64,000 nt of DNA, taken from contig PGCO01000003.1 in NCBI GenBank assembly GCA_002786355.1, forward strand, positions 124,001 to 188,000, written 5' to 3'. Below are positions 1-64,000 of the stretch, piece after piece; position 1 is the first letter of the stretch, and each line of letters starts with the position of its first letter. The translations under genes were made by a program, and so were the position numbers. A model generated the notes under the pieces. The model searched no databases, had not been told where the DNA came from, and saw only the letters and a program-made list of their open reading frames with translations. This DNA comes from Sediminibacterium sp. FEMGT703S (GTDB lineage Bacteria; Bacteroidota; Bacteroidia; Chitinophagales; Chitinophagaceae).

Positions 1-389
1 ACAATTTCTGGTTGATCAGGATTGATAATATTTTGATTAGCATCTAATTTATAACGATAAATCGTTTGATCGGAGGTAGCATATAAATACCCTTTATTTA
101 TTGCGATACCAGTACCAGTATAATTGCCAAATGCCAGGGTATCTTCCATGATACCATCTTTATTCTTGTCTCGCAAACGATAAATTCCTTTACCATTTAC
201 CAAACGATCTAACTTCATGTACAAGTCTCCATTGCTATTTACTGCAATATGTCTTACCCTGCCCAAATCATTCGCTACAATATTACTGGTAAAACCTTTG
301 GGTAGTTGAATAGGTACTTGTTGCTTTGGTTGAGCAGCAACAATATTCAAGACCAAAAGCATCGCTATTACTGAACTGATTTTTTGCAT
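1..389 (-). CDS. Secreted sorbosone/glucose dehydrogenase-like beta-propeller, N-terminal part
   Basis: Partial gene; the C-terminal part lies beyond the left edge. The 129 visible residues begin with a cleavable-type signal peptide (MQKISSVIAMLLVLNIVAAQ) and continue with propeller-like text: LPKGFTSNIVANDLGRVRHIAVNSNGDLYMK is split over two strands, followed by LRDKNKDGIMEDT, a calcium-loop-like D-x-N-x-D-G segment, and GIAINKGYLYATSDQTIYRY. This pattern fits the PQQ/sorbosone dehydrogenase-like family of exported beta-propellers in Bacteroidetes. The substrate cannot be told. It starts only 26 bases after hisC on the same strand with no terminator between, so it may be read through from the his operon although a role in histidine synthesis is not expected. 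Confidence 0.6.
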   Translation of the reverse strand, partial: MQKISSVIAMLLVLNIVAAQPKQQVPIQLPKGFTSNIVANDLGRVRHIAVNSNGDLYMKLDRLVNGKGIYRLRDKNKDGIMEDTLAFGNYTGTGIAINKGYLYATSDQTIYRYKLDANQNIINPDQPEI

Positions 390-415
390 AGTTTTTTATT
401 TATTAAAGCATGAAT

Positions 416-1477
416 TTATGAATTCAATTGATACCAGTCTTGCATTGCTTCTACTAAGCTGGTATTATCCTGTTCTGAACCTACTGTAACCCTTAAGCAT
501 TCATTGCATAATTGTACATTGCTTCTATCTCTTAAAACAATGCCTTTGGTTAATAAAAACTCATATACTTTTCTGGCGTCCTTTATTTTAACCAATAAAA
601 AATTAGCGTCTGAAGGATAAACCATTTGTACGGTAGGCATTGAGTTAAACACTTCAGCTAATGCATCGCGCATATCTACCAATAGCCGAATCATATCATT
701 TACCTGACCAACTTCGTCCAAAGCTTTCAACGCCAACTCTTGTGTAGATTGATTAATATTATAGGGAGGCTTCACTTTATTAAGCACTTCAATAATAGCC
801 GTGGATGCAAAAGCCATACCCAACCTTAATCCTGCCAAGCCCCAGGCCTTGCTAAATGTTTGTAGGACAACCAAGTTAGGATACTCGGTCAGTTCTTGCA
901 CAAATGATTTTTGCTTAGAAAAATTAATATATGCTTCGTCTATCACAACAATACCCTTAAAATTATTCAGTATTGTTTCAATATCTAATCGGTTGATTGA
1001 GTTCCCTGTAGGGTTATTAGGCGAACAGATCCAAATCAATTTGGTATGCTTATCAATAGCTTGCTCTATCTCAACAAGATTTAACTGAAAGTTTGGTAAC
1101 AAAGGAATTTTCTTTAACTCAACATCATTAATATGAGCACTCACTTCGTACATCCCATAAGTTGGAGGACAAATAATCACGTTGTCTGTTGATGGAGTAC
1201 AAAAACTTCTATACAATAAGTCTATGCATTCATCACTTCCATTACCCAAAAAAATATGTTCTGCCGCAATTCCTTTTACAACTGCTAATTTATTTTTTAT
1301 TGCAACTTGGTGAGGGTCAGGATAACGATTGTACCATTTTGACAAAGGAGAGCCCAGGCTATTTTCATTGGCATCTAAAAAGACTTTTGCCTCCCCACTA
1401 AATTCATCTCGAGCAGAGGAATAGGGAGATAATTGAGCAATATTGGGCCTAATAAGTTCATTTAAATTAAACAACAT
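416..1477 (-). CDS. hisC: Histidinol-phosphate aminotransferase
   Basis: 353-residue PLP-dependent aminotransferase that converts imidazole acetol phosphate and glutamate to histidinol phosphate in cytoplasmic histidine synthesis. Visible family marks are the N-terminal NLNELIRPNIAQLSPYSSAR segment, LDANENSLG, the RYPDPHQ motif near residue 50, LGNGSDECIDLL (cofactor phosphate binding), WICSPNNPTGN, VIDEAYINF and the PLP lysine in TFSKAWGLAGLRLG. Length is normal for HisC. It is the third gene of a tight hisG-hisD-hisC operon (6 bases after hisD) and is therefore expected to be under the attenuator upstream of hisG. The identification rests on motifs plus operon context. Confidence 0.96.
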   Translation of the reverse strand: MLFNLNELIRPNIAQLSPYSSARDEFSGEAKVFLDANENSLGSPLSKWYNRYPDPHQVAIKNKLAVVKGIAAEHIFLGNGSDECIDLLYRSFCTPSTDNVIICPPTYGMYEVSAHINDVELKKIPLLPNFQLNLVEIEQAIDKHTKLIWICSPNNPTGNSINRLDIETILNNFKGIVVIDEAYINFSKQKSFVQELTEYPNLVVLQTFSKAWGLAGLRLGMAFASTAIIEVLNKVKPPYNINQSTQELALKALDEVGQVNDMIRLLVDMRDALAEVFNSMPTVQMVYPSDANFLLVKIKDARKVYEFLLTKGIVLRDRSNVQLCNECLRVTVGSEQDNTSLVEAMQDWYQLNS

Positions 1478-1483
1478 AACATT

Positions 1484-2761
1484 CTATTTAAGTCTGACTC
1501 TAACTGCTTCTGCATGTGCTTGAAGGCCTTCTGCTTCTGCCATGGTTTCAACAGTTTTAGCAATAGCAGTTAATCCTTCCTTGGTTAATTGCTGAAAAGT
1601 AATTTTTTTAACAAAGCTATCTACACTTACACCACTATACATTCTAGCATAGGCATTCGTTGGTAAAGTATGATTGGTCCCACTAGCATAATCGCCAACT
1701 GATTCGGGAGAATAATTACCAATAAATACAGAACCAGCATTTGAAATTTGTTCTGCAATTTCATTTGCATTTTGGCATGCTATAATCAGATGTTCTGCAG
1801 CATAATCATTTACTAATTCTACTGCATCAGATAAACTACTCATTAAAACAGCACGACTATTTTGAAGTGCTTGTAATGCCAACTCTTTTCTAGGCAAAAG
1901 CGCTAATTGACTTACTAATGATTGGTTTACAGCATCAATTAATTGTTTAGAAGTGCTAACCAGTAAAACTTGACTGTCTGCACCATGCTCTGCCTGACTT
2001 AATAAGTCAGCTGCAACATAATCGGGAACTGCTGAATCATCGGCTAACACACATACTTCGCTAGGCCCTGCAGGCATATCAATGGCAATCCCATTCAACT
2101 GTACCATCTGCTTTGCAGCAGTTACATACTGATTCCCTGGTCCAAATATTTTATAAACAGATGGCACGGTTTCCGTTCCGTATGCCATTGCTGCAATAGC
2201 TTGTACTCCACCTATTTTGAACAACTGTTTAATACCAACTAAAGTAGCCGCATAAATGATTGCAGGGTGTAAATCTCCATTTTTATTAGGAGGAGAACAA
2301 AGAATGACTTGTTTACATCCAGCTATTTGTGCTGGGATCCCCAACATTAAAATGGTGGAAAATAATGGAGCAGATCCTCCAGGAATATATAATCCCACTT
2401 TATCTATCCCTACCGATTTGCGCCAGCAAAATATACCCGGCATAGTTTCAATCGGCAACGCTTGACTTACCTGTGTTAAATGAAAGTTTCGAATATTCTC
2501 TGCTGCTGTTTCAATAGCTACTTTTAAGTCTGCATCAATTTGCGTTTGAGCATTAAGAATTTCAGCTTCAGTAACTTGAAAACCTTGTAGGCTTACCCCA
2601 TCAAACTGTAATGTGTATTGGCTTATGGCATTATCCCCACCCTGCTTAACTCCGTTTAAAACCGCAGCAACTTTGTCGTTTAGATCATTAGAATCAGCAA
2701 CAGGTCTTTTAATAATATTGCCCCAGTTGGTTTTTTCTGGAAATTGAATAATATTCATCAT
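1484..2761 (-). CDS. hisD: Histidinol dehydrogenase
   Basis: 425-residue zinc-dependent enzyme performing the last two NAD-linked oxidations from histidinol to histidine. Visible motifs include VGLYIPGGSAPLFST, GGVQAIAAMAYGTETVP, KIFGPGNQYVTAAK, the DMPAGPSEVCVLAD block, LLSQAEHGADSQVLLV with catalytic and zinc-binding residues, YAAEHLI, and GDYASGTNHTLPT near the C-terminus. Length fits the family. The stop of hisG lies 3 bases upstream, so translation is probably coupled. Start: ATGATG at 2761; either of the two adjacent methionines could be used. Expected to be co-transcribed with hisG and regulated by the his leader. Confidence 0.97.
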   Translation of the reverse strand: MMNIIQFPEKTNWGNIIKRPVADSNDLNDKVAAVLNGVKQGGDNAISQYTLQFDGVSLQGFQVTEAEILNAQTQIDADLKVAIETAAENIRNFHLTQVSQALPIETMPGIFCWRKSVGIDKVGLYIPGGSAPLFSTILMLGIPAQIAGCKQVILCSPPNKNGDLHPAIIYAATLVGIKQLFKIGGVQAIAAMAYGTETVPSVYKIFGPGNQYVTAAKQMVQLNGIAIDMPAGPSEVCVLADDSAVPDYVAADLLSQAEHGADSQVLLVSTSKQLIDAVNQSLVSQLALLPRKELALQALQNSRAVLMSSLSDAVELVNDYAAEHLIIACQNANEIAEQISNAGSVFIGNYSPESVGDYASGTNHTLPTNAYARMYSGVSVDSFVKKITFQQLTKEGLTAIAKTVETMAEAEGLQAHAEAVRVRLK

Positions 2762-2764
2762 AAT

Positions 2765-3640
2765 TTATATAATCATTTTCTCTATTGGGACAACCAAAAT
2801 GCCTTCTGCACCTGCCGCTTTTAATTGCTCAATAATATTCCAAAAATCATTTTCATTTAATACACTGTGAACACTGCTCCAACCTTCTGTTGCCAAAGGA
2901 AGAACAGTAGGACTTTTCATGCCAGGTAATAATCCTATAATTTCATCTAATTTATTATTAGGAGCATTCAACAATATATACTTATTATTCTTCGCTTTTT
3001 TAACAGATTGGATGCGAAAAATAAGTCTTTGTAATAATTGCTGTTGTAGTTCATTCAATAAGTTATTTTTAATTAAAACAGCTTGTGACTCAAAAATCAC
3101 TTCCACTTCTTTTAACCCATTCATAAATAAGGTTGATCCACTACTCACCAAATCACAGATTGCATCAGCTAAACCTATACCAGGAGCAATTTCTACACTG
3201 CCGCTGATTTCATGAATTTCTGCATCAATTCCTTTTGTTTTTAAAAAATTGGATACAATCACGGGATAACTAGTGGCAATCTTTTTATTCTGTAAAAACT
3301 GCGCACTTTCATATACTTCATTTCGCTGCACTGCCATACTGAGCCTACACTTTCCAAAACCTAGCTTTTCTTGAATTTCTACTTTTTTATTTTTTTCAAA
3401 AACCACGTTCTCTCCAACAAATCCAATATCAGCAACACCATCCTCAACGTATTGCGGGATATCATCGTCTCGCAAGAAAAACACTTCAATCGGAAAATTA
3501 GTTGCATCTGCTTTTAATTTGTTGACCCCATTGCTGATATCTATCCCACATTCCTTCAACAAACGCATTGAGTCATCGTGCAATCTTCCACTCTTTTGAA
3601 TGGCCAATCTCAATTTGCTGTTTTGATTATTATTTTTCAT
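2765..3640 (-). CDS. hisG: ATP phosphoribosyltransferase, long form
   Basis: 291-residue first enzyme of histidine synthesis, joining ATP and PRPP. N-terminal LRLAIQKSGRLHDDSMRLL, the FLRDDDIPQYVEDGVADIGFVGENV binding-protein-like segment (written here as one family hallmark split around residue 55-80), and the PRPP loop DAICDLVSSGSTL near residue 155 are visible. The final 80 or so residues (ILLNAPNNKLDEIIGLLPGM to the end) form the regulatory ACT-like domain of the long HisG form, so no HisZ partner should be needed and feedback inhibition by histidine is expected. First structural gene of the operon; the attenuator terminator ends 25 bases before its ATG. Confidence 0.97.
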   Translation of the reverse strand: MKNNNQNSKLRLAIQKSGRLHDDSMRLLKECGIDISNGVNKLKADATNFPIEVFFLRDDDIPQYVEDGVADIGFVGENVVFEKNKKVEIQEKLGFGKCRLSMAVQRNEVYESAQFLQNKKIATSYPVIVSNFLKTKGIDAEIHEISGSVEIAPGIGLADAICDLVSSGSTLFMNGLKEVEVIFESQAVLIKNNLLNELQQQLLQRLIFRIQSVKKAKNNKYILLNAPNNKLDEIIGLLPGMKSPTVLPLATEGWSSVHSVLNENDFWNIIEQLKAAGAEGILVVPIEKMII

Positions 3641-3664
3641 ATTTATTTTTTACTGATGTTAAGA

Positions 3665-3693
3665 CAAAAAAAAAGCTTACCGGGTGGTAAGCT
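3665..3693 (-). terminator. Attenuator terminator of the his operon
   Basis: Read on the minus strand: AGCTTACC, loop ACCC, GGTAAGCT, then nine T. The 8-bp stem is perfect (3674-3681 with 3686-3693) and is followed at once by the T tract (3666-3674, sharing its first base with the stem). It lies between the histidine-rich leader ORF and hisG, so if it works as drawn it stops transcription before the structural genes. Confidence 0.9.
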
Positions 3694-3725
3694 AGTGTTT
3701 AATATATTAGTACAAATACACCGAT

Positions 3726-3732
3726 GCCTACC
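3726..3732 (-). promoter_or_regulatory. Predicted antiterminator arm of the his leader
   Basis: The minus-strand sequence GGTAGGC, overlapping the last glycine and stop codon of the leader ORF, can pair over seven bases (one G-U) with GCTTACC, the 5' arm of the terminator (3686-3692). A ribosome stalled on the histidine codons (3740-3763) leaves this arm free, which would block terminator formation. A ribosome that reaches the TAG stop covers it and lets the terminator fold. Pairing was read by eye, without an energy calculation. Confidence 0.7.
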
Positions 3733-3778
3733 CTTTGGGATGCATATGATGGTGATGTATATGTAGGCTCTTTATCAT
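3728..3778 (-). CDS. hisL: Histidine-rich leader peptide of the his operon
   Basis: A 17-codon ORF encoding MIKSLHIHHHHMHPKG and a TAG stop. Six of the sixteen residues are histidine, with four in a row (codons 8-11). It sits between a strong Bacteroidetes-type promoter and an intrinsic terminator directly upstream of hisG-hisD-hisC, the textbook arrangement for attenuation by histidyl-tRNA availability. An in-frame TAG lies seven codons upstream, inside the -7 box, so the ATG at 3778 is the only plausible start. No Shine-Dalgarno sequence is present and the predicted transcript begins only a few bases before the ATG. The symbol is used by analogy with enterobacterial hisL; there is no sequence homology claim. 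Confidence 0.88.
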   Translation of the reverse strand: MIKSLHIHHHHMHPKG

Positions 3779-3785
3779 TGAGTTG

Positions 3786-3817
3786 CAAAACTAAGTTGCT
3801 ATTTCAATAATGACAAA
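3786..3817 (-). promoter_or_regulatory. Promoter of the his operon
   Basis: On the minus strand TTTG (3814-3817) is followed after 20 bases by TAGTTTTG (3786-3793). This matches the Bacteroidetes primary sigma consensus of a -33 TTG/TTTG and a -7 TAnnTTTG. The start of transcription should fall about 3 to 7 bases later, essentially at the ATG of the leader peptide. Confidence 0.78.
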
Positions 3818-3908
3818 TATTTTTTCAGGATCTACCTTAAGCTGAATTTACTAGACTAATTATTGGTAATTTGAGCACCATTGAATTGCTCAATTAAATT
3901 AAGCTAAC

Positions 3909-6326
3909 ATGAAAATGATTAAACATTGCTTGACTGTATTATTACTTTTTATTAATACAGCATTGGTGATTGCCCAAGACGCAGCCAGTTACCAAACCCC
4001 ACCTAAAGTAATTGCAGATTTATTACTTGCCAAACCTACACCATCGGTGAGTATAGACGGAAAAGCTATTTGGATGTTACTTTCTGAAAGAAATTCATAC
4101 CCTACTGTTGAAGAATTGGGGCAACCTGAAATTAAGGTAGCTGGATTAAGACTTAATCCCAATAATTTTTCTCCCAGCAGACAAACTTTTATCAATAATT
4201 TTTTATTGAAGAATTTAAAAGAGAATAAAGTTTATACCATTACTGGGTTACCAGCAAATTTATTGGCGGGATCAGTAACATGGAGTCCTACTGAAAATAA
4301 GATTGCATTTACCCATACAAGTAACAACAAAGTTGAATTGTACGTAATTGATGTTGCTACCAAAAAAGCTAGTTTAATTAGCAAAAGAGCACTAAACACT
4401 GTTTTAGGCAGCCCTTATACATGGGTAGACGACAATACCATTTTATATAAATCTGCTGTATCTATTGCTGCCAATGCTCCTAAAAAGCCCATCACACCAA
4501 AAGGGCCAACTATTCAGCAAAACTTGGGAAAAGCAGCTCCTAGTCCTACCTATCAAGACTTAATCAAAAGCCCATATGATGAACAACTATTTCAATTTTA
4601 TGCTACATCACAATTAGTTATAAATAAAAATGGAGTAGAAACCCTATCTGGAAAGCCATGTATTTTAAGCAGTTTTAGCTTATCGCCAGATAAAAAGTTT
4701 TTACTACAAAAACAATTACAACATCCTTTCTCTTATTTAGTAACTGCAAACGGTTTTCCTTCTAAAATGTTGGTAACCGAATTAACGGGTAAAACAGTAA
4801 AAGTTTTAGCAGAATTGCCTTCAACGGAAGGTACCCCTTCAGGATATGACAACACTCAAAATGTTCCAAGAAGTTTTGATTGGAGAGATGACGAAGCCGC
4901 TACCGTTACTTGGGCTGAACCACTAGATAGCGGGCTAATTAAAAAACAAGTTGAATATAGAGACGCTGTATACGCAATTTCAGCTCCATTTGAGGGAAAT
5001 GCCAAACTCTTGTTTAAGACTAAATTAAGATATGGAGGAACCACTTGGGGAAATGAAAATGTTGCATTGGTGAGTGAGATTTCAAGAAGCAAACAATTGA
5101 TCAGGGTTAATTTATTCAATAGTAGCAAAGGAAGCATGGAATTACTGTTTGAGCGAAATCAAACAGACGCATACGGAAACCCTGGCTCACCAGTTACCAA
5201 TAAAAATAAGTATGGCAGAAACGTAATCACAACTATTGACAATGGCACCAAATTATTAATGAATAATACAACGGGATCTTCTCCTAAAGGGGATCTACCT
5301 TTCTTAGCAAGGTTTGATTTAGCCACTAAACAAAATGAAGTCATCTGGAGATGCAATGAAGGAGTTTATGAATATATTGTAGATATTTTAGACGCAAATA
5401 ATTTAACGGTATTAAGCAGAAAAGAGTCTCAAAAAGACGTACCCAACTATTATATCAAGAATCTTAAACTCAAAATGGCCGATCAGGCAATCACTAATTT
5501 TACCAATCCTTATCCAGCTTTAGAAGGAGTGATTAAAGAAAAAATAAAATATAAAAGAGCAGATGGTGTAGACCTAACTGGTGATCTTTATTTACCTGCT
5601 GGGTATACAAAAGAGAAAGGGCCTTTACCATTAGTTATTTGGGCTTATCCAAGAGAATTCAACTCTGCGGCAGATGCAGCGCAAATAAGAGGTAGTAAAG
5701 ATAGATTCACCACTTTAAGCTGGGGCTCACCCATTTACTATGTTACACAAGGTTACGCAGTATTAGACAATGCGGAAATGCCCATCGTTGCTTCGGGCAA
5801 TGACAAAAAACCCAATGACAATTTTATCGAACAATTAAAATTGAACGCAGAATCAGCCATTGGGCATTTATCAGGATTAGGTATTGCTGACAAAAACAAA
5901 GTGGCAGTGGGTGGACATAGTTATGGTGCTTTTATGACTGCAAATTTATTAGCACATACCAACTGGTTTAAAGCCGGTATTGCAAGAAGTGGCGCTTATA
6001 ATAGAACCCTTACTCCTTTTGGATTTCAAAATGAAGACAGAACCTATTGGCAAGCTCCTGAATTGTATTACAATATGAGTCCATTTAGTTATGCGGATAA
6101 AATTAAAACCCCCATTTTGTTAATACATGGAGAAGCCGACGACAATACTGGAACCTATCCTATTAATAGTGAGCGATTGTTTGCTGCAATCAAAGGAAAT
6201 GGTGGAACAGTTAGGTTTGTATACCTACCTTATGAAGCACATGGCTATAGAGGAAAAGAAAATGTGTTACACACACTTTGGGAACAATTTCAATGGCTAG
6301 AGAAATACGTAAAGAATACAAAATAA
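3909..6326 (+). CDS. Exported S9 family serine peptidase (prolyl oligopeptidase fold)
   Basis: 805 residues with an N-terminal signal peptide (cut near VIAQDAA), a beta-propeller of about 500 residues, and a C-terminal alpha/beta-hydrolase domain. The catalytic serine is in GGHSYGAF (Ser671), the aspartate in HGEADDNTG (about Asp744) and the histidine in YEAHGYRG (about His778). The order and the ending resemble the S9D glutamyl-peptidase-like group common in Bacteroidetes. It probably acts in the periplasm or at the cell surface on peptides; the specificity is inferred, not shown. It diverges from the his leader promoter and ends at a bidirectional terminator. Confidence 0.88.
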   Translation: MKMIKHCLTVLLLFINTALVIAQDAASYQTPPKVIADLLLAKPTPSVSIDGKAIWMLLSERNSYPTVEELGQPEIKVAGLRLNPNNFSPSRQTFINNFLLKNLKENKVYTITGLPANLLAGSVTWSPTENKIAFTHTSNNKVELYVIDVATKKASLISKRALNTVLGSPYTWVDDNTILYKSAVSIAANAPKKPITPKGPTIQQNLGKAAPSPTYQDLIKSPYDEQLFQFYATSQLVINKNGVETLSGKPCILSSFSLSPDKKFLLQKQLQHPFSYLVTANGFPSKMLVTELTGKTVKVLAELPSTEGTPSGYDNTQNVPRSFDWRDDEAATVTWAEPLDSGLIKKQVEYRDAVYAISAPFEGNAKLLFKTKLRYGGTTWGNENVALVSEISRSKQLIRVNLFNSSKGSMELLFERNQTDAYGNPGSPVTNKNKYGRNVITTIDNGTKLLMNNTTGSSPKGDLPFLARFDLATKQNEVIWRCNEGVYEYIVDILDANNLTVLSRKESQKDVPNYYIKNLKLKMADQAITNFTNPYPALEGVIKEKIKYKRADGVDLTGDLYLPAGYTKEKGPLPLVIWAYPREFNSAADAAQIRGSKDRFTTLSWGSPIYYVTQGYAVLDNAEMPIVASGNDKKPNDNFIEQLKLNAESAIGHLSGLGIADKNKVAVGGHSYGAFMTANLLAHTNWFKAGIARSGAYNRTLTPFGFQNEDRTYWQAPELYYNMSPFSYADKIKTPILLIHGEADDNTGTYPINSERLFAAIKGNGGTVRFVYLPYEAHGYRGKENVLHTLWEQFQWLEKYVKNTK

Positions 6327-6336
6327 TTGATTAGTC

Positions 6337-6371
6337 AAAAAAAGAGTCCTAAAATTTGGGACTCTTTTTTT
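6337..6371. terminator. Bidirectional terminator between convergent genes
   Basis: Seven A, AGTCC-containing stem, loop TAAAATTTG and the complementary GGACT with seven T. The core stem is AGAGTCC (6343-6349) with GGACTCT (6359-6365), extended by A-T pairs. It has a T tract on both strands and serves the S9 peptidase (+) and the CHASE gene (-), whose TAA stop (6370-6372) lies at its edge. Confidence 0.88.
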
Positions 6372-7197
6372 ATGCGGTATTATTCCTTCTGCAATGCATC
6401 AATAAACTAAAAATCAATGAAACAGACACCCCTGCAAATGCAAACCAAATTGACCTAGATAAATAAACAGGATTGCGCAACTTCACTTGGATAATCCAAT
6501 CTCCGATAGGCATATATTGTTCGTACGAAAGTCCAGTAGAAAAATCAGTTCTATTATTACTAAATAAGGGGATATACTTTTCCCCTTCTTGTTGCTTCTT
6601 CACTTGATAAAAATATGTTTTATTTATACCAGAACTATCTAAACCAAGCAAACGAATAAAACTTTCTTTATTAATCACAACAGCTGAGTAACCCCACAAA
6701 GAATCATTTTGAATAATTGGGTACCTACCTACAAAACCCACTCCACCTTGCTTTAATTTAAATGGACCTTCAAAATGGAGACTATTTAAACTTGAAGACA
6801 ACATGATTTCTCGAATATGCTCTTTATCAGTTCTTAAATCATAACCAATTGTTTTTTCATTTCCTTTAAGAGGATAGGTATTGATAATAACCATGTCTTG
6901 AACTAACTGAATTGCATCTAAGTATTCATTATTTTTCAATAACTCTTTTGCCACTTCATCAAAGTGATCTTTTAATAAATTATGCTCAATGAGTAAAGCA
7001 AGTATACTAGTGACATTATTACTTTGGCTCAAGGCCGATTCAATACGTTGTTTTAAATGTGCAGACTCATATTGAACCAATTGAATCTCCCTTTCCTTTT
7101 CGATCGAATAAATTTTATAAGCTGCTATTTGAGTAATTGCAATAAAAATTACAAATACAAAAATAGCAGCATAATTATTTTTCAAGAACGTAAACAT
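6370..7197 (-). CDS. Stand-alone CHASE-domain membrane protein
   Basis: 275 residues: one membrane helix near the N-terminus (about 9-28), a periplasmic CHASE sensor domain (about 45-235), and a second helix (about 247-266) followed by only nine residues. CHASE hallmarks are visible in NTYPLKGNEKTIGYDLRTD, FEGPFKLKQGGVGFVGRYPI and LWGYSAVVI. CHASE domains normally bind small ligands and feed a cytoplasmic kinase, cyclase or GGDEF domain; here no effector follows, because the frame stops right after the second helix at the terminator. It may pass its signal to a separate protein or be a worn-down receptor. The upstream neighbour on the same strand is an S9 peptidase, 74 bases away. Confidence 0.82.
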   Translation of the reverse strand: MFTFLKNNYAAIFVFVIFIAITQIAAYKIYSIEKEREIQLVQYESAHLKQRIESALSQSNNVTSILALLIEHNLLKDHFDEVAKELLKNNEYLDAIQLVQDMVIINTYPLKGNEKTIGYDLRTDKEHIREIMLSSSLNSLHFEGPFKLKQGGVGFVGRYPIIQNDSLWGYSAVVINKESFIRLLGLDSSGINKTYFYQVKKQQEGEKYIPLFSNNRTDFSTGLSYEQYMPIGDWIIQVKLRNPVYLSRSIWFAFAGVSVSLIFSLLMHCRRNNTA

Positions 7198-7271
7198 GTT
7201 TGGTAATGCAGGTTTTACATTTAATTAGTTCAGCAATAAGTTATGCAAAAAAAATCAAATAACTGCAATTA

Positions 7272-10133
7272 TTAATACCCTAGCCCCCAATCTCTTCCTT
7301 TAAGAATAGCAGGAACTCCATCAGCAATCCATTTAGCAGGCTTATCTCCTTTCAATAAATAATCAAAAAATTGTTGTTCGCGAATTTGAATATCTTTTCT
7401 ATTTCTACGCTCAACTAAATTATGGTCTTCGTTATTATAATTCAACATCCATACAGGTTTCCCTAATCTGCGAAGAGCAGTAAACATTTCAATACCTTGA
7501 TACCATGGCACAGCTCCATCGGCATCATTGTGCATAATCACCACAGGCGTTTTCACTTTAGGGAAATGAAACAATGGTGAGTTCTCTATATACAAATTAG
7601 GTTTCTCCCATAAGGTAGCTCCAATTCTACTTTGTGTTTTTTCATATTGAAACTGTCTGTTCAAACCAGTACCCCAACGGATTCCACCATAAGCACTGGT
7701 CATATTGGCAACAGGTGCACCAGCCCATGCAGCAGCATATAGATTGGTGCGAGTGATTAAATGCGCAATTTGATATCCTCCCCAACTTTGGCCCTGCAAT
7801 CCTAATTTGGTACTATCTACATACCCTTTTGCAACCAATGCCCTTGTTCCACTAACAATATAATCATAAGCCCCTTGACCAGGATAACCAGTTTTGTACC
7901 AGATATCTGGAACAAAAACAATATATCCCCTACTTACAAAAAATGGAATATTTAATCTAGAAGGAGTAGGTGCAGGAGCATTATACCCATATAATCCATC
8001 GCTACTTCTTTCATAGAAATAAGCAATCATTGGATACTTTTTCTTTGGATCAAAATCTTCAGGTTTATAAACAATACCCTCAGCTATTTTTCCGGTATAA
8101 GCTTTCCAAGTAAACAACTCTGCAGTACCCCAATTGTAGTTAGCTTGTTGCGGATTAGGCTGGTGTAAAGAAGCAGCATTCTGTACATCTTGTAAAATTG
8201 AGTTGGCCCTCCAATCAATTACAGCAATATTTGAAGAACGCTGAAAAGTCTCCGTTCCAAAACTAATGACTGCAGCATCTTTTGCTTTAGACACAGCAGA
8301 GATTCTCGTGGGTAGAGTTGCATTTGAAGCATTTATTTCAAATAGCGTTCCCATTACATGCGTTTTCAACCCACTGCCTTTATTTTTTTGGTTGAATACA
8401 TTGAATAACAAAGTCTGATCTTTTTTAATAAATCGAGCTTCTCTATCTAAAGTGATATTTCTTAAAACAAGATTATTTTTTCTTCCTAAACCACCAGTAA
8501 TACTGATGGAAGATTTAATTCCCAAAGGATCAATTTGCCAAATATCAAACTGATCATAAATCAATAATGATTCATCATTTTCGATCCAACCAGCTAAACC
8601 GTACGCATTTGGATCATCAGGAACGTCATTTTCAACATCATATAAAGGCATTTTAATATCAGCAGCAATGGAAGCCATTTTTTGGGATTCGCTGTTGTAG
8701 GCACTGTACTTCTTTTTTACCTCATCATAAACAACCAAGAATTTTCCAGTAGAAGAAGGGTAAGTATTCCCTTTTATATTGGCCAAAATAAGCTGTTTAC
8801 TCCCAGTTAAAGGATTGATTGCATATATATCTGAAAATGAAGCACCCTGCCACTGAGAAGCAATTCTTTTTCCCTCGTCGGCAACACCATAAAAAACAGC
8901 CCCATCACCTTCATTGGTTTGAATGATATTTCTAAAAGCAGGGCTACCAATTTGAACTACTGAACCTCTATCAAAATCGAACCTGGCCAAATAAGCCTTA
9001 TTTAATTCTTGCTGTAAATTACGCAACTGTAAGGGTTGTAAATAATCGTCCTTATAATGCCATACATCTACACTTACTCTTTCAAAATCAGGGGTAAGCG
9101 TATCTTTTACAGGTAATATTGGAGCAGTACCAAAAAACAAACGACTTCCCGATTTACTAAAGTTGATTGCTTGCGCATTCTCACTTAAAGTGTAATTATC
9201 AGGCATTCCACTCGTATTTTTTTGCACTAATAAAACTGCGCTATCCGCTCCATTTTTATGATAAAAAAGCTTGTAGAATTTTTGTAACGATTTGGCACTA
9301 CTGTCTCTTTCTGCTATAAATGCCAACTGGTTACCCACTTCATCCATTCTATACCCTTTGGCATCATTAAAACCAGTTAACACAACAGCTGATTTTTTAT
9401 TGAGTAAGTCAACTTTTATTACCTGAGGTTTTACTTTGGCATCGCTTGTTTTTTTGGTAGTTTCAAGCAATAAAATATTCCCTTTTTTATTGAAGAAATA
9501 TTCACTAACCAAATTATATACAACGGTATCCCCAGTTAATAAATGATGAACCACTAAATCAGTACCTTCCTCAAAAGGTTCTGCAGCAGTTCTTGGTGTT
9601 GGGGGAGCAACGGGCGCAGTTGATTTTACAGTGCTATCAGTTTGACCTGTTCTTGGAGCAGGAGTGGCTGGCTTTTTCTCTAAGTGATAGGCTAAAAAAT
9701 TTGCTTGTTCATCTGCAATTTTAAAGCTTTTCACTTGTGCCACTTTAGTGATTTTTCCTGAGTTTAAATCTACCACTGCCAAAGAATCTTTTGGCATTTC
9801 TTCTGGACGCTTCTTTTTAATTTTAGCTTCCCTAGTATCTTTAAAAAAGGGTTTAATTCTACAAATTAAAAAACGACTATTGTCGGTTATATTAGCATTG
9901 TACCCTCTTGCAATCTCAGCAACATTCGAACCATCTTTCTTCTTGATGTACAAATGACCGTCACCTTCTTGGGGTGTAACGGTATAAGCAATATATTTTC
10001 CATCATCGCTAATTAAACGTTCTGAAATATTTTGCCATCCGTCATAAACACTATGGTCTAAAGGTTTTTTTTGACCATAGCTAGAAATGCTTAATAACAA
10101 CAAAACAATAAATGGGGTGATTCTCATGTTCAT
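7272..10133 (-). CDS. Exported S9 family prolyl oligopeptidase-like peptidase
   Basis: 953 residues with signal peptide (MNMRITPFIVLLLLSISSYG), a long propeller region, and a C-terminal hydrolase domain. The nucleophile is in LQGQSWGGYQ (about Ser783), the aspartate in MHNDADGAVPW and the histidine in NNEDHNLVERRNR. The propeller contains a proline-rich low-complexity insertion near residues 150-185 (KKPATPAPRTG and VAPPTPRTA). The GxSWGG form and the late histidine fit dipeptidyl-peptidase IV/acylaminoacyl-peptidase relatives. Length exceeds the 805-residue S9 gene nearby, and the two are not close copies. It shares a divergent 82-base region with the TonB-dependent receptor, which suggests linked peptide use. 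Confidence 0.88.
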   Translation of the reverse strand: MNMRITPFIVLLLLSISSYGQKKPLDHSVYDGWQNISERLISDDGKYIAYTVTPQEGDGHLYIKKKDGSNVAEIARGYNANITDNSRFLICRIKPFFKDTREAKIKKKRPEEMPKDSLAVVDLNSGKITKVAQVKSFKIADEQANFLAYHLEKKPATPAPRTGQTDSTVKSTAPVAPPTPRTAAEPFEEGTDLVVHHLLTGDTVVYNLVSEYFFNKKGNILLLETTKKTSDAKVKPQVIKVDLLNKKSAVVLTGFNDAKGYRMDEVGNQLAFIAERDSSAKSLQKFYKLFYHKNGADSAVLLVQKNTSGMPDNYTLSENAQAINFSKSGSRLFFGTAPILPVKDTLTPDFERVSVDVWHYKDDYLQPLQLRNLQQELNKAYLARFDFDRGSVVQIGSPAFRNIIQTNEGDGAVFYGVADEGKRIASQWQGASFSDIYAINPLTGSKQLILANIKGNTYPSSTGKFLVVYDEVKKKYSAYNSESQKMASIAADIKMPLYDVENDVPDDPNAYGLAGWIENDESLLIYDQFDIWQIDPLGIKSSISITGGLGRKNNLVLRNITLDREARFIKKDQTLLFNVFNQKNKGSGLKTHVMGTLFEINASNATLPTRISAVSKAKDAAVISFGTETFQRSSNIAVIDWRANSILQDVQNAASLHQPNPQQANYNWGTAELFTWKAYTGKIAEGIVYKPEDFDPKKKYPMIAYFYERSSDGLYGYNAPAPTPSRLNIPFFVSRGYIVFVPDIWYKTGYPGQGAYDYIVSGTRALVAKGYVDSTKLGLQGQSWGGYQIAHLITRTNLYAAAWAGAPVANMTSAYGGIRWGTGLNRQFQYEKTQSRIGATLWEKPNLYIENSPLFHFPKVKTPVVIMHNDADGAVPWYQGIEMFTALRRLGKPVWMLNYNNEDHNLVERRNRKDIQIREQQFFDYLLKGDKPAKWIADGVPAILKGRDWGLGY

Positions 10134-10162
10134 ATTATTTTTGAATATTCCGAAGATAATTA

Positions 10163-10185
10163 AACAATAGCCAAAACCTATTGTT
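10163..10185. promoter_or_regulatory. Inverted repeat between divergent S9 peptidase and TonB receptor genes
   Basis: Arms AACAATAG (10163-10170) and CTATTGTT (10178-10185) with a 7-base spacer, perfect over 8 bp. It lies 30 bases before the peptidase start and 31 bases before the receptor start, so one dimeric regulator could act on both. No clear TAnnTTTG box was found on either strand here. A chance repeat in A+T-rich DNA is possible. Confidence 0.35.
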
Positions 10186-10215
10186 GATGATAGGTATTTG
10201 ATAAATGGATGAATT

Positions 10216-12666
10216 ATGAAACGTTTTCTTTTTTTATTGGTTACCCTTTATTCTTTTTTGCAATTAAACGCTCAAAACACAGGCATATACTCTGGAATAA
10301 TTTTAGATAAACAATTACAAAAACCTGTACAAGGCGCAGTCGTAAAGCTGGTACAATTAGACAAATCAGTGGTAACAGATAGTGCAGGTAGGTTTCAATT
10401 TACCCAAATTAAATCAGGATATTATACCTTCATTTTCAGTGCATTAGGATATACAACTCAATCTAAATTCAATGTAACCATTGCCAGTGGAAACGAAAAT
10501 ACAATGGTAATTGAATTAGAATCTTCTGTTCAAGAATTAGCCTCAGTAACTGTGAATAGCACCAATAGAAATAAATCGGCTAAAGCTGCTACTTTAGAAA
10601 CGCCTTTAAGTGTTCAAAGATTAACGAGCGAAGAAATTAAAGCCAACCCAGGAGGAAATTTTGACATATCAAGGGTAATTCAAGCATTACCTGGTGTAGG
10701 TGGCTCGTCTAGTAGTGCTGGATTTAGAAACGATATTATTATTAGAGGCGGGGCTCCAAATGAAAATGTGTTTTACTTAGATGGCATAGAAATACCTGTA
10801 ATCAACCACTTTGCAACTCAAGGAAGTGCAGGAGGCCCAACTGGAATTTTAAACGTAAGCTTTATTGAAGAAGTGAAATTATCGTCTTCCGCATTTGATG
10901 CAAGATTTGACAATACACTTTCATCTGTTTTTGAGTTTAAGCAGAAAAGAGGAAATAGCAACCGTGTTCAGGGTAATATTCGTTTGAGTGGAACAGAATT
11001 GGCCACCACTTTTGATGGCCCTATCGGAAAATCTGGTAAAACAACTTTCCTAGCATCGGCAAGAAGAAGTTATTTACAACTATTATTTAAAGCCATTGAT
11101 TTACCCATTCGGCCGAATTATTGGGATTTCCAATATAAAATTTCTCATCAGCTAAGTAAGAAAACAACCTTAACCTTATTGGGCGTTGGGGCGATTGATG
11201 AATTTAATTTTGCTGCGCCAAGAGAAGCTACTCCTGAAAAATTATATGTCTTAAATAGTAATCCATCTATTCAACAATGGAATTATACTATTGGGGCCTC
11301 TATAAAACATCAATTAAATAATGGCTATTGGAATTTAGCGCTAAGTAGAAACGCCTTCAATAATCAATTAGAAAAATATGAGAATAATCTTGGCCCAATT
11401 AGAGGCAATAAAACACTCGCATTAAATTCATCAGAGGTAGAAAACAAGTTAAGATTTGACGTTAATCAAAACTTCAATGGGTTTAAATTAAGTTATGGAT
11501 TGGTTGCTCAACTGGTATCTTTTTCTAATAACACTAATCAGTTAATCAGTAATGCAATTGTAGACAATAACAATAATATTATTCAACCCGCAGTCAGCAA
11601 TAGTTTCAATAGTAATATTCAATTTGCTAGAATGGGTGCATTTACGCAATTGGGTAAACGATTTTTAGATAACAAATTAGGGCTTAGTGCAGGCATTAGA
11701 TTTGATCAAAATACATTTACAAAAACGGGCATGAATCCTTTGAAAACTTTATCACCAAGAATTGCCGCGAGTTATGTAATCACAGATAAAGTCACTTTTA
11801 ATGCATCGGTAGGAACTTATTTTAAAATGCTTCCCTATACTGCTTTAGGATATAGAAACAACAATAATGAATTGGTTAATAAAAATACCGATTATACCCA
11901 GAGTACCCATTATGTAGCAGGATTTGAATATTTACCATCCTCTTCTACAAGATTTACCTTTGAGGGTTTTTACAAACAATACAGTAATGTCCCTATCAGT
12001 GTTAGGAATGGCATAAGTTTATCTAATCAGGGTGCAGATTTCAACGTACTAGGTAATGAAGCAGTTAGTACTACTGGGAAAGGCAAAGCGTATGGATTTG
12101 AATTCTTTGCACAGCAAAAATTGACCAATCGCTTTTATGGAGTTCTGAGTTATACTTGGTTTGTTAGTAAATATACCAATGCAAATAATTCTTATGCCCC
12201 AAGTTCATGGGATAATAGACACTTATTGAGCGCAGTGCTTGGCTATAAACTGAAACGCAACTGGGAAATTGGTCTTAAGTTCAGATACCAGGGAGGTGTG
12301 CCTTATACGCCATTTGATTTGATTGCTAGCAGACAAAACTATTTAACTTTAGGTACCGGAATTCCTGATTATAATAATATCAATACTCAACGATTAAACG
12401 CATTCAATAGTAGTGATATTAGAATAGACAAAAAATGGTTTTACAAAAGATTCACTTTAAATTTATTTTTAGATATTACCAATTGGTATCTAGCTAAAAG
12501 CCCCGCACAAGCATCCTATACTTTTCAAAGAAATGCAAACAACACAGGCTTTCTTACAACAGATGGACAACCCATTCAAACGAATGGAAGCAATGCCATA
12601 CCATTTTTGTTAAGTAATAATGATGCAAATGTTACGCCAACGATAGGATTCATTATTGAATTCTAG
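10216..12666 (+). CDS. TonB-dependent outer-membrane receptor
   Basis: 816 residues. Signal peptide MKRFLFLLVTLYSFLQLNAQ, then a carboxypeptidase-regulatory-like beta-sandwich (about 24-105, GIILDKQLQKPVQGAVV to FIFSALGYTT), then the plug (ETPLSVQRLTSEEI, NPGGNFDISRVIQALPGV, DIIIRGGAPNENVFYLDGIEI) and a 22-strand-type barrel ending in aromatic IGFIIEF, the usual outer-membrane signal. No SusD-like partner gene is next to it, so glycan uptake through a Sus-like pair is not supported. With a divergent secreted peptidase alongside, a peptide or siderophore substrate is possible; this is inference. The last 14 bases overlap the convergent EamA gene. Confidence 0.92.
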   Translation: MKRFLFLLVTLYSFLQLNAQNTGIYSGIILDKQLQKPVQGAVVKLVQLDKSVVTDSAGRFQFTQIKSGYYTFIFSALGYTTQSKFNVTIASGNENTMVIELESSVQELASVTVNSTNRNKSAKAATLETPLSVQRLTSEEIKANPGGNFDISRVIQALPGVGGSSSSAGFRNDIIIRGGAPNENVFYLDGIEIPVINHFATQGSAGGPTGILNVSFIEEVKLSSSAFDARFDNTLSSVFEFKQKRGNSNRVQGNIRLSGTELATTFDGPIGKSGKTTFLASARRSYLQLLFKAIDLPIRPNYWDFQYKISHQLSKKTTLTLLGVGAIDEFNFAAPREATPEKLYVLNSNPSIQQWNYTIGASIKHQLNNGYWNLALSRNAFNNQLEKYENNLGPIRGNKTLALNSSEVENKLRFDVNQNFNGFKLSYGLVAQLVSFSNNTNQLISNAIVDNNNNIIQPAVSNSFNSNIQFARMGAFTQLGKRFLDNKLGLSAGIRFDQNTFTKTGMNPLKTLSPRIAASYVITDKVTFNASVGTYFKMLPYTALGYRNNNNELVNKNTDYTQSTHYVAGFEYLPSSSTRFTFEGFYKQYSNVPISVRNGISLSNQGADFNVLGNEAVSTTGKGKAYGFEFFAQQKLTNRFYGVLSYTWFVSKYTNANNSYAPSSWDNRHLLSAVLGYKLKRNWEIGLKFRYQGGVPYTPFDLIASRQNYLTLGTGIPDYNNINTQRLNAFNSSDIRIDKKWFYKRFTLNLFLDITNWYLAKSPAQASYTFQRNANNTGFLTTDGQPIQTNGSNAIPFLLSNNDANVTPTIGFIIEF

Positions 12667-13534
12667 CCTTTTGCTTATATATCACTCTGATCATTTGTAA
12701 TACAACTGATACAATAATTAATGAAACACCATAATAAAAGCTATTAGATAGGTGCTTATTTTCATCAAATAAAATAAATGCCATGATAATGGCATAAACT
12801 GGCTCTAAATTTAAACTTAGATTTTGGGTAAATGCAGATACTTTTTTTAAAGAATCTAGCATCAATTGCATGGCAACAATAGTGCAAAGCCAACTTAAAA
12901 TCAATAACCAGCCCCAGTCTGATAAAGTAGGAATCAAGCTCATTTCAGGAAAAAAATATCCATAAATTGGCATCAACAAAGTGAGGACCAGTAAGCCTCC
13001 GGTAAGTTCGTACAACATAATCACCAGGGGTTCCGTATTATCTACTTGCTTTTTGTTCAGCACTGAAAATAATGCGGCTAAAAATGCAGAAACAATTCCA
13101 ACGATAATTCCGGTTTGGTATCGTTGATCAAAATGAAAAATGAAATAAATCCCTAACAAACTGATTAAACCTAAACCAACTTCGGCCCATTGAATTTTTT
13201 TAGTAACCAATAAGGGTTCTAACAATGCAGTAAACAATCCTGTTGCAGAAAAACAGACCAATCCAATTGATACATTTGATAATTTAATACTCCCATAAAA
13301 TGCCACCCAATGCAAAGCAATTAAGCAGCCTATTAATAAAAATCGTATTACAGTAGCTTTAGGAATTTTTGAAGACTTACCCGTTATTTTGAATAATACC
13401 GATAAACTTACTACAGTAATCATGATTCTATACCATACCAAACTCATTTCATTCAAACTAATCAACACCCCTAATATGCCGGTAAATCCTGCTAAAAAAA
13501 CGGAGATATGTAATTTGATGAGTGCTTGTTTCAA
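12653..13534 (-). CDS. EamA/DMT-family transporter
   Basis: 293 residues with about ten hydrophobic helices arranged as two EamA repeats (roughly 5-140 and 145-285). Family-like text includes GCLIALHWVAFYGSIKLSNV, GLVCFSATGLFTALLEPLL and SLNLEPVYAIIMAFILF, the last being the second-repeat glutamate-proline motif. Predicted inner-membrane drug/metabolite exporter; substrate unknown. It is the last gene of the mpl - exonuclease - glycosyltransferase - EamA series (8 bases after its neighbour). Its 3' end overlaps the end of the TonB receptor by 14 bases on the opposite strand. Confidence 0.88.
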   Translation of the reverse strand: MKQALIKLHISVFLAGFTGILGVLISLNEMSLVWYRIMITVVSLSVLFKITGKSSKIPKATVIRFLLIGCLIALHWVAFYGSIKLSNVSIGLVCFSATGLFTALLEPLLVTKKIQWAEVGLGLISLLGIYFIFHFDQRYQTGIIVGIVSAFLAALFSVLNKKQVDNTEPLVIMLYELTGGLLVLTLLMPIYGYFFPEMSLIPTLSDWGWLLILSWLCTIVAMQLMLDSLKKVSAFTQNLSLNLEPVYAIIMAFILFDENKHLSNSFYYGVSLIIVSVVLQMIRVIYKQKARIQ

Positions 13535-13542
13535 AATAGAAT

Positions 13543-14286
13543 TTAAGTTGCTTTAACCCTTTTGCGATAATTTTTAAACATGCTCTGCCATTGAATACTA
13601 ATAACCCCCAAAACACCTTCCTTAATAATGCCTTTATTCATTTTACTGACGCCAATTTTTCGGTCTTTAAAAATGATGGGCACTTCTTTTATAATAAAAC
13701 CAAGTTTCCAAGCAGCAAATTTCATTTCAATTTGAAAAGCATATCCAACAAAAGATATCATATCAAAATTAATAGCTTCTAATACTTCTCTCTTATAACA
13801 AACAAATCCTGCAGTAGGATCTTGTACTGGCATCCAAGTAAGCATTTTGGTATACAGTGCTCCTCCTCTAGAATACAATTGCCTATCCCAAGGCCAATTT
13901 TCTGTTTGCCCTCCTTTTACATACCTACTTCCTACTGCTACTTGTGCTCCATCATTTTTACAAGAGAAATACAATCTTTCTAAATCTTTTGGATCATGAG
14001 AAAAATCAGCATCCATTTCAAAAATAAATTGATAGGCTCTATTTAAACACCATTTAAATCCATGAATATAGGCTGTACCTAGCCCTAGCTTACCCCTTCG
14101 TTCTTCTAGAAATAATTGGTTGGGGTGCAATTGAATGAGTTGCTTTACAATTTCTGCAGTACCATCGGGAGACCCATCATCGATAACTAAAACATGGTAA
14201 CCCTGATTCAAGGAAAAAACTGCTTGAATAATGGAAGCGATATTATCCTTCTCATTAAAAGTGGGTATGATTACAATTTTTTCCAA
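13543..14286 (-). CDS. GT2 glycosyltransferase, polyprenyl-phosphate mannosyltransferase-like
   Basis: 247 residues, GT-A fold. The N-terminal IIPTFNEKDNIASIIQAVF, VIDDGSPDGTAEIV and metal-binding FEMDADFSHDPKDL are typical of dolichol-/polyprenol-phosphate mannose synthases (Dpm1 type), as is GFKDRK-like IFKDRKIGVSKM near residue 215. No C-terminal membrane domain is present, as in the catalytic-only class. It probably transfers a sugar from a nucleotide donor to a lipid phosphate at the inner membrane face. It starts 2 bases after the exonuclease stop, which implies co-translation. Confidence 0.88.
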   Translation of the reverse strand: MEKIVIIPTFNEKDNIASIIQAVFSLNQGYHVLVIDDGSPDGTAEIVKQLIQLHPNQLFLEERRGKLGLGTAYIHGFKWCLNRAYQFIFEMDADFSHDPKDLERLYFSCKNDGAQVAVGSRYVKGGQTENWPWDRQLYSRGGALYTKMLTWMPVQDPTAGFVCYKREVLEAINFDMISFVGYAFQIEMKFAAWKLGFIIKEVPIIFKDRKIGVSKMNKGIIKEGVLGVISIQWQSMFKNYRKRVKAT

Positions 14287-14288
14287 TG

Positions 14289-15056
14289 CTATTTCTTCAG
14301 TAAAGTTCGATTTAAAATTTCAGTTAGCTTTTGTTTGGTATTCATAGCAAAATCACCTTTCATCATCCAATCATAATACTGCGGCTCTTCTTTTAATACC
14401 TGTGTAACTGGCTTACCTTTATGTTTACCAAAATTAAAGACCTCAACGCCATTTTCTTTCACAAATCTTCTGGCAAAGTCTACAATATCGTCTTCTCCTG
14501 TAAATTTAACAATGCTTTCTACTGTATCACCAATTTGAGGGTAACGTTCAATTTGTGCTTCTAGTACTTCCCAAGTAGCGGTTGCGTCTACTTCTGCGCT
14601 ATGGGCTCCATCTAACACTTTATTACAATAAAATTTATACGCTGCACCTAGAGTTCTTTGTTCCATCATATGAAATACCTTCTGCACATCTACTAACTTT
14701 CTTCCATCTACAGAAAATGAAACACCTGCTCTTAAAAACTCTTCAATTAACATGGGCACATCAAAACGATTACTATTGTATCCTCCCATATCACAATTAT
14801 CCATGAATTGTTTTATTTCATTGGCAACTTGCTTAAAACTTGGTGCGTCTTTAACCATCTCGTCAGTAATACCATGAACATCAGACGCACCAGCAGGAAT
14901 AGGGATTAGCGGGTTAATCAACTTTCGCTTCACTTGCCTTGTACCATCTGGCAAGATTTTTACAATAGCTATTTCAACAATTCTGTCGTTACTGATATTA
15001 ACACCTGTAGTTTCAAGATCAATAAATGCGATGGGTCTGGTTAAATTTAATTTCAT
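14289..15056 (-). CDS. DnaQ-type 3'-5' exonuclease
   Basis: 255 residues. The DEDD exonuclease motifs are visible: FIDLETTGV (ExoI, Asp and Glu near residues 13-15), GYNSNRFDVPML (ExoII) and HSAEVDATAT (ExoIII with His and Asp), which fits the DnaQ/PolC epsilon-like group. The C-terminal part, FNFGKHKGKPVTQV through YDWMMKGDF, is the short module often found in exonuclease X-like and related nucleases. It is a proofreading-like or repair nuclease rather than the holoenzyme epsilon for sure. It lies between mpl (2-base gap) and the glycosyltransferase. Confidence 0.88.
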   Translation of the reverse strand: MKLNLTRPIAFIDLETTGVNISNDRIVEIAIVKILPDGTRQVKRKLINPLIPIPAGASDVHGITDEMVKDAPSFKQVANEIKQFMDNCDMGGYNSNRFDVPMLIEEFLRAGVSFSVDGRKLVDVQKVFHMMEQRTLGAAYKFYCNKVLDGAHSAEVDATATWEVLEAQIERYPQIGDTVESIVKFTGEDDIVDFARRFVKENGVEVFNFGKHKGKPVTQVLKEEPQYYDWMMKGDFAMNTKQKLTEILNRTLLKK

Positions 15057-15058
15057 TG

Positions 15059-16432
15059 TTATCCTTCAGGATGATTATATATGATGTCTTTAGCCAACGA
15101 ATTTATGTTTAATCCATCATAATTACCACTACTCATGAATAGAATATTTACATCATGATTCGGTATAGTTAATAGCCATTTTTCTAATGCTGCTTTATCA
15201 TTCATAACAATTAGCCCTAGTTTATCAAAGCCCTCAACTACTTTTTCTGTAGGCAAATCAGGCATTTGCTTGATTTCCAATGCATGTTTCGAATAAAACA
15301 CCACACTTTCATCCAATTCATTCAATGCCCCTTTGTATTCATTCATAAAGTTGACATTCAAACTGCTATAAGTGTGTAATTCAAGTATTCCATACAATTT
15401 TCTTTTGGGGAATTGCTGTTTAACAGCTTGAACAGTTGCTTTTACTTTACTTGGTGCGTGTGCGAAATCTCGATAGATACACATTGAATCATTTGATTCT
15501 AATAGCTCTAATCTTTTAGCAGCACCAGTAAAGTCTTTCATTGAATTTAAAAAATCTTGAGTTGTAACACCTAATGCTGCACAAGCATAATAAGCAGCTA
15601 AACAGTTCATTAGATTGTGGTTTCCAAATACACTTAATGTTCCTGTATAATCGCCTATCTGAACAGTGGTAATACCATTATCAATATTAAATAAAGGAAC
15701 ATGATAGGGTTGATATTGTATATCTTCTCGTTTGCATTTAGCAACTACTTCTACTAAAACTTGATCTGAATCATTGTAAATTAACAATCCACCTTTCTCT
15801 ATTCGATTGATAAAAATGGTGAATTGTTCTAAATAGAAATCAAAAGTGGGAAACACATTAATATGATCCCAAGCGATCCCTGTTAGAATGGCTATATGAG
15901 GATATAAAAAATGAAATTTGGGTTTTTTCTCTATTGCACTAGCGGGGTACTCGTCTCCCTCGCATACAATAACTGGTGCATCCGTTATATTTACAGACTG
16001 TTCAAAGCCAGACAGTTTTGCTCCCACCAAATAATCGAAAGCCAATTGTTGCTTTTTAAGCACATGCATGATCATACTGGTCGTAGTGGTTTTACCATGG
16101 CTCCCCCCTACTACTACTCGCTTTTTATGTAATGATTCTTTGTAGATGTATTCAGGAAATGAATAAATATTTAATCCTAATCCTTTGGCTTTCAATAGCT
16201 CAGGATTTTCTAAGCGCGCATGCATACCCAATATTACAGCATCTAAATCGGGTTGAATTTTGTTATCATCCCATCCTATTTTTTCAGGCAATAACCCTGC
16301 ATCTTTTAAATTACTTAAAGCAGGTTCAAATATCTCATCATCTGTCCCAGTAACCTGGTAGCCTTTTTTACTTAATGCGATGGCCAATTGATGCATTACA
16401 CTCCCTCCGATTGAAATAAAATGAACCTTCAT
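15059..16432 (-). CDS. mpl: UDP-N-acetylmuramate:L-alanyl-gamma-D-glutamyl-meso-diaminopimelate ligase
   Basis: 457 residues from the ATG at 16432, the same length as characterised Mpl. It attaches recycled murein tripeptide to UDP-MurNAc. Visible are the Rossmann-like MKVHFISIGGSVMHQLAIAL with GTDDEIFEP, the ATP-binding VVVGGSHGKTTTTSMI, CEGDEYPAS, and the Mur-ligase HAPSKVKAT with MSSGNYDG near the end. A longer frame would add 40 residues from 16552, but that text is not Mpl-like and overlaps the divergent lipoprotein start, so it is rejected. First gene of a four-gene operon. Its presence shows that peptidoglycan fragments are recovered. Confidence 0.95.
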   Translation of the reverse strand: MKVHFISIGGSVMHQLAIALSKKGYQVTGTDDEIFEPALSNLKDAGLLPEKIGWDDNKIQPDLDAVILGMHARLENPELLKAKGLGLNIYSFPEYIYKESLHKKRVVVGGSHGKTTTTSMIMHVLKKQQLAFDYLVGAKLSGFEQSVNITDAPVIVCEGDEYPASAIEKKPKFHFLYPHIAILTGIAWDHINVFPTFDFYLEQFTIFINRIEKGGLLIYNDSDQVLVEVVAKCKREDIQYQPYHVPLFNIDNGITTVQIGDYTGTLSVFGNHNLMNCLAAYYACAALGVTTQDFLNSMKDFTGAAKRLELLESNDSMCIYRDFAHAPSKVKATVQAVKQQFPKRKLYGILELHTYSSLNVNFMNEYKGALNELDESVVFYSKHALEIKQMPDLPTEKVVEGFDKLGLIVMNDKAALEKWLLTIPNHDVNILFMSSGNYDGLNINSLAKDIIYNHPEG

Positions 16433-16507
16433 ACGTTTATATTTATAGAATTTTATATTTTTAACAATATCAATAGCATTTACAGGCTGCATATTGAACT
16501 GAATCAA

Positions 16508-16515
16508 TATCTTTG
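16508..16515 (+). promoter_or_regulatory. Candidate promoter -7 box for the lipoprotein gene
   Basis: TATCTTTG matches TAnnTTTG and lies 40 bases before the lipoprotein ATG, in the divergent gap with mpl. No clear -33 TTG is at the ideal distance. Confidence 0.45.
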
Positions 16516-16555
16516 TTTCACTGCAAAATACAGCTTCCAACACAAAGCCCAACGT

Positions 16556-16675
16556 ATGAAAAAGATTTGCTTCATCATTTTACTTGCCGGTTTTACGAGT
16601 ATTCTTATGAGTTCTTGTGCATCGGTTAAGGGGAAAGGTTGCCCAACTACCAACCCGCGATATTTCAGAGGATAA
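16556..16675 (+). CDS. 39-residue lipoprotein
   Basis: Small gene too short for most callers. The product begins with a lipoprotein signal peptide (MKKICFIILLAGFTSILMSS) ending in a lipobox with cysteine at residue 21. The mature part is only 19 residues, CASVKGKGCPTTNPRYFRG, with a second cysteine. No domain is recognised. It has its own -7 box and lies 37 bases before ytxJ on the same strand, so a link to thiol or cell-envelope redox state is possible but unproven. The upstream in-frame extension to 16421 is not used because it crosses the divergent mpl start region and lacks signal-peptide character. Confidence 0.7.
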   Translation: MKKICFIILLAGFTSILMSSCASVKGKGCPTTNPRYFRG

Positions 16676-16688
16676 GCTGTAAAAGATT

Positions 16689-16696
16689 TAATTTTG
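16689..16696 (+). promoter_or_regulatory. Candidate promoter -7 box for ytxJ
   Basis: TAATTTTG fits TAnnTTTG and is 16 bases before the ytxJ ATG, giving a predicted 5' untranslated region of about ten bases. No convincing -33 element was seen. Confidence 0.42.
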
Positions 16697-16712
16697 CAAA
16701 AAATATATTTGC

Positions 16713-17042
16713 ATGAATTGGATTTCTTTAACAGATATTGCTCAACTAGATAGTATCACTAAAACTTCTTTTGATACGCCTCAAGTAATTTTTAAACATA
16801 GTACCCGTTGTAGTATTAGCTCAATGGCATTAAATAGACTCGAAAGAGAAGAAGCCCCAACGAATACTGATTTCTATTATCTAGATTTAATCAAGCATCG
16901 GGATATTTCTAACGCAATTGCAGAAAAATTTAATGTATACCACGAATCTCCGCAGATTCTTGTGATTAAAAATGGCGAGTGCATTTATGATGAAAGTCAT
17001 CAAGGAATCAATATGGGTGAGATAACCGATCAAGTAGCATAA
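16713..17042 (+). CDS. ytxJ: Bacillithiol-system redox-active protein YtxJ
   Basis: 109-residue thioredoxin-fold protein with a single active cysteine in FKHSTRCSISSMAL (about residue 32), followed by FYYLDLIKHRDISNAIAEKF and the cis-proline-like VYHESPQILVIKNG. This matches the monothiol bacilliredoxin-like YtxJ family, which is thought to act on bacillithiol mixed disulfides in the cytoplasm. Its presence suggests that the organism makes bacillithiol, though no bsh gene is in the window. The neighbours are the small lipoprotein upstream and an SDR oxidoreductase 21 bases downstream. Confidence 0.88.
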   Translation: MNWISLTDIAQLDSITKTSFDTPQVIFKHSTRCSISSMALNRLEREEAPTNTDFYYLDLIKHRDISNAIAEKFNVYHESPQILVIKNGECIYDESHQGINMGEITDQVA

Positions 17043-17063
17043 TTTTCAAACAAATCTGTTTTT

Positions 17064-17702
17064 ATGCATATAACCGTGTTTGGTGCAACTGGTCAAGTGG
17101 GCAAAAGAATTGTTCAACAAGCTTTAAACAATGGTTTTCAGGTAACTGCCTTTGGAAGAAATGTTGAATCATTAATTGATCAAGACAATTTGAATGAAAA
17201 CCTAACCGCACAAAAAGGTTACCTTTTTGATGAAAAAGATGTTGCCAAAGCAATTGACAAGGCAGATGTGATTTTTTCTGTATTAGGCGGGTCGTCTGAC
17301 GGTTCAGATAAAACCAGAAGCTTGGGCATGAAACAAATCATTGCACAAATGCAGAAAAAAGGAAAGAAACGGATTATTGCATTAGGAGGAATGGGCGTAT
17401 TGAATGCTGAAGACAATACTTTATTGCTTCATGCAGATGACTATCCCGAAGAATATTTAGCCGTAGGCATGGAACATTTAAAAGCATTTGAATTATTGCT
17501 GGAAAGCAATTTAGACTGGAGCTTTTTTTGCCCTGCAGATATTCATGATAAAGATGAAACAGGTATTTATATTACTAGCATTAACTATGCACCAGACCCC
17601 AACCACTTTAGAATAAATGCAGGAGACTTGGCAATGGCCATGTTAAAAGCTGCCATCAATCAAGAATATATCCAACAAAGAGTAGGAATCAGTAATTATT
17701 AA
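17064..17702 (+). CDS. NAD(P)-binding SDR/NmrA-like oxidoreductase
   Basis: 212 residues with an N-terminal Rossmann motif ITVFGATGQVGKRIVQQAL, then VTAFGRNVESL, KADVIFSVLGGSSDG and a central RIIALGGMGVLN strand. The short length and lack of a clear YxxxK pair fit the atypical SDR (NAD(P)H-binding, YwnB-like) group rather than a classical dehydrogenase. Function unknown; possibly a stress-linked reductase, given the ytxJ neighbour 21 bases upstream. Its TAA stop is shared with the stop of the convergent thiolase (TTAA at 17699-17702). Confidence 0.82.
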   Translation: MHITVFGATGQVGKRIVQQALNNGFQVTAFGRNVESLIDQDNLNENLTAQKGYLFDEKDVAKAIDKADVIFSVLGGSSDGSDKTRSLGMKQIIAQMQKKGKKRIIALGGMGVLNAEDNTLLLHADDYPEEYLAVGMEHLKAFELLLESNLDWSFFCPADIHDKDETGIYITSINYAPDPNHFRINAGDLAMAMLKAAINQEYIQQRVGISNY

Positions 17703-18883
17703 GCTAGTTCAATAACCATTGCACTAGCCCCTCCACCTCCATTACAAATGCCTGCAGCACCAATTTTGCCGCCTTGTTGCTTCAATACATTGATAAGTGT
17801 AACAATTATTCTAGCACCGCTGCAACCTAAAGGATGGCCGATAGAGACTGCGCCACCATGTGCATTTACTTTTGCAGGGCTTAAGCCTAACTTTTGGGTA
17901 TTAGCAATTCCCACTACAGAGAATGCTTCATTTAACTCAACAAAGTCAATATTGTCCATAGATAAGCCAGCTTTTGCTACTGCTTTAGGAATGGCTAAAG
18001 ATGGAGTGGTTGTAAACCATTCTGGAGCCTGCTCAGCATCTGCATAAGACTTTATAATTGCCAATGGTTTAACACCTAACTCTTCTGCTTTTTCCTCACT
18101 CATTAAAACCACTGCTGCTGCGCCATCATTCATGGTACTTGCATTAGCAGCTGTAACAGTACCGTCTTTAATGAATGCAGATTTTAATTCTGGAATTTTA
18201 TCGAACTTAACATTAAATGGTTCTTCATCTTTAGAAAAAAGAATCGGGTCTCCCTTTCTTTGTGGTATTTCAACAGGTACTATCTCTTCATTAAACCAGC
18301 CATTATTCCAAGCTAATTGACTTCTTTGATAACTTTCAATGGCAAAAGCATCTTGATCTGCTCTAGAAATATTACACTCTTTTGCACATAATTCTGCAGA
18401 ATTACCCATAGCATAATTATGATACACATCTGTTAAACCATCTTTTGCCAATCCATCTACTAATGAAACATTTCCATATTTATTACCCCAACGCATATTC
18501 GGGCTATAATAAGGAACATTGCTCATGCTTTCCATTCCACCTGCAACAACAATATCTGCATCTCCTAATAAAATAGCTTGTGCACCTTGCGCTATAGCTT
18601 TCATTCCACTCGCACAAACTTTATTTACAGTAGTAGCAATTACAGAATCTGGAAGGCCAGCAAATTTTGCCGCTTGTCTTGCAGGAGCCTGACCGGTATT
18701 GGCTTGTATTACACAACCCATCAACACTTCATTTACTAGAGCACCATCTATTCCTGCTTTTGCGATAGCACCTTTAATTGCAACAGCACCTAATTGTGTG
18801 GCAGAAAAATCTTTCAAACTACCTCCAAAACTTCCTATTGGAGTTCTAACAGCAGAAACAATGTAAACAACTTTAGTAGACAT
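17699..18883 (-). CDS. Acetyl-CoA C-acetyltransferase (thiolase)
   Basis: 394 residues, the usual length of biosynthetic/degradative thiolase (AtoB, PhaA, FadA group). Reaction: two acetyl-CoA to acetoacetyl-CoA and CoA, or the reverse. The nucleophilic cysteine is in VNKVCASGMKAI (about residue 89), GGMESMSNVPYY follows, the catalytic histidine is in HGGAVSIGHPLGCSGAR, and the second cysteine in GICNGGGGAS. A -7 box and a perfect palindrome lie directly upstream, suggesting control by a dimeric repressor. It is preceded on the same strand by cvfB but appears to have its own promoter. Confidence 0.95.
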   Translation of the reverse strand: MSTKVVYIVSAVRTPIGSFGGSLKDFSATQLGAVAIKGAIAKAGIDGALVNEVLMGCVIQANTGQAPARQAAKFAGLPDSVIATTVNKVCASGMKAIAQGAQAILLGDADIVVAGGMESMSNVPYYSPNMRWGNKYGNVSLVDGLAKDGLTDVYHNYAMGNSAELCAKECNISRADQDAFAIESYQRSQLAWNNGWFNEEIVPVEIPQRKGDPILFSKDEEPFNVKFDKIPELKSAFIKDGTVTAANASTMNDGAAAVVLMSEEKAEELGVKPLAIIKSYADAEQAPEWFTTTPSLAIPKAVAKAGLSMDNIDFVELNEAFSVVGIANTQKLGLSPAKVNAHGGAVSIGHPLGCSGARIIVTLINVLKQQGGKIGAAGICNGGGGASAMVIELA

Positions 18884-18902
18884 AGTAAATGATTTTGAAG
18901 CG

Positions 18903-18910
18903 CAAAGTTA
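18903..18910 (-). promoter_or_regulatory. Candidate promoter -7 box for the thiolase
   Basis: On the minus strand TAACTTTG matches TAnnTTTG and lies 19 bases before the thiolase ATG. The upstream spacer and -33 zone fall inside the palindrome at 18910-18943, so a protein bound there would block RNA polymerase. Confidence 0.58.
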
Positions 18911-18943
18911 ATAATTTAACTAACATGCGTTAGTTAAATTATT
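18910..18943. promoter_or_regulatory. Perfect 15-bp inverted repeat over the thiolase promoter, operator candidate
   Basis: Arms AATAATTTAACTAAC (18910-18924) and GTTAGTTAAATTATT (18929-18943) flank a 4-base centre ATGC. The inner ACTAACatgcGTTAGT has the look of a TetR-family operator. The repeat also reaches the cvfB stop codon (18939-18941). As a terminator it would be poor: it is A+T-rich and not followed by a T tract on the minus strand. Confidence 0.6.
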
Positions 18944-19778
18944 GTTCAATTAATTGAATTCCGGTTTGGGTGAATGCAATTTTCTTCTGCTTATATAAAT
19001 TCCCCGTAGTCATTTTAAAAGCTTTCTTGCTCATTCCAAAAAAAGAATAGATATCGGTGGGATCAGACTTGTCGTTGTACGGGAGATAGCCATTATTCTC
19101 TTGTAATAGCCTCAGAATTTTAGCAGTTTCATCTTCTACTTTTGCATAGCCTGGTTTACCTAATACCAAATCGATTTTATTATCGGGCCTAATCTTTTTG
19201 ATAAAGCCTTTTACCTTATCGCCAATTTCAAGAGGTTGAAATACTTCATTCCCATGTAAAATGCCGATATGTTTGTTATTGATGATCATAACATACCCTA
19301 ACTCTGAGGTACGATAAACCAATAAGTCTACCTGCTCCATTTCTTTAACCGATAACTCTTCATTTCGCATCAGATTCTCTACTTTTTCAGTAGCAGCTAC
19401 ACGGCCGGTCATTTCATCTATATAAAGCATCACTAAATATTCACCACCAAGCCTCATACCAGATACCTGCTTAGAAGCCGGAACAAATAAATCTTTCATA
19501 AGCCCCCAATCTAAAAACGCACCTTGCTTTGTTACAGAAACTACTTTCATTTTGGCAATTTCTCCTACTGTAGCTTTAGGTTTTTGGGTAGTTGCAATTA
19601 ATCGATTATCTGAATCGTGGTATACAAATACTTCAATTTCGTCGTCAATTTTCAGTTGATCGGGTGCGAACCTTTTGGGCAAAAGAATCCCTTCTCCTCC
19701 ATCTTCAAGATAAAATCCAAACTCTACTTTTCTATTTACTCGCAATGTATTGTATTGCCCCACTTTAACTGGTTCCAT
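18939..19778 (-). CDS. cvfB: CvfB-family S1 RNA-binding protein
   Basis: 279 residues with three S1-like beta-barrels (about 5-65, 70-135, 145-210) and a C-terminal winged helix (IYSFFGMSKKAFKMTTGNLYK). GEGILLPKR, TKQGAFLDWGLMKDLFVP and GILHGNEVF are the S1 signature strands. CvfB in staphylococci binds RNA and affects virulence regulation; its general role is unclear. It lies 9 bases after parC on the same strand, so it may belong to the parE-DUF1835-parC transcription unit. Confidence 0.85.
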   Translation of the reverse strand: MEPVKVGQYNTLRVNRKVEFGFYLEDGGEGILLPKRFAPDQLKIDDEIEVFVYHDSDNRLIATTQKPKATVGEIAKMKVVSVTKQGAFLDWGLMKDLFVPASKQVSGMRLGGEYLVMLYIDEMTGRVAATEKVENLMRNEELSVKEMEQVDLLVYRTSELGYVMIINNKHIGILHGNEVFQPLEIGDKVKGFIKKIRPDNKIDLVLGKPGYAKVEDETAKILRLLQENNGYLPYNDKSDPTDIYSFFGMSKKAFKMTTGNLYKQKKIAFTQTGIQLIEQ

Positions 19779-19787
19779 AATTCAAAT

Positions 19788-22301
19788 TTAGAATAATTCT
19801 GTTTGTGCAGTATCAGCAGGTGGTCTTACTTCCCATTCCATTTCAATACTCTTATTAAAATCGGTCAATTTTGCCCCAACCGCTTTCCATCCCATTACCT
19901 CTACCATATTGGCCACTTTAAACTTAGCTTTTCTGATTTGTTGCCCCTTGCCAGTTTGTACCACTAAAATTGGCTCTTGTTCAGTTGTAACAGCTTCTAA
20001 TCGATTATCCTTGCCTTCTTTTATAAAACCAAACTGTGTTTTTAAAGTAGTCGTTTCAATTTTAAACCTCTTGATATTGTATTGTCCTTTATCTGCATCT
20101 AGATAAACTGCAGTAATGGTTTTTGCAGGATTAAATTGCTCAACCAATGCTATTTTCTCTGGTTCAAATCGCTGTGTAATTTCTGTATCAGTTAGCTCAT
20201 AAGAACCATCATGATAAATTACAATGATTTTTTCATCCTCAAACATACCCAGATATTGGCCTTTCTCTTCTGTATTTAACCTTCCAAATTTATCATCAAA
20301 CCAAAGTTTTCTACCTGCTAATGTACTCTTGCCAGCCTCTTTTAATTTTACCGTTTTAATTGGATACTTGGTAACCTGATTACCCATACTCCCCCTTCCT
20401 TTGATTTCTAATTCTTCAAAATAAAAATCAAGTTCTTTAATACGAGCAGTACAATTAGGACTTAAGACAATCTTCAAGGTTTCGGCTTCTCCATTTGGAT
20501 TCGCAGTTAAATAATGTACTTTGCTTTTATCTGACCCTTTCGTTAAATCGTATTCTTTTTCTCTGGTAACACCAGTTACATTAAAACGTTTCGCGTAACT
20601 AACCCCCGATTTACCATCTAAGTAAATCATATTATAAGTAGTACGTTCATCATTCTTTTCAAATATGGCGGCATGTATGATGTCTTTACCAATAAAAGTT
20701 TTATCAGACACTTTAACCACTTTCATGATACCCGCTTTAGTAAATGCGATGATATCATCATAATCAGAACACTCACATAAAAATTCATCCTTTTTAAGTC
20801 CAGTTCCAATAAACCCTTCTGCTCGATTGATGTACAATTTGGTATTGGCAATAGCAACCTGCTTTACTTGAATCGTATCAAACTCTTTGATTTCGGTTTT
20901 TCGTTCCCGCCCTTTTCCAAATTTCTTCAACAAATTATCGAAGTAAGCAACCGCATAATCAGTCAAATGTTCCAAATGATGGTTCACTTCTTGAATATCA
21001 GATTCTATGCCTTTAATTTGTTGATTCAGCTCATTAATATCTAAACGATAAATTCTTCTAACAGGCTTCTCCGTTAACTTTAAAATATCTTCTCGCTCAA
21101 TTGCTCTTTTCAACTTCTTTTTAAATGGAGCGAACCCTTTATCAATTGCTTCAATAACGTGCTCCCAGGTTTCATGTTTTTGCTCTAGTTCTTTATATAT
21201 CTTTTCTTCGAAGAATATTTTTTCTAAAGAAGTATAATGCCATTTGTCTTCTAGTTCACTGAGTCTTATTTCTAATTCACGTTGCAATAAATTTTTCGTG
21301 TTATCAACAGAGCTTTTCAATAACTCCTGAACACCCATAAATCGAGGTTTATGGTTTTCGATAACACAAGCATTAGGAGAAATACTTACCTCGCAATCGG
21401 TAAATGCATACAATGCATCGATGGTAATATCAGGTGAAATACCTGCTGCTAAGTCAATATGAATTTCAACTTCCTTAGCAGTAACATCAATTACTTTTTT
21501 GATTTTAATTTTACCCTGTTCATTCGCTTTAGTAATGCTCTCCATCAGCTGAGTGGTAGTAACACCATAAGGCACGTCTCTAATCACTAAGGTCTTCTTG
21601 TCTAATTCTTCAACATGCGCCCTTACTCTAACCTTTCCGCCTCTTTTACCCTCGTTATAACCAGAAATATCGATCATTCCCCCAGTTTGAAAATCGGGGT
21701 ATAATTCAAATTTCTTGCCTCTTAAATACTTAATAGAAGCATCAATGAGCTCACAAAAATTATGAGGTAAAATTTTGGTTGACAAACCAACCGCAATGCC
21801 ATCCGCTCCTTGTGCCAATAGCAAAGGAAACTTCATGGGTAAGTTAACTGGCTCATTTTTGCGTCCATCGTAGCTTAATTGCCATTCTGTTGTTTTTGCA
21901 TTGAATGCTACTTCAAGTGCAAACTTTGACAATCTTGCTTCAATATAACGAGATGCTGCAGCAGAATCCCCAGTTCTAACATCGCCCCAGTTTCCTTGGG
22001 TTTCAATTAACAAATCCTTTTGCCCAAGATTCACCAAAGCGTCTCCAATACTAGCATCACCATGTGGATGGTATTGCATACTTTGACCAATTATATTAGC
22101 CACTTTATTGAATCTTCCATCATCCATTTCTTTCATGGAATGAAGAATCCTTCTTTGTACAGGCTTTAAGCCATCTTCTAATGCAGGCACAGCCCTTTCA
22201 AGTATTACATAAGATGCATACTCTAGAAACCAGTTTTTATACTGCCCCTGAACTCCGGTTTCATTTTCAAAAACCCTTCTATCAATATTCTCTTTAGCCA
22301 T
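19788..22301 (-). CDS. parC: DNA topoisomerase IV subunit A
   Basis: 837 residues. N-terminal SYVILERAVPALEDGLKPVQRRIL, VANIIGQSMQYHPHGDASI and DSAAASRYIEARLS with the DNA-cleaving tyrosine mark a type IIA topoisomerase subunit A; the winged-helix, tower and coiled-coil (EIRLSELEDKWHYTSLEK) regions follow, then a beta-pinwheel C-terminal domain (TKAGIMKVVKV, RGSMGNQVTKYP). It decatenates replicated chromosomes with ParE. It is called ParC rather than GyrA because it lies in one operon with parE and lacks a clear GyrA box. Gap to the DUF1835 gene is 20 bases. Confidence 0.93.
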   Translation of the reverse strand: MAKENIDRRVFENETGVQGQYKNWFLEYASYVILERAVPALEDGLKPVQRRILHSMKEMDDGRFNKVANIIGQSMQYHPHGDASIGDALVNLGQKDLLIETQGNWGDVRTGDSAAASRYIEARLSKFALEVAFNAKTTEWQLSYDGRKNEPVNLPMKFPLLLAQGADGIAVGLSTKILPHNFCELIDASIKYLRGKKFELYPDFQTGGMIDISGYNEGKRGGKVRVRAHVEELDKKTLVIRDVPYGVTTTQLMESITKANEQGKIKIKKVIDVTAKEVEIHIDLAAGISPDITIDALYAFTDCEVSISPNACVIENHKPRFMGVQELLKSSVDNTKNLLQRELEIRLSELEDKWHYTSLEKIFFEEKIYKELEQKHETWEHVIEAIDKGFAPFKKKLKRAIEREDILKLTEKPVRRIYRLDINELNQQIKGIESDIQEVNHHLEHLTDYAVAYFDNLLKKFGKGRERKTEIKEFDTIQVKQVAIANTKLYINRAEGFIGTGLKKDEFLCECSDYDDIIAFTKAGIMKVVKVSDKTFIGKDIIHAAIFEKNDERTTYNMIYLDGKSGVSYAKRFNVTGVTREKEYDLTKGSDKSKVHYLTANPNGEAETLKIVLSPNCTARIKELDFYFEELEIKGRGSMGNQVTKYPIKTVKLKEAGKSTLAGRKLWFDDKFGRLNTEEKGQYLGMFEDEKIIVIYHDGSYELTDTEITQRFEPEKIALVEQFNPAKTITAVYLDADKGQYNIKRFKIETTTLKTQFGFIKEGKDNRLEAVTTEQEPILVVQTGKGQQIRKAKFKVANMVEVMGWKAVGAKLTDFNKSIEMEWEVRPPADTAQTELF

Positions 22302-22321
22302 TCTTTTTACTTAATTCTACT

Positions 22322-23131
22322 TTATGCAATTGCCAATTGTACCATTAAATCTTTCCATCCCTTAGAAAGATCTCCATTGATGTTTAATACTCCTTGATTA
22401 GCCAATTCTCTTAGTCGCCAAACCAAAAATGCATCTCCAGTTTGAACGGGCATTTTACTTAAGGTTGATGAAATAACTTTACTTAATTTCTGGGCATCTT
22501 TTGTTATATGCGCTAGTATAGACTTGTCAAAAAAGTTCACGTCTTTGCCTGAAATTTTTTTTCCTCCTTCTAAAAAACGAACCATCGCATTTTCAGCACT
22601 TATTTTTTTCCATTCGTCAGGATCCAATTCAAATTCACTGAGTGTAATAGGTCTTGCTAACTTCTTCGCTTTTAAAAATTCTCTTGGTTGAATTTCGTGC
22701 AGATGGGTGGGATAGAAAATACTTCCTTTTTCATTAAAGAATGGAAGGTTATTTAAATATAAAACCTGAATCCTTCCTGCAAATGCAGACAACTGGCTCA
22801 TTAGCCAATAATATCCAGTAACATCGTGCGCATTTTGCCCCATCCATATCCAAGCTTCTTCTGCTTCGTTTTGAGTTAATGCATTGGTTAATTGATGAAC
22901 GGTTAATTTATCATCCACAATATCTAACTGGTTTTCATATGGAGAAAACGCAAGAACTGTTTTCCACCAATCACGGCGTTGCTGGTATCCCTCAGTTTCG
23001 TAAATTTTATCAACTGGTCCTACAGCAAAGTCATCTTTAATCTCCAATATTTCTCCCTGCAATAATTCGTCCATTTCCATGGCAGTCTGCAAAGCTTTAA
23101 CATTGGCAGTTTCAAAAACAATATGAATCAT
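22322..23131 (-). CDS. DUF1835/DUF3658 domain protein
   Basis: 269 residues. The N-terminal half (IHIVFETANVKALQTAME, with LQGEILEIKDDFAVGPV and W-rich RRDWWKTVL) is the DUF1835 domain; the rest, including SEFELDPDEWKKI and a C-terminal GDAFLVWRLRELANQGVL, fits the DUF3658 companion. No enzyme activity is known. It is soluble and lacks a signal peptide. It sits between parE (12-base gap) and parC (20-base gap), so it is made together with topoisomerase IV. That placement is the main clue to its role. Confidence 0.8.
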   Translation of the reverse strand: MIHIVFETANVKALQTAMEMDELLQGEILEIKDDFAVGPVDKIYETEGYQQRRDWWKTVLAFSPYENQLDIVDDKLTVHQLTNALTQNEAEEAWIWMGQNAHDVTGYYWLMSQLSAFAGRIQVLYLNNLPFFNEKGSIFYPTHLHEIQPREFLKAKKLARPITLSEFELDPDEWKKISAENAMVRFLEGGKKISGKDVNFFDKSILAHITKDAQKLSKVISSTLSKMPVQTGDAFLVWRLRELANQGVLNINGDLSKGWKDLMVQLAIA

Positions 23132-23143
23132 CTATTCTTTTTT

Positions 23144-25024
23144 TTAATCAATTAAATCAAGTTCAACCCGAAGGTTGTTAATTATAAATTCTTGTCTCTC
23201 CATGGTATTTTTTCCCATATAATAGCTAAGGAATTCTTGTATATGGTCTCCCTGTTCAAGAATAACTGGCTGCAAACGAATATCCCTTCCAATAAATCGA
23301 CCAAATTCTTCTGGCGAAATTTCGCCCAAGCCTTTAAATCGGGTGATTTCAGGCTTATTCCCCAGCTTTTTAGTGGCAGCCTGCTTCTCTGTTTCGTCGT
23401 AACAGTAAATTGTCTCTTGCTTATTCCTAACCCTAAATAAAGGCGTTTCTAAAATGTATACATGCCCTTTTTTAACAAGGTCTGGAAAGAATTGCAAGAA
23501 AAACGTCATTAATAATAATCGAATATGCATACCATCTACATCAGCATCCGTAGCAATTACAATATTATTATAGCGAAGACCTTCTAAACCATCTTCAATA
23601 TTTAAAGCATGTTGCAACAAATTAAACTCTTCGTTTTGGTAAACCACTTTTTTGGTTTCCCCAAATGAATTTAATGGCTTACCCCTTAAACTAAAAACAG
23701 CCTGCGTATCTACATTTCTGCTCTTGGTAATACTTCCACTTGCACTATCCCCTTCGGTGATAAAAATGGTTGTATCTTTTTGTGTTGCAATAAAAGCTTC
23801 CTTATTTTTTGCAGGAAGTTCATCGTTCAAATGCACTCTACAATCACGTAATTTCTTATTGTGCAAATTGGCTTTCTTGGCTCTTTCATTTGCTAACTTT
23901 TTAATACCCGCCAACTCCTTGCGCTCTCTTTCGTTTTGCTCAATCCGCTTTTTTAAAGCATCTGCCGTGGCAGGATTTCGGTGTAAGAAATTATCTAGTT
24001 GCTTTGCCAAAAAATCTAAAACAAAAGACTTCATACTTTGCCCACCTTCAGCAATATTTTGAGACCCTAACTTAGTTTTGGTTTGACTCTCAAAAACTGG
24101 CTCTTGTACCCGAACAGAAACAGCAGCAACAATACTGGTTCTAATATCGGATGCATCATAATCCTTTTTAAAGTAATCTCTAATCACTTTTACATAGGCT
24201 TCCCTAAATGCTTGCTGGTGGGTCCCGCCCTGGGTGGTGTATTGACCATTTACAAAAGAAAATATATCTTCTCCGTAGTCATTGTTATGAGAAAGGGCAA
24301 TTTCAATATCGTCTCCTTTTAAATGAATGATCGGATATCTTAATTCATCAGGATTTGTTTTGCGCTGTAATAAATCTAATAACCCATTTTTACTCACATA
24401 CTTTTTCCCATTAAAATGCATGGCAAGGCCAGCATTTAAATAACAGTAATTCCAAAGCTGATTATCTAAGTACTCATGTATAAAATGGAAATTTCTAAAC
24501 ACAGAGTCATCCGGAGTAAATACCACCAAAGTACCATTTGGCTCATCGGTTTTTACTTCTTTATGATCTTTCACCAATTCCCCTTTTTCAAACTCAGCTG
24601 TTTTGCATTTACCCTCTCTAAATGAGGTAACTAAAAAATGACTACTAAGCGCATTTACCGCCTTGGTTCCCACTCCATTTAAACCAACACTTTTTTGGAA
24701 GGCTTTGCTATCGTATTTAGCACCTGTATTAATTTTACTAACTACATCAATTACTTTACCCAATGGTATACCGCGGCCATAATCTCTTACTGTAACTGTT
24801 TTACCTTCAATGGTAAGTTCAACTTGCTTGCCGTGACCCATGGTGTATTCATCAATACAGTTATCAATAACTTCTTTAATGAGCACATAAATTCCATCGT
24901 CTGCAGCTGAACCATCTCCTAATTTTCCAATGTACATTCCTGGGCGCAAACGAATATGTTCTTTCCAGTCTAATGACCGGATAGAGTCTTCATCGTACCT
25001 GACCAAATTCTTGTCTTCTGCCAT
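23144..25024 (-). CDS. parE: DNA topoisomerase IV subunit B
   Basis: 626 residues, the GHKL ATPase subunit of topoisomerase IV. Motifs in order: [30 protein letters not shown] (ATP-binding Asn), [29 protein letters not shown], then the Toprim domain with [10 protein letters not shown] and [16 protein letters not shown], and the C-terminal [14 protein letters not shown]. The length fits ParE rather than the longer GyrB types. The start at 25024 is 27 bases after the predicted -7 box, and the gene leads the parE-DUF1835-parC(-cvfB) operon. Confidence 0.95.
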
Positions 25025-25056
25025 AATTCCTATTTAAGATCCTTTTTTGCTTACGG

Positions 25057-25086
25057 CAAATCTAAGTCCCTCAAATCTCAGCCCAA
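25057..25086 (-). promoter_or_regulatory. Promoter of the parE operon
   Basis: Minus strand TTG (25084-25086), 19-base spacer, TAGATTTG (25057-25064), fitting the TTG / TAnnTTTG pattern. Transcription is expected to begin about 25051, leaving roughly 27 bases before the parE ATG. Confidence 0.62.
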
Positions 25087-25147
25087 TTTTACTTTTCTAC
25101 AAATGCCAATTATATGTGGATAAATAGCTGTTTTTGGTGGATTTTAT

Positions 25148-25696
25148 ATGCCAAATAGTACCTTTACCCGAATGAATAGCCCATTTTTACCTCAAACCGA
25201 CCTCCAACAAATTGCAGCGTTTGCTATTGAACACCAAGAAGAGAATGACCAATTTGCCGCATTTATCAAGGAATTTAATGACGAAGCCATAGACGCCAAA
25301 GTAAAAGAGTTAGACGCACAAATTAGCCCAACCATCTCTTGTACAGATTGTGGAAATTGTTGTAAAAGTTTAATGGTATGTTTAAATGAAGCGGAAGCTG
25401 ATAATTTGTCGAGCCATTTAAAAATGGATCGACCAAGCTTTGACCATAAATATTTAGAGAAAGGCAGCAATGGAATGATGATCATGAACCAAATGCCCTG
25501 TCATTTTTTACAAGATAATAAGTGTACGGTATACGAGTATCGTTTTGAGGGATGTAAAGAATTTCCGGCATTGCATTTACCTCATTTTAAAAGAAGGGTT
25601 TTTACGACATTCATGCACTACGATAGATGCCCCATTATTTTTAATGTGGTGGAGGAACTAAAGAAAGAAATGAATTTTAAGCAAGAGAACAGTTAA
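25148..25696 (+). CDS. YkgJ-family cysteine cluster protein
   Basis: 182 residues. It carries the zinc/iron-chelating CxxCxxCC pattern (ISCTDCGNCCKSLMVCL near residue 60) and further cysteines in MPCHFLQDNKCTVYEYRFEGCKEFP and RCPII, as in the CxxCxxCC (YkgJ/UPF0153) family. The family is thought to bind a metal or Fe-S cluster but its function is unknown. Methionine 9 (25172) is another possible start. It diverges from parE across 123 bases and is followed 14 bases later by the DUF1343 gene. A second, distinct family member lies at 28739-29248. Confidence 0.85.
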   Translation: MPNSTFTRMNSPFLPQTDLQQIAAFAIEHQEENDQFAAFIKEFNDEAIDAKVKELDAQISPTISCTDCGNCCKSLMVCLNEAEADNLSSHLKMDRPSFDHKYLEKGSNGMMIMNQMPCHFLQDNKCTVYEYRFEGCKEFPALHLPHFKRRVFTTFMHYDRCPIIFNVVEELKKEMNFKQENS

Positions 25697-25710
25697 TTAA
25701 AATTTTTATC

Positions 25711-26883
25711 ATGTCGGTATTATTTGGCGTTGACGTATTGCTACAAGCAGATTCAGTTTCATGGAAAAACCATCGCATTGGAATGATTACTAATGAGGCA
25801 GCCACTACAAAATCAATGGCACCGTCCAGATTAGCATTACAAAAAGCAGGATTTAATTTAACCAAACTATTTTCACCCGAACATGGAATTTCTGCAACAG
25901 GCGCTGATGGAGCGCCCATGTTAAATGGCATAGATGAGCTAACTGATTTGCCCATTATTAGTTTGTATGGTCAAAAATTAACTCCAACAGCAGAAGACTT
26001 AGCAGATATTGATATACTTCTATTTGATGTACCCGATGTAGGGGTTCGTTTTTATACGTATTTATGGACTTTGAGTTATCTTTTAGAAACTTCGGCCACT
26101 CATTCTATAAAATTGGTGGTATTAGATCGCCCCAATCCTATTTCCGGGAATTTTGAACTTTGCGAGGGCCCTTGGCTGAATGATGCTTGTTCATCCTTTA
26201 TAGGAAGATGGCCTATGCCCATCAGACATGGATGTACTTTAGGAGAATTGGCTCAATACTATAATTCAGAAAGGAAAATAAATGCTCCAATTCAAATTAT
26301 AGCATGTCAACATTGGGAAAGAGCCATGTTTCAGGTGGATTGGGGTATTCCGTTTGTTCCAACCTCTCCAGCCATCCAAACTGCTTCTACAACCATATTG
26401 TATCCTGGTTTATGTTTTTTAGAAGCCACCAATTTATCAGAAGGCCGATCCACTAATTTTTCATTTGAAGCGGTAGGAGCTCCATGGTTAAATGCCCCAG
26501 CACTTGCTGAACAGATAAAATTATTTATGGATGATGAATTAGCCTGCAGACTAATTCAATTTATACCGCAACATAGCAAATTTGCAGGGGAAGAATGTAA
26601 TGGAGTTCATTTTATAGTAAAAGATCCCAATCAATTTAAACCTGTATTTTTTGGGCTATTATTGATCAAACTCATTAAGGCATTACACCCAAATGAATTT
26701 AAATGGGCACCCTATAAAACCTTTGTAAATCCAGGAGGTATTCAACATTTAGATAAACTTTCTGGCCTATTGAATGCAGAAAAACTATTTGACTTACCCA
26801 TGCATTCATTTATTCATCAATGCACCAAAGAAACAAGCGTGAAGGAATGGAGGGCAATGGTACAACCATATTTGCTTTATTAA
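25711..26883 (+). CDS. DUF1343/NamZ-like exo-beta-N-acetylmuramidase, no signal peptide
   Basis: 390 residues of the DUF1343 family, whose Bacillus member NamZ releases MurNAc from the non-reducing end of peptidoglycan fragments. Visible family blocks are IGMITNEAATT, LFSPEHGISA, LPIISLYGQKLTPT, DVPDVGVRFYTYLWTLSYLLE and LDRPNPISGN, then GRSTNFSFEAVGAPW and the C-terminal VNPGGIQHLDKL. It starts directly with the catalytic fold (MSVLFGVDVLL) and has no signal peptide, unlike the secreted forms, so it should act in the cytoplasm. It stops in a TTAA shared with tcdA. Function is inferred from the family only. Confidence 0.85.
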   Translation: MSVLFGVDVLLQADSVSWKNHRIGMITNEAATTKSMAPSRLALQKAGFNLTKLFSPEHGISATGADGAPMLNGIDELTDLPIISLYGQKLTPTAEDLADIDILLFDVPDVGVRFYTYLWTLSYLLETSATHSIKLVVLDRPNPISGNFELCEGPWLNDACSSFIGRWPMPIRHGCTLGELAQYYNSERKINAPIQIIACQHWERAMFQVDWGIPFVPTSPAIQTASTTILYPGLCFLEATNLSEGRSTNFSFEAVGAPWLNAPALAEQIKLFMDDELACRLIQFIPQHSKFAGEECNGVHFIVKDPNQFKPVFFGLLLIKLIKALHPNEFKWAPYKTFVNPGGIQHLDKLSGLLNAEKLFDLPMHSFIHQCTKETSVKEWRAMVQPYLLY

Positions 26884-27605
26884 TTTTTTTGCAATAACCC
26901 TCTAATTACTACACTTGCTACCATACAACCAAAAATGGCAGGCATATAAGACATGGTACCAATGATTGACTTTTTAGGGTATGCTTTTTCTGTTTCAATA
27001 ATTTTAGATTGATCTACTCTTTCTGCACTAAAAACCACTGTTAAACCCTTGTAAATACCCAAACCATGTAACTTTTTTCTTACATAGCTGGCCAAGTTAC
27101 ATTGATAGGTTTTAGAGATATCAGTAATAACCACTTGAGAAGGATCTAATTTACCACCAGCCCCTAAAGAACTCACAATAGGAATTTTTCGGTCTAGGCA
27201 ACCCTTTATAAAAAAAACTTTGGGAGACAATGTATCAATACAATCTACTGCATAATCATATGGGGCTTCATCCAATAATTCTTGGGTAATTTCATCTTTA
27301 ATATAAATTGACTTAACAATGATATCTAATTGAGGATTAATATCTTTTAGACGTTCAGCCATTACTTCAGACTTCAATTTACCAGCAGTGGAATGTAAGG
27401 CTGGAATTTGTCGATTGGCATTACTTAAATCAACTGTATCTGCATCTACTATGGTAATTTTTCCGACCCCTGAGCGCACAATCATTTCTGCGCAAATTCC
27501 TCCTACTCCTCCAAGACCTACTACCAATACATGTTTATTCATTAAAGATTGAATAGGTTCATCACCTAAAAGCAACTGCGTTCGGCTCATCCAATATGGA
27601 ATCAT
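26880..27605 (-). CDS. tcdA: ThiF-family tRNA threonylcarbamoyladenosine dehydratase
   Basis: 241 residues. The E1-like fold is clear: MNKHVLVVGLGGVGGICAEMI (ATP-binding glycine loop), IVDADTVDLSNANRQ, and SSLGAGGKLDPSQV. The family (TcdA/CsdL) cyclises N6-threonylcarbamoyladenosine in tRNAs that read ANN codons; other ThiF/MoeB relatives look similar, but the length and the SRTQLLLGDEPIQSL opening favour TcdA. Start may be M1 (27605) or M6 (27590). Its stop shares TTAA with the convergent DUF1343 gene. Confidence 0.85.
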   Translation of the reverse strand: MIPYWMSRTQLLLGDEPIQSLMNKHVLVVGLGGVGGICAEMIVRSGVGKITIVDADTVDLSNANRQIPALHSTAGKLKSEVMAERLKDINPQLDIIVKSIYIKDEITQELLDEAPYDYAVDCIDTLSPKVFFIKGCLDRKIPIVSSLGAGGKLDPSQVVITDISKTYQCNLASYVRKKLHGLGIYKGLTVVFSAERVDQSKIIETEKAYPKKSIIGTMSYMPAIFGCMVASVVIRGLLQKN

Positions 27606-27674
27606 ATACTAATTTAATTATACTGTTAAAACGGAATTGATTTAACTTGTTCTTGTTTACGCAAAAATGAATGT

Positions 27675-28718
27675 ATGAAAGCATATATAAAAATCTTTTT
27701 GTTCTTGTTGGTTCTGAATAATTACAGCATCGCATTTGGTCAATCGAACGAAGTAATACAAATGCTATCAGAAGGAAAAAAAACAAGTATTAGGGGATTG
27801 AGCGTAGTTTCTAATCAAATTGTATGGGTAAGCGGCAGTGGGGGCATGGTAGGGAAATCAATAGATGGTGGTAAATCATTCAATTGGATTCTTGTTCCAG
27901 GTTTTGAAAAAAGAGATTTTAGAGACATAGAAGCTTATGATGATCAAAAAGCAATCATTATGGCAGTTGCAGAACCAGCAGTCATTTTAAAAACAGTGAA
28001 TGGGGGAAAAGATTGGTATAAAGTATTTGAAGACAGCACCAAAGGAATGTTTTTAGACGCAATGCATGCAGTTGGCAAAAAGATTCAAGTGATTGGTGAT
28101 CCAATAAATGGCAAAGCATTTTTTGCAATGAGTATGAATGAGGGTGAAACATGGGAGACCAATCCAATCGATGGAATTCAATTAAATGAAGGAGAAGCTT
28201 TTTTTGCATCCAGTGGAACCAATTTACAAATAAGCGAATCCAACAATTATTTTAAAAGCGGTACCCTAATGGTTACAGGAGGTAAAGTTTCAAGGTTACT
28301 CAATGCAAGGGACCAACGAGACCAATACCCATTACCGATTATACAAGGGAAGGAATCAACAGGAGCAAATTCTATTGCCATTAGCCCCTCGGGCAAGAAT
28401 GCATTCATTGTAGGGGGTGATTTTGCAAAAGATACATTAAGAGCTGGCAACGCTGTAGCTGTTCAATTAGAACCGAATATTCAATTTAATCAACCACAAA
28501 CACCACCATTTGGATATCGATCTTGTGTCATTTACTTAACCAATAAAACCTTGGTAGCCTGTGGCACTTCAGGGGTTGATATTTCAAATGACGGCGGTAT
28601 TAATTGGGAAAACATTTCGAAACAAAGTTTCCATGTAGTCCAAAAAGCTAAAAAAGGGAATGCGATTTATTTAGCTGGTGGTGGTGGTAGAATTGCAAAA
28701 CTAGTTATAGGCCGATAA
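27675..28718 (+). CDS. Exported YCF48/BNR-type beta-propeller protein
   Basis: 347 residues. Signal peptide (KIFLFLLVLNNYSIAFGQ) and repeated propeller blades with BNR-like motifs: KSIDGGKSFNWI, KTVNGGKDWYKVF, MSMNEGETWETN and ISNDGGINWENI, the Asp-box form S/T-x-D-x-G-x-T/S-W. This matches the photosystem II stability factor-like (YCF48) family, which in Bacteroidetes is usually called an oxidoreductase without proof. The mature protein should be in the periplasm. It diverges from tcdA. A larger propeller with the same motifs is encoded at 38160-40661. Confidence 0.82.
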   Translation: MKAYIKIFLFLLVLNNYSIAFGQSNEVIQMLSEGKKTSIRGLSVVSNQIVWVSGSGGMVGKSIDGGKSFNWILVPGFEKRDFRDIEAYDDQKAIIMAVAEPAVILKTVNGGKDWYKVFEDSTKGMFLDAMHAVGKKIQVIGDPINGKAFFAMSMNEGETWETNPIDGIQLNEGEAFFASSGTNLQISESNNYFKSGTLMVTGGKVSRLLNARDQRDQYPLPIIQGKESTGANSIAISPSGKNAFIVGGDFAKDTLRAGNAVAVQLEPNIQFNQPQTPPFGYRSCVIYLTNKTLVACGTSGVDISNDGGINWENISKQSFHVVQKAKKGNAIYLAGGGGRIAKLVIGR

Positions 28719-28738
28719 GCAAATCCATACATAAATCT

Positions 28739-29248
28739 TTATTTACCTGCCGGCTTCAACAACTCCTGAAATTTTTCTACCATTTTATAAGTTGCTGGGC
28801 AATAACTAATATTCTGTTGATGTACATGAATGTATTCAACCATTTTCTTCTTCTTTAAGTGAGGAAACCCTGCACAATCATCAGGTCTCACTTCATATAT
28901 ACTACACATATTGGTGGTCAAATTCAAAAATTGACAGGGTTGCTTTTTGTTCATCCAATCTCCATCTTCTTCTTCAAAATAGAGCCACTTTTCTTTGAAT
29001 TCCGCTACAGACATCTCTACATGAGCTGCAATTCTTTTCAGATCTTTTGCTGTAAAAGTGGGGCTCATCGTTTTGCAGCAATTGGCGCAGCTTAAACAGT
29101 CTACTTCTTTCCAAACTTCTGCATCAATTTTTTCGGCCATTTTATCAAGGCCCTTAGGGGGATTTTTCTCCAGTTTACCTAAAAACTTTTTCATGCCTTT
29201 AGCATGATGATGAACTTTTTGTTTGAATGATCGAAGATTAACTTGCAT
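28739..29248 (-). CDS. YkgJ-family cysteine cluster protein, second copy
   Basis: 169 residues with the pattern CLSCANCCKTM (about residue 50-60), CQFLNLTTNMCSIYEVRPDDCAGFP and a late ISYCPATYK, as in the CxxCxxCC family. A lysine-rich N-terminal helix (KQKVHHHAKGMKKFLGKLEK) precedes the cluster. It is diverged from the copy at 25148 and is not a recent tandem duplicate. Product may bind iron or zinc; no substrate is known. It diverges from xerD, with starts 67 bases apart. Confidence 0.85.
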   Translation of the reverse strand: MQVNLRSFKQKVHHHAKGMKKFLGKLEKNPPKGLDKMAEKIDAEVWKEVDCLSCANCCKTMSPTFTAKDLKRIAAHVEMSVAEFKEKWLYFEEEDGDWMNKKQPCQFLNLTTNMCSIYEVRPDDCAGFPHLKKKKMVEYIHVHQQNISYCPATYKMVEKFQELLKPAGK

Positions 29249-29315
29249 AAAACTGCCGTACTTTTAAAATAGACTAAAAGCGAATATAAACATATAGCTG
29301 TTATCTTTATCAATC

Positions 29316-30215
29316 ATGTGGAATGCATATAAAAAAGGATTTAAGGCTTATTTGCAATTAGAGAAATCTTTAAGTGAAAACTCTGTGGAAGCCTATCTGC
29401 ATGATATTGAAATGCTTACCTCTTTTTTATTAGCCATCAATCAAACCAAAGCTCCTTCAGAAATTGTACTAGAAGACCTTCAAGCCTTTGTGAAATGGGT
29501 GAGCGAATTAGGTATGACCGCTACTTCACAGGCAAGAATTATTTCTGGGATTCGCAGTTTTTTTAAATATTGTATTGTAGAACAGATTTGCGTATCGGAC
29601 CCTTCCGTTCTATTAGATGCGCCAAAATCCAAAAGAAAACTACCTGACACCCTACACTTTGATGAAATAGAATCAATCATTAACCAGATAGATTTAAGCA
29701 GCCCAGAAGGCGGAAGGAATAAAGCCATTTTAGAAACCATGTACAGTTGTGGATTACGGGTCAGTGAAGTAGTTAACTTGAAAATATCGGGGCTTTATTT
29801 AGATGTAGGGTTTTTAAGAGTCACTGGCAAGGGAGATAAAGAGAGGTTAGTACCTATTGGCTCAGATGCCATAAAATTCATTAAAATTTATAAAGAAAAA
29901 ATCAGGGTGCACCAACCCATACAAGTGGGCGCTGAAGATTTTTTATTTTTGAACAGAAGAGGTAATAAATTAAGCAGGGTGATGATTTTTTATATTATTA
30001 AAGACCTTGCGTTAAAAGCTGGAATCACTAAAACCATTTCACCGCATACATTTAGGCATTCTTTTGCCACACATTTGGTAGAAGGGGGTGCTGATTTAAG
30101 AGCTGTACAAGAAATGTTAGGGCATGAAAGTATTACAACTACTGAAATATATACCCACTTAGACAGTCATTTTTTAAAAGATACTTTACAACGCTATCAT
30201 CCAGGATTTAAATAG
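29316..30215 (+). CDS. xerD: Tyrosine recombinase XerD
   Basis: 299 residues. N-terminal SAM-like core-binding domain (FKAYLQLEKSLSENSVEAYLHDIEML) and C-terminal catalytic domain with Arg in YSCGLRVSEVVNL, KGDKERLVPI, HTFRHSFATHLVEGG, LGHESITTTEIYTHL (His and the nucleophilic Tyr). This length and motif set are those of the chromosome-dimer resolvases XerC/XerD; XerD is the usual single-copy type of Bacteroidetes. No att site, integron or prophage is next to it, so it is taken as the housekeeping enzyme acting at dif. Confidence 0.9.
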   Translation: MWNAYKKGFKAYLQLEKSLSENSVEAYLHDIEMLTSFLLAINQTKAPSEIVLEDLQAFVKWVSELGMTATSQARIISGIRSFFKYCIVEQICVSDPSVLLDAPKSKRKLPDTLHFDEIESIINQIDLSSPEGGRNKAILETMYSCGLRVSEVVNLKISGLYLDVGFLRVTGKGDKERLVPIGSDAIKFIKIYKEKIRVHQPIQVGAEDFLFLNRRGNKLSRVMIFYIIKDLALKAGITKTISPHTFRHSFATHLVEGGADLRAVQEMLGHESITTTEIYTHLDSHFLKDTLQRYHPGFK

Positions 30216-30286
30216 TCTTTGCGGCTTCATTAAATCATGATGAAATTGTTAAATCATTCGCTATTTAGCCGAAATTCTTAAAAATA

Positions 30287-30318
30287 TTGCTGCATTTGTT
30301 ACGGAAAACTTAAGTTTG
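30287..30318 (+). promoter_or_regulatory. Promoter of the DUF2911 gene
   Basis: TTG (30287-30289), 21-base spacer, TAAGTTTG (30311-30318). This fits the Bacteroidetes pattern. Transcription should start near 30324, about 16 bases before the ATG. Confidence 0.58.
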
Positions 30319-30339
30319 ACGTTCAAACATTTATTGAAT

Positions 30340-31182
30340 ATGAAAAAGACTTTGCTTGCAGCCGCGCTATTATGCAGCGTAATTGGATTTGCACAAATTA
30401 GAATGCCACAACCTAGCACCACTCAAAAAATCAGTCAAGATTTTGGAATGGGAAAAATTGAATTGACTTATTCTCGTCCGAATATTAAGGGAAGATCCAT
30501 GTTAAAAGAAAATTCAGAATTGGCTCCTTTAAATCAATTGTGGAGAACGGGTGCTAATGCTGCAACCAGAATACATTTTTCCGATAAAGTAACCATGGGT
30601 GGAACTACCTTAGATACAGGTGCTTATGTATTATATACCGTTCCTGGTACTGAATATTGGGAAATTGTAATCAACAAAGGATTAACTAATTGGGGATCGG
30701 ATGGATACAAACAAAGTGAAGACGTGGTACGTTTTAAAGTAAAAGCTGCAAAAACCAACAGCAGTGTAGAAACTTTTACTTTCCAGTTTGCCAATGTAGA
30801 AGCAGAAAGTATAGAATTGCATCTTACTTGGGGTAAAGCAGTGGTAAGTATTCCTATCAGTACCAATGTAAAAGATAGAATTCGTGCGCAGGTTGAAGCA
30901 GCATTAGGTGCAGAAAAAGTAAATCCAAATGCATATTCATCAGCTGCTAATTTTTATTATGAGTGGGACAAGGATTATGCAAAAGCTTTACAAAACGCAA
31001 TTAAATCTACAGAAGCCAATCCAAAAGCATTTTGGTTGTTTTTATTAACTGCAAAGATTCAAAAAGACATGGGTCAAAAAGCAGACGCTAAAGCAAGTGC
31101 AGAAAAATGCATTGCAATTGCTACTGAAGCAAAGAATGCAGACTATGTTAGAATGGCTAAAGAATTGATAAACAAATTATAA
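30340..31182 (+). CDS. Exported DUF2911 protein with TPR-like C-terminus
   Basis: 280 residues. Signal peptide MKKTLLAAALLCSVIGFAQ, then a DUF2911 beta-rich domain with MGKIELTYSRPNIKGRSM, PLNQLWRTGANAAT, SDKVTMGGTTLDTGAYVLY and the EWE-like YWEIVINKG; the final 90 residues (SAANFYYEWDKDYAKAL, NPKAFWLFLLTAKI) look like tetratricopeptide helices. The function of DUF2911 is unknown. Start chosen at MKK (30340) because of the signal peptide; the frame is open eight codons further upstream. It is followed by two hairpins, one of which is a good terminator. Confidence 0.85.
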   Translation: MKKTLLAAALLCSVIGFAQIRMPQPSTTQKISQDFGMGKIELTYSRPNIKGRSMLKENSELAPLNQLWRTGANAATRIHFSDKVTMGGTTLDTGAYVLYTVPGTEYWEIVINKGLTNWGSDGYKQSEDVVRFKVKAAKTNSSVETFTFQFANVEAESIELHLTWGKAVVSIPISTNVKDRIRAQVEAALGAEKVNPNAYSSAANFYYEWDKDYAKALQNAIKSTEANPKAFWLFLLTAKIQKDMGQKADAKASAEKCIAIATEAKNADYVRMAKELINKL

Positions 31183-31221
31183 ATGAAAATGAGCATCTTC
31201 CTTTGTTGATGCTTTTTCATT
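31182..31221 (+). terminator. Terminator of the DUF2911 gene
   Basis: Arms AATGAAAA-AGCATC (31182-31197, with a TG bulge) and GATGCTTTTTCATT (31208-31221). The stem starts in the TAA stop codon and ends in T-rich sequence. Confidence 0.65.
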
Positions 31222-31225
31222 TCAA

Positions 31226-31271
31226 TTAAAAGACCCGTCCGGATTTATCGGAACGGGTCTTTTAATTTTTT
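31226..31271. terminator. Second hairpin terminator between convergent genes
   Basis: Arms TTAAAAGACCCGT (31226-31238) and ACGGGTCTTTTAA (31253-31265), 13 bp perfect, inner TCCG/CGGA extension, then a T tract on the plus strand. Because the stem ends are A/T-rich it could also stop leftward transcription of the alpha-oxoamine synthase gene that ends at 31303. Confidence 0.8.
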
Positions 31272-31302
31272 CGTCAACAAGAATAGACTAGAAAGAAAGT
31301 AA

Positions 31303-32562
31303 TTATTTACTCTCTGCCATATCAGGAATCAGGTCAACTTTATACGCTCCAGCATCTAGTTTGGCTTTGGTTTCGCTAAATGCTTTAAGTGTTTCATCAA
31401 TATCTGCATCAGTATGCGCTGCAGAAGGAATCAATCGGAAAATGATATGTCCTTTTGGAATTACAGGATAAACAACAATAGAAGCAAATACGCCATAATT
31501 CTCTCTTAAGTCCATTACCATAGCAGTAGCTTCTTCTACCCCACCTTTCATATAAACAGGCGTTACTGGGGTATTGGTATTTCCAATATCAAATCCTTTT
31601 TCTTTTAGGCCATTCTGTAATTTCAAAGCATTACTCCAAAGTTTTTCTTTTAACTCTGGCATTGTGCGAAGCATATCCAAACGTTTTAAGTTGCCAATAA
31701 CAATTGGCATAGGCAAACTCTTAGCAAAAATTTGACTACGAATATTATAACGAATAAAATCAATGATTGCTTTATCTCCAGCCATAAATGCACCTATCGA
31801 AGCCATACTTTTTGCAAAAGTAGAAAAGTATAAATCAATTGCATCTTGACAACCTTGGGCTTCTCCAGCACCTGCACCGGTTTGTCCTAAAGTACCAAAA
31901 CCGTGGGCATCATCCACCAATAACCTAAATTGATATTTATGTTTTAAATCAGCTATCTCTTTTAATTTACCTTGGTCTCCGGCCATGCCAAAAACCCCTT
32001 CAGTAATTAATAGAATTCCACCTGCACCCTGTTTCTCTATTAACTGAGTTGCTCTCGTTAATTGTTTTTCGCAATCGTCTATATCATTGTGTTTAAACAC
32101 GTATCTATGACCAGGATGTAATCTTAGTCCATCAATAATACATGCATGACTTTCAGCATCATAAACAATTACATCATGACGACCACAAACTGCATCAATT
32201 GCACTCATGATACCTTGATAACCAAAATTCATTAGGATGGCATCTTCTTTATGTTCAAATGCTGCCAACTCTCTTTCTAGCTGTTCATGATAATTGGAAT
32301 TTCCACTCATCATTCTAGCACCCATGGGGTAAGCTAAACCAAACTCTTTTGATGCGTCCGCATCCACTTTTCTGATTTCTGGATGATTGGCTAATCCTAA
32401 GTAATTGTTTAGGCTCCATACAATCATTTCTTTACCGCGGAATTTCATGCGGCTATTTATTTCACCTTCTAATTTTGGGAAAGCAAAATACCCATGTGCT
32501 CTTTCGCGGTGTTGGCCCAAAGGACCTGCATTCTTCAACAATTTCTCAAAAATGTCTGCCAT
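31303..32562 (-). CDS. Alpha-oxoamine synthase family enzyme (serine/cysteate acyltransferase or 2-amino-3-ketobutyrate-ligase type)
   Basis: 419 residues, PLP-dependent fold type I. Motifs include NNYLGLANHPEIRK, YPMGARMMSGNSNYHEQLE, AESHACIIDGLRL, LLVDDAHGFGTLGQTGAG and the PLP lysine in FSTFAKSMASIGAF. The family contains glycine C-acetyltransferase, serine palmitoyltransferase and cysteate acyltransferase for sulfonolipids, which Bacteroidetes make. The sequence cannot separate these reactions. It has no neighbour of threonine catabolism (no tdh), which mildly favours a lipid role. The gene diverges from pafA and ends next to a strong terminator. Confidence 0.8.
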   Translation of the reverse strand: MADIFEKLLKNAGPLGQHRERAHGYFAFPKLEGEINSRMKFRGKEMIVWSLNNYLGLANHPEIRKVDADASKEFGLAYPMGARMMSGNSNYHEQLERELAAFEHKEDAILMNFGYQGIMSAIDAVCGRHDVIVYDAESHACIIDGLRLHPGHRYVFKHNDIDDCEKQLTRATQLIEKQGAGGILLITEGVFGMAGDQGKLKEIADLKHKYQFRLLVDDAHGFGTLGQTGAGAGEAQGCQDAIDLYFSTFAKSMASIGAFMAGDKAIIDFIRYNIRSQIFAKSLPMPIVIGNLKRLDMLRTMPELKEKLWSNALKLQNGLKEKGFDIGNTNTPVTPVYMKGGVEEATAMVMDLRENYGVFASIVVYPVIPKGHIIFRLIPSAAHTDADIDETLKAFSETKAKLDAGAYKVDLIPDMAESK

Positions 32563-32689
32563 ACAAACAATTGATTGGTTTATTAAATTTTTGCGAAATT
32601 AGCAATTAAGCACCAAAGCACAAGGCATATTGTATTGCAAACTGTATCTTGCAAACCTTATTTAACTATTCATATTAAATTTTAATCCC

Positions 32690-34360
32690 TTGTTTAAACA
32701 AAGTATAAAATCAGGTTTGGGATTTCTTTCACTATTAGCCGTTTCTTCAACAACAGTAGAAGCCCAAAAGACTAAACTTACTCAATCGGCAGAAAAAGCA
32801 CCTCGTTTGGTGGTAGGGATCGTAATTGACCAAATGAGATGGGACTACTTGGAAAGATTTGCTCCACTATTCAAAGCCAATGGTGGTTTTAGTAGAATGA
32901 TGAACCAAGGATTTAGTAATGACAATTGCCAAATTGGCTATACACCTTCGGTAACAGCTTGTGGGCATACAGGAATTTATACCGGAACCGTCCCTGCAAT
33001 TCATGGAATCACGGGTAACGCTTGGTATGATACCCAATTAAAAAGAAATGTCTACTGCAGTGAAGATAGAACAGTGGATGGTGTAGGTGCAGCAGGGGCA
33101 AGTGATGGGAAAATGAGTCCTAAAAATATGCTTACTACCAGCATTGCAGATGAATTAAGAATGGCCACTAATTTCAAAAGCAAAGTAATTGGTATTGCTA
33201 TTAAAGATAGAGGAGCCATATTACCTGCTGGCCATAGTGCAAACGGGGCTTATTGGTTTGATGCAAAGTCGGGCAATTTTATTACAAGCACCTACTACTT
33301 TAAAGAATTACCTAATTGGGTGAAACAATTTAATGATAGACAAATTCCTGATTCTTTAATGAAATTAGGCTGGAACAAATCATTAACTGATCAACAATAT
33401 TTGCATTACGCAACAGCGGACGAAAAAAACTACGAAAGCAAACCATTTGGGGCTAATCAAACAAAAATGCCTTATGTATTAAATAGAACTGCCAATGAAG
33501 GGTTTGGAAAATTGAGTACTACACCATGGGGAAATACAATCACGGTAGAATTAGCGAAAGCAGCAGTATTAGCAGAAGATATGGGCAAAGACGCAGTTAC
33601 AGACATGTTAGCAGTAAGCTTTTCATCACCCGACTACATTGGACACAGTTTTGGCCCCAATTCTTGGGAAGTAGTAGACAATTATATTAAACTAGATGAA
33701 GAATTAGGTAGAATGTTTGACTTCTTAGATGCTACGGTAGGAAAAGGAAAGTACACCGCATTTTTAAGCGCAGACCATGCTGTGGCGCACGTGCCTGGCT
33801 TTATGAAAGAAAACAAATTACCAGGAGGTTTATTAGACGACAAAGCTGCATTAACCGAAATGAATGCGGCCATCAAAGCAAAATTTGGCATCGATAAATT
33901 AGTCGTAAGTTTATTTAACTATCAAGTTCATTACAATAGAGACTTACTAGATAGTTTAAACGCAGACACCAAAGCAATCAACCAGTTCATGGTTCATTAT
34001 TTAATGAAAAAGGATTACATCTTAAATGCATTTCCAACTAGTGAAATATTGACTAGTCCAATGCCACAGTACCTTAGAGAAAAATTAGCCAATGGGTATC
34101 TGTATAACAGAAGTGGAGATATTCAAATGGTTTTAAAGTCTGGTTATATCGATGGCGGCGCTACTGGTACAACACATGGATTATGGTACTCCTATGATGC
34201 CCATATACCGCTTCTATGGTATGGATTTGGGATTAAACAAGGGAGGTCTAGCAATAGAGTTTATATGCACGATATTGCAGCAACGCTAGCCAGCTTATTG
34301 AAAATTCAAGAGCCAAGTGGCAATATTGGACACCCCATTCAAGAAGTGTTAAAGCAATAA
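32690..34360 (+). CDS. pafA: PafA-type alkaline phosphatase, TTG start
   Basis: 556 residues, exported (FKQSIKSGLGFLSLLAVSST and VEAQ, signal peptide). Metal-binding and catalytic text of the PafA family is visible: VVGIVIDQMRWDYLERF, TPSVTACGHTGIYTG with the nucleophilic threonine (about residue 89), GTVPAIHGITGNAWYD, SFSSPDYIGHSFGPNSWE, FLSADHAVAHVP and the late GTTHGLWYSYDAHIPLLWYG. It hydrolyses phosphate monoesters outside the cell membrane. The only suitable start between an in-frame TAA at 32663 and the signal peptide is TTG at 32690. A hairpin terminator follows the gene at 34408. Confidence 0.92.
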   Translation: MFKQSIKSGLGFLSLLAVSSTTVEAQKTKLTQSAEKAPRLVVGIVIDQMRWDYLERFAPLFKANGGFSRMMNQGFSNDNCQIGYTPSVTACGHTGIYTGTVPAIHGITGNAWYDTQLKRNVYCSEDRTVDGVGAAGASDGKMSPKNMLTTSIADELRMATNFKSKVIGIAIKDRGAILPAGHSANGAYWFDAKSGNFITSTYYFKELPNWVKQFNDRQIPDSLMKLGWNKSLTDQQYLHYATADEKNYESKPFGANQTKMPYVLNRTANEGFGKLSTTPWGNTITVELAKAAVLAEDMGKDAVTDMLAVSFSSPDYIGHSFGPNSWEVVDNYIKLDEELGRMFDFLDATVGKGKYTAFLSADHAVAHVPGFMKENKLPGGLLDDKAALTEMNAAIKAKFGIDKLVVSLFNYQVHYNRDLLDSLNADTKAINQFMVHYLMKKDYILNAFPTSEILTSPMPQYLREKLANGYLYNRSGDIQMVLKSGYIDGGATGTTHGLWYSYDAHIPLLWYGFGIKQGRSSNRVYMHDIAATLASLLKIQEPSGNIGHPIQEVLKQ

Positions 34361-34407
34361 TTAAAATATTCTCTATAATTATAATATTATCATCATCATT
34401 TAAGTCC

Positions 34408-34437
34408 AGGTTGTATCTTGCGGTACAACCTTTTTTT
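34408..34437 (+). terminator. Terminator touching the M16 start codon
   Basis: AGGTTGTA (34408-34415), loop TCTTGCGG, TACAACCT (34424-34431), then six further T, followed at once by the ATGATG of the M16 gene. It probably ends the pafA transcript. No leader ORF (no ATG) lies between pafA and the hairpin. Confidence 0.75.
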
Positions 34438-37257
34438 ATGATGAAAAGATTCTCATTCTCAGCAATTGCTTTGCTGTTATGCATTTCGATCACTTTACAA
34501 TTAAGTGCTCAACTGAATTTATCGGAAAAAATTCCGATAGACAACAAAGTTAAAGTAGGCAAGCTTGCCAATGGTTTAACTTATTATATTCGACAGAATA
34601 CTAAGCCCGAAAAAAAAGTAGAACTCCGTTTAGTAGTGAATGCAGGATCCATACTAGAAGACAATGATCAGCAGGGTTTGGCACATTTTACCGAGCATAT
34701 GGCTTTTAATGGCACCAAAAATTTCAAAAAAAATGAATTGGTTAATTTCCTACAAAGCATTGGGGTAGATTTTGGTGCAGATTTAAATGCATATACCAGT
34801 TTTGATGAAACAGTTTACATTTTACCTATTCCGTTAAGTGATCCCAATAACTTTACAAAGGGATTACAAATTTTACAAGATTGGGCAGGTGGAATCAGTT
34901 TTGAAGGAAAGCAAATTGATGACGAGAGAGGTATCATTTTAGAAGAAAGCCGATTAGGGAAAGGGGCAGAAGATAGAATGTTTAGAAAAATCTATCCAAA
35001 GCAATATGAAGGATCAAAATATGCACAACGTTTACCAATTGGAAAAGACAGTATATTAAAAACATTTAAACACAGTGCCATCAAGCGATTTTATGCGGAT
35101 TGGTATCGCCCTAATTTAATGGCGGTAATGGTTGTTGGGGATATCGATGTTGCGGCAACAGAAAAATTAATCACTCAATATTTTAGCGGATTAAAAAATC
35201 CGGCCAATCCTAGACCAAGAATTGCAGCTACCGTTCCTGCTAGAACTAAAAACGATGCATTGGTAGTTACCGATAAAGAAGCAACCAATTTTCAAATTGA
35301 ATTAAACTATTCAACAGTTAAGACTAAGCCAGAAACAACGGTTGAAGATTATCGTAGGAACAGCATCATTAAATCTTTGTTTACCAGTTTGCTAAACCAA
35401 CGAATGAACGAAATGGCTCAAAGCGGGAACCCTCCTTTCAGTTTTGCTGGAGGAAATTTTGGTTCTTATGCAAGAGGATATGAAGGCTTCAATGGATTTG
35501 CCATTCCTGGCCCTAAGGGACCAGATACAGCTTTGCTAGCCGTTTTAACAGAAATTGAAAGAATTAAGAAGTTTGGATTTACCCAATCAGAATTAGACAG
35601 GGCAAAAAAACAGCAATTGGCTTCGATTGAAAGGTCATATAACAATAGAGACAAAACAGAATCTAGTGTATTAGTAGATGAGTATATTAGGAATTTTTTA
35701 GAACAAGAACCCATTCCAGGAATTGAGCGTGAATTTGAATACAAGAATAGTTTGATGCCAGGTGTTCAATTGGCAGAAGTGAATGCATTAGCCAATGAAT
35801 TAAAGAAGAACGACAAAGTATTTGTATCGGTTCAAGGACCTGAAAAAAGCAATTTCAACTTACCATCTGCATCACAATTAATTGCAGTTGCATCTAATGC
35901 ATCAAGCATTCCAGTTAAGGCATATGAAGAAAAAGCAATAGCGAATGTTTTATTGAAAAATATTCCAACAGCAGGAACTTTAGTAAAGGAAACTAAGAAC
36001 GAAGCGCTAGACATAACAGAATTAACCTATAGCAATGGAACACGTGTAATTATCAAGAACACCAATTTCAAACAGGATGAAATTGTTTTGACCGGATTTA
36101 AAAAAGGAGGTACCAATGCCTATGGTGTGGCAGACAAATTCAGCGCAAACTATGCCACTGCAGCCATTCAGCAAATGGGAATTGGAGACTTTAATCCAGT
36201 TGACTTAAGAAAATTCTTATCTGGCAAAACAGCAAATGCTAATGTTGGATTAAATGCACTAAGCGCAAGAGTAAGTGGGAATAGTAGCATTAAAGACATG
36301 GAAACTATGTTCCAGTTAATGTACTTAAACTTTACTCAAATCAGAAAAGATGAGGCTTTATTTAATTCTTGGAGAGAAAAAACCAAAAGCCAAGTTCAAT
36401 TCATGATGGCAGACCCTACTAGTGCATTTATTGATTCTGTAATTAAAGTCATGTATGCAGGGAACCCATTGGCACCATCTGTTTTTCCAGTTGCAAGTGA
36501 TTTTGATCAAATTAATTTAGATAGGGCTATAGAAATTTATAAAGAGCAAATAAGTGATGCCAATGACTTTACCTTTATTATGGTAGGAAATATAGACCTT
36601 AATTCAGTGAAGCCATTATTGGCCAATTATATTGGAGGACTTCCCTCAAAAGGCAAAAAAGGTGAGATTGTAGACAATGGGGTGCGCACCATAACTGGTC
36701 AAAAAGATTTGAAATTCTATAAAGGAAAAGAACCTAAGAGCTTTATTTTTAGTATTTATTCTGGCCTTGCTCCTTACTCTGAATCACAAGCGATGCATAC
36801 CGAAATGTTAGCTGAAATTTTAAATATTAAAATAATTGAAGAGTTAAGAGAAAAAATTGGTGGCATTTATGGTGGAGGAATAAATGGTTCATTGTCTAAG
36901 TTTCCTTATGAAGGATATTCAATGGCGCTACAATTACCTTGCGGACCAGAGAATGTTGAAAAGCTTAGCGCTGCAGCAACTGCCGAGATTGAAAAAATCA
37001 AACAAAACGGACCTGAACAAAAGGATTTAGATAAAGTAAAAAAATCCTTATTAGAAAAATATGCTGTTAATATAAAAGACAATAGATTTTGGACTGGCGC
37101 ATTACAAGGCATTTATTTTTCGGCGAATGATCCTAACAGACTGCTCAACTATACCAATATAGTTGGTGAAGTAAGCATTGAAGACATTAAAAAAATTGCA
37201 AACATCGTATTCGATAATAAAAATAGATTCAATGGAGTTTTGTTTCCAGAGCAATAA
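34438..37257 (+). CDS. Exported M16 family zinc metallopeptidase
   Basis: 939 residues from the ATG at 34438 (a second ATG follows at 34441). Signal peptide MMKRFSFSAIALLLCISITL. The inverted zinc motif HxxEH is in LAHFTEHMAFNGT (His83, Glu86, His87) with the downstream glutamate in ILEESRLG. Two M16 halves of about 450 residues each are present, the second inactive, as in PqqL/pitrilysin-like enzymes. It should degrade peptides in the periplasm. Its start touches the T tract of a terminator hairpin, so its own promoter must lie very close or it is expressed from read-through. Confidence 0.92.
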   Translation: MMKRFSFSAIALLLCISITLQLSAQLNLSEKIPIDNKVKVGKLANGLTYYIRQNTKPEKKVELRLVVNAGSILEDNDQQGLAHFTEHMAFNGTKNFKKNELVNFLQSIGVDFGADLNAYTSFDETVYILPIPLSDPNNFTKGLQILQDWAGGISFEGKQIDDERGIILEESRLGKGAEDRMFRKIYPKQYEGSKYAQRLPIGKDSILKTFKHSAIKRFYADWYRPNLMAVMVVGDIDVAATEKLITQYFSGLKNPANPRPRIAATVPARTKNDALVVTDKEATNFQIELNYSTVKTKPETTVEDYRRNSIIKSLFTSLLNQRMNEMAQSGNPPFSFAGGNFGSYARGYEGFNGFAIPGPKGPDTALLAVLTEIERIKKFGFTQSELDRAKKQQLASIERSYNNRDKTESSVLVDEYIRNFLEQEPIPGIEREFEYKNSLMPGVQLAEVNALANELKKNDKVFVSVQGPEKSNFNLPSASQLIAVASNASSIPVKAYEEKAIANVLLKNIPTAGTLVKETKNEALDITELTYSNGTRVIIKNTNFKQDEIVLTGFKKGGTNAYGVADKFSANYATAAIQQMGIGDFNPVDLRKFLSGKTANANVGLNALSARVSGNSSIKDMETMFQLMYLNFTQIRKDEALFNSWREKTKSQVQFMMADPTSAFIDSVIKVMYAGNPLAPSVFPVASDFDQINLDRAIEIYKEQISDANDFTFIMVGNIDLNSVKPLLANYIGGLPSKGKKGEIVDNGVRTITGQKDLKFYKGKEPKSFIFSIYSGLAPYSESQAMHTEMLAEILNIKIIEELREKIGGIYGGGINGSLSKFPYEGYSMALQLPCGPENVEKLSAAATAEIEKIKQNGPEQKDLDKVKKSLLEKYAVNIKDNRFWTGALQGIYFSANDPNRLLNYTNIVGEVSIEDIKKIANIVFDNKNRFNGVLFPEQ

Positions 37258-37266
37258 CTTTGGCAA

Positions 37267-38085
37267 ATGAATACTTACTTGAGGAAAGCGATTAAAAATA
37301 TATTTAAGTTTTTGGGCGCGACCCAACTCTTGAACGAACTAAATTTTCGCTTACAACAATTACAGTATTCAAATCAGAACCAGAACTACCAAAAAACACT
37401 AAAGCGCTTTGTCTTTCCAACAGACAGAGCGCTTTTTAATACCTTCCAACTCAACTATAAAAAGTACTATGAAGATGGACATTTAGCTGCCAAAGAAATG
37501 ATTCAGTGGGGAGCATTAACCAGTTTGTCTAGCCCAGTTATACTTGACTGGGGATGTGGAACTGGAAGAGTGATTAGGCATATACAAAGTCTGAAACCCA
37601 AATCAATCTGCTATGGATCTGATATTGATTGTGAATCGATTCATTGGTGCAGAAAAAATATTGATCATTTATATTTTGATTGCATAGAAAACCAAACCCT
37701 ACCCTATCCAAGCAATTACTTTCATTTAGTATATGGCATTTCGGTACTTACCCATATTCAAAAGAATGAATTTTTCATTTGGCTGAGTGAACTAAAAAGA
37801 GTGTTAACTCCTTCTGGAAGGGCCATCCTTTCAACACATGGAAGCCAATATTTTCATCAACTCACCACAAAAGAAAAAAATCAACTAAAGCAGGATGGAG
37901 TGTTTACACACTTATTTAAAGAGAAGGGTCATCGGTTAATGACCACCTACTTTGAAGCACATTTTTTGAAAGAACAATTTCAATCCTATTTTGACATAGA
38001 ACATTTTTGGGAAGGGGAACAGCACCCCGAAAAATTGGGTGGACAAGATGTATGGGTTCTCAAACAAAAAATCCCGGCTACTTGA
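37267..38085 (+). CDS. Class I SAM-dependent methyltransferase
   Basis: 272 residues. The Rossmann core carries VILDWGCGTGRVIRHIQSL (motif I), CYGSDIDCESIHWCRKN (motif II) and HLVYGISVLTHIQKNEFFIWL, then LKRVLTPSGRAILSTHG. The acceptor is unknown. It begins 9 bases after the M16 stop. The last residues overlap the terminator of the convergent BNR-propeller gene (38066-38097). A TAACTTTG sequence spans the M16 stop, five bases before this ATG; it may be a promoter box for a leaderless transcript. Confidence 0.85.
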   Translation: MNTYLRKAIKNIFKFLGATQLLNELNFRLQQLQYSNQNQNYQKTLKRFVFPTDRALFNTFQLNYKKYYEDGHLAAKEMIQWGALTSLSSPVILDWGCGTGRVIRHIQSLKPKSICYGSDIDCESIHWCRKNIDHLYFDCIENQTLPYPSNYFHLVYGISVLTHIQKNEFFIWLSELKRVLTPSGRAILSTHGSQYFHQLTTKEKNQLKQDGVFTHLFKEKGHRLMTTYFEAHFLKEQFQSYFDIEHFWEGEQHPEKLGGQDVWVLKQKIPAT

Positions 38086-38097
38086 AGCAACCGGGAT
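38066..38097 (-). terminator. Terminator of the BNR-propeller gene inside the methyltransferase 3' end
   Basis: On the minus strand ATCCCGG (38091-38097), loop, CCGGGAT (38071-38077) and six T (38066-38071). It stops leftward transcription from 40661-38160 and overlaps the convergent methyltransferase's last codons and stop. Confidence 0.8.
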
Positions 38098-38159
38098 AAA
38101 TTATAGTAAATCAACTCAAGAATAATTTGAATTGAGCAAATTTAAAAATGCTCGCAAAA

Positions 38160-40661
38160 TTATTTAGCCGCTTTTTGAATTTCTCCCAAACCAGCTATAT
38201 ATAAGCTTCTGCCGTGTGTGCCTAAAACAATTTCATTGTCTCTAGGATGAATGGCAATATCATGAACAGGAATACTATAAGGCAATCCTTTATTCCACAT
38301 CATACAACTATTACCACCATTCATACTTACATACAAACCACCATCAGTACCAATGTAAAGGATATTCTCATTGGTAGGGTCTTCTCTTAATACGTTTACA
38401 GATTCATAAGGAAGGTCTTTAGCAATTTGCTTCCATGTAGATCCATAATCATCACTCACGTAAACCAAAGCATTAAAATGATCATTTCTGTACCCGTTCA
38501 AGGTAACATAAACCCTGCTTTCTTTGAATTTACTAGCTACTACCCTACTTACATATAGTCCTTTAGGGAGTTTGCCATTGATATTGTTCCATGAATATCC
38601 ACCGTCTTTGGTTACATGAATCAATCCATCATCTGAGCCAGTATAAATCAACCCAAAACGCATTGGGCTTTCGCTCATGGTAGATAAAGTACCAAAAGGA
38701 ACATCCCCTTGTGTTGGATTAGTGGTTAAATCGCCGCTCATAGCAACCAAGCTATCACCTTTACTGAAAGAACGATGAAACTTATTGCTACCAAAATAAA
38801 ATACATCTTGGTTATGTCTGCTCACTAAAATAGGGGACTGCCAGTTAAATCGAAGTGCAGATTCGCCAAGCTCTCTATTAGGCTTTACACTATTTCCTCT
38901 TGGACCTCTTCCAGTAGCTGTTGCGCCAATTACTTGTCTGTTATAATTACCAAATTGAGACCCGCTGTAAACAGTTCTATTATCTCTCCAGTCTACTTGT
39001 ACTTGCATCCCATCTCCGCCATTGATGCTTTTATAAGCATAGTTTCCAGAACCATGCCAACCATTGTCTTCAATATTTTTACTAGACCCATACCAAGTAC
39101 CATTGTCTTGTAGTCCACCATAAACATTATATGGAACGGCCATATCCACTTCAATTGCATAGAATTGACCAACAGAAGGACTATTTAATTTAGACCAATT
39201 TTTACCTGCATCATAGCTCATATTTAGCCCACCATCATTACCGTTAATAACATGATTGTCTTTAACATTGCTGAACCAAAAAGAGTGGTGATCGGAGTGT
39301 ACAGAAGGTCCATTAATTGATTTGAATTTTTTTCCTCCATCTGCACTCATTAATAAATCTACCCCTGTTAATACCACTTTATTTTCATCTATTGGGCTTA
39401 CAAATACTTTACCAAAATAATATCCATAAGAACTATAAATATTGATTGGTTCAGTATGTGTTTTTTTCCAAGTTTTTCCAGCATCATCACTTCTATATAA
39501 TTCGCAACCCTTAACGGTGCCAGTTAATAAAGCGGTATTGGCATCATATAAATAATCCCAAATAACATTAGGTGCATATTTATTAGAAGCAACGCCTTCT
39601 TTTATAGACTCAGCTGTGTATTGAGCCGGCAACCTATACCTTGGACTACGCAAAAATGCATTGAGCTTTTTATTGTCTAGAGCAGCAAATTGCTCTTTTG
39701 TAATACCTTGAAAAGTATTCAATGTATACGCGCTTGTGTCCGTGGAAGTTGTAGCAACTGAAGTAGAAGAAGTTCTTTTTTCATTATTATCAACCACAGC
39801 GTAAACAATATTTGGATTCTTAGGATAAACCGCTAATCCAATTCTCCCAACACCATCACCCGTTAAAAAACCAGCTCCTTCAACAGAAATTTTCTGCCAA
39901 GTTTCTCCGCCATCTGTGCTTTTGAAAATTCCACCAGATTTTCCACTTTCTTCAAAATCCCAAGCCTTACGCGTGCGATACCACATGCCAGCATATAATT
40001 CATTGGAATTGGAAGGGTTAATATCTAAATCAACTGCACCCGTATTTTCATCTACATAAAGCGTTTGCTTCCATGATTTACCTCCATCGGTTGTTTTATA
40101 TATCCCTCTTTCTTTATTGGGGGAATAAAGATGACCTAAAACGGCCACCCAAGCTGTATTTGGATCGCTACTATGCAACTTAATTTCTCCAATATGATGA
40201 CTGTCTGCAAGACCTAACCAAGTCCAAGTTTTACCGTTATCGCTGGATTTGTATACGCCTAAACCTGCATAAGTAGATCGGCTACTATTCACTTCTCCAG
40301 TACCCACCCAAATCTCTTTGGTTTTCCAGTTTACAGCAATATCACCTATACCAATAATGTCTTCTGAATCAAAAATGGGATTAAAACTGATACCATTATT
40401 AACAGTATGCCATAATCCACCAGTTGCATAAGCAACATAAAACTCTGTTGGGTCTGCTGGGTTTACATCAATGTCTACCACTCTTCCACTTTGAACGCTA
40501 GGACCAATATTTCTAAAAGAAGATTTATTGGCTACAGACTCCAAACTCAGTTTTTTGCGTATCTCAATACTTTTGAGTCTATCCGAAGCAGAGGTTGGCT
40601 TTACCTGTGCTTCTGCAAAAAATGAAGAAATGGTTAACAGTGATAATAATGTTTTTTTCAT
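38160..40661 (-). CDS. Exported BNR/VPS10-like beta-propeller protein
   Basis: 833 residues. Signal peptide MKKTLLSLLTISSFFAEAQ. Many Asp-box blades: YKSSDNGKTWTWLG, YKTTDGGKSWKQT, FKSTDGGETWQKIS, YRSDDAGKTWKKTH, MSYDAGKNWSKL, VTKDGGYSWNNI, VSDDYGSTWKQIA, ending in LGTHGRSLYI. This fits the sortilin/VPS10-like, glycosyl-hydrolase-annotated family common in Bacteroidetes. It should be secreted or periplasmic. No catalytic residues can be pointed out, so a glycosidase activity is not supported. It diverges from the MORN-like gene across only 36 bases. Confidence 0.8.
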   Translation of the reverse strand: MKKTLLSLLTISSFFAEAQVKPTSASDRLKSIEIRKKLSLESVANKSSFRNIGPSVQSGRVVDIDVNPADPTEFYVAYATGGLWHTVNNGISFNPIFDSEDIIGIGDIAVNWKTKEIWVGTGEVNSSRSTYAGLGVYKSSDNGKTWTWLGLADSHHIGEIKLHSSDPNTAWVAVLGHLYSPNKERGIYKTTDGGKSWKQTLYVDENTGAVDLDINPSNSNELYAGMWYRTRKAWDFEESGKSGGIFKSTDGGETWQKISVEGAGFLTGDGVGRIGLAVYPKNPNIVYAVVDNNEKRTSSTSVATTSTDTSAYTLNTFQGITKEQFAALDNKKLNAFLRSPRYRLPAQYTAESIKEGVASNKYAPNVIWDYLYDANTALLTGTVKGCELYRSDDAGKTWKKTHTEPINIYSSYGYYFGKVFVSPIDENKVVLTGVDLLMSADGGKKFKSINGPSVHSDHHSFWFSNVKDNHVINGNDGGLNMSYDAGKNWSKLNSPSVGQFYAIEVDMAVPYNVYGGLQDNGTWYGSSKNIEDNGWHGSGNYAYKSINGGDGMQVQVDWRDNRTVYSGSQFGNYNRQVIGATATGRGPRGNSVKPNRELGESALRFNWQSPILVSRHNQDVFYFGSNKFHRSFSKGDSLVAMSGDLTTNPTQGDVPFGTLSTMSESPMRFGLIYTGSDDGLIHVTKDGGYSWNNINGKLPKGLYVSRVVASKFKESRVYVTLNGYRNDHFNALVYVSDDYGSTWKQIAKDLPYESVNVLREDPTNENILYIGTDGGLYVSMNGGNSCMMWNKGLPYSIPVHDIAIHPRDNEIVLGTHGRSLYIAGLGEIQKAAK

Positions 40662-40697
40662 ATCGGCTTTGTATTTTCAATCCTCAATGTAAGTAAT

Positions 40698-41378
40698 ATG
40701 AGATTTCTATTGCTACCTCTACTCCTTTTTTCGGTGAATATTTTATCCGCACAGTGTAAAACATTCAAATTAGCCAGCAATGGCGATACTTTGAACTGTA
40801 TTGATAACAAGGGATTAAAGCAAGGAAAATGGATTATAACCACCCCAAAATTAAGAGGCGAGCCAGGATTTGAATCGGAAGGGATATTCAAAAATGATAA
40901 AAAGGAAGGCTTATGGAGGTCCTTTAATTTAATGGGAGATTTAATTACACAAGAAAATTACAAGTGGGGTAACTTGCATGGAAGATGTTTATATTTTACC
41001 CTTTCAGGATTAGAACGGGAAGAAAGTTGGAGAGCCGTTAATCCAGATAAGGCATTTGATACACTAGATGTTGTTGATCCTGCTAACCCCAATCAATTTG
41101 AACGAATTGTAGTTAAAAATGAAGGGAGCTCAATTAAACATGGCATTTGGAAAACCTATTCACCTAATACAGGTGCATTGATTGAAACACAGGAGTATAT
41201 AATGGGTCAATTAAAAGAAGACTTTAAGGCAGCTAAATTGAATACGAATCCCCCTAATCAATCGGCAGACACTTCTAAAAAACAAGCTACAAAAGTGCTT
41301 CCAAAAGAAGTAGCAGACTTCAATAAAAAACAAGCCAAAAAAAATAAACCAGTAGTAACTGGTAGAACAGGTCACTAA
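40698..41378 (+). CDS. Exported MORN-like (YwqK-type repeat) protein
   Basis: 226 residues. Signal peptide MRFLLLPLLLFSVNILSAQ, then repeats of the MORN/YwqK type: NKGLKQGKWIITTP, GIFKNDKKEGLWRSFNLMGD, YKWGNLHGRCLYFTLSG and IKHGIWKTYSPNTGALIETQEY. The C-terminal 40 residues are lysine-rich and probably disordered (NKKQAKKNKPVVTG). Such repeats are widespread in Bacteroidetes and are sometimes labelled antitoxins because of one studied family; there is no toxin gene here. The function is unknown. The stop codon lies in a CTAA shared with the convergent glycosyltransferase. Confidence 0.72.
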   Translation: MRFLLLPLLLFSVNILSAQCKTFKLASNGDTLNCIDNKGLKQGKWIITTPKLRGEPGFESEGIFKNDKKEGLWRSFNLMGDLITQENYKWGNLHGRCLYFTLSGLEREESWRAVNPDKAFDTLDVVDPANPNQFERIVVKNEGSSIKHGIWKTYSPNTGALIETQEYIMGQLKEDFKAAKLNTNPPNQSADTSKKQATKVLPKEVADFNKKQAKKNKPVVTGRTGH

Positions 41379-42352
41379 ATATCTGTTATTTTTATCCCTA
41401 TGGGTCTAAGGAATTGGTTAACCGTTTTCATGATGCCCATGCTCTTTTTTTTCTTTTTGACATAAGCGCAATCTATAGAAGAAAAAAGTGCATACCCATT
41501 CGATTTTACCATGGTTGCATATTCCATGAATAATTGTTGCAAAATAGGATGATCAGCTACTGTGTACCTAGTTTGATGCCTTGAAATTTGGGTAGGATGA
41601 TCAAACTGATAGCCACTAATATGCAAGAAACATAAGGGGGTATCGTAATTCACCCAATATTTTCCACCAGACTCCGATATTTTTCGTTCATGTAAATTCC
41701 AATAAGCAACATTTAAACCTGGGTTGGTTTCGATGAGCACTTTCTTAAATAATAATGGAACCAAATTAATCCATATTTGATCCACCCCCATTCCTTCCGC
41801 AAAATTGTAATAGCATTCAGATTTCATATGCGCCGACCACCAATTCAAAAATGAAAAAGTATTATCGGATGATTTCATTGCAATAAATCCTGCATTATAC
41901 AAACCTGATCTTAAAATATCTCTTTCTCTAGGTAATAAATGGTTGTCAGGATATGCATTGGTAAAATGAGGCGTAATCACCAAATCGTATTGCTCTAAAC
42001 TTTTTTCTACTGTTTCAAAGGAAGAAAAAATCCAAGTATCCGAATCAATATAGAGCAAAATAGATGGTTGATGCTTTTCAAAAATCCATTGTGCAACAAA
42101 AGGCTTCATGGCGCAATTCAATTCAATTACACTATACTGAGCAGCCATTATTTCAAAATCAGGAACAGCTAAATCACTGATTTCTAATATATTATAATGA
42201 TTAAATGAACTTAAATTAAACCTCCCTTCAATCCGATCAATTAAAATAATATACAGTTCGTAACTGGGATTTTGTAGTATAAATGAATCAGCCATTGTTT
42301 TACAATGCGCTAAATGATTAGCAGAACAAACGGTATAAACAATTTTTTTCAT
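41375..42352 (-). CDS. Glycosyltransferase
   Basis: 325 residues from ATG 42352. It has a GT-A-like metal motif LLYIDSDTWIFSS (DSD) near residue 100, a donor-domain opening MKKIVYTVCSANHLAHCKTM, and LCFLHISGYQFDHP (a typical FLHxSGY block of capsule-type transferases) near residue 250. No membrane segment or signal peptide is seen. The longer frame to 42382 is rejected: 42352 gives a 1-base gap to the methyltransferase stop and a clean transferase start. It belongs to a small glycan cluster (41375-45775). Confidence 0.82.
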   Translation of the reverse strand: MKKIVYTVCSANHLAHCKTMADSFILQNPSYELYIILIDRIEGRFNLSSFNHYNILEISDLAVPDFEIMAAQYSVIELNCAMKPFVAQWIFEKHQPSILLYIDSDTWIFSSFETVEKSLEQYDLVITPHFTNAYPDNHLLPRERDILRSGLYNAGFIAMKSSDNTFSFLNWWSAHMKSECYYNFAEGMGVDQIWINLVPLLFKKVLIETNPGLNVAYWNLHERKISESGGKYWVNYDTPLCFLHISGYQFDHPTQISRHQTRYTVADHPILQQLFMEYATMVKSNGYALFSSIDCAYVKKKKKSMGIMKTVNQFLRPIGIKITDI

Positions 42353-42353
42353 G

Positions 42354-43073
42354 CTATTGATGGGGGGTAATTTTTTCTGCAATCACGATGGTATTCAAAT
42401 AAAACCGATCCGATTTGGGCCAAAATATTTCTACCACACTAAATCCCCAGTTCATGATTGGGATTACCAATTGACGCATTATTTTTTTAAATAAATTAAA
42501 CTTTCGCAATACAGGAACTTGGTGCATCCAATGATCATGTAAATACAAAACGAACAACTGGTGTAAGGCACTCATGAAATGACCATTCTTATCAATAAGT
42601 ATTACTTTAAATCCATTTTTCGCTAACATATCTTTCAGTGCAAACTGAGTATACCTAGCATAGTCCACTGGTATTTCATGCTCTTCCCAAGCAAACGGAC
42701 AAGTAACCAAAATTTGCGCTCCTGGCTTCATTACACGGTTGATTTCGGGCAATATTTGTTGTAGGCCAAAAACATGTTCAAATACTTCACTTGTAAAAAC
42801 CGAATCGAATACCTCATTATCAAATGGAATGGTGATGCCATCATAATAGACGTCAACCGCTTCATTTTGGTGATCGTGCCCTTCCCCATTATAATCTAGC
42901 CCAATATATTCTGTAACATTTGTGAATAAAGACTGATAAGGCTTTTCTCCACAACCAAAATCGAGTAGTTTACCCTTCAGTTGTGGTGCATATAAACTAA
43001 TTTTGCGAAACAATCCCTTTCGAATAAAATAAAGTGGATGTTTATACGTGGGATTGAAGTTTGTAGGTACCAT
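42354..43073 (-). CDS. Class I SAM-dependent methyltransferase
   Basis: 239 residues from ATG 43073. Motif I is LKGKLLDFGCGEKPYQSLF, followed by YIGLDYNGEGHDHQNEAVDV, FDSVFTSEVFEHVFGLQQIL and EINRVMKPGAQILVTCPFAWEEHE, the pattern of small-molecule and glycan methyltransferases. The 15-codon extension to 43118 is not used, because the GT4 gene on the other strand begins at 43112 and the longer N-terminus has no family resemblance. Glycan modification is inferred from the neighbours. Confidence 0.83.
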   Translation of the reverse strand: MVPTNFNPTYKHPLYFIRKGLFRKISLYAPQLKGKLLDFGCGEKPYQSLFTNVTEYIGLDYNGEGHDHQNEAVDVYYDGITIPFDNEVFDSVFTSEVFEHVFGLQQILPEINRVMKPGAQILVTCPFAWEEHEIPVDYARYTQFALKDMLAKNGFKVILIDKNGHFMSALHQLFVLYLHDHWMHQVPVLRKFNLFKKIMRQLVIPIMNWGFSVVEIFWPKSDRFYLNTIVIAEKITPHQ

Positions 43074-43111
43074 ATTATCAAATGCAGCAATTGCAAGGCA
43101 AGATACGGAAT

Positions 43112-44206
43112 ATGACAATTAGGTATGATTACCAGATTTTTTGTGAACAACCTTATGGAGGTATATCCCGCTATTTTTATGAGCTCATTTTTAAATTGCA
43201 ACAGAAACCTGGTATTCATATACAGCTAGATATATTGTCTGCAGACAATATATTTCTAGAACAATTAAAAGGAAAAAATTTCTGGAATGACCTTCAATTT
43301 AAGGGAAAGAAAGACCTGAATCGTTTGCTATCGAATGTTTACGACAGTTTTGCTTCAAGAATGCAACCCTTTGATGTATTTCATCCAACCTATTATAGCA
43401 AAACTTCCCTAAATAGAACTGGGGGCAAACCAATGGTCATCACCATTCATGATATGATAGATGAACGGTTTCACAAAGGGCAGCCAGGTTTTGAAAATAT
43501 CATTGCATTAAGAGCAAAGCATATTGAAAAAGCATATAAAATCATTGCCGTATCAGAAAACACCCGAAATGATTTAATTGAATTATGTGGTGTTCACCCG
43601 AATAAAATTGAAACCATTTACCACGGGAATAGTTTCAGTCAAAATATTAACCGATTTTCCCTACCTAAAATCATTGAACAGAAATACATTCTTTATACCG
43701 GGAAAAGATATGCATATAAAAATTTTGACCGCTTTATTCAAAGTATTGTTCCTGTAATGCAAGCCAATAAAGACCTTTTTTTAGTGTGTGCAGGCGGTGG
43801 CGCTTTCAAAAATGCCGAATTAAACCAGTTGAAACAATTACAATTAGACAATCGAGTCATTTATCAACCAATTCACGATAACGAGCAATTGGCATCTTTA
43901 TACAACCATGCGCAATTATTGGTTTACCCCAGCTTATATGAAGGATTTGGACTTCCGATTATTGAAGCATTCGCTTGTGGTTGTCCTGTGATTACCTCAT
44001 CTGGTTCTAGTACCGGCGAGATTGCGCATAACGCAGCGGTTTTAATCAACCCCAATAGCATAGAAGATATGGGTGAAAAAATAAGCCTGTTGTTGAACGA
44101 TATTTCCTTGCAAAATGAATTCGTTGAAAGAGGACATACCAGGGCTCAATCCTTTCATTGGGACAAAACAGCCAACCAAACACTCAAATTGTACCAGTCT
44201 CTATAA
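43112..44206 (+). CDS. GT4-family glycosyltransferase
   Basis: 364 residues from ATG 43112. GT-B fold: N-terminal FCEQPYGGISRYFYELIFKLQ, PMVITIHDMIDERFHKG and AVSENTRNDLIELCGV, then the donor-site half with YILYTGKRYAYKNFDRFI, YPSLYEGFGLPIIEAFACGCPVITS (acid catalyst Glu) and SIEDMGEKISLLL. Enzymes of this type add mannose or related sugars to O-antigen or capsule repeats. Linkage is not predictable. It diverges from the methyltransferase across 38 bases and precedes the TylF gene by 30 bases. Confidence 0.87.
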   Translation: MTIRYDYQIFCEQPYGGISRYFYELIFKLQQKPGIHIQLDILSADNIFLEQLKGKNFWNDLQFKGKKDLNRLLSNVYDSFASRMQPFDVFHPTYYSKTSLNRTGGKPMVITIHDMIDERFHKGQPGFENIIALRAKHIEKAYKIIAVSENTRNDLIELCGVHPNKIETIYHGNSFSQNINRFSLPKIIEQKYILYTGKRYAYKNFDRFIQSIVPVMQANKDLFLVCAGGGAFKNAELNQLKQLQLDNRVIYQPIHDNEQLASLYNHAQLLVYPSLYEGFGLPIIEAFACGCPVITSSGSSTGEIAHNAAVLINPNSIEDMGEKISLLLNDISLQNEFVERGHTRAQSFHWDKTANQTLKLYQSL

Positions 44207-44236
44207 AAGAAACTATTTTAGCTGATTAATTTAGAC

Positions 44237-44986
44237 ATGATGAAACTGAAACCTATTAAGGCAATCAAAGTATTTTTTGGAAAAGAGGAAAAAACAGCTG
44301 CTTTGCCTCCAGATTTTGAAGCGATCCATCAAAAGATAGTAGCCAAAGTAAGACCCTATACAATGACCAGTCCTGAACGTTTATATGGGTTAATTGAAAG
44401 TGTTCAATATGTTGTAAAAAACCAAATTCCGGGCGCATTAGTAGAATGCGGCGTTTGGAAAGGAGGCTCTATGATGGCAATAGCAGAAACACTACTTGCA
44501 ATGGGCGTTAATGATCGAGACTTATACTTATATGATACTTTTGAGGGGATGACAGCCCCTACAGCAGAAGACGTAGACCAGCTTGACAGAGATGCTGCAT
44601 CTCAATTAAAACAAGATTTGGCGAAAAAAGCTGAAAGTGTTGTTTGGGCTTACTCTGGTTTAGAAGAAGTTAAACGAAATATTGCTCTAACAGGGTATCC
44701 AGCAGATAAAATCCATTTTGTACAAGGTGATATTCTTAAAACAATTCCTGCTACTTCACCAGGCACAACAGCTTTATTAAGATTAGATACCGATTGGTAT
44801 GAGTCTACTAAACACGAAATGGAACAACTTTATCCATTACTTGTATCAAAGGGAGTACTCATCATTGATGATTATGGTTTTTGGAAAGGGTCTAGAAAAG
44901 CAGTAGACGAATATTTTGCAGCAAACCAAATTGGCATCCTTTTGCATAGAATGGATGAAACAGGAAGGTCCGCAGTTAAGCCTTAA
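44237..44986 (+). CDS. TylF/MycF-family O-methyltransferase
   Basis: 249 residues. Family signatures: MTSPERLYGLIESVQYVVKN, GALVECGVWKGGSMMAIAETL, LYLYDTFEGMTAPT, TALLRLDTDWYESTKHEME and IIDDYGFWKGSRKAVDEYF, the last with metal-binding acidic residues. The macrocin O-methyltransferase family methylates sugar hydroxyls; here it may act on a cell-surface glycan made by the neighbouring transferases. It is 30 bases after the GT4 gene and convergent with the GT2 gene (6-base gap). Confidence 0.88.
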   Translation: MMKLKPIKAIKVFFGKEEKTAALPPDFEAIHQKIVAKVRPYTMTSPERLYGLIESVQYVVKNQIPGALVECGVWKGGSMMAIAETLLAMGVNDRDLYLYDTFEGMTAPTAEDVDQLDRDAASQLKQDLAKKAESVVWAYSGLEEVKRNIALTGYPADKIHFVQGDILKTIPATSPGTTALLRLDTDWYESTKHEMEQLYPLLVSKGVLIIDDYGFWKGSRKAVDEYFAANQIGILLHRMDETGRSAVKP

Positions 44987-44992
44987 TTGATA

Positions 44993-45775
44993 TTAGGCAT
45001 TGGCTAAACCCAATCCCTTTTTTATTTTAAATAACCATTTCCCTACGCTCGTTTGCAATAACCAATGCAAAACGCGTAAACGAAATTGCCAAATTCGGCA
45101 TTTAATAGAAAAACCAAAATAGTGTTCGTAAATAGTAATATTATCTTTTAAAGACTGTAAATAATTTCGTGTACTTATGCCCGAATCATCAAAAATGGCA
45201 ATGGTTTCATTAATATAACCATAGGGTTCATTGGAAATACGACACATTAAATCATAGTCCATAGCTATTTTAATATCATTATTAAAAAGCCCAATACGGT
45301 CATACACTTCTTTCTTCACAAACCAGGTAGGATGTGCTACACTTCTCATTCCTCTATACAATTTAGCTGCATCAAAAGGCTTACCCACGACCACTGTTTC
45401 ACCAGCTCTTACTACCCTGATATTTCCACTGGTCCATTGAATACTAGGGTGTTCATTATAAAAAGACTTTACCACTGACAGTGCATGTTCAGAAGCATAG
45501 CTATCTCCAGCATGTAACAAATGGGTAATAGAATGATTGGCATTTAGAATACCCTTGTTGAAAGCATCCCCAATCCCCTTGTCTCTTTCGTTGATCCATC
45601 TTCTATAAGCAGGTTGAGGATTTTCAGATAACCAATTGGCTATCTGATCATTAGTAGAACCATTGATAATTAAATGTTCATCAGGAAGTACGGTTTGCGT
45701 ATCCACAGATTGGCAGGTTTTTTGCAAATCGGCCAGATTATTAAAACAAATACTAATGACGGTTATTGCATTCAT
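44993..45775 (-). CDS. GT2-family glycosyltransferase
   Basis: 260 residues. GT-A opening ITVISICFNNLADLQKTC with LPDEHLIINGSTNDQI, RWINERDKGIGDAFNKGI (donor binding) and HLLHAGDSY in the place of the usual DxD motif, then PTWFVKKEVYDRIG and NDIKIAMDYDLMCRI. These are the marks of WcaA/WbbD-like GT2 transferases with an N-terminal catalytic domain. Predicted cytoplasmic, acting at the membrane. Its ATG overlaps the TGA stop of mqnA in an ATGA, so the two are translationally coupled even though they belong to different pathways. Confidence 0.85.
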   Translation of the reverse strand: MNAITVISICFNNLADLQKTCQSVDTQTVLPDEHLIINGSTNDQIANWLSENPQPAYRRWINERDKGIGDAFNKGILNANHSITHLLHAGDSYASEHALSVVKSFYNEHPSIQWTSGNIRVVRAGETVVVGKPFDAAKLYRGMRSVAHPTWFVKKEVYDRIGLFNNDIKIAMDYDLMCRISNEPYGYINETIAIFDDSGISTRNYLQSLKDNITIYEHYFGFSIKCRIWQFRLRVLHWLLQTSVGKWLFKIKKGLGLANA

Positions 45776-46533
45776 GAAAGATCCGCTGAGGGTAACTGCT
45801 TTAATTTTTGATGAAATAACTCAATAGCACTTAACTTTTCTGGAGTTAAATCATATTGAATATTTTGGGTATAATAGGTTTTTAAATCATAAGTGGTAAA
45901 AGATTGTTCTGCTACAACCTCATCCAAATGCTTTAATCCATACCCAAGTGCTCTATTAAAAGCATCAATAAAATCAGGATCAATGGGCTTATTGGCTACC
46001 CAAGCTGCAAAAACAAAAGGCAACCCAGTATGATTATTCCAGGCTGTGGCTAAGTCGTACATGTAAGGAGAAATGAGGCGCTGCTCTAAAGCTCTATCTC
46101 CGATTACTACGCCCGCAGTGGTTCCTTTAATTTGATCTCTAAAATCTAAAGAAGCCGCTTCCAATTCAATATCTAATTGCCAATATTCTTTTAAGAGTAT
46201 TCTAGCTAAATTCACGGAAGTTCTACTTTGGTAGTCTAATAAAACCTTCTTTACTTCTTGTAAAGGAACTTCACTAAAAATAGCAACAGATGCCACATCT
46301 TCTTCTGCCGAAATACAATAGTCTGCAATTATATGGGCATTTTGTATTGAGGGGATCATAGCCACCGGTATGAGTCCAATGTCTATCTGATCGTTCTTGA
46401 GGTCTGCTGCAATTCTAGCGGGATAATCTTCTGTAAGAATTATACGGTCTAATAACCCCGACCTTTTAATACCAAACATCATGGGCTTAGTATTTAAATA
46501 ACTTACGGCCCCAACACGTATCTTCTTGTTCAA
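45772..46533 (-). CDS. mqnA: Chorismate dehydratase, futalosine menaquinone pathway, TTG start
   Basis: 253 residues. It turns chorismate into 3-enolpyruvylbenzoate, the first step of the futalosine route to menaquinone. Family marks: IRVGAVSYLNTKPMMFGI, LKNDQIDIGLIPVAMIP, ADYCISAEEDVASVAIFSE, VLLDYQSRTSVNLARILL, GVVIGDRAL and LPFVFAAWVA. The gene begins with TTG at 46533; an in-frame TAA lies upstream and no ATG fits. Other mqn genes are not in this window. It diverges from purB, whose predicted promoter starts only 7 bases beyond this start. Confidence 0.92.
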   Translation of the reverse strand: MNKKIRVGAVSYLNTKPMMFGIKRSGLLDRIILTEDYPARIAADLKNDQIDIGLIPVAMIPSIQNAHIIADYCISAEEDVASVAIFSEVPLQEVKKVLLDYQSRTSVNLARILLKEYWQLDIELEAASLDFRDQIKGTTAGVVIGDRALEQRLISPYMYDLATAWNNHTGLPFVFAAWVANKPIDPDFIDAFNRALGYGLKHLDEVVAEQSFTTYDLKTYYTQNIQYDLTPEKLSAIELFHQKLKQLPSADLS

Positions 46534-46539
46534 TTCAGC

Positions 46540-46547
46540 TACTTTTG
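46540..46547 (+). promoter_or_regulatory. Candidate promoter -7 box for purB
   Basis: TACTTTTG fits TAnnTTTG. It lies 53 bases before the purB ATG and overlaps the mqnA upstream region. No ideal -33 TTG is present. Confidence 0.45.
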
Positions 46548-46599
46548 TACAAAGAAAAGATTAATTATACTATTTAACTATTCCCTATTTAAAAATCAT

Positions 46600-47946
46600 A
46601 TGGAACTGACGCAATTAACAGCCATTTCACCCATCGATGGTAGATACAGAAAAAAAGTACAACATTTAGACGAATATTTTGCAGAATATGCACTAATCAA
46701 ATACAGGGTGTTGGTTGAAGTAGAATATTTCTTTTTTCTAGCGGATCAGAAGTTTTTTAGATTACCGCTAAAAGCAAGAAATGCGCTTCGAAGCATGTTA
46801 GCCGATTTTAACGTAGATCATGCCAAGCAAATTAAACAGCTGGAATCAGTTACCAATCATGATGTTAAAGCAGTAGAGTACTTCTTAAAAGAACAGGTAG
46901 AAAAAGCGGGGATTGGCCACTTAAAAGAGTGGATTCACTTTGGATTAACTTCTCAGGATATCAATAATACAGCAATTCCATTAAGTTGGAAACATGCCAT
47001 GGAGCACGAATATTTACCCGCAATCATCAATTTACAAAATATGATTTATGGCCTAGCTGCTCAATGGAAAGACATTCCACTATTGGCAAGAACGCATGGG
47101 CAAGCGGCATCTCCTACTAGATTAGGAAAAGAGTTCATGGTGTTTGTAGAACGAATCCACAATCAAATTGAATTATTCAGTAGCATTCCTTATGCAGCAA
47201 AGTTTGGCGGGGCAACGGGTAATTTTAATGCACATCATATTGCTTTCCCAAAGAAAAACTGGGTACTATTAGGGAATAAGTTTGTTGAAGAAGTATTGGG
47301 CCTACAAAGAATGCAGTTTACTACCCAAATTGAACATTATGATTCATTGGCTGCCCATTTTGATGCGTTAAAAAGAATCAATAATATACTAATTGATTTA
47401 TGCAGAGATATCTGGACCTATATCAGCATGGATTACTTTAAGCAACAAACCAAAAAAGGGGAAGTTGGTTCTTCTGCTATGCCACATAAAGTAAACCCAA
47501 TTGATTTTGAAAATGCAGAGGGCAATCTTGGAATAGCCAACGCCTTGTTAGAGCACTTAAGTGGAAAGTTGCCTATCAGTAGATTACAAAGGGATTTAAC
47601 TGATTCAACCGTATTGAGAAATATGGGAGTACCAATAGGACATATTTCTATTGCCATTGAATCATTAGAAAAAGGGTTATCCAAACTGATTTTAAATGAG
47701 CAAGCCATTAAAGCCGATTTAGATAATAATTGGCCTGTTGTGGCAGAAGCCATTCAAACTATATTAAGAAGAGAAAATTACCCGAATCCTTACGAAGCAT
47801 TAAAGGACTTGACGAGGGGTAAACAAAAGATAGATAAGGCGGCAATACACCAATTTATCAATTCGCTTAAAATAAGTGCTGCTTTAAAAAAAGAACTCAA
47901 GCAGATAACACCTTCCAATTATACGGGGGTTAATCCAAGCTATTAA
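46600..47946 (+). CDS. purB: Adenylosuccinate lyase
   Basis: 448 residues, fumarase/aspartase superfamily. It catalyses two steps of purine synthesis: SAICAR to AICAR and adenylosuccinate to AMP. Visible are LTAISPIDGRYRKKV at the N-terminus, VTNHDVKAVEYFLKEQ, HFGLTSQDINNTAIPL, ARTHGQAASPTRLGKE with catalytic His, and the flexible catalytic loop GEVGSSAMPHKVNPIDFENAEGN. The longer PurB form typical of E. coli is matched by length. It lies upstream of tamB, with an 80-base gap. Confidence 0.95.
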   Translation: MELTQLTAISPIDGRYRKKVQHLDEYFAEYALIKYRVLVEVEYFFFLADQKFFRLPLKARNALRSMLADFNVDHAKQIKQLESVTNHDVKAVEYFLKEQVEKAGIGHLKEWIHFGLTSQDINNTAIPLSWKHAMEHEYLPAIINLQNMIYGLAAQWKDIPLLARTHGQAASPTRLGKEFMVFVERIHNQIELFSSIPYAAKFGGATGNFNAHHIAFPKKNWVLLGNKFVEEVLGLQRMQFTTQIEHYDSLAAHFDALKRINNILIDLCRDIWTYISMDYFKQQTKKGEVGSSAMPHKVNPIDFENAEGNLGIANALLEHLSGKLPISRLQRDLTDSTVLRNMGVPIGHISIAIESLEKGLSKLILNEQAIKADLDNNWPVVAEAIQTILRRENYPNPYEALKDLTRGKQKIDKAAIHQFINSLKISAALKKELKQITPSNYTGVNPSY

Positions 47947-48026
47947 TTCATTGGGGGTATTCATTTTTTAATCGGTTTAACATAATTGCACTGGCAAAAT
48001 TTTTTACCATACTAAGAAAAATTTTA

Positions 48027-51000
48027 TTGATAGTACTAACAGTACTTATTCTACTCTATTTGGCCATTCAAACAGATTTGGTTCAGAATGAGTTGGTAAA
48101 ATTTGCTACCAATAAGATTAGCAAAGCGCTAAAAACAGAAGTTAGGATTGACCGGGTAAGTATTTCTTTTTTTAGCAAAATAAGTATGGATGGTACGCTT
48201 ATAAGAGACCAAAAAAAAGACACCATACTTTATGCAGGAAGTTTAAAAGTAAATATTACTGATTGGTTTTTCTTAAAAGACAAAGCCGAACTGAAGTACA
48301 TAGGATTAGAAAATGCAGTCGTTAAATTACAAAGAAAAGATTCTACCTGGAATTACCAATTTATTGCAGATTACTTTAGTACGCCTTCCAATCCTAAAAA
48401 GAAAAAGAAAACATTTGAGTTAAATTTAAAAAAAGTTGACCTCAAGAATGTTCAATTTTTTCAAAACGATTTATGGGTTGGTACACAAAATACCGTTAAA
48501 GTAGGAGCATTAATTATTGATGCGGATAAAATTGATTTTATTACCAATCAATATTTGATAAATGAAGTAATACTCACTAAACCAGCTGTAACACTTCAGA
48601 ATTTAGAAGGATTAAGACCAGCTAAATTAAAGCGGATTACTCCTTACTATAATGGTAAGGAAATGTATTTTAACGAAGCTGGAATTGGCATAAAAGTTAA
48701 AAAAATTCAGATTAAAGATGGCTCTTTATTCATAGAAGGAAATACCAATCAAGCAAAAAAAGGATTTGATGAATCGCATATAGAACTTTTTAAATTAAAT
48801 GGAGTCTTGTCATTCGAAATGCGCAAAGACACCATGTTATCTAAAGCTAATTTAAGTGTAAAAGACCGCAGTGGATTTGAGCTGAAGAAATTAGCAGCAG
48901 ACATTCGATTCACTCCTCAAATAATGGAGTTTCGCAATTTAGACTTGCAGACCAATAAAAGCAAGCTGGGGAATTACTATGCAATGCTTTACAAAGATTT
49001 CAATAAAGATTTTGCCGACTATATTAATAAAGTAAAAATGGTTGCGCAATTTTCTAATTCAAAAATTCATAGCGATGATATTGCTTATTTTGCTTCTGAG
49101 TTAAATGGATTAAATAAACAGTTGCAATTGGGTGGAAATTTTATTGGCACTGTATCCGACTTTAAAGTTTCTGCATTAAACGCCAGTATTGGAGCAAGCA
49201 CACAACTCAATGGTATTTTAACCATGAAGGGTTTGCCCAATATCAATACTACCCAAATTGAGCTTAGTAACGGAACTTTATCTACCAATGCTTATGATTT
49301 AGGCGTATTCATACCTGCCATGAAAGGGGTGATCAATCCAGATTTGGCAGCCCTCGGAAATATCACTTATAGGGGAGGTTTTAAAGGTACGATTCAAAAT
49401 TTCAATACAGCTGGTGTTTTTTCAACCAAGTTAGGAGGAGTACAAACGAATATCAGTTTGGTTTTACCAAATATAGGAGAGCCCAGTTTTGATGGCTTTA
49501 TGAGTACGAAGCGATTTGATCTTGGAAAGTTTTTAAAAGTAGACTCATTAGGTTTAATCAATTTTAGTGGGAAATTAACTGGAAGTAGTTTTAACATAGA
49601 TCGATTAAAAACCAAATTCGACGGGGTTGTTCATTCGGTTGAATACAATCATTATTTGTATACAAATATTATTGCCAATGGAACCATACAAAGAAAATCC
49701 TTTAATGGAGAATTAGAAATTGACGATCCTAACTTAGGTTTTACCAGCAACGTAGAAGTTGATTTTAGTAAAGATGAACCGTTGTTCAATATTGTGGGAG
49801 ACTTATCAAAAGCAGATTTACACGCGTTAAAATTAATTAAAGATGAAATTAAGATAGCGGGGCTGTTAGATGTCAATTTTACCGGAAGCAATGTTGACCA
49901 ATTTATTGGTTCAGCTAAATTTTTAAATGCCAATATACAAAATCCAAAAACCAGTATACAATTTGACTCACTGAATATTAGTTCTTCCTATCGCGATTCT
50001 ATTAAAACAATACATGTAGGCAGTAATGATTTCAATGCAACGATTGATGGTAAATTCAATATAAAAGAATTGCCCGCTAGTTTTCAGGCATTTTTACATA
50101 ACTATTACCCGGCTTATGTAAAATCCCCTCTAAATACCCCTAAGAATCAGCAATTCAATTTTAGTTTCAACAGTTTTTATATAGAACCGTATTTTAAAAT
50201 TTTTACCAATAGAATTAGCGGATTTAATGATGTCAATTTTAAAGGATCTATTGACACTAGAAATATAGCATTGAACCTAAGTGCTTATATCCCTTATGGA
50301 AAATATGACCAATACGCTGTAACTGGTTTTCAATTGGATGGACAGGGAGACTTTGATTCTTTGGAAATCACAACGAATATTAAAAATATTGAAATTAATG
50401 ATAGTTTAAACCTACCTAATTCGATTATTAATATTACTTCTGCAAATGACCACTCGATTGTATCAATCAATACCAGTGCCAATAGCACTTTAGATGATGC
50501 GGCATTATTAGCAGACTTATATACTTTAGAAGATGGCATCAGGGTTCAGTTCAAACCTTCTAGCTTTGTGTTAAATGACAAGCGATGGTCTATAGAAGAA
50601 AAAGGAGAACTTATTGTAAGGAAAAATCTATTGCGTGCAAACAACCTTAAATTTTCTCAAGGAGGTTTTCAAGAAATAGCGATTGAAACGGAAGAAGAAG
50701 ATGGTGGGAATACAAGCAATCTGATTGTTCAATTAAAAAATATAGTCTTAGGAGATATCACCTCTCTTTTCATGAAAAAGGAAACCTTAGAAGGAGTAGT
50801 TAGTGGGGAAGTAAAACTATCCGACTTTTTTGGAGATTTTGTAGCAAATGCTAAATTAAAAGCAACCGAATTTACTTACGAACAAGACTCCATTGGGGTA
50901 GTAGAAATAGATGCAGGATATGATAGTAAAACCGGCTTAATTCCTTTTAAAGTTAAATCGCCCAATGCCAATTATAATTTAAGTGCAGATGGTTCCTATA

Positions 51001-52754
51001 ATACCAAAGACACAACAGGAAACTCTTTCAATACCAATATTCAATTAAATGAAACAAAAATAGATATTATAGAAAGCTTGCTTGCTGGGCTCTTTAGTGA
51101 TTTAAGTGGGATGGCAAAAGGGAATTTACAAATCAGTGGAGACTTAAACGCACCTCAACTAATTGGAGATATTAGTTTGAGAAATGCTGGGCTAAAAGTA
51201 GAATTCACCCAAGTTTCATATAAAATAGATTCGGCAGAACTTAAATTTAGAGAAGATGGGATAGACTTTGGCCGATTCAATATCAAAGATATTTATGGGA
51301 ATACTGGTTTTGTAAGTGGTAAATTAATTGAAAAGGGCTTTAAAAATATGGCTTTTGATTTCGATCTTAGAACAGAGAAATTATTAATGATTGATACCAA
51401 AGCCAAAGACAACCAACAGTTTTATGGAAAGGCAATTGGAAAAGCCTCATTAAGTTTTAAAGGGCCAGAATCGGACTGTAGAATGACCATTGTTGCAGAA
51501 GCAAATGATAGTTCCCATATTACCCTTCCGAATAAACAAAGTAAAGAAAGTGGCTCTGCAGATTTTATTGTATTTAAAACTTATGGAACTGAATTAGAAT
51601 CTTCCCGCAAAAAAAGCAATTTTAATTTAACGGTTGATCTTGATGTTACAGCTAATAATAAAGTGGTGATAGATGTTATACTGGATGAAATCAATGGCGA
51701 TATCATCAAAGCAGTTGGAAATGGAAGATTAATTATAAAAGCTGGAACTGTAGAACCTTTATCTATCAAAGGCAGGTATAATATTGAAAGTGGAAATTAT
51801 GATTTCAACTTTCAATCCTTGTTAAAAAAACCATTTCAACTCTTACCCAATTCAAACAATTATATTGAATGGAATGGTGATCCGTTAAAGGCTTTCATGA
51901 GTATTGATGCGCAATACACCGCTGAAAGAATATCCTTATCCGATTTAATTGGGAATAATATTTTCAGCGGATCTGTTAAAGGATATCGTGGTGATGTATA
52001 TGTAATTGCAGAATTAAGAAATCAATTAAGCAAACCTGATATCAGTTTTAGATTAGACTTTCCACAAGGAAGCCCTGTTAAAAACGACAATGAATTTGCT
52101 GCATTTTTAAATAGAATTCAAAGAGATGAAAATGAAATATTGAAACAAGTTTCGTTCTTGATTGTGTTTGGAACTTTTGCTCCTCCAGGTGAATTCAGCA
52201 ATGGAAGTGGTAGCAATCCTTATAATATTAGTTCATTGGGTATAAACACCTTATCTCAAGTATTAACAAACGAAGTGAACAAGGCTTTATCTGGATTATT
52301 ATACAAGCTTACAGGAGACCGGAGTTTAAGATTCGATTTAGGCGCATCATTGTATAATAGTTCAAGCATTTTTGGAACAAGTGCCGGTGGAGTACAATCT
52401 AATAACAGTGTTTTAGATAGATCAAGGGTAAATTTCAAGTTGGTAAAAAGCTTTTTAAATAATAATGTAACTGTAACATTTGGGGGAGACCTCGATTTTA
52501 ATTTAGGTGCTAGTTCAAGTGTTCAAAATGGAAATTTTCAATGGTTACCCGATTTAAATATTGAGATTATATTGACCAAAGACCGAAAACTAAGAGCAAT
52601 CATCTTCAATAAAAATAGCTTAGATATTAGTGGCTCAAATTTTGGAAGAAGAAATAGAACAGGGGCCAGTATATCTTATCGTAGAGATTTTGAAAAGCTT
52701 TGGGGTAATAAAGAAAAGGAAATTATCATTCAATCTCCCGCTAAAAAAAATTAA
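48027..52754 (+). CDS. tamB: TamB-type translocation and assembly module protein
   Basis: 1575 residues from TTG 48027. One N-terminal membrane helix (VLTVLILLYLAIQ) anchors a very long beta-rich periplasmic repeat domain, and the C-terminal DUF490/TamB domain ends in a region with QVLTNEVNKALSGLLYKLTGDRSL and GASISYRRDFEKLWG. TamB-like proteins link inner and outer membranes and help insert outer-membrane proteins or move phospholipids. No tamA-like gene is next to it. There is no ATG between the purB stop and the helix; TTG 48027 or CTG 47991 (adding AKFFTILRKILL) are the candidates. The stop shares TTAA with the convergent GT39 gene. Confidence 0.88.
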   Translation: MIVLTVLILLYLAIQTDLVQNELVKFATNKISKALKTEVRIDRVSISFFSKISMDGTLIRDQKKDTILYAGSLKVNITDWFFLKDKAELKYIGLENAVVKLQRKDSTWNYQFIADYFSTPSNPKKKKKTFELNLKKVDLKNVQFFQNDLWVGTQNTVKVGALIIDADKIDFITNQYLINEVILTKPAVTLQNLEGLRPAKLKRITPYYNGKEMYFNEAGIGIKVKKIQIKDGSLFIEGNTNQAKKGFDESHIELFKLNGVLSFEMRKDTMLSKANLSVKDRSGFELKKLAADIRFTPQIMEFRNLDLQTNKSKLGNYYAMLYKDFNKDFADYINKVKMVAQFSNSKIHSDDIAYFASELNGLNKQLQLGGNFIGTVSDFKVSALNASIGASTQLNGILTMKGLPNINTTQIELSNGTLSTNAYDLGVFIPAMKGVINPDLAALGNITYRGGFKGTIQNFNTAGVFSTKLGGVQTNISLVLPNIGEPSFDGFMSTKRFDLGKFLKVDSLGLINFSGKLTGSSFNIDRLKTKFDGVVHSVEYNHYLYTNIIANGTIQRKSFNGELEIDDPNLGFTSNVEVDFSKDEPLFNIVGDLSKADLHALKLIKDEIKIAGLLDVNFTGSNVDQFIGSAKFLNANIQNPKTSIQFDSLNISSSYRDSIKTIHVGSNDFNATIDGKFNIKELPASFQAFLHNYYPAYVKSPLNTPKNQQFNFSFNSFYIEPYFKIFTNRISGFNDVNFKGSIDTRNIALNLSAYIPYGKYDQYAVTGFQLDGQGDFDSLEITTNIKNIEINDSLNLPNSIINITSANDHSIVSINTSANSTLDDAALLADLYTLEDGIRVQFKPSSFVLNDKRWSIEEKGELIVRKNLLRANNLKFSQGGFQEIAIETEEEDGGNTSNLIVQLKNIVLGDITSLFMKKETLEGVVSGEVKLSDFFGDFVANAKLKATEFTYEQDSIGVVEIDAGYDSKTGLIPFKVKSPNANYNLSADGSYNTKDTTGNSFNTNIQLNETKIDIIESLLAGLFSDLSGMAKGNLQISGDLNAPQLIGDISLRNAGLKVEFTQVSYKIDSAELKFREDGIDFGRFNIKDIYGNTGFVSGKLIEKGFKNMAFDFDLRTEKLLMIDTKAKDNQQFYGKAIGKASLSFKGPESDCRMTIVAEANDSSHITLPNKQSKESGSADFIVFKTYGTELESSRKKSNFNLTVDLDVTANNKVVIDVILDEINGDIIKAVGNGRLIIKAGTVEPLSIKGRYNIESGNYDFNFQSLLKKPFQLLPNSNNYIEWNGDPLKAFMSIDAQYTAERISLSDLIGNNIFSGSVKGYRGDVYVIAELRNQLSKPDISFRLDFPQGSPVKNDNEFAAFLNRIQRDENEILKQVSFLIVFGTFAPPGEFSNGSGSNPYNISSLGINTLSQVLTNEVNKALSGLLYKLTGDRSLRFDLGASLYNSSSIFGTSAGGVQSNNSVLDRSRVNFKLVKSFLNNNVTVTFGGDLDFNLGASSSVQNGNFQWLPDLNIEIILTKDRKLRAIIFNKNSLDISGSNFGRRNRTGASISYRRDFEKLWGNKEKEIIIQSPAKKN

Positions 52755-54298
52755 GGAATTAATGGAGTAGGAACCTTTATGCAGTCCTTCAATTGATACA
52801 CATAAAAATATCTTACAACGCCCCCACCCCTTTGCTGCAACAACTTTTCTGGTTTTTCAATTTTTTTAAAATAAGGTCCATAGGTTTCAGCTACATTTAA
52901 AGGTAGATTAGAAGGAACAATGGCATAAGCATCCATTCCTAATTTTAAAATAGGACGCTCTTTATTTAACCAAGCAAACTGATGAAGGTCTTGTAACTGG
53001 CCAATTCCAATCAATGGCATTTGCATTGGTCTAGAAATATAAAACTCAAGATGACCACCAGGGAACCATTTATTGGTAACAAGTACTGCATCTTTATTCA
53101 TATCGCCTTTTTGAACATCTTCTGCCACCATTTGCTTAAAATTTTCTCCAAGGTTCTTCCAACCAGATAGGTCTAATGTAGGACAATACTCTCCATAAGA
53201 TTCGGGAGACTTAGAGCCAAAATTGACAGGAGAGAATTGAACTGCAATGATTGCAACAATTAAAATAGTTGCTACAAATGCCAATGCGAACTTAAACACA
53301 AATGGAAAGAAGACAGGCTTCCCTTGTTCAAACCAACAAGCAACAAAAAAATAAAGCGGAATATACGCAGGCCCAGTCCAATGGGGTAAAGTAGGATTGA
53401 ATAAAGCAATGCCCCAAAAAATCAATAACATGGGCATACTCATACAAATTAACCAGGTACCAATTCTATTTAGTTTGAATCGAATTTTTTTCAATGCAAA
53501 AAACACCACAGCAATCCAAACTAAAACAAAAACAATCGGATTTTGGTACAGCAACTCACCTCCTATTTCCTGAAAAAATGTGCTTAACTGAATACCTGTA
53601 TTACTGACCCTTTCAGAATGAAAACGATAGGTTATAAAGTCATATTCTATGTTCCAATATAAAATTGGTGCTAAACATAAAATGGTAATGAGCGCAGCAG
53701 TATATAAACGAGGATTGGTTAACCATTCTCTTTTTTGAATCAATATAAATAATCCAAAACCTGCCCAAAGAAATAATGCATGTACTTTGCAAAGTGTAGC
53801 AAGTCCTATTACAAGCCCTAATAAAATCCAAACGCTCCAATTATTTTCATCAGCTTTTCTTAGCATCAAATGCGCCATAATATACAGTGCGGCTGTCCAA
53901 AAAGGCATTTGAGGAGAATCAGGTAAAACAAAAAAACCTGCTATAAACCCAGTGTAAATGGATGCAGAATATAGAATGGCAGCATACCATCCCATTCGCT
54001 CACTTGATAACAGTTTCCCTATTTTAAATATGAACCAGGTTGAAATAGCATATGCAATGATACTTCCTAAACGAAGTGATAACTCATTTGCCCAAAGTCC
54101 ATTTAAGGTAAATACACGCATCATCCATCCCACCATAGGTGGATGATCAAAATAATTCCAATCTGGCCTCAATAAATAAGTCCAATAATATACCTCATCA
54201 TTGCCTAGCTCTAATAAAGGAGCCAACAATAATTTGATGATAATATTAATACCAATCAGGTATAATACGGGTTTAGTATAAGATTTAACCAACAGCAT
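52751..54298 (-). CDS. GT39/ArnT-type membrane glycosyltransferase
   Basis: 515 residues with about ten membrane helices. The first periplasmic loop has the GNDEVYYWTYLLRPDWNYFDHPPMVGW signature (split here; key Asp and Glu near residues 33-35, HPP near 52) of the dolichyl-phosphate-mannose protein transferase/ArnT family, which uses a polyprenyl-phosphate sugar donor. The C-terminal soluble domain includes AVLVTNKWFPGGHLEFYI. The donor may be made by the polyprenol-phosphate transferase at 13543, which is inference. The substrate is unknown. Confidence 0.87.
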   Translation of the reverse strand: MLLVKSYTKPVLYLIGINIIIKLLLAPLLELGNDEVYYWTYLLRPDWNYFDHPPMVGWMMRVFTLNGLWANELSLRLGSIIAYAISTWFIFKIGKLLSSERMGWYAAILYSASIYTGFIAGFFVLPDSPQMPFWTAALYIMAHLMLRKADENNWSVWILLGLVIGLATLCKVHALFLWAGFGLFILIQKREWLTNPRLYTAALITILCLAPILYWNIEYDFITYRFHSERVSNTGIQLSTFFQEIGGELLYQNPIVFVLVWIAVVFFALKKIRFKLNRIGTWLICMSMPMLLIFWGIALFNPTLPHWTGPAYIPLYFFVACWFEQGKPVFFPFVFKFALAFVATILIVAIIAVQFSPVNFGSKSPESYGEYCPTLDLSGWKNLGENFKQMVAEDVQKGDMNKDAVLVTNKWFPGGHLEFYISRPMQMPLIGIGQLQDLHQFAWLNKERPILKLGMDAYAIVPSNLPLNVAETYGPYFKKIEKPEKLLQQRGGGVVRYFYVYQLKDCIKVPTPLIP

Positions 54299-54351
54299 TG
54301 AGGGGCTGAATATTTAAAAGCTAAAGTACATAAAAATTAATGGTTCAATAT

Positions 54352-54780
54352 TTAAGCCCCTTTAAGATTGATGAACCAGTCGATGGCCAAAGCATAACCA
54401 CTCAACCCTAATCCAGCTATGGTGCCAGCTGCTTTAGCAGAAACATGCGAGATCTTTCTAAAGTCTTCGCGAGCATGTATATTACTAATATGCACTTCAA
54501 TAACAGGAGCAGCAATGGCAGCAATGGCATCGCCAATTGCAACACTAGTATGCGTATACCCACCAGGATTAATAATAATTCCAGCCGAATCAAAACCATG
54601 TAATTGTAAAGCATCAATTAACTCGCCTTCAATATTTGATTGAAAATGCACTAAATCAATGGAAGGAAACTTTGATTGAAGCTGTTCAAAATAAGTTTCA
54701 AAACTAGTATTCCCGTAAACACTTGGCTCTCGTTTACCTAACAAGTTTAAATTAGGTCCGTTAATGATGGCTATTTTCAT
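54352..54780 (-). CDS. aroQ: Type II 3-dehydroquinate dehydratase
   Basis: 142 residues, the usual length of the dodecameric type II enzyme of the shikimate pathway. Motifs: IAIINGPNLNLLGKREPSVYG (catalytic loop with Tyr), FQSNIEGELIDALQLHG, IINPGGYTHTSVAIGDAI and VIEVHISNIHAREDFR with the catalytic histidine and arginine. It starts 9 bases after the carA stop on the same strand and is probably co-transcribed with it. The C-terminus ends with GLSGYALAIDWFINL. Confidence 0.95.
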   Translation of the reverse strand: MKIAIINGPNLNLLGKREPSVYGNTSFETYFEQLQSKFPSIDLVHFQSNIEGELIDALQLHGFDSAGIIINPGGYTHTSVAIGDAIAAIAAPVIEVHISNIHAREDFRKISHVSAKAAGTIAGLGLSGYALAIDWFINLKGA

Positions 54781-54789
54781 TGATTGAAA

Positions 54790-55893
54790 TTACTGCATCA
54801 TTTCTACAAAACGATCAAATAAATAACGGCTATCGTGCGGTCCTGGAGTACTTTCAGGATGGTATTGAACACTAAAAGCAGGACGGTCTTTTAATCTAAT
54901 TCCTTCAATAGAGTCATCATTTAAATTAACATGCGTTACTTCTACATTAGGATGGTTTTTAACAGCTACCGGATCTACTCCAAAACCATGGTTTTGGGTG
55001 GTTATTTCACATTGACCTGTAATAATATTTTTTACTGGGTGATTTAAGCCTCTGTGCCCATGGTGCATTTTAAAGGTAGGGATATCATTCGCCAATGCTA
55101 ATAATTGATGTCCTAAACAAATGCCAAACACTGGCTTTTTCTCGGCTAAAATATCTTTTACCGTTGTAACAGCATAAGGCATTGCAGCAGGGTCACCGGG
55201 GCCATTTGAAATAAAATAACCGGTAGGATTAAATTCTTTTAACCTACTTAATGATGTTTTTGCAGGATGTACTCTTATATGGGCACCCCTACTTACTAAA
55301 CATTGAAGAATATGTTGTTTCACCCCAAAATCTAATACAGCCACTTTCACGGCAGAATTAACATCCCCCATTTCATATTCGCTAGCAGTACTAACGGTAC
55401 TCGCCAATTCCTGACCATCCATATTAGGAACAGCTTTCAACTTTTCTTTCAATTGGTCAACGGAGAATTCCTCTGAAGAAATAATACAGTTCATTGCCCC
55501 TTCAGTTCTAATATGAGCAACCAAGGCTCTAGTATCAATACCATCAATTGCAACAATATTATTATCAACTAAATAAGTATTTAAATCTTGATTGGCTTGG
55601 TGCCTACTAAATTGCTCTTCTAAATTTCTAGCAATTAAACCATGAATTTTTACTGAACTACTTTCAACATCAGTTTCCTTTACCCCATAGTTCCCAATAT
55701 GTACAGTATTCATGATCAACACTTGACCTGTATAACTTGGGTCAGTGAATACTTCTTGGTATCCTGTCATTCCTGTATTAAAACAAATTTCTCCAGTAGC
55801 AGTGCCTATTTTACCAAAGGATAAACCATGAAAAACATGACCATCTGCAAGAACTAATACTGCGGGTATTCTAGATGAGTTAGACTGTGGCAT
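54790..55893 (-). CDS. carA: Carbamoyl-phosphate synthase small subunit
   Basis: 367 residues. It supplies ammonia from glutamine to CarB for arginine and pyrimidine synthesis. Visible: LVLADGHVFHGLSFGK, NTGMTGYQEVFTDPSYTGQ in the N-terminal CarA domain, and a class I amidotransferase with VFGICLGHQLLAL (nucleophilic Cys), TTQNHGFGV and SVQYHPESTPGPHDS (His and Glu of the triad). carB is not adjacent, so the two subunits are encoded apart, at least within this window. The operon terminator of the ribosomal genes lies between rplQ and carA. Confidence 0.95.
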   Translation of the reverse strand: MPQSNSSRIPAVLVLADGHVFHGLSFGKIGTATGEICFNTGMTGYQEVFTDPSYTGQVLIMNTVHIGNYGVKETDVESSSVKIHGLIARNLEEQFSRHQANQDLNTYLVDNNIVAIDGIDTRALVAHIRTEGAMNCIISSEEFSVDQLKEKLKAVPNMDGQELASTVSTASEYEMGDVNSAVKVAVLDFGVKQHILQCLVSRGAHIRVHPAKTSLSRLKEFNPTGYFISNGPGDPAAMPYAVTTVKDILAEKKPVFGICLGHQLLALANDIPTFKMHHGHRGLNHPVKNIITGQCEITTQNHGFGVDPVAVKNHPNVEVTHVNLNDDSIEGIRLKDRPAFSVQYHPESTPGPHDSRYLFDRFVEMMQ

Positions 55894-55966
55894 AGTAGCT
55901 TTTATGAGTGCAAAAGAAAATCAATTTTATTAAAAAAACCAATGAAGTTGCTAACATTCGATATAT

Positions 55967-56003
55967 GAAAAAAGGCAAAACCGAAACGATTTTGCCTTTT
56001 ATT
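55967..56003 (-). terminator. Terminator of the alpha ribosomal operon
   Basis: Read leftwards: AAAAGGCAAAA (55990-56000), loop TCGTTTCGG, TTTTGCCTTTT (55970-55980), then TT and C. The 11-bp stem is perfect. It lies 22 bases after the rplQ stop and upstream of carA, separating the two transcription units. Confidence 0.88.
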
Positions 56004-56022
56004 TTTAAAACTACTTCATATA

Positions 56023-56535
56023 TTATTCAGCAGCTTTTTCTTCAGTTGAAGTAGCTTCAGGAGCAACTACAGTTTCTTCGTTTTCTGCTTTTTTAGGAGC
56101 ACGACTACGACGAGTTTTCTTAGCAGGCTCAGTTGCAGTAGCAACAGATTTACCGTAAATTTCATTGAAATCTACTAATTCAATCATAGCTTTTTCTGCG
56201 TTGTCACCCGGACGAATACCGAGTTTCAAAATACGAGTGTAACCACCCGGACGTGAAGCAACTTTAGGACCTACAACAGTAAAAAGTTCTTTCACTGCAG
56301 TTTTATCTTGTAACTCAGCAAATACTAAGCGGTGATTGTGACTGATCTGTGTTGCAGAATCATTCTTTTTGGTCTTAGTAATCAATGGCTCAACATAAGT
56401 TCTTAATGCTTTAGCTTTTGCTAAAGTAGTAACAATACGCTTATGCGTGATTAATTGGCTTGCAAGGTTTTGCAATAACGCTACTCTGTGTGCCTTCTTA
56501 CGGCCTAGGTTGTTGATTTTGTCTCCGTGACGCAT
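56023..56535 (-). CDS. rplQ: Ribosomal protein L17 with acidic C-terminal extension
   Basis: 170 residues; the conserved L17 core is residues 1-115 ([29 protein letters not shown] split, [49 protein letters not shown]). The remaining 50 residues ([19 protein letters not shown] and [13 protein letters not shown]) are basic, then acidic, and probably disordered; extensions like this are usual in Bacteroidetes. It binds 23S rRNA near the exit tunnel. Last gene of the operon, with two hairpins in the 79-base gap after rpoA. Confidence 0.95.
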
Positions 56536-56551
56536 GACATTTAAGTTTTAA

Positions 56552-56606
56552 CTCCACACCGTGTCAGGATATGTGGAGGATGTTATTCCGAAAATTTCAG
56601 AATAAC
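56552..56606 (-). promoter_or_regulatory. Two hairpins in the rpoA-rplQ gap
   Basis: Hairpin one pairs GTTATTC (56600-56606) with GAATAAC (56582-56588) and extends inward by about four pairs; hairpin two pairs CTCCACA (56552-56558) with TGTGGAG (56572-56578). They lie just before the rplQ start. No T tract follows, so they are not terminators; an L17-related leader or mRNA stabiliser is possible. Confidence 0.4.
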
Positions 56607-56614
56607 GTGATGAA

Positions 56615-57616
56615 TTAATTATCTAAGTTATCTAGTCCAAGTTTCCCAAGATCCATACCGAAGCTTAGACCTCTTTCTGTTAATACTTGTTCAATTTCTG
56701 ATAAGGACTTCTGACCAAAGTTTCTAAACTTCATCAAATCTTCTTGCTCATACTGAACCAATTCGCTCAAGCTGTTAATTTTAGCAGCTTTTAAGCAATT
56801 GAATGCACGTACAGAAAGATCTAAATCTTCTAGAGGAGTCTTCAATACTTTACGTAATTGTAAAACGTGCTCATCTACAACATCTTCTTTCTTATCTTCT
56901 TTGTTATCAAAAGTGATGTTCTCATCAGTAATGATCATCAAATGTTGGATAAGAATGCGAGAAGCTTGCTTTACAGCATCTTCAGGATGAATAGTTCCAT
57001 CGGTTGCAACATCTAAGATTAATTTCTCATAATCGGTTCTTTGTTCAACACGATAGTTTTCAATAGCGTATTTAACGTTCTTGATAGGTGTGTGAATAGA
57101 ATCGATAGCGATGTATCCAAATGGAGCATCTTTTACTTTATTTTCTTCAGCTGGAACATATCCACGACCTCTTGCGATAGTCAATTCGATGTCTAGCTTA
57201 GCAGTAGGATCCATTGTACAGATCAACAAATCTGGATTCATTACTTGGAAACTAGGAGATTGCTCTCCAATCATTCCTGCAGTGAATTCGCTGCGACCTT
57301 TAACAGACAAGTTAATCTTCTCTGAAGTCAACTCTATATCAGCATTTCTTTTAAAACGAACCTGCTTTAAGTTAAGGATCATTTCGGTAACATCTTCGGT
57401 GATGCCTTTGATAGTAGCAAACTCATGGTCTACACCATCAATTTTGATACCTACAATCGCATAACCTTCTAATGAACTCAACAGGACTCTGCGAAGTGCA
57501 TTACCAATGGTTAAACCGTATCCTGGCTCAAGAGGGCGAAATTCAAACTGACCTTCAAAATCAGTTGCTTTCTGAAGAACGATTTTGTCTGGCTTTTGGA
57601 AGCTTAATATTGCCAT
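56615..57616 (-). CDS. rpoA: RNA polymerase alpha subunit
   Basis: 333 residues. N-terminal assembly domain with [27 protein letters not shown] (split; residues 25-52) and GYVPAEENK, and the C-terminal domain with [24 protein letters not shown] and [20 protein letters not shown] (helix-hairpin-helix DNA- and activator-binding fold). It forms the scaffold of the polymerase. Placed between rpsD (38-base gap) and rplQ, as usual in the alpha operon. Confidence 0.97.
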
Positions 57617-57654
57617 TTTAAAACGTGTTTTACTTATTAGGTGAATAGAAAAAA

Positions 57655-58260
57655 TTACTTAGAGTACAATTCTACGATCAACTGCTCCTTAATGTTTTCA
57701 GGAACGTGCTCGCGCTCTGGCATAGTAATGAACGTTCCCTTCTTTTCGGTTTCGTTCCAATCTAACCAGCCAAACTTAGGGTTCTTACCACGTGTTTTGC
57801 TAGTAATGCCAGAATTGTCGGCACTTTTAGGACGATAAGCAATAATATCACCTGGCTTACATGTGTAAGAAGGTACATTCATTATTTCGCCGTTAACAGT
57901 AATATGCTTGTGGTTAACCAACTGACGCGCTTCAGGGCGGCTAGCAGTTAATCCCATACGGAATACTGTATTGTCTAAACGTGCTTCTAATAATTTAATC
58001 AGGTTTTCACCGGTAACACCTTTTAAACGCTGAGCTTCTTCAAAAGTTTTACGGAACTGGCGCTCCAATACACCATAAGTGTATTTAGCTTTTTGTTTTT
58101 CTCTTAACTGTAGGGCGTATTCGCCTAAAGTTTTGCGTTTGCGGGCAGCACCATGCTGTCCGGGAGGGTTTGAGTTTTTACCTAACCACTTTGCGTTTCC
58201 TAAAATAGGTTCGCCAAAGATTCTGGAGATTTTGGTCTTAGGACCTGTGTAACGTGCCAT
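57655..58260 (-). CDS. rpsD: Ribosomal protein S4
   Basis: 201 residues. [53 protein letters not shown] and the S4 domain [27 protein letters not shown] (split; about residues 95-120), then [15 protein letters not shown]. The zinc-finger cysteines of the C+ form are absent. S4 starts 30S assembly and in E. coli represses the alpha operon. Here it is preceded by a 143-base spacer with possible structure. Confidence 0.97.
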
Positions 58261-58277
58261 AGTTTATATTTTCATTT

Positions 58278-58393
58278 CGATTTTTTTAGAATTCGTTGCT
58301 TCGATCGGTTAAAAATCGTAAAAAATGAATCGGGCAACCTTTTGATAAATGAAACCTTGTGGCTCAATATTATTTCCACTACCCCTATTGGGG
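58278..58393 (-). promoter_or_regulatory. Structured rpsK-rpsD spacer
   Basis: 143-base gene-free gap in the alpha operon. A CCCC-AATA-GGGG hairpin (58382-58393) follows rpsK, and CGATTTTT (58311-58318 on the minus strand) can pair with AAAAATCG (58278-58285) closer to the rpsD start, enclosing 25 bases. The function is unknown; an S4-linked control region is possible. Confidence 0.3.
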
Positions 58394-58403
58394 CTTAGGG
58401 TTG

Positions 58404-58814
58404 TTATACTCTTCTTTGTTTTGGAGGACGACAACCATTGTGTGGCATAGGGGTAACGTCTTTAATAGAAGTTACTTCAATACCTGATTGTGCAATAGAG
58501 CGAATAGCTCCTTCACGTCCTGCACCTGGTCCTTTAACAAATACATCAACACGCTTTAAGCCTGCATCCAATGCAACTTTAGCAGCATCAGCAGCAGCCA
58601 TTTGTGCAGCGTACGGAGTATTCTTTTTAGAACCTTTGAAACCCATTTTACCAGCACTGCTCCAGCTAATTACTTGACCGGTTTTGTTGGTAAAACTGAT
58701 AATGATGTTGTTGAAAGTAGCAGAGATTCTAACCTCACCGGCTGCATCTACTTTTACTACTCTTTTCTTGGCAGCAGCTTTTGCACTGTTCTGCGCTTTT
58801 TGTGGTTTAGCCAT
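58404..58814 (-). CDS. rpsK: Ribosomal protein S11
   Basis: 136 residues. [28 protein letters not shown] (split) with [20 protein letters not shown] and [17 protein letters not shown] and the C-terminal [18 protein letters not shown] are the S11 hallmarks. An alanine/lysine-rich N-terminal tail of about 20 residues precedes the core. It forms part of the 30S platform. A 156-base spacer with three hairpins precedes it. Confidence 0.97.
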
Positions 58815-58852
58815 TTTTGCTTTTTTAGGTAGTCTTCCCCGAAGGGATGGTT

Positions 58853-58964
58853 AAAAAAAAAAAATCCGTTGTTACGGAACCCTTGCATCTCCCTTTCAAA
58901 ATTTGAAAGATCCAATACAAAGGATTTATTTATGTAAGAAAGCCCGAAGCGATTACTTCGGGCT
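58853..58964 (-). promoter_or_regulatory. Structured rpsM-rpsK spacer with a 12-T tract
   Basis: Read leftwards: AGCCCGAAG (58956-58964), loop, CTTCGGGCT (58941-58949), a 9-bp stem after the rpsM stop; then a near-perfect palindrome CTTTCAAA-T-TTTGAAAG about 58893-58909; then TCCGT-AACA-ACGGA (58865-58878) followed by twelve T (58853-58864). The last is terminator-like but has only a 5-bp stem. It is 38 bases before the rpsK ATG. Confidence 0.5.
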
Positions 58965-58970
58965 AACTAT

Positions 58971-59351
58971 TTATTTTTTAGCAGCTTTCTTCTTGCCGGC
59001 AACCGTTTTACGTTTACCTTTTCTAGTACGGCTATTAGTTTTGGTTCTTTGACCACGAACAGGAAGACCCTTACGATGGCGCAAACCTCTGTAACAAGCA
59101 ATATCTAACAAACGCTTGATACTCATAGACACTTCACTTCTTAGTGCACCTTCTACCTTAAACTCATTGTTAATGATATTACGGATAGCAGTTTGCTCTT
59201 CGTCGTTCCATTGGTTTACTTTCTTATCAAAGTCAATACCCGCTTTTTCAAGGATATACTGAGCTGTTGAACGTCCAATACCAAAAATGTAGGTTAAACC
59301 AATCTCACCTCTTTTGTTTTTTGGCAAATCAATACCGGCAATACGAGCCAT
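58971..59351 (-). CDS. rpsM: Ribosomal protein S13
   Basis: 126 residues. [78 protein letters not shown] and a basic tail [18 protein letters not shown]13 contacts the P-site tRNA and the 50S bridge. The order rpmJ-rpsM-rpsK-rpsD is the usual one. Gap to rpmJ is 38 bases. Confidence 0.97.
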
Positions 59352-59389
59352 ATTATAGTTGTTTTATGCTGTTAATTTGATTAATCGAA

Positions 59390-59506
59390 TTACCCTTGAC
59401 GCTGCTTAAAGCGAGGATTCTTTTTGTTAATCACAAATAATTTACCCTTGCGCTTCACGATCTTACAATCGGCACTGCGTTTTTTAATGGAAGCTCTTAC
59501 TTTCAT
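59390..59506 (-). CDS. rpmJ: Ribosomal protein L36
   Basis: 38 residues, starting [20 protein letters not shown] and ending in [10 protein letters not shown]. It is too short for most ORF callers but is placed exactly where L36 belongs, between infA and rpsM. Only one cysteine is present (Cys14), so it is the zinc-free (C-) form. It binds 23S rRNA near the L7/L12 stalk base. Confidence 0.96.
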
Positions 59507-59571
59507 TGTTTGGTTGTTTAACTGTTATATTCCTGTTACGTTCCGTTTCTTTTTTTGTTATTTTCTGCTAC

Positions 59572-59790
59572 TTATTTGTACCTGAAAATAATTCTTCCTC
59601 TACTTAAATCATAAGGGCTCATTTCCACCCCTACTTTATCCCCTGGTAAGATTCGGATATAGTGCATCCGCATCTTTCCTGAAATAGTGGCCAATATTTC
59701 ATGACCGTTTTCTAATTTAACCCTGAACATAGCATTACTTAATGCTTCCAGAATTACTCCGTCTTGTTTAATCAATGGTTGTTTCGACAT
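59572..59790 (-). CDS. infA: Translation initiation factor IF-1
   Basis: 72 residues with a single OB/S1-like fold: [22 protein letters not shown] split over two strands, then [39 protein letters not shown] in the family's usual order (RGRI..RYK end). It occupies the 30S A site during initiation. First gene of the alpha operon here; normally secY and map precede it, but here it starts a separate unit with its own -7 box 17 bases upstream. Confidence 0.96.
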
Positions 59791-59806
59791 ACTATTTTTG
59801 GGGCTG

Positions 59807-59814
59807 CAAAGATA
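59807..59814 (-). promoter_or_regulatory. Promoter -7 box of the infA-rplQ operon
   Basis: TATCTTTG on the minus strand fits TAnnTTTG and lies 16 bases before the infA ATG, giving a short 5' untranslated region. The -33 zone is T-rich (TTTT) 21 bases upstream without a clear TTG. Confidence 0.58.
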
Positions 59815-59863
59815 TTAGAATACAACCGAATTATGAAAAATAAGGGGAGAAAACTCTTGAAAA

Positions 59864-59898
59864 TGTGGAAAAAAATTATAAAAAACAGGTTTTCCACA
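59864..59898. repeat. Inverted pair of DnaA-box-like 9-mers upstream of infA
   Basis: TGTGGAAAA (59864-59872) and TTTTCCACA (59890-59898) form a perfect inverted repeat with a 17-base A+T-rich centre. TTTTCCACA fits the loose DnaA pattern TTWTNCACA. It lies 50-90 bases upstream of the predicted infA promoter. No T tract of a terminator follows on the minus strand. Confidence 0.35.
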
Positions 59899-59943
59899 CC
59901 CAAAATAGCAAAATCAAGCGCTTTTCGGCTGTAAAATTAAAGT

Positions 59944-59973
59944 AAAAACGCCAGTACTTGGCGTACTGGCGTT
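59944..59973 (-). terminator. Terminator of the hmgA cluster
   Basis: Read leftwards: AACGCCAGTAC (59963-59973), loop GCCAA, GTACTGGCGTT (59947-59957), then T. The 11-bp stem is perfect and a run of five T (59944-59948) overlaps its end. It ends transcription from 60026 and separates it from infA. Confidence 0.88.
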
Positions 59974-60025
59974 AAAATATTGGATTGAAAAAATCCTTTA
60001 GAAGCAATTAAAATTGATATAATTA

Positions 60026-60430
60026 CTACATAGGGTCTCTGGTCAAATGAATCTTTACCATGTCATTGTATTGATTTTGTAACTGATGTACAAAATGAAC
60101 ATTCGGATGATGCCTTCTGTCTTCTCTGTACCACATTTCGATAGAAGAGAAATCATCTGCCTTAGGCGTTACCAACCTAAAAGCACCTTTTGAATACTTT
60201 ACAGAGCCATCATCTGATGCCTGTTTAGAAAATTGTAGGTCAAGGAGCGCATTTTCATCCAGAGGAATTGGATGTAGATGATCAGTAGAAAACCAAAACT
60301 CTTGAACGGATGTAAGTAAACACACTTGCTTCTCATCTCCATTTAACCTGGTTACTTCTCCTTCCCATAGCTTGCCTTCAAACTCGCCCATCATGTAATC
60401 TCCAATTTTGATGTCGTTGAATTTTATCAT
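60026..60430 (-). CDS. Conserved-looking protein of unknown function
   Basis: 134 residues, not recognised. The first half is beta-rich and looks like a small SH3-like barrel (IKFNDIKIGDYMMGEFEGK, WEGEVTRLNGDEKQVCLL, EFWFSTDHLHPIPLD); the second half has YSKGAFRLVTPKADDF and a histidine-rich helix (REDRRHHPNVHFVHQLQNQ). No signal peptide or membrane helix. Similar soluble barrels are common as small Bacteroidetes proteins of unknown role. It follows hmgA by 40 bases on the same strand and ends in a strong terminator, so it may belong to that unit. Confidence 0.6.
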   Translation of the reverse strand: MIKFNDIKIGDYMMGEFEGKLWEGEVTRLNGDEKQVCLLTSVQEFWFSTDHLHPIPLDENALLDLQFSKQASDDGSVKYSKGAFRLVTPKADDFSSIEMWYREDRRHHPNVHFVHQLQNQYNDMVKIHLTRDPM

Positions 60431-60470
60431 ATAGCAATCGTTTAGACCATAAGTTAAGGATTTTTTGGGA

Positions 60471-61628
60471 TTATTCGGCCCAACTCATGGTATAACCCAA
60501 ATTTTCTATACGCAAAGCCTCTTCAGTTAATTGTAAAGGATGAAAAGTATCTACCATAACAGCTAACTCCTGGGTTTCTTTTTTTCCAATACTTTTTTCA
60601 ACAGCCCCAGGATGTGGCCCATGGGGTATACCAGCTGGGTGTAGGGTAATCATCCCCCTCGTCACATTCTTCCTACTCATAAAATCTCCATCTACATAAT
60701 ACAACACTTCATCGCTGTCTATATTACTATGATTATAAGGCGCAGGAATAGCATTGGGGTGATAATCGTACAAACGAGGACAAAAACTACACACTACAAA
60801 ATTGTGTGCATCAAATGTTTGGTGAACAGGCGGCGGTTGATGAACACGACCAGTGATAGGTTCAAAATCGTGAATACTAAAAATATAAGGGTAGCAGCAT
60901 CCATCCCAACCTATTACATCAAAAGGATGTGTTCCATAATGTAACCCGTATAATACTCCTTTCTTTTTTGTTTTTATTAAGAAGTCTCCTTTTTCATCTA
61001 TTGTTACCAAATTCTCGGGGCCTCTGATATCTCTCTCACAATATGGAGCATGTTCTAATAATTGACCATGCCTACTTAAATATCTTTTAGGATATCTAAA
61101 TGGACTAAAACTTTCAACAATAAATAAGCGATTTTCGGGTGTATCAAAATGAATTTGATAAATAGTTCCTCTTGGTATAACAATATAATCCCCGTAAGAA
61201 AAAGGAAGTTGACCATATTGTGTCAACAGTTTTCCTGTTCCTTCATGAATAAAAATTAATTCATCTGCATCCGCATTTTTATAAAAATAAGTTGTCAAAC
61301 TCTGTTGAGGGGCCGCTAGTACAATATGACAATCGTTATTTACGAGCACTGCCTTTCTACTATTTAAATAATCGGCTTCAGGTTGAACATGAAATCCTTC
61401 AAAACTTCGATGCTTCAACATTTTTTCTTCTGCCACTTTAGGGGCAACCAAAATGGGTTCATCGGTATGAATAATTTGAGTGGGCGGATAGATATGATAC
61501 AATAAACTATAATCATCACTAAAACCCTCAGTGGAAAACAATTGCTCTGAATACAACCCACCATCTGGCTTTCTAAACTGTGTATGACGCTTATGCGGAA
61601 CTTCACCCAATTTGATATAATGAGGCAT
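60471..61628 (-). CDS. hmgA: Homogentisate 1,2-dioxygenase
   Basis: 385 residues. It opens the ring of homogentisate in tyrosine and phenylalanine breakdown. The cupin-like text with iron ligands is visible: DELIFIHEGTGKLLTQYGQL, PFSYGDYIVIPRGTIYQI, DFEPITGRVHQPPPVHQTFDAHNFVVCSF (split) and YYVDGDFMSRKNVTRGMITLHPAGIPHGPHPG (split) with the His/Glu ligands in HPAGIPHGPHPG. Length is somewhat shorter than the fungal and human enzymes, as usual in bacteria. The upstream partner is a small membrane protein 28 bases away. Confidence 0.92.
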   Translation of the reverse strand: MPHYIKLGEVPHKRHTQFRKPDGGLYSEQLFSTEGFSDDYSLLYHIYPPTQIIHTDEPILVAPKVAEEKMLKHRSFEGFHVQPEADYLNSRKAVLVNNDCHIVLAAPQQSLTTYFYKNADADELIFIHEGTGKLLTQYGQLPFSYGDYIVIPRGTIYQIHFDTPENRLFIVESFSPFRYPKRYLSRHGQLLEHAPYCERDIRGPENLVTIDEKGDFLIKTKKKGVLYGLHYGTHPFDVIGWDGCCYPYIFSIHDFEPITGRVHQPPPVHQTFDAHNFVVCSFCPRLYDYHPNAIPAPYNHSNIDSDEVLYYVDGDFMSRKNVTRGMITLHPAGIPHGPHPGAVEKSIGKKETQELAVMVDTFHPLQLTEEALRIENLGYTMSWAE

Positions 61629-61656
61629 GATATTGTTTTTTAAATCTTAACAACAA

Positions 61657-62130
61657 TTAGGCTCCTGGGAAAAGTGGTCTTCCAATAATTTCACCACGGA
61701 AAGGCCAAGGAACACCAGCTAATAATAGTAAAGCTGCAATCAAGAAAAAGTAAAATGCTTTCTTGTATTTAACCTCATCAGCAACAGCTTTCTTAGACAT
61801 ACCATGTGCTAAAGTGATAAAAACGATTGCGCCAATCATAGTAATTGGATGCTCCATCCAAAAGAAGCGATAGAACTTATCTTTCATGAAGGAAGTTCCT
61901 TCTGGTAATGTAGTAGTAAAAATACCATACCTACCCATAGCAACTTGATACAAACCCAATAGAAGAGTGATATGAGAAGCAATCATTGTAAACAACCAGG
62001 TCTTTTTATCCCCAGCAGCAAATGCTTTCTTTGAAGTCCAGCCAGTATAAGCTTTTACCAATGAAACCAATAACAATACAACAATAATCCAACGAAGTAA
62101 ATTATGTAGGTGTACAAATCCTGTTTGCAT
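61657..62130 (-). CDS. Four-helix membrane protein of unknown function
   Basis: 157 residues from ATG 62130 (MQTGFVHLHNLLRWIIVVLL). Four membrane helices are evident at about 8-27, 44-66, 98-115 and 127-145, with histidines in the first loop and helices (HLHNLLRW, IASHITLLLGLYQ, WMEHPITMIGAIVF, ITLAHGM). The histidine spacing resembles cytochrome-b-like membrane proteins but cofactor binding is not shown. The frame is open to 62151, but M1 at 62130 gives the normal start. It is the first gene of a three-gene leftward cluster with hmgA. Confidence 0.65.
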   Translation of the reverse strand: MQTGFVHLHNLLRWIIVVLLLVSLVKAYTGWTSKKAFAAGDKKTWLFTMIASHITLLLGLYQVAMGRYGIFTTTLPEGTSFMKDKFYRFFWMEHPITMIGAIVFITLAHGMSKKAVADEVKYKKAFYFFLIAALLLLAGVPWPFRGEIIGRPLFPGA

Positions 62131-62161
62131 AAAATTTATTTTAAGGAGCAAGATACAACAG

Positions 62162-62191
62162 AAAAGGTTTACGCTAAAGCGTAAACCCTTT
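62162..62191 (-). terminator. Terminator of the TolB-like gene
   Basis: Read leftwards: GGTTTACGC (62179-62187), loop TTTA, GCGTAAACC (62166-62174), then TTTT (62162-62165). Perfect 9-bp stem with flanking A and T runs. It separates the TolB-like gene from the membrane protein-hmgA cluster. The bases 62192-62244 hold nothing else visible. Confidence 0.8.
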
Positions 62192-62244
62192 TAACCAAAC
62201 AAACAAACAAATAAATAATTAAGCTCTTTTAATAAGCAAGGTTG

Positions 62245-63345
62245 TTATTGTTTTACCCAATCAGCAACAAACAAATTGGTATCTCTGGTTCCACCATTAT
62301 TTCTGTTAGAACCAAATACAATAAACTTTCCATTAGGACTTACCATAGGGAATGCATCAAAACCTTGATCTCTACTAATTTTTTGCTTATTATTCCCTTC
62401 AAGATCTACTAAATACATATTAAAAGGGAACCCTCTTTTGTACTCATGATTACTAGAGATGATAATCCCCTTGCTATCTGGCGTAAAATTGGGTGCCCAA
62501 TTGGCTTGCCCCCAACTTGTAATTTGCTTAGGGTTTGATCCATCCGCATTGGCAACCCATACTTCCATATTGGTTGGAGCTACTAAGCCCTCTTTGAGTA
62601 ATTCTTTATACTCTTTTACTTCTGCATCTGTTTTAGGTCTGCTGGCACGCCAAACAATTTTCTTCCCATCAGGGCTAAACCATGCCCCACCATCATACCC
62701 CAAATCCGTGGTGATTTGTTTTTCTTTACCCGTAGCCAAGTCCATGATATATAATTCAAGATCGCCACTTTTATCGCTGCAATAAATCATTTTTTTACCA
62801 TCATAAGAAAGCGTTGCTTCTGCATCATACCCTTTAGCATCAGTCAATTTCTTTACAATCTTACCATTTAGGTCGGCCATATAAATATCATAGCTGCTAT
62901 ATAAGGGCCAGATATATTTATTACCATATTTTGTTCTATCAGGTACTGGAGGACAATCGCTACCACCTTCGTGGGTAGAAGCATAAATAATATGTTTGCC
63001 ATCAGGCATAAAATAGGCACAAGTTGATCTCCCTTTGCCAGTTCCTACTAACTTGTATTCGAACTTTTCTCCTGGTTTAGTTGGTACTTTCCCTACAAAA
63101 ATCTGATCACAATTAATCCCTTCTTTGGGGTTTGTTCTTTGAAAAACAATATGCTTGCTATCAAAACTCCAATAAGCTTCTGCATTATCTCCCCCAAAAG
63201 TCAACTGGCGAACATTTTTGAAATATTTTTCACCTTCAAAACGAAGGGTATCTCCTGGCACAGTAGGAACAGTATTCATTGCTGGTTGTGCCATAACTGC
63301 TTGAGCCAAAAAAAGACAGGATAAGACGATGGTGATTTTTTTCAT
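62245..63345 (-). CDS. Exported TolB/PD40-type beta-propeller protein
   Basis: 366 residues from ATG 63345. Signal peptide MKKITIVLSCLFLAQAVMAQ, then WD40-like PD40 blades: YWSFDSKHIVFQRT, YFMPDGKHIIYASTHEG, LSYDGKKMIYCSDKSGDLELY, WFSPDGKKIVWRASRPK, FTPDSKGIIISSNHEY and VSPNGKFIVFGSNRN. These are like the N-terminal propeller of S9 peptidases and TolB, without a catalytic domain. The protein should be periplasmic. The frame is open to 63429, but the signal peptide fixes the start at 63345. A -7 box lies 18 bases upstream. Confidence 0.82.
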   Translation of the reverse strand: MKKITIVLSCLFLAQAVMAQPAMNTVPTVPGDTLRFEGEKYFKNVRQLTFGGDNAEAYWSFDSKHIVFQRTNPKEGINCDQIFVGKVPTKPGEKFEYKLVGTGKGRSTCAYFMPDGKHIIYASTHEGGSDCPPVPDRTKYGNKYIWPLYSSYDIYMADLNGKIVKKLTDAKGYDAEATLSYDGKKMIYCSDKSGDLELYIMDLATGKEKQITTDLGYDGGAWFSPDGKKIVWRASRPKTDAEVKEYKELLKEGLVAPTNMEVWVANADGSNPKQITSWGQANWAPNFTPDSKGIIISSNHEYKRGFPFNMYLVDLEGNNKQKISRDQGFDAFPMVSPNGKFIVFGSNRNNGGTRDTNLFVADWVKQ

Positions 63346-63362
63346 ATAAAGAGAATGAGCTA

Positions 63363-63370
63363 CAAAATTA
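63363..63370 (-). promoter_or_regulatory. Candidate promoter -7 box of the TolB-like gene
   Basis: TAATTTTG on the minus strand fits TAnnTTTG and lies 17 bases before the ATG. A -33 TTG at the ideal distance is not obvious. Confidence 0.5.
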
Positions 63371-63465
63371 GAATTTACACTGCTTAACATTGTCAGAGAA
63401 CTGTCACAGAATGATGAAATAAAAACCAATACAAAGATTCCATTTTAAAAGCTCCTAAAAGATTT

Positions 63466-63473
63466 TAACTTTG
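63466..63473 (+). promoter_or_regulatory. Candidate promoter -7 box of rpe
   Basis: TAACTTTG fits TAnnTTTG; about 45 bases lie between it and the rpe ATG. TTTT rather than TTG is found around 21 bases upstream. Confidence 0.52.
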
Positions 63474-63518
63474 CAAAGAATTCGCTCAAAGCAAAAACGA
63501 ATCCTTTAAATCTTTTCC

Positions 63519-64000
63519 ATGCCCATTATAGCTCCATCTTTATTAAGTGCAAATTTTTTGAATTTGGCACAAGACTGTGCCCTATTAAACGAAAGCCAAG
63601 CAGATTGGTTTCATTTAGATGTAATGGATGGTCGTTTTGTTCCAAATATTAGCTTTGGTTTACCCGTAATTAGCCATATTAGAACGGCAACGAACAAAAT
63701 ATGCGATGTGCATTTAATGATTGAAGAGCCAGAAAATTATGCTGTTGCATTTAAAGAAGCTGGGGCCGACATTCTAACGGTTCATATTGAAGCCTGCAAA
63801 CACTTACATAGAAATATTCAGCAAATTAAATCGTTGGGAATGAAAGCAGGTGTTGCGGTAAATCCACATACTCCAGTGCATCTTTTACAAGATATTATTC
63901 AAGACCTAGACTTGGTTTGCTTAATGAGTGTGAATCCAGGTTTTGGAGGACAACATTTTATTCCACAAACACTTGAAAAAATAAGGACTTTAAAGCAACT
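63519..64000 (+). CDS. rpe: Ribulose-phosphate 3-epimerase, N-terminal part
   Basis: Partial gene cut by the right edge; the first 160 residues are visible. TIM-barrel enzyme of the pentose phosphate pathway that interconverts ribulose- and xylulose-5-phosphate. Marks: PIIAPSLLSANFLNL, ADWFHLDVMDGRFVPNIS (metal His and catalytic Asp), CDVHLMIEEPENYA (metal His), TVHIEACKHL, GVAVNPHTPV and LMSVNPGFGGQHFIP. The phosphate loop is beyond the edge. The gene diverges from the TolB-like gene. Confidence 0.96.
   Translation, partial: MPIIAPSLLSANFLNLAQDCALLNESQADWFHLDVMDGRFVPNISFGLPVISHIRTATNKICDVHLMIEEPENYAVAFKEAGADILTVHIEACKHLHRNIQQIKSLGMKAGVAVNPHTPVHLLQDIIQDLDLVCLMSVNPGFGGQHFIPQTLEKIRTLKQ

Follow-up and report, generated by a model that had tools for sequence, protein, structure and literature searches.

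The hisG-hisD-hisC locus and its leader region

The window, that is, the whole 64-kb stretch of DNA that was analysed, carries hisG, hisD and hisC on its minus strand, each scoring above the cut-off of its NCBIfam model. They are preceded, at 3817-3666 of the same strand, by what reads from the sequence as a complete predicted attenuator (Table 1). Read along the minus strand, the parts follow one another as TTTG, TAGTTTTG, the leader, GGTAGGC, the inner helix, GCTTACC, GGTAAGC (3681-3675), the T run and the hisG ATG at 3640. The leader peptide MIKSLHIHHHHMHPKG, with six His of which four are consecutive, runs from an ATG at 3778-3776 to a TAG at 3730-3728, with 87 nt between its stop codon and the hisG start. 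The GGTAGGC arm follows 7 nt after the last His codon and 13 nt after the HHHH run. When ORFs of 6-50 codons were inspected on both strands of the window, only the his leader was found to bear HHHH. An earlier note on this DNA had described a promoter, a 16-residue leader with six His (four consecutive), an 8-bp terminator with nine T, a 7-bp alternative pairing of GGTAGGC with GCTTACC and, behind them, hisGDC. All of these parts were recovered: the genes by NCBIfam, the alternative pairing with one G-U, the terminator with the first T of its run inside the stem, and the promoter as one of the Bacteroidota -7/-33 type (TTTG and TAGTTTTG). Features that the earlier note did not mention are the predicted near-leaderless start, the inner antiterminator helix, a possible helix between leader and arm, and the 13-nt gap shared with most relatives.

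Table 1. Positions of the his genes and of the parts of the leader region in the window
Feature	Position	Strand	Basis or remark
-33 promoter box TTTG	3814..3817	-	sequence; Bacteroidota -7/-33 type
-7 promoter box TAGTTTTG (TAnnTTTG)	3786..3793	-	sequence; box position rule of PMC9723704
leader peptide gene MIKSLHIHHHHMHPKG	3728..3778	-	16 codons, predicted near-leaderless
HHHH, codons 8-11	3746..3757	-	expected main stall site
segment 1, possible protector: TACA 3765-3762 and ATACATC 3760-3754, pairing with 3722-3711	3754..3765	-	MFE of naked leader
segment 2, antiterminator 5' arm GGTAGGC, overlapping the leader stop codon	3726..3732	-	sequence; folding; cross-family test
inner antiterminator helix, 5' arm GGTGT	3718..3722	-	folding
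inner antiterminator helix, 3' arm ACACT	3694..3698	-	folding
segment 3, GCTTACC, common to antiterminator and terminator	3686..3692	-	sequence; folding
terminator hairpin (segments 3:4), stem AGCTTACC/GGTAAGCT, 8 pairs, loop ACCC	3674..3693	-	sequence; covariation
terminator T run, 9 T, first T inside stem	3666..3674	-	sequence
hisG, first regulated gene	2765..3640	-	NCBIfam TIGR00070, 195 bits
hisD	1484..2761	-	NCBIfam TIGR00069, 527 bits
hisC	416..1477	-	NCBIfam TIGR01141, 367 bits

The upstream neighbour is a divergent gene for an S9-type peptidase (3909-6326, plus strand, Pfam PF00326), and the terminator therefore serves no upstream transcript. Behind hisC lies a gene (window 389-1 and further left) whose first 129 aa gave no Pfam family match, and further left follow a cytochrome c gene, hisB (376 aa), a trp leader and trpE. 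There is no room for a leader of hisB's own, as hisB starts 2 nt after the cytochrome gene. Foreign genes seem to break up the series of his genes.

A scan with the sigma-70 consensus gave two sites, neither of which was the TTTG/TAGTTTTG promoter; the -33 box was read with the Bacteroidota promoter consensus (PMC7366714). Since sigma-A boxes occupy positions -12 to -5 (PMC9723704), the transcript of the window should start at ~3781, with a 5'UTR of ~3 nt. In other words, the leader is predicted to be near-leaderless, with its start codon ~3 nt from the transcript start. Shine-Dalgarno initiation of the kind used by a classical leader was not found upstream of this start codon, and the missing site counts only against the enteric form of an attenuator. 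Leaderless mRNAs are rare in the phylum, accounting for 5.5% in F. psychrophilum (PMC9723704), and 5'UTRs under 10 nt amount to 3.7% in B. thetaiotaomicron (PMC7366714). This rarity is a point against the attenuator proposed below.

Conservation in the genus and in near relatives

A HisG scan of species genomes yielded 339 loci, the best 80 of which were kept as nearer relatives; the three nearest named records, with 97-98% hisG identity, were MAGs, two of them labelled Sediminibacterium. In all of these best 80 of the 339 loci (80/80), hisG was preceded by a His-rich leader and a terminator. The leaders of this set start with ATG (78) or GTG (2), are 9-21 codons long and contain exactly four His in a row in 51/80 cases. 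The gap between the His run and the arm was 13 nt in 57 of the best 80, 12 nt in 5, 10 nt in 4 and of another length in 7, while the arm pattern was not found in 7. As for the promoter, TTTG was located 18-20 nt ahead of the -7 box in 66/80 of the same best 80 loci, and the -7 box ended 4-12 nt before the start codon in 70/80, giving a 5'UTR of 0-8 nt; of the remaining loci, one has the box 1 nt before the start codon chosen, and 9 have no box that fits the pattern. With a second box rule, the placement was near-leaderless in 68/80 of the set. In L095, L099, L108 and L110, all labelled Chitinophaga, TTTG lies 17-20 nt before the start. The His codons of 47 leaders comprised 184 CAT and 46 CAC. 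Since the third base varies, it is the amino acid that is conserved and not merely the nucleotide sequence; the exchange of CAT and CAC is consistent with translation of the leader.

The alignment used below (A1) consists of the window and 46 of the 80 loci, picked by hand. Before counting, 34 loci were set aside, either as rows nearly identical to others or because their arms differed, and many of those with differing arms are of Chitinophaga. From these 47 sequences a covariance model (R1) was built in which only the terminator is represented by pairs and the rest by sequence. R1 matched in 93 of 101 genus genomes, and in 92 the match was strong (E 3.3e-10 or better), with one per genome. 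All strong matches (92/92) lay directly upstream of hisG, at 4-105 nt. A hisG gene was present in 94 of the 101 genomes, 92 of which had a strong match. The two others were G004, where hisG is in pieces, and G051, where the hisG contig breaks off at base 7410 and the edge of another contig carries a cut His leader. The conserved His-rich ORF and terminator which the earlier note had asked for upstream of hisG in relatives were present both in the best 80 of the 339 loci and at every strong R1 site. Weak R1 matches had E values from 7e-6 to 1e-3, and the twelve inspected corresponded to lysine-rich leaders at asd (8), the His leader of G051 (1) and other terminators (3). A comparison of eight weak R1 sites with Rfam gave nothing at gathering scores.

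Alternative pairing of the leader RNA and the proposed switch

GGTAGGC (3732-3726) and GCTTACC (3692-3686) form 7 pairs, and the antiterminator stretch 3732-3682 folded with -14.9 kcal/mol, a value equalled by 1/200 shuffles. When GGTAG was removed, the RNA folded with the terminator, at -14.8 kcal/mol. As both energies are nearly the same, the structure formed first can decide the outcome. With both arms present, the minimum of the window RNA was the antiterminator and its centroid the terminator.

In the 47 sequences, the terminator pairs were standard in 421/421 cells and showed 37 two-sided changes, a result for which 0/500 shuffles scored as high. The antiterminator was paired to 90.1%, versus 38-48% when it was slid. 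Its outer arm is almost invariant within the family and none of its pairs (0) had a two-sided change, and the covariation score of the whole antiterminator structure was reached by 281/500 shuffles. Compensating stem changes, which the earlier note had proposed to look for, were found in the terminator and not in the outer antiterminator arm. Since this arm did not covary within the family, cross-family and cross-operon tests were used. The possible protector, in which leader codons pair with GGTGTTTTGTG, was paired to 79.9% versus 24-57% when slid, with 27 two-sided changes and 0/500 shuffles as high, and it was weak in foldings of untranslated RNA. Another pairing, GCCTAC (3768-3763) with GTAGGC, is perfect in the window and was dropped; by eye, it is kept only in the nearest relatives.

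The 47 sequences were also folded with a ribosome masking an assumed 12 nt 3' of the A codon. With a stall at the His run and arm 4 not yet made, the antiterminator index was above 0.5 in 47/47. A ribosome placed at the stop codon gave a terminator index above 0.5 in 47/47, which is partly so by construction, as arm 2 is masked in this case. When the full RNA was folded with the ribosome on the first His-run codon, the terminator index exceeded the antiterminator index in 36/47 sequences, including the window, and therefore a kinetic head start of the antiterminator must be assumed. An antiterminator that forms before arm 4 is made is also what textbook attenuation involves. The full RNA without a ribosome took the terminator fold in 45/47 sequences. 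In untranslated RNA before arm 4, the antiterminator index was still above 0.5 in 30/47, and for this reason the protector helix is not decisive.

The anatomy and conservation described above are observed, and they make it very probable that the element would control the hisGDC operon as a ribosome-mediated transcription attenuator that responds to histidine. According to its promoter box, RNA polymerase is predicted to start ~3 nt before the leader start codon, and a ribosome would load at this near-leaderless start. If charged tRNA-His were scarce, the ribosome would stall on the His run and GGTAGGC would stay free; it could then pair with GCTTACC, together with the inner helix, so that the terminator would be blocked and hisGDC transcribed. 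If histidine were plentiful, the ribosome would reach the stop codon inside GGTAGGC and cover this arm, whereupon GCTTACC would pair with GGTAAGC and transcription would stop at the T run. We infer the stalling, the termination and the histidine dependence of both from these structures. As expected of an attenuator, the predicted antiterminator is incompatible with the terminator, and its first arm is located past the stretch that a ribosome halted at the regulatory codons would occupy. In the case of an untranslated leader, full-length RNA folds with the terminator and expression would therefore probably be low. A point against the attenuator is that, in the window leader, stalling at the last His codon (codon 13) would leave the arm partly covered by the ribosome.

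Alternatively, translation of the leader could act on reinitiation at hisG or on its ribosome supply, as an 'antenna' (PMC4833913), with the hairpin being only an RNA-stability element. Short leader genes near structural genes are described in that paper as frequent in Bacteroidetes. However, the leader stop, 87 nt before hisG, is beyond the Bacteroidetes peak of 11-14 nt given there, and a terminator with a T run and a matching antiterminator arm would be superfluous, and we regard this explanation as very unlikely.

Related leaders and known systems

In a phylum sample of 148 genomes, 128 had hisG, and 90 upstream regions (30 loci and 60 covering genera) were used. A leader with a terminator was found in 37/90 of these hisG upstream regions, namely in 24/33 from the class of the window and in 13/57 from elsewhere, and on the reverse strand a His-rich leader with a terminator was found in 0/90. 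One locus of family f5 missed by the scan (L161) has, by eye, a terminator with a longer loop. The arms are GGTAGGC/GCTTACC in the family of the window, TCAAGCG/CGTTTGA in f5 and AGACGG/CCGTCT in f4. Over the 37 loci, which belong to 9 families (three with a single locus), arm 2 had a mean pairing score of 14.0 with its own terminator arm and of 10.3 with swapped arms, and the observed pairing sum was reached in 18/20000 family permutations. Across families, then, the leader-end arm appears to tend to change together with the terminator arm. There are counter-examples: in f14, f21 and f27 a foreign arm gives a higher score than the own arm, f1 ties with one foreign arm, and among single loci the match with the own arm was poor in L118, L120, L133, L134, L175, L127 and L176 and middling in L130 and L112. 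Therefore, not every such site need work alike. Nor is the near-leaderless start phylum-wide, since the box lies 17-27 nt before the start in 6/14 f5 loci, 2 or 7 nt before it in 2/14, and was not found in 6/14. In f21 such a start is seen again, as 6/15 loci have His leaders whose GTG start codon follows 4 nt after the box.

In families f3 and f21, His-rich leaders occur for which a terminator was mostly not detected. Before hisG of f3, no terminator was detected by the scan in 5/5 loci (L136, L146, L148, L152, L159), and in f21 none was detected for 14/15 His leaders (L113-L115, L128, L135, L173, L178 and others), in which the -7 box is often followed immediately by a GTG start codon. Control of these leaders is perhaps Rho-dependent or translational, and another read-out of a His leader may therefore exist in the phylum. 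The two families speak for a reading in which the leader of the window, too, would work through Rho-dependent termination or translational control, with the intrinsic hairpin as a secondary feature; but the terminator is present in 80/80 of the best 80 of the 339 loci and its pairs covary, and we give this reading hardly any probability.

A comparable arrangement to the his attenuator was observed before other genes of the same genome. Its trpE is preceded by MNLMNKHWWWHSNSSRGL (WWW) and a terminator (G000:C10 ~121400-121550, L202), and its pheA by MQTAINNWFYSFYYFFFMKRSRVQFAKA (FYSFYYFFF) and a terminator (G000:C10 ~407800-408000, L205). The trp leader has TTTG 4 nt before its start, without a full TAnnTTTG box, and the phe leader has a -7 box 7 nt before its start; both are near-leaderless by prediction. 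These leaders were checked in same-genus loci, plus two pheA loci of other families. The WWW leader and terminator were found in 16/19 same-genus trpE loci, the other three being cut or misplaced by contig edges, and the Phe leader in 13/14 same-genus pheA loci, the other one being clipped; the two pheA loci of other families had no Phe leader. Before asd, a lysine leader with a terminator was present in 17/23 same-genus loci (two were misplaced by contig edges) and in 0/7 loci that belong to the same order but to other families; three same-genus loci have asd directly behind its neighbour. Contig edges made trpE L238, L240 and L245, pheA L224 and asd L297 and L300 uninformative. In the 2.9 kb upstream of ilvD and of a match to the bifunctional thrA domain in the genome of the window, the scan found no leader with a terminator; the first genes of these operons may lie outside.

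The asd leader is of the KHTKRIKKP type and mostly near-leaderless, with the matching antiterminator arm GGAAGGT (L262-L265, L268-L270, L273, L279-L281, L283-L290 and others). In the genome of the window (G000:C5, L282), asd is without the promoter and the lysine leader, and a bare terminator lies between the upstream gene and asd; all parts of the element are present in the close relative G061. The lysine-rich leader with its terminator is a candidate lysine attenuator. Riboswitches are the textbook solution for lysine regulation, and in the open-access literature searched we found no description of a lysine leader attenuator, which may be in print elsewhere.

The cross-operon test compared 48 his rows (all 47 of A1 and a second copy of the window row), 12 of 13 phe, 12 of 16 trp and 16 of 17 lys rows. 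The region after the stall site scored 17.2 (his), 18.2 (phe), 18.0 (trp) and 16.8 (lys) against its own terminator arm and 9.5-13.5 against the arm of another operon. We consider it moderately likely that Sediminibacterium and its relatives possess a network of mostly near-leaderless leader-peptide attenuators of one plan, sensing His, Trp, Phe and, via the asd leader, also lysine, and that, jointly with this, the plan is one in which arm 2 copies terminator arm 4, mostly 10-16 nt after the stall codons. That the His-rich peptide has a job of its own, e.g. metal binding, next to an independent terminator would account for the His codons kept in 80/80 of the best 80 of the 339 loci, but the rest of the peptide varies, the distance from the His run to the arm is near-fixed (13 nt in 57/80 of the same set), the strong R1 sites of the genus all lie before hisG (92/92) and elements of the same plan at trpE, pheA and asd have Trp, Phe and Lys runs instead; we consider this idea very improbable.

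Bacteroidota do not rely on Shine-Dalgarno sites and have promoters of their own, and the question at stake is how ribosomes are loaded onto a leader in step with RNA polymerase; a leader near the transcript tip would be a simple and testable answer. The element also offers a reporter for histidine (and for Trp, Phe and perhaps Lys) in a phylum short of genetic tools. Our results suggest that parts of the Bacteroidota make widespread use of ribosome stalling for amino-acid attenuation, and within the wider network the lysine/asd version is the most novel lead.

Regarding the remark on novelty in the Bacteroidetes in the earlier note, no experimental test of such his attenuation was found in the literature searched, which was mostly open-access, although attenuation had been predicted before in Flavobacterium psychrophilum. 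In this species, transcriptome data were reported to give 'strong clues' that amino-acid operons are attenuated by way of leader peptides, and a structured 5' element without an Rfam match was described upstream of hisG in it and in other Flavobacteriaceae (PMC9723704). This element belongs to the same phylum and the same gene as that of the window; the main text of the paper gives neither its sequence nor a mechanism. Family f5, with the arms TCAAGCG/CGTTTGA, is perhaps this group of Flavobacteriaceae, which is a guess. PMC4833913 refers to a survey in which attenuation was compared (Lopatovskaya 2010). For trp, the Bacteroid-trp motif RF01692 is a predicted cis-regulatory RNA of Bacteroidetes (PMC2864571), the name of which suggests a link to trp genes; it did not match the trp leader of the genome of the window (E up to 1). 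Trp_leader RF00513 matched this leader weakly (E 0.46, 22.7 bits versus a cut-off of 41), and no Rfam model exceeded its cut-off at the trp or the phe leader locus.

Among the leaderless attenuators of Actinobacteria, an experimentally tested one is that of ilvBNC in Corynebacterium glutamicum (PMC11857589). Its transcript starts one nucleotide from the leader start codon, and it has terminator, antiterminator and anti-antiterminator hairpins, an arrangement that the predicted element of the window resembles. It differs in amino acids, phylum and promoter.

The likeness to the his attenuator of E. coli and Salmonella (hisL) lies in the His-run leader, the terminator, the competing antiterminator and an operon in which hisG comes first. 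The enteric leader, His_leader (RF00514) in Rfam, has seven His in a row, versus four in that of the window. In window 3400-4200, neither RF00514 nor another relevant Rfam model matched with E up to 5, all matches being at chance level. Compared with hisL, the element of the window is near-leaderless by prediction, without a Shine-Dalgarno site, made of fewer RNA segments and served by a Bacteroidota promoter. It is a known kind of switch, and what is unusual about it is a leader that begins, by prediction, very close to the 5' end of the RNA.
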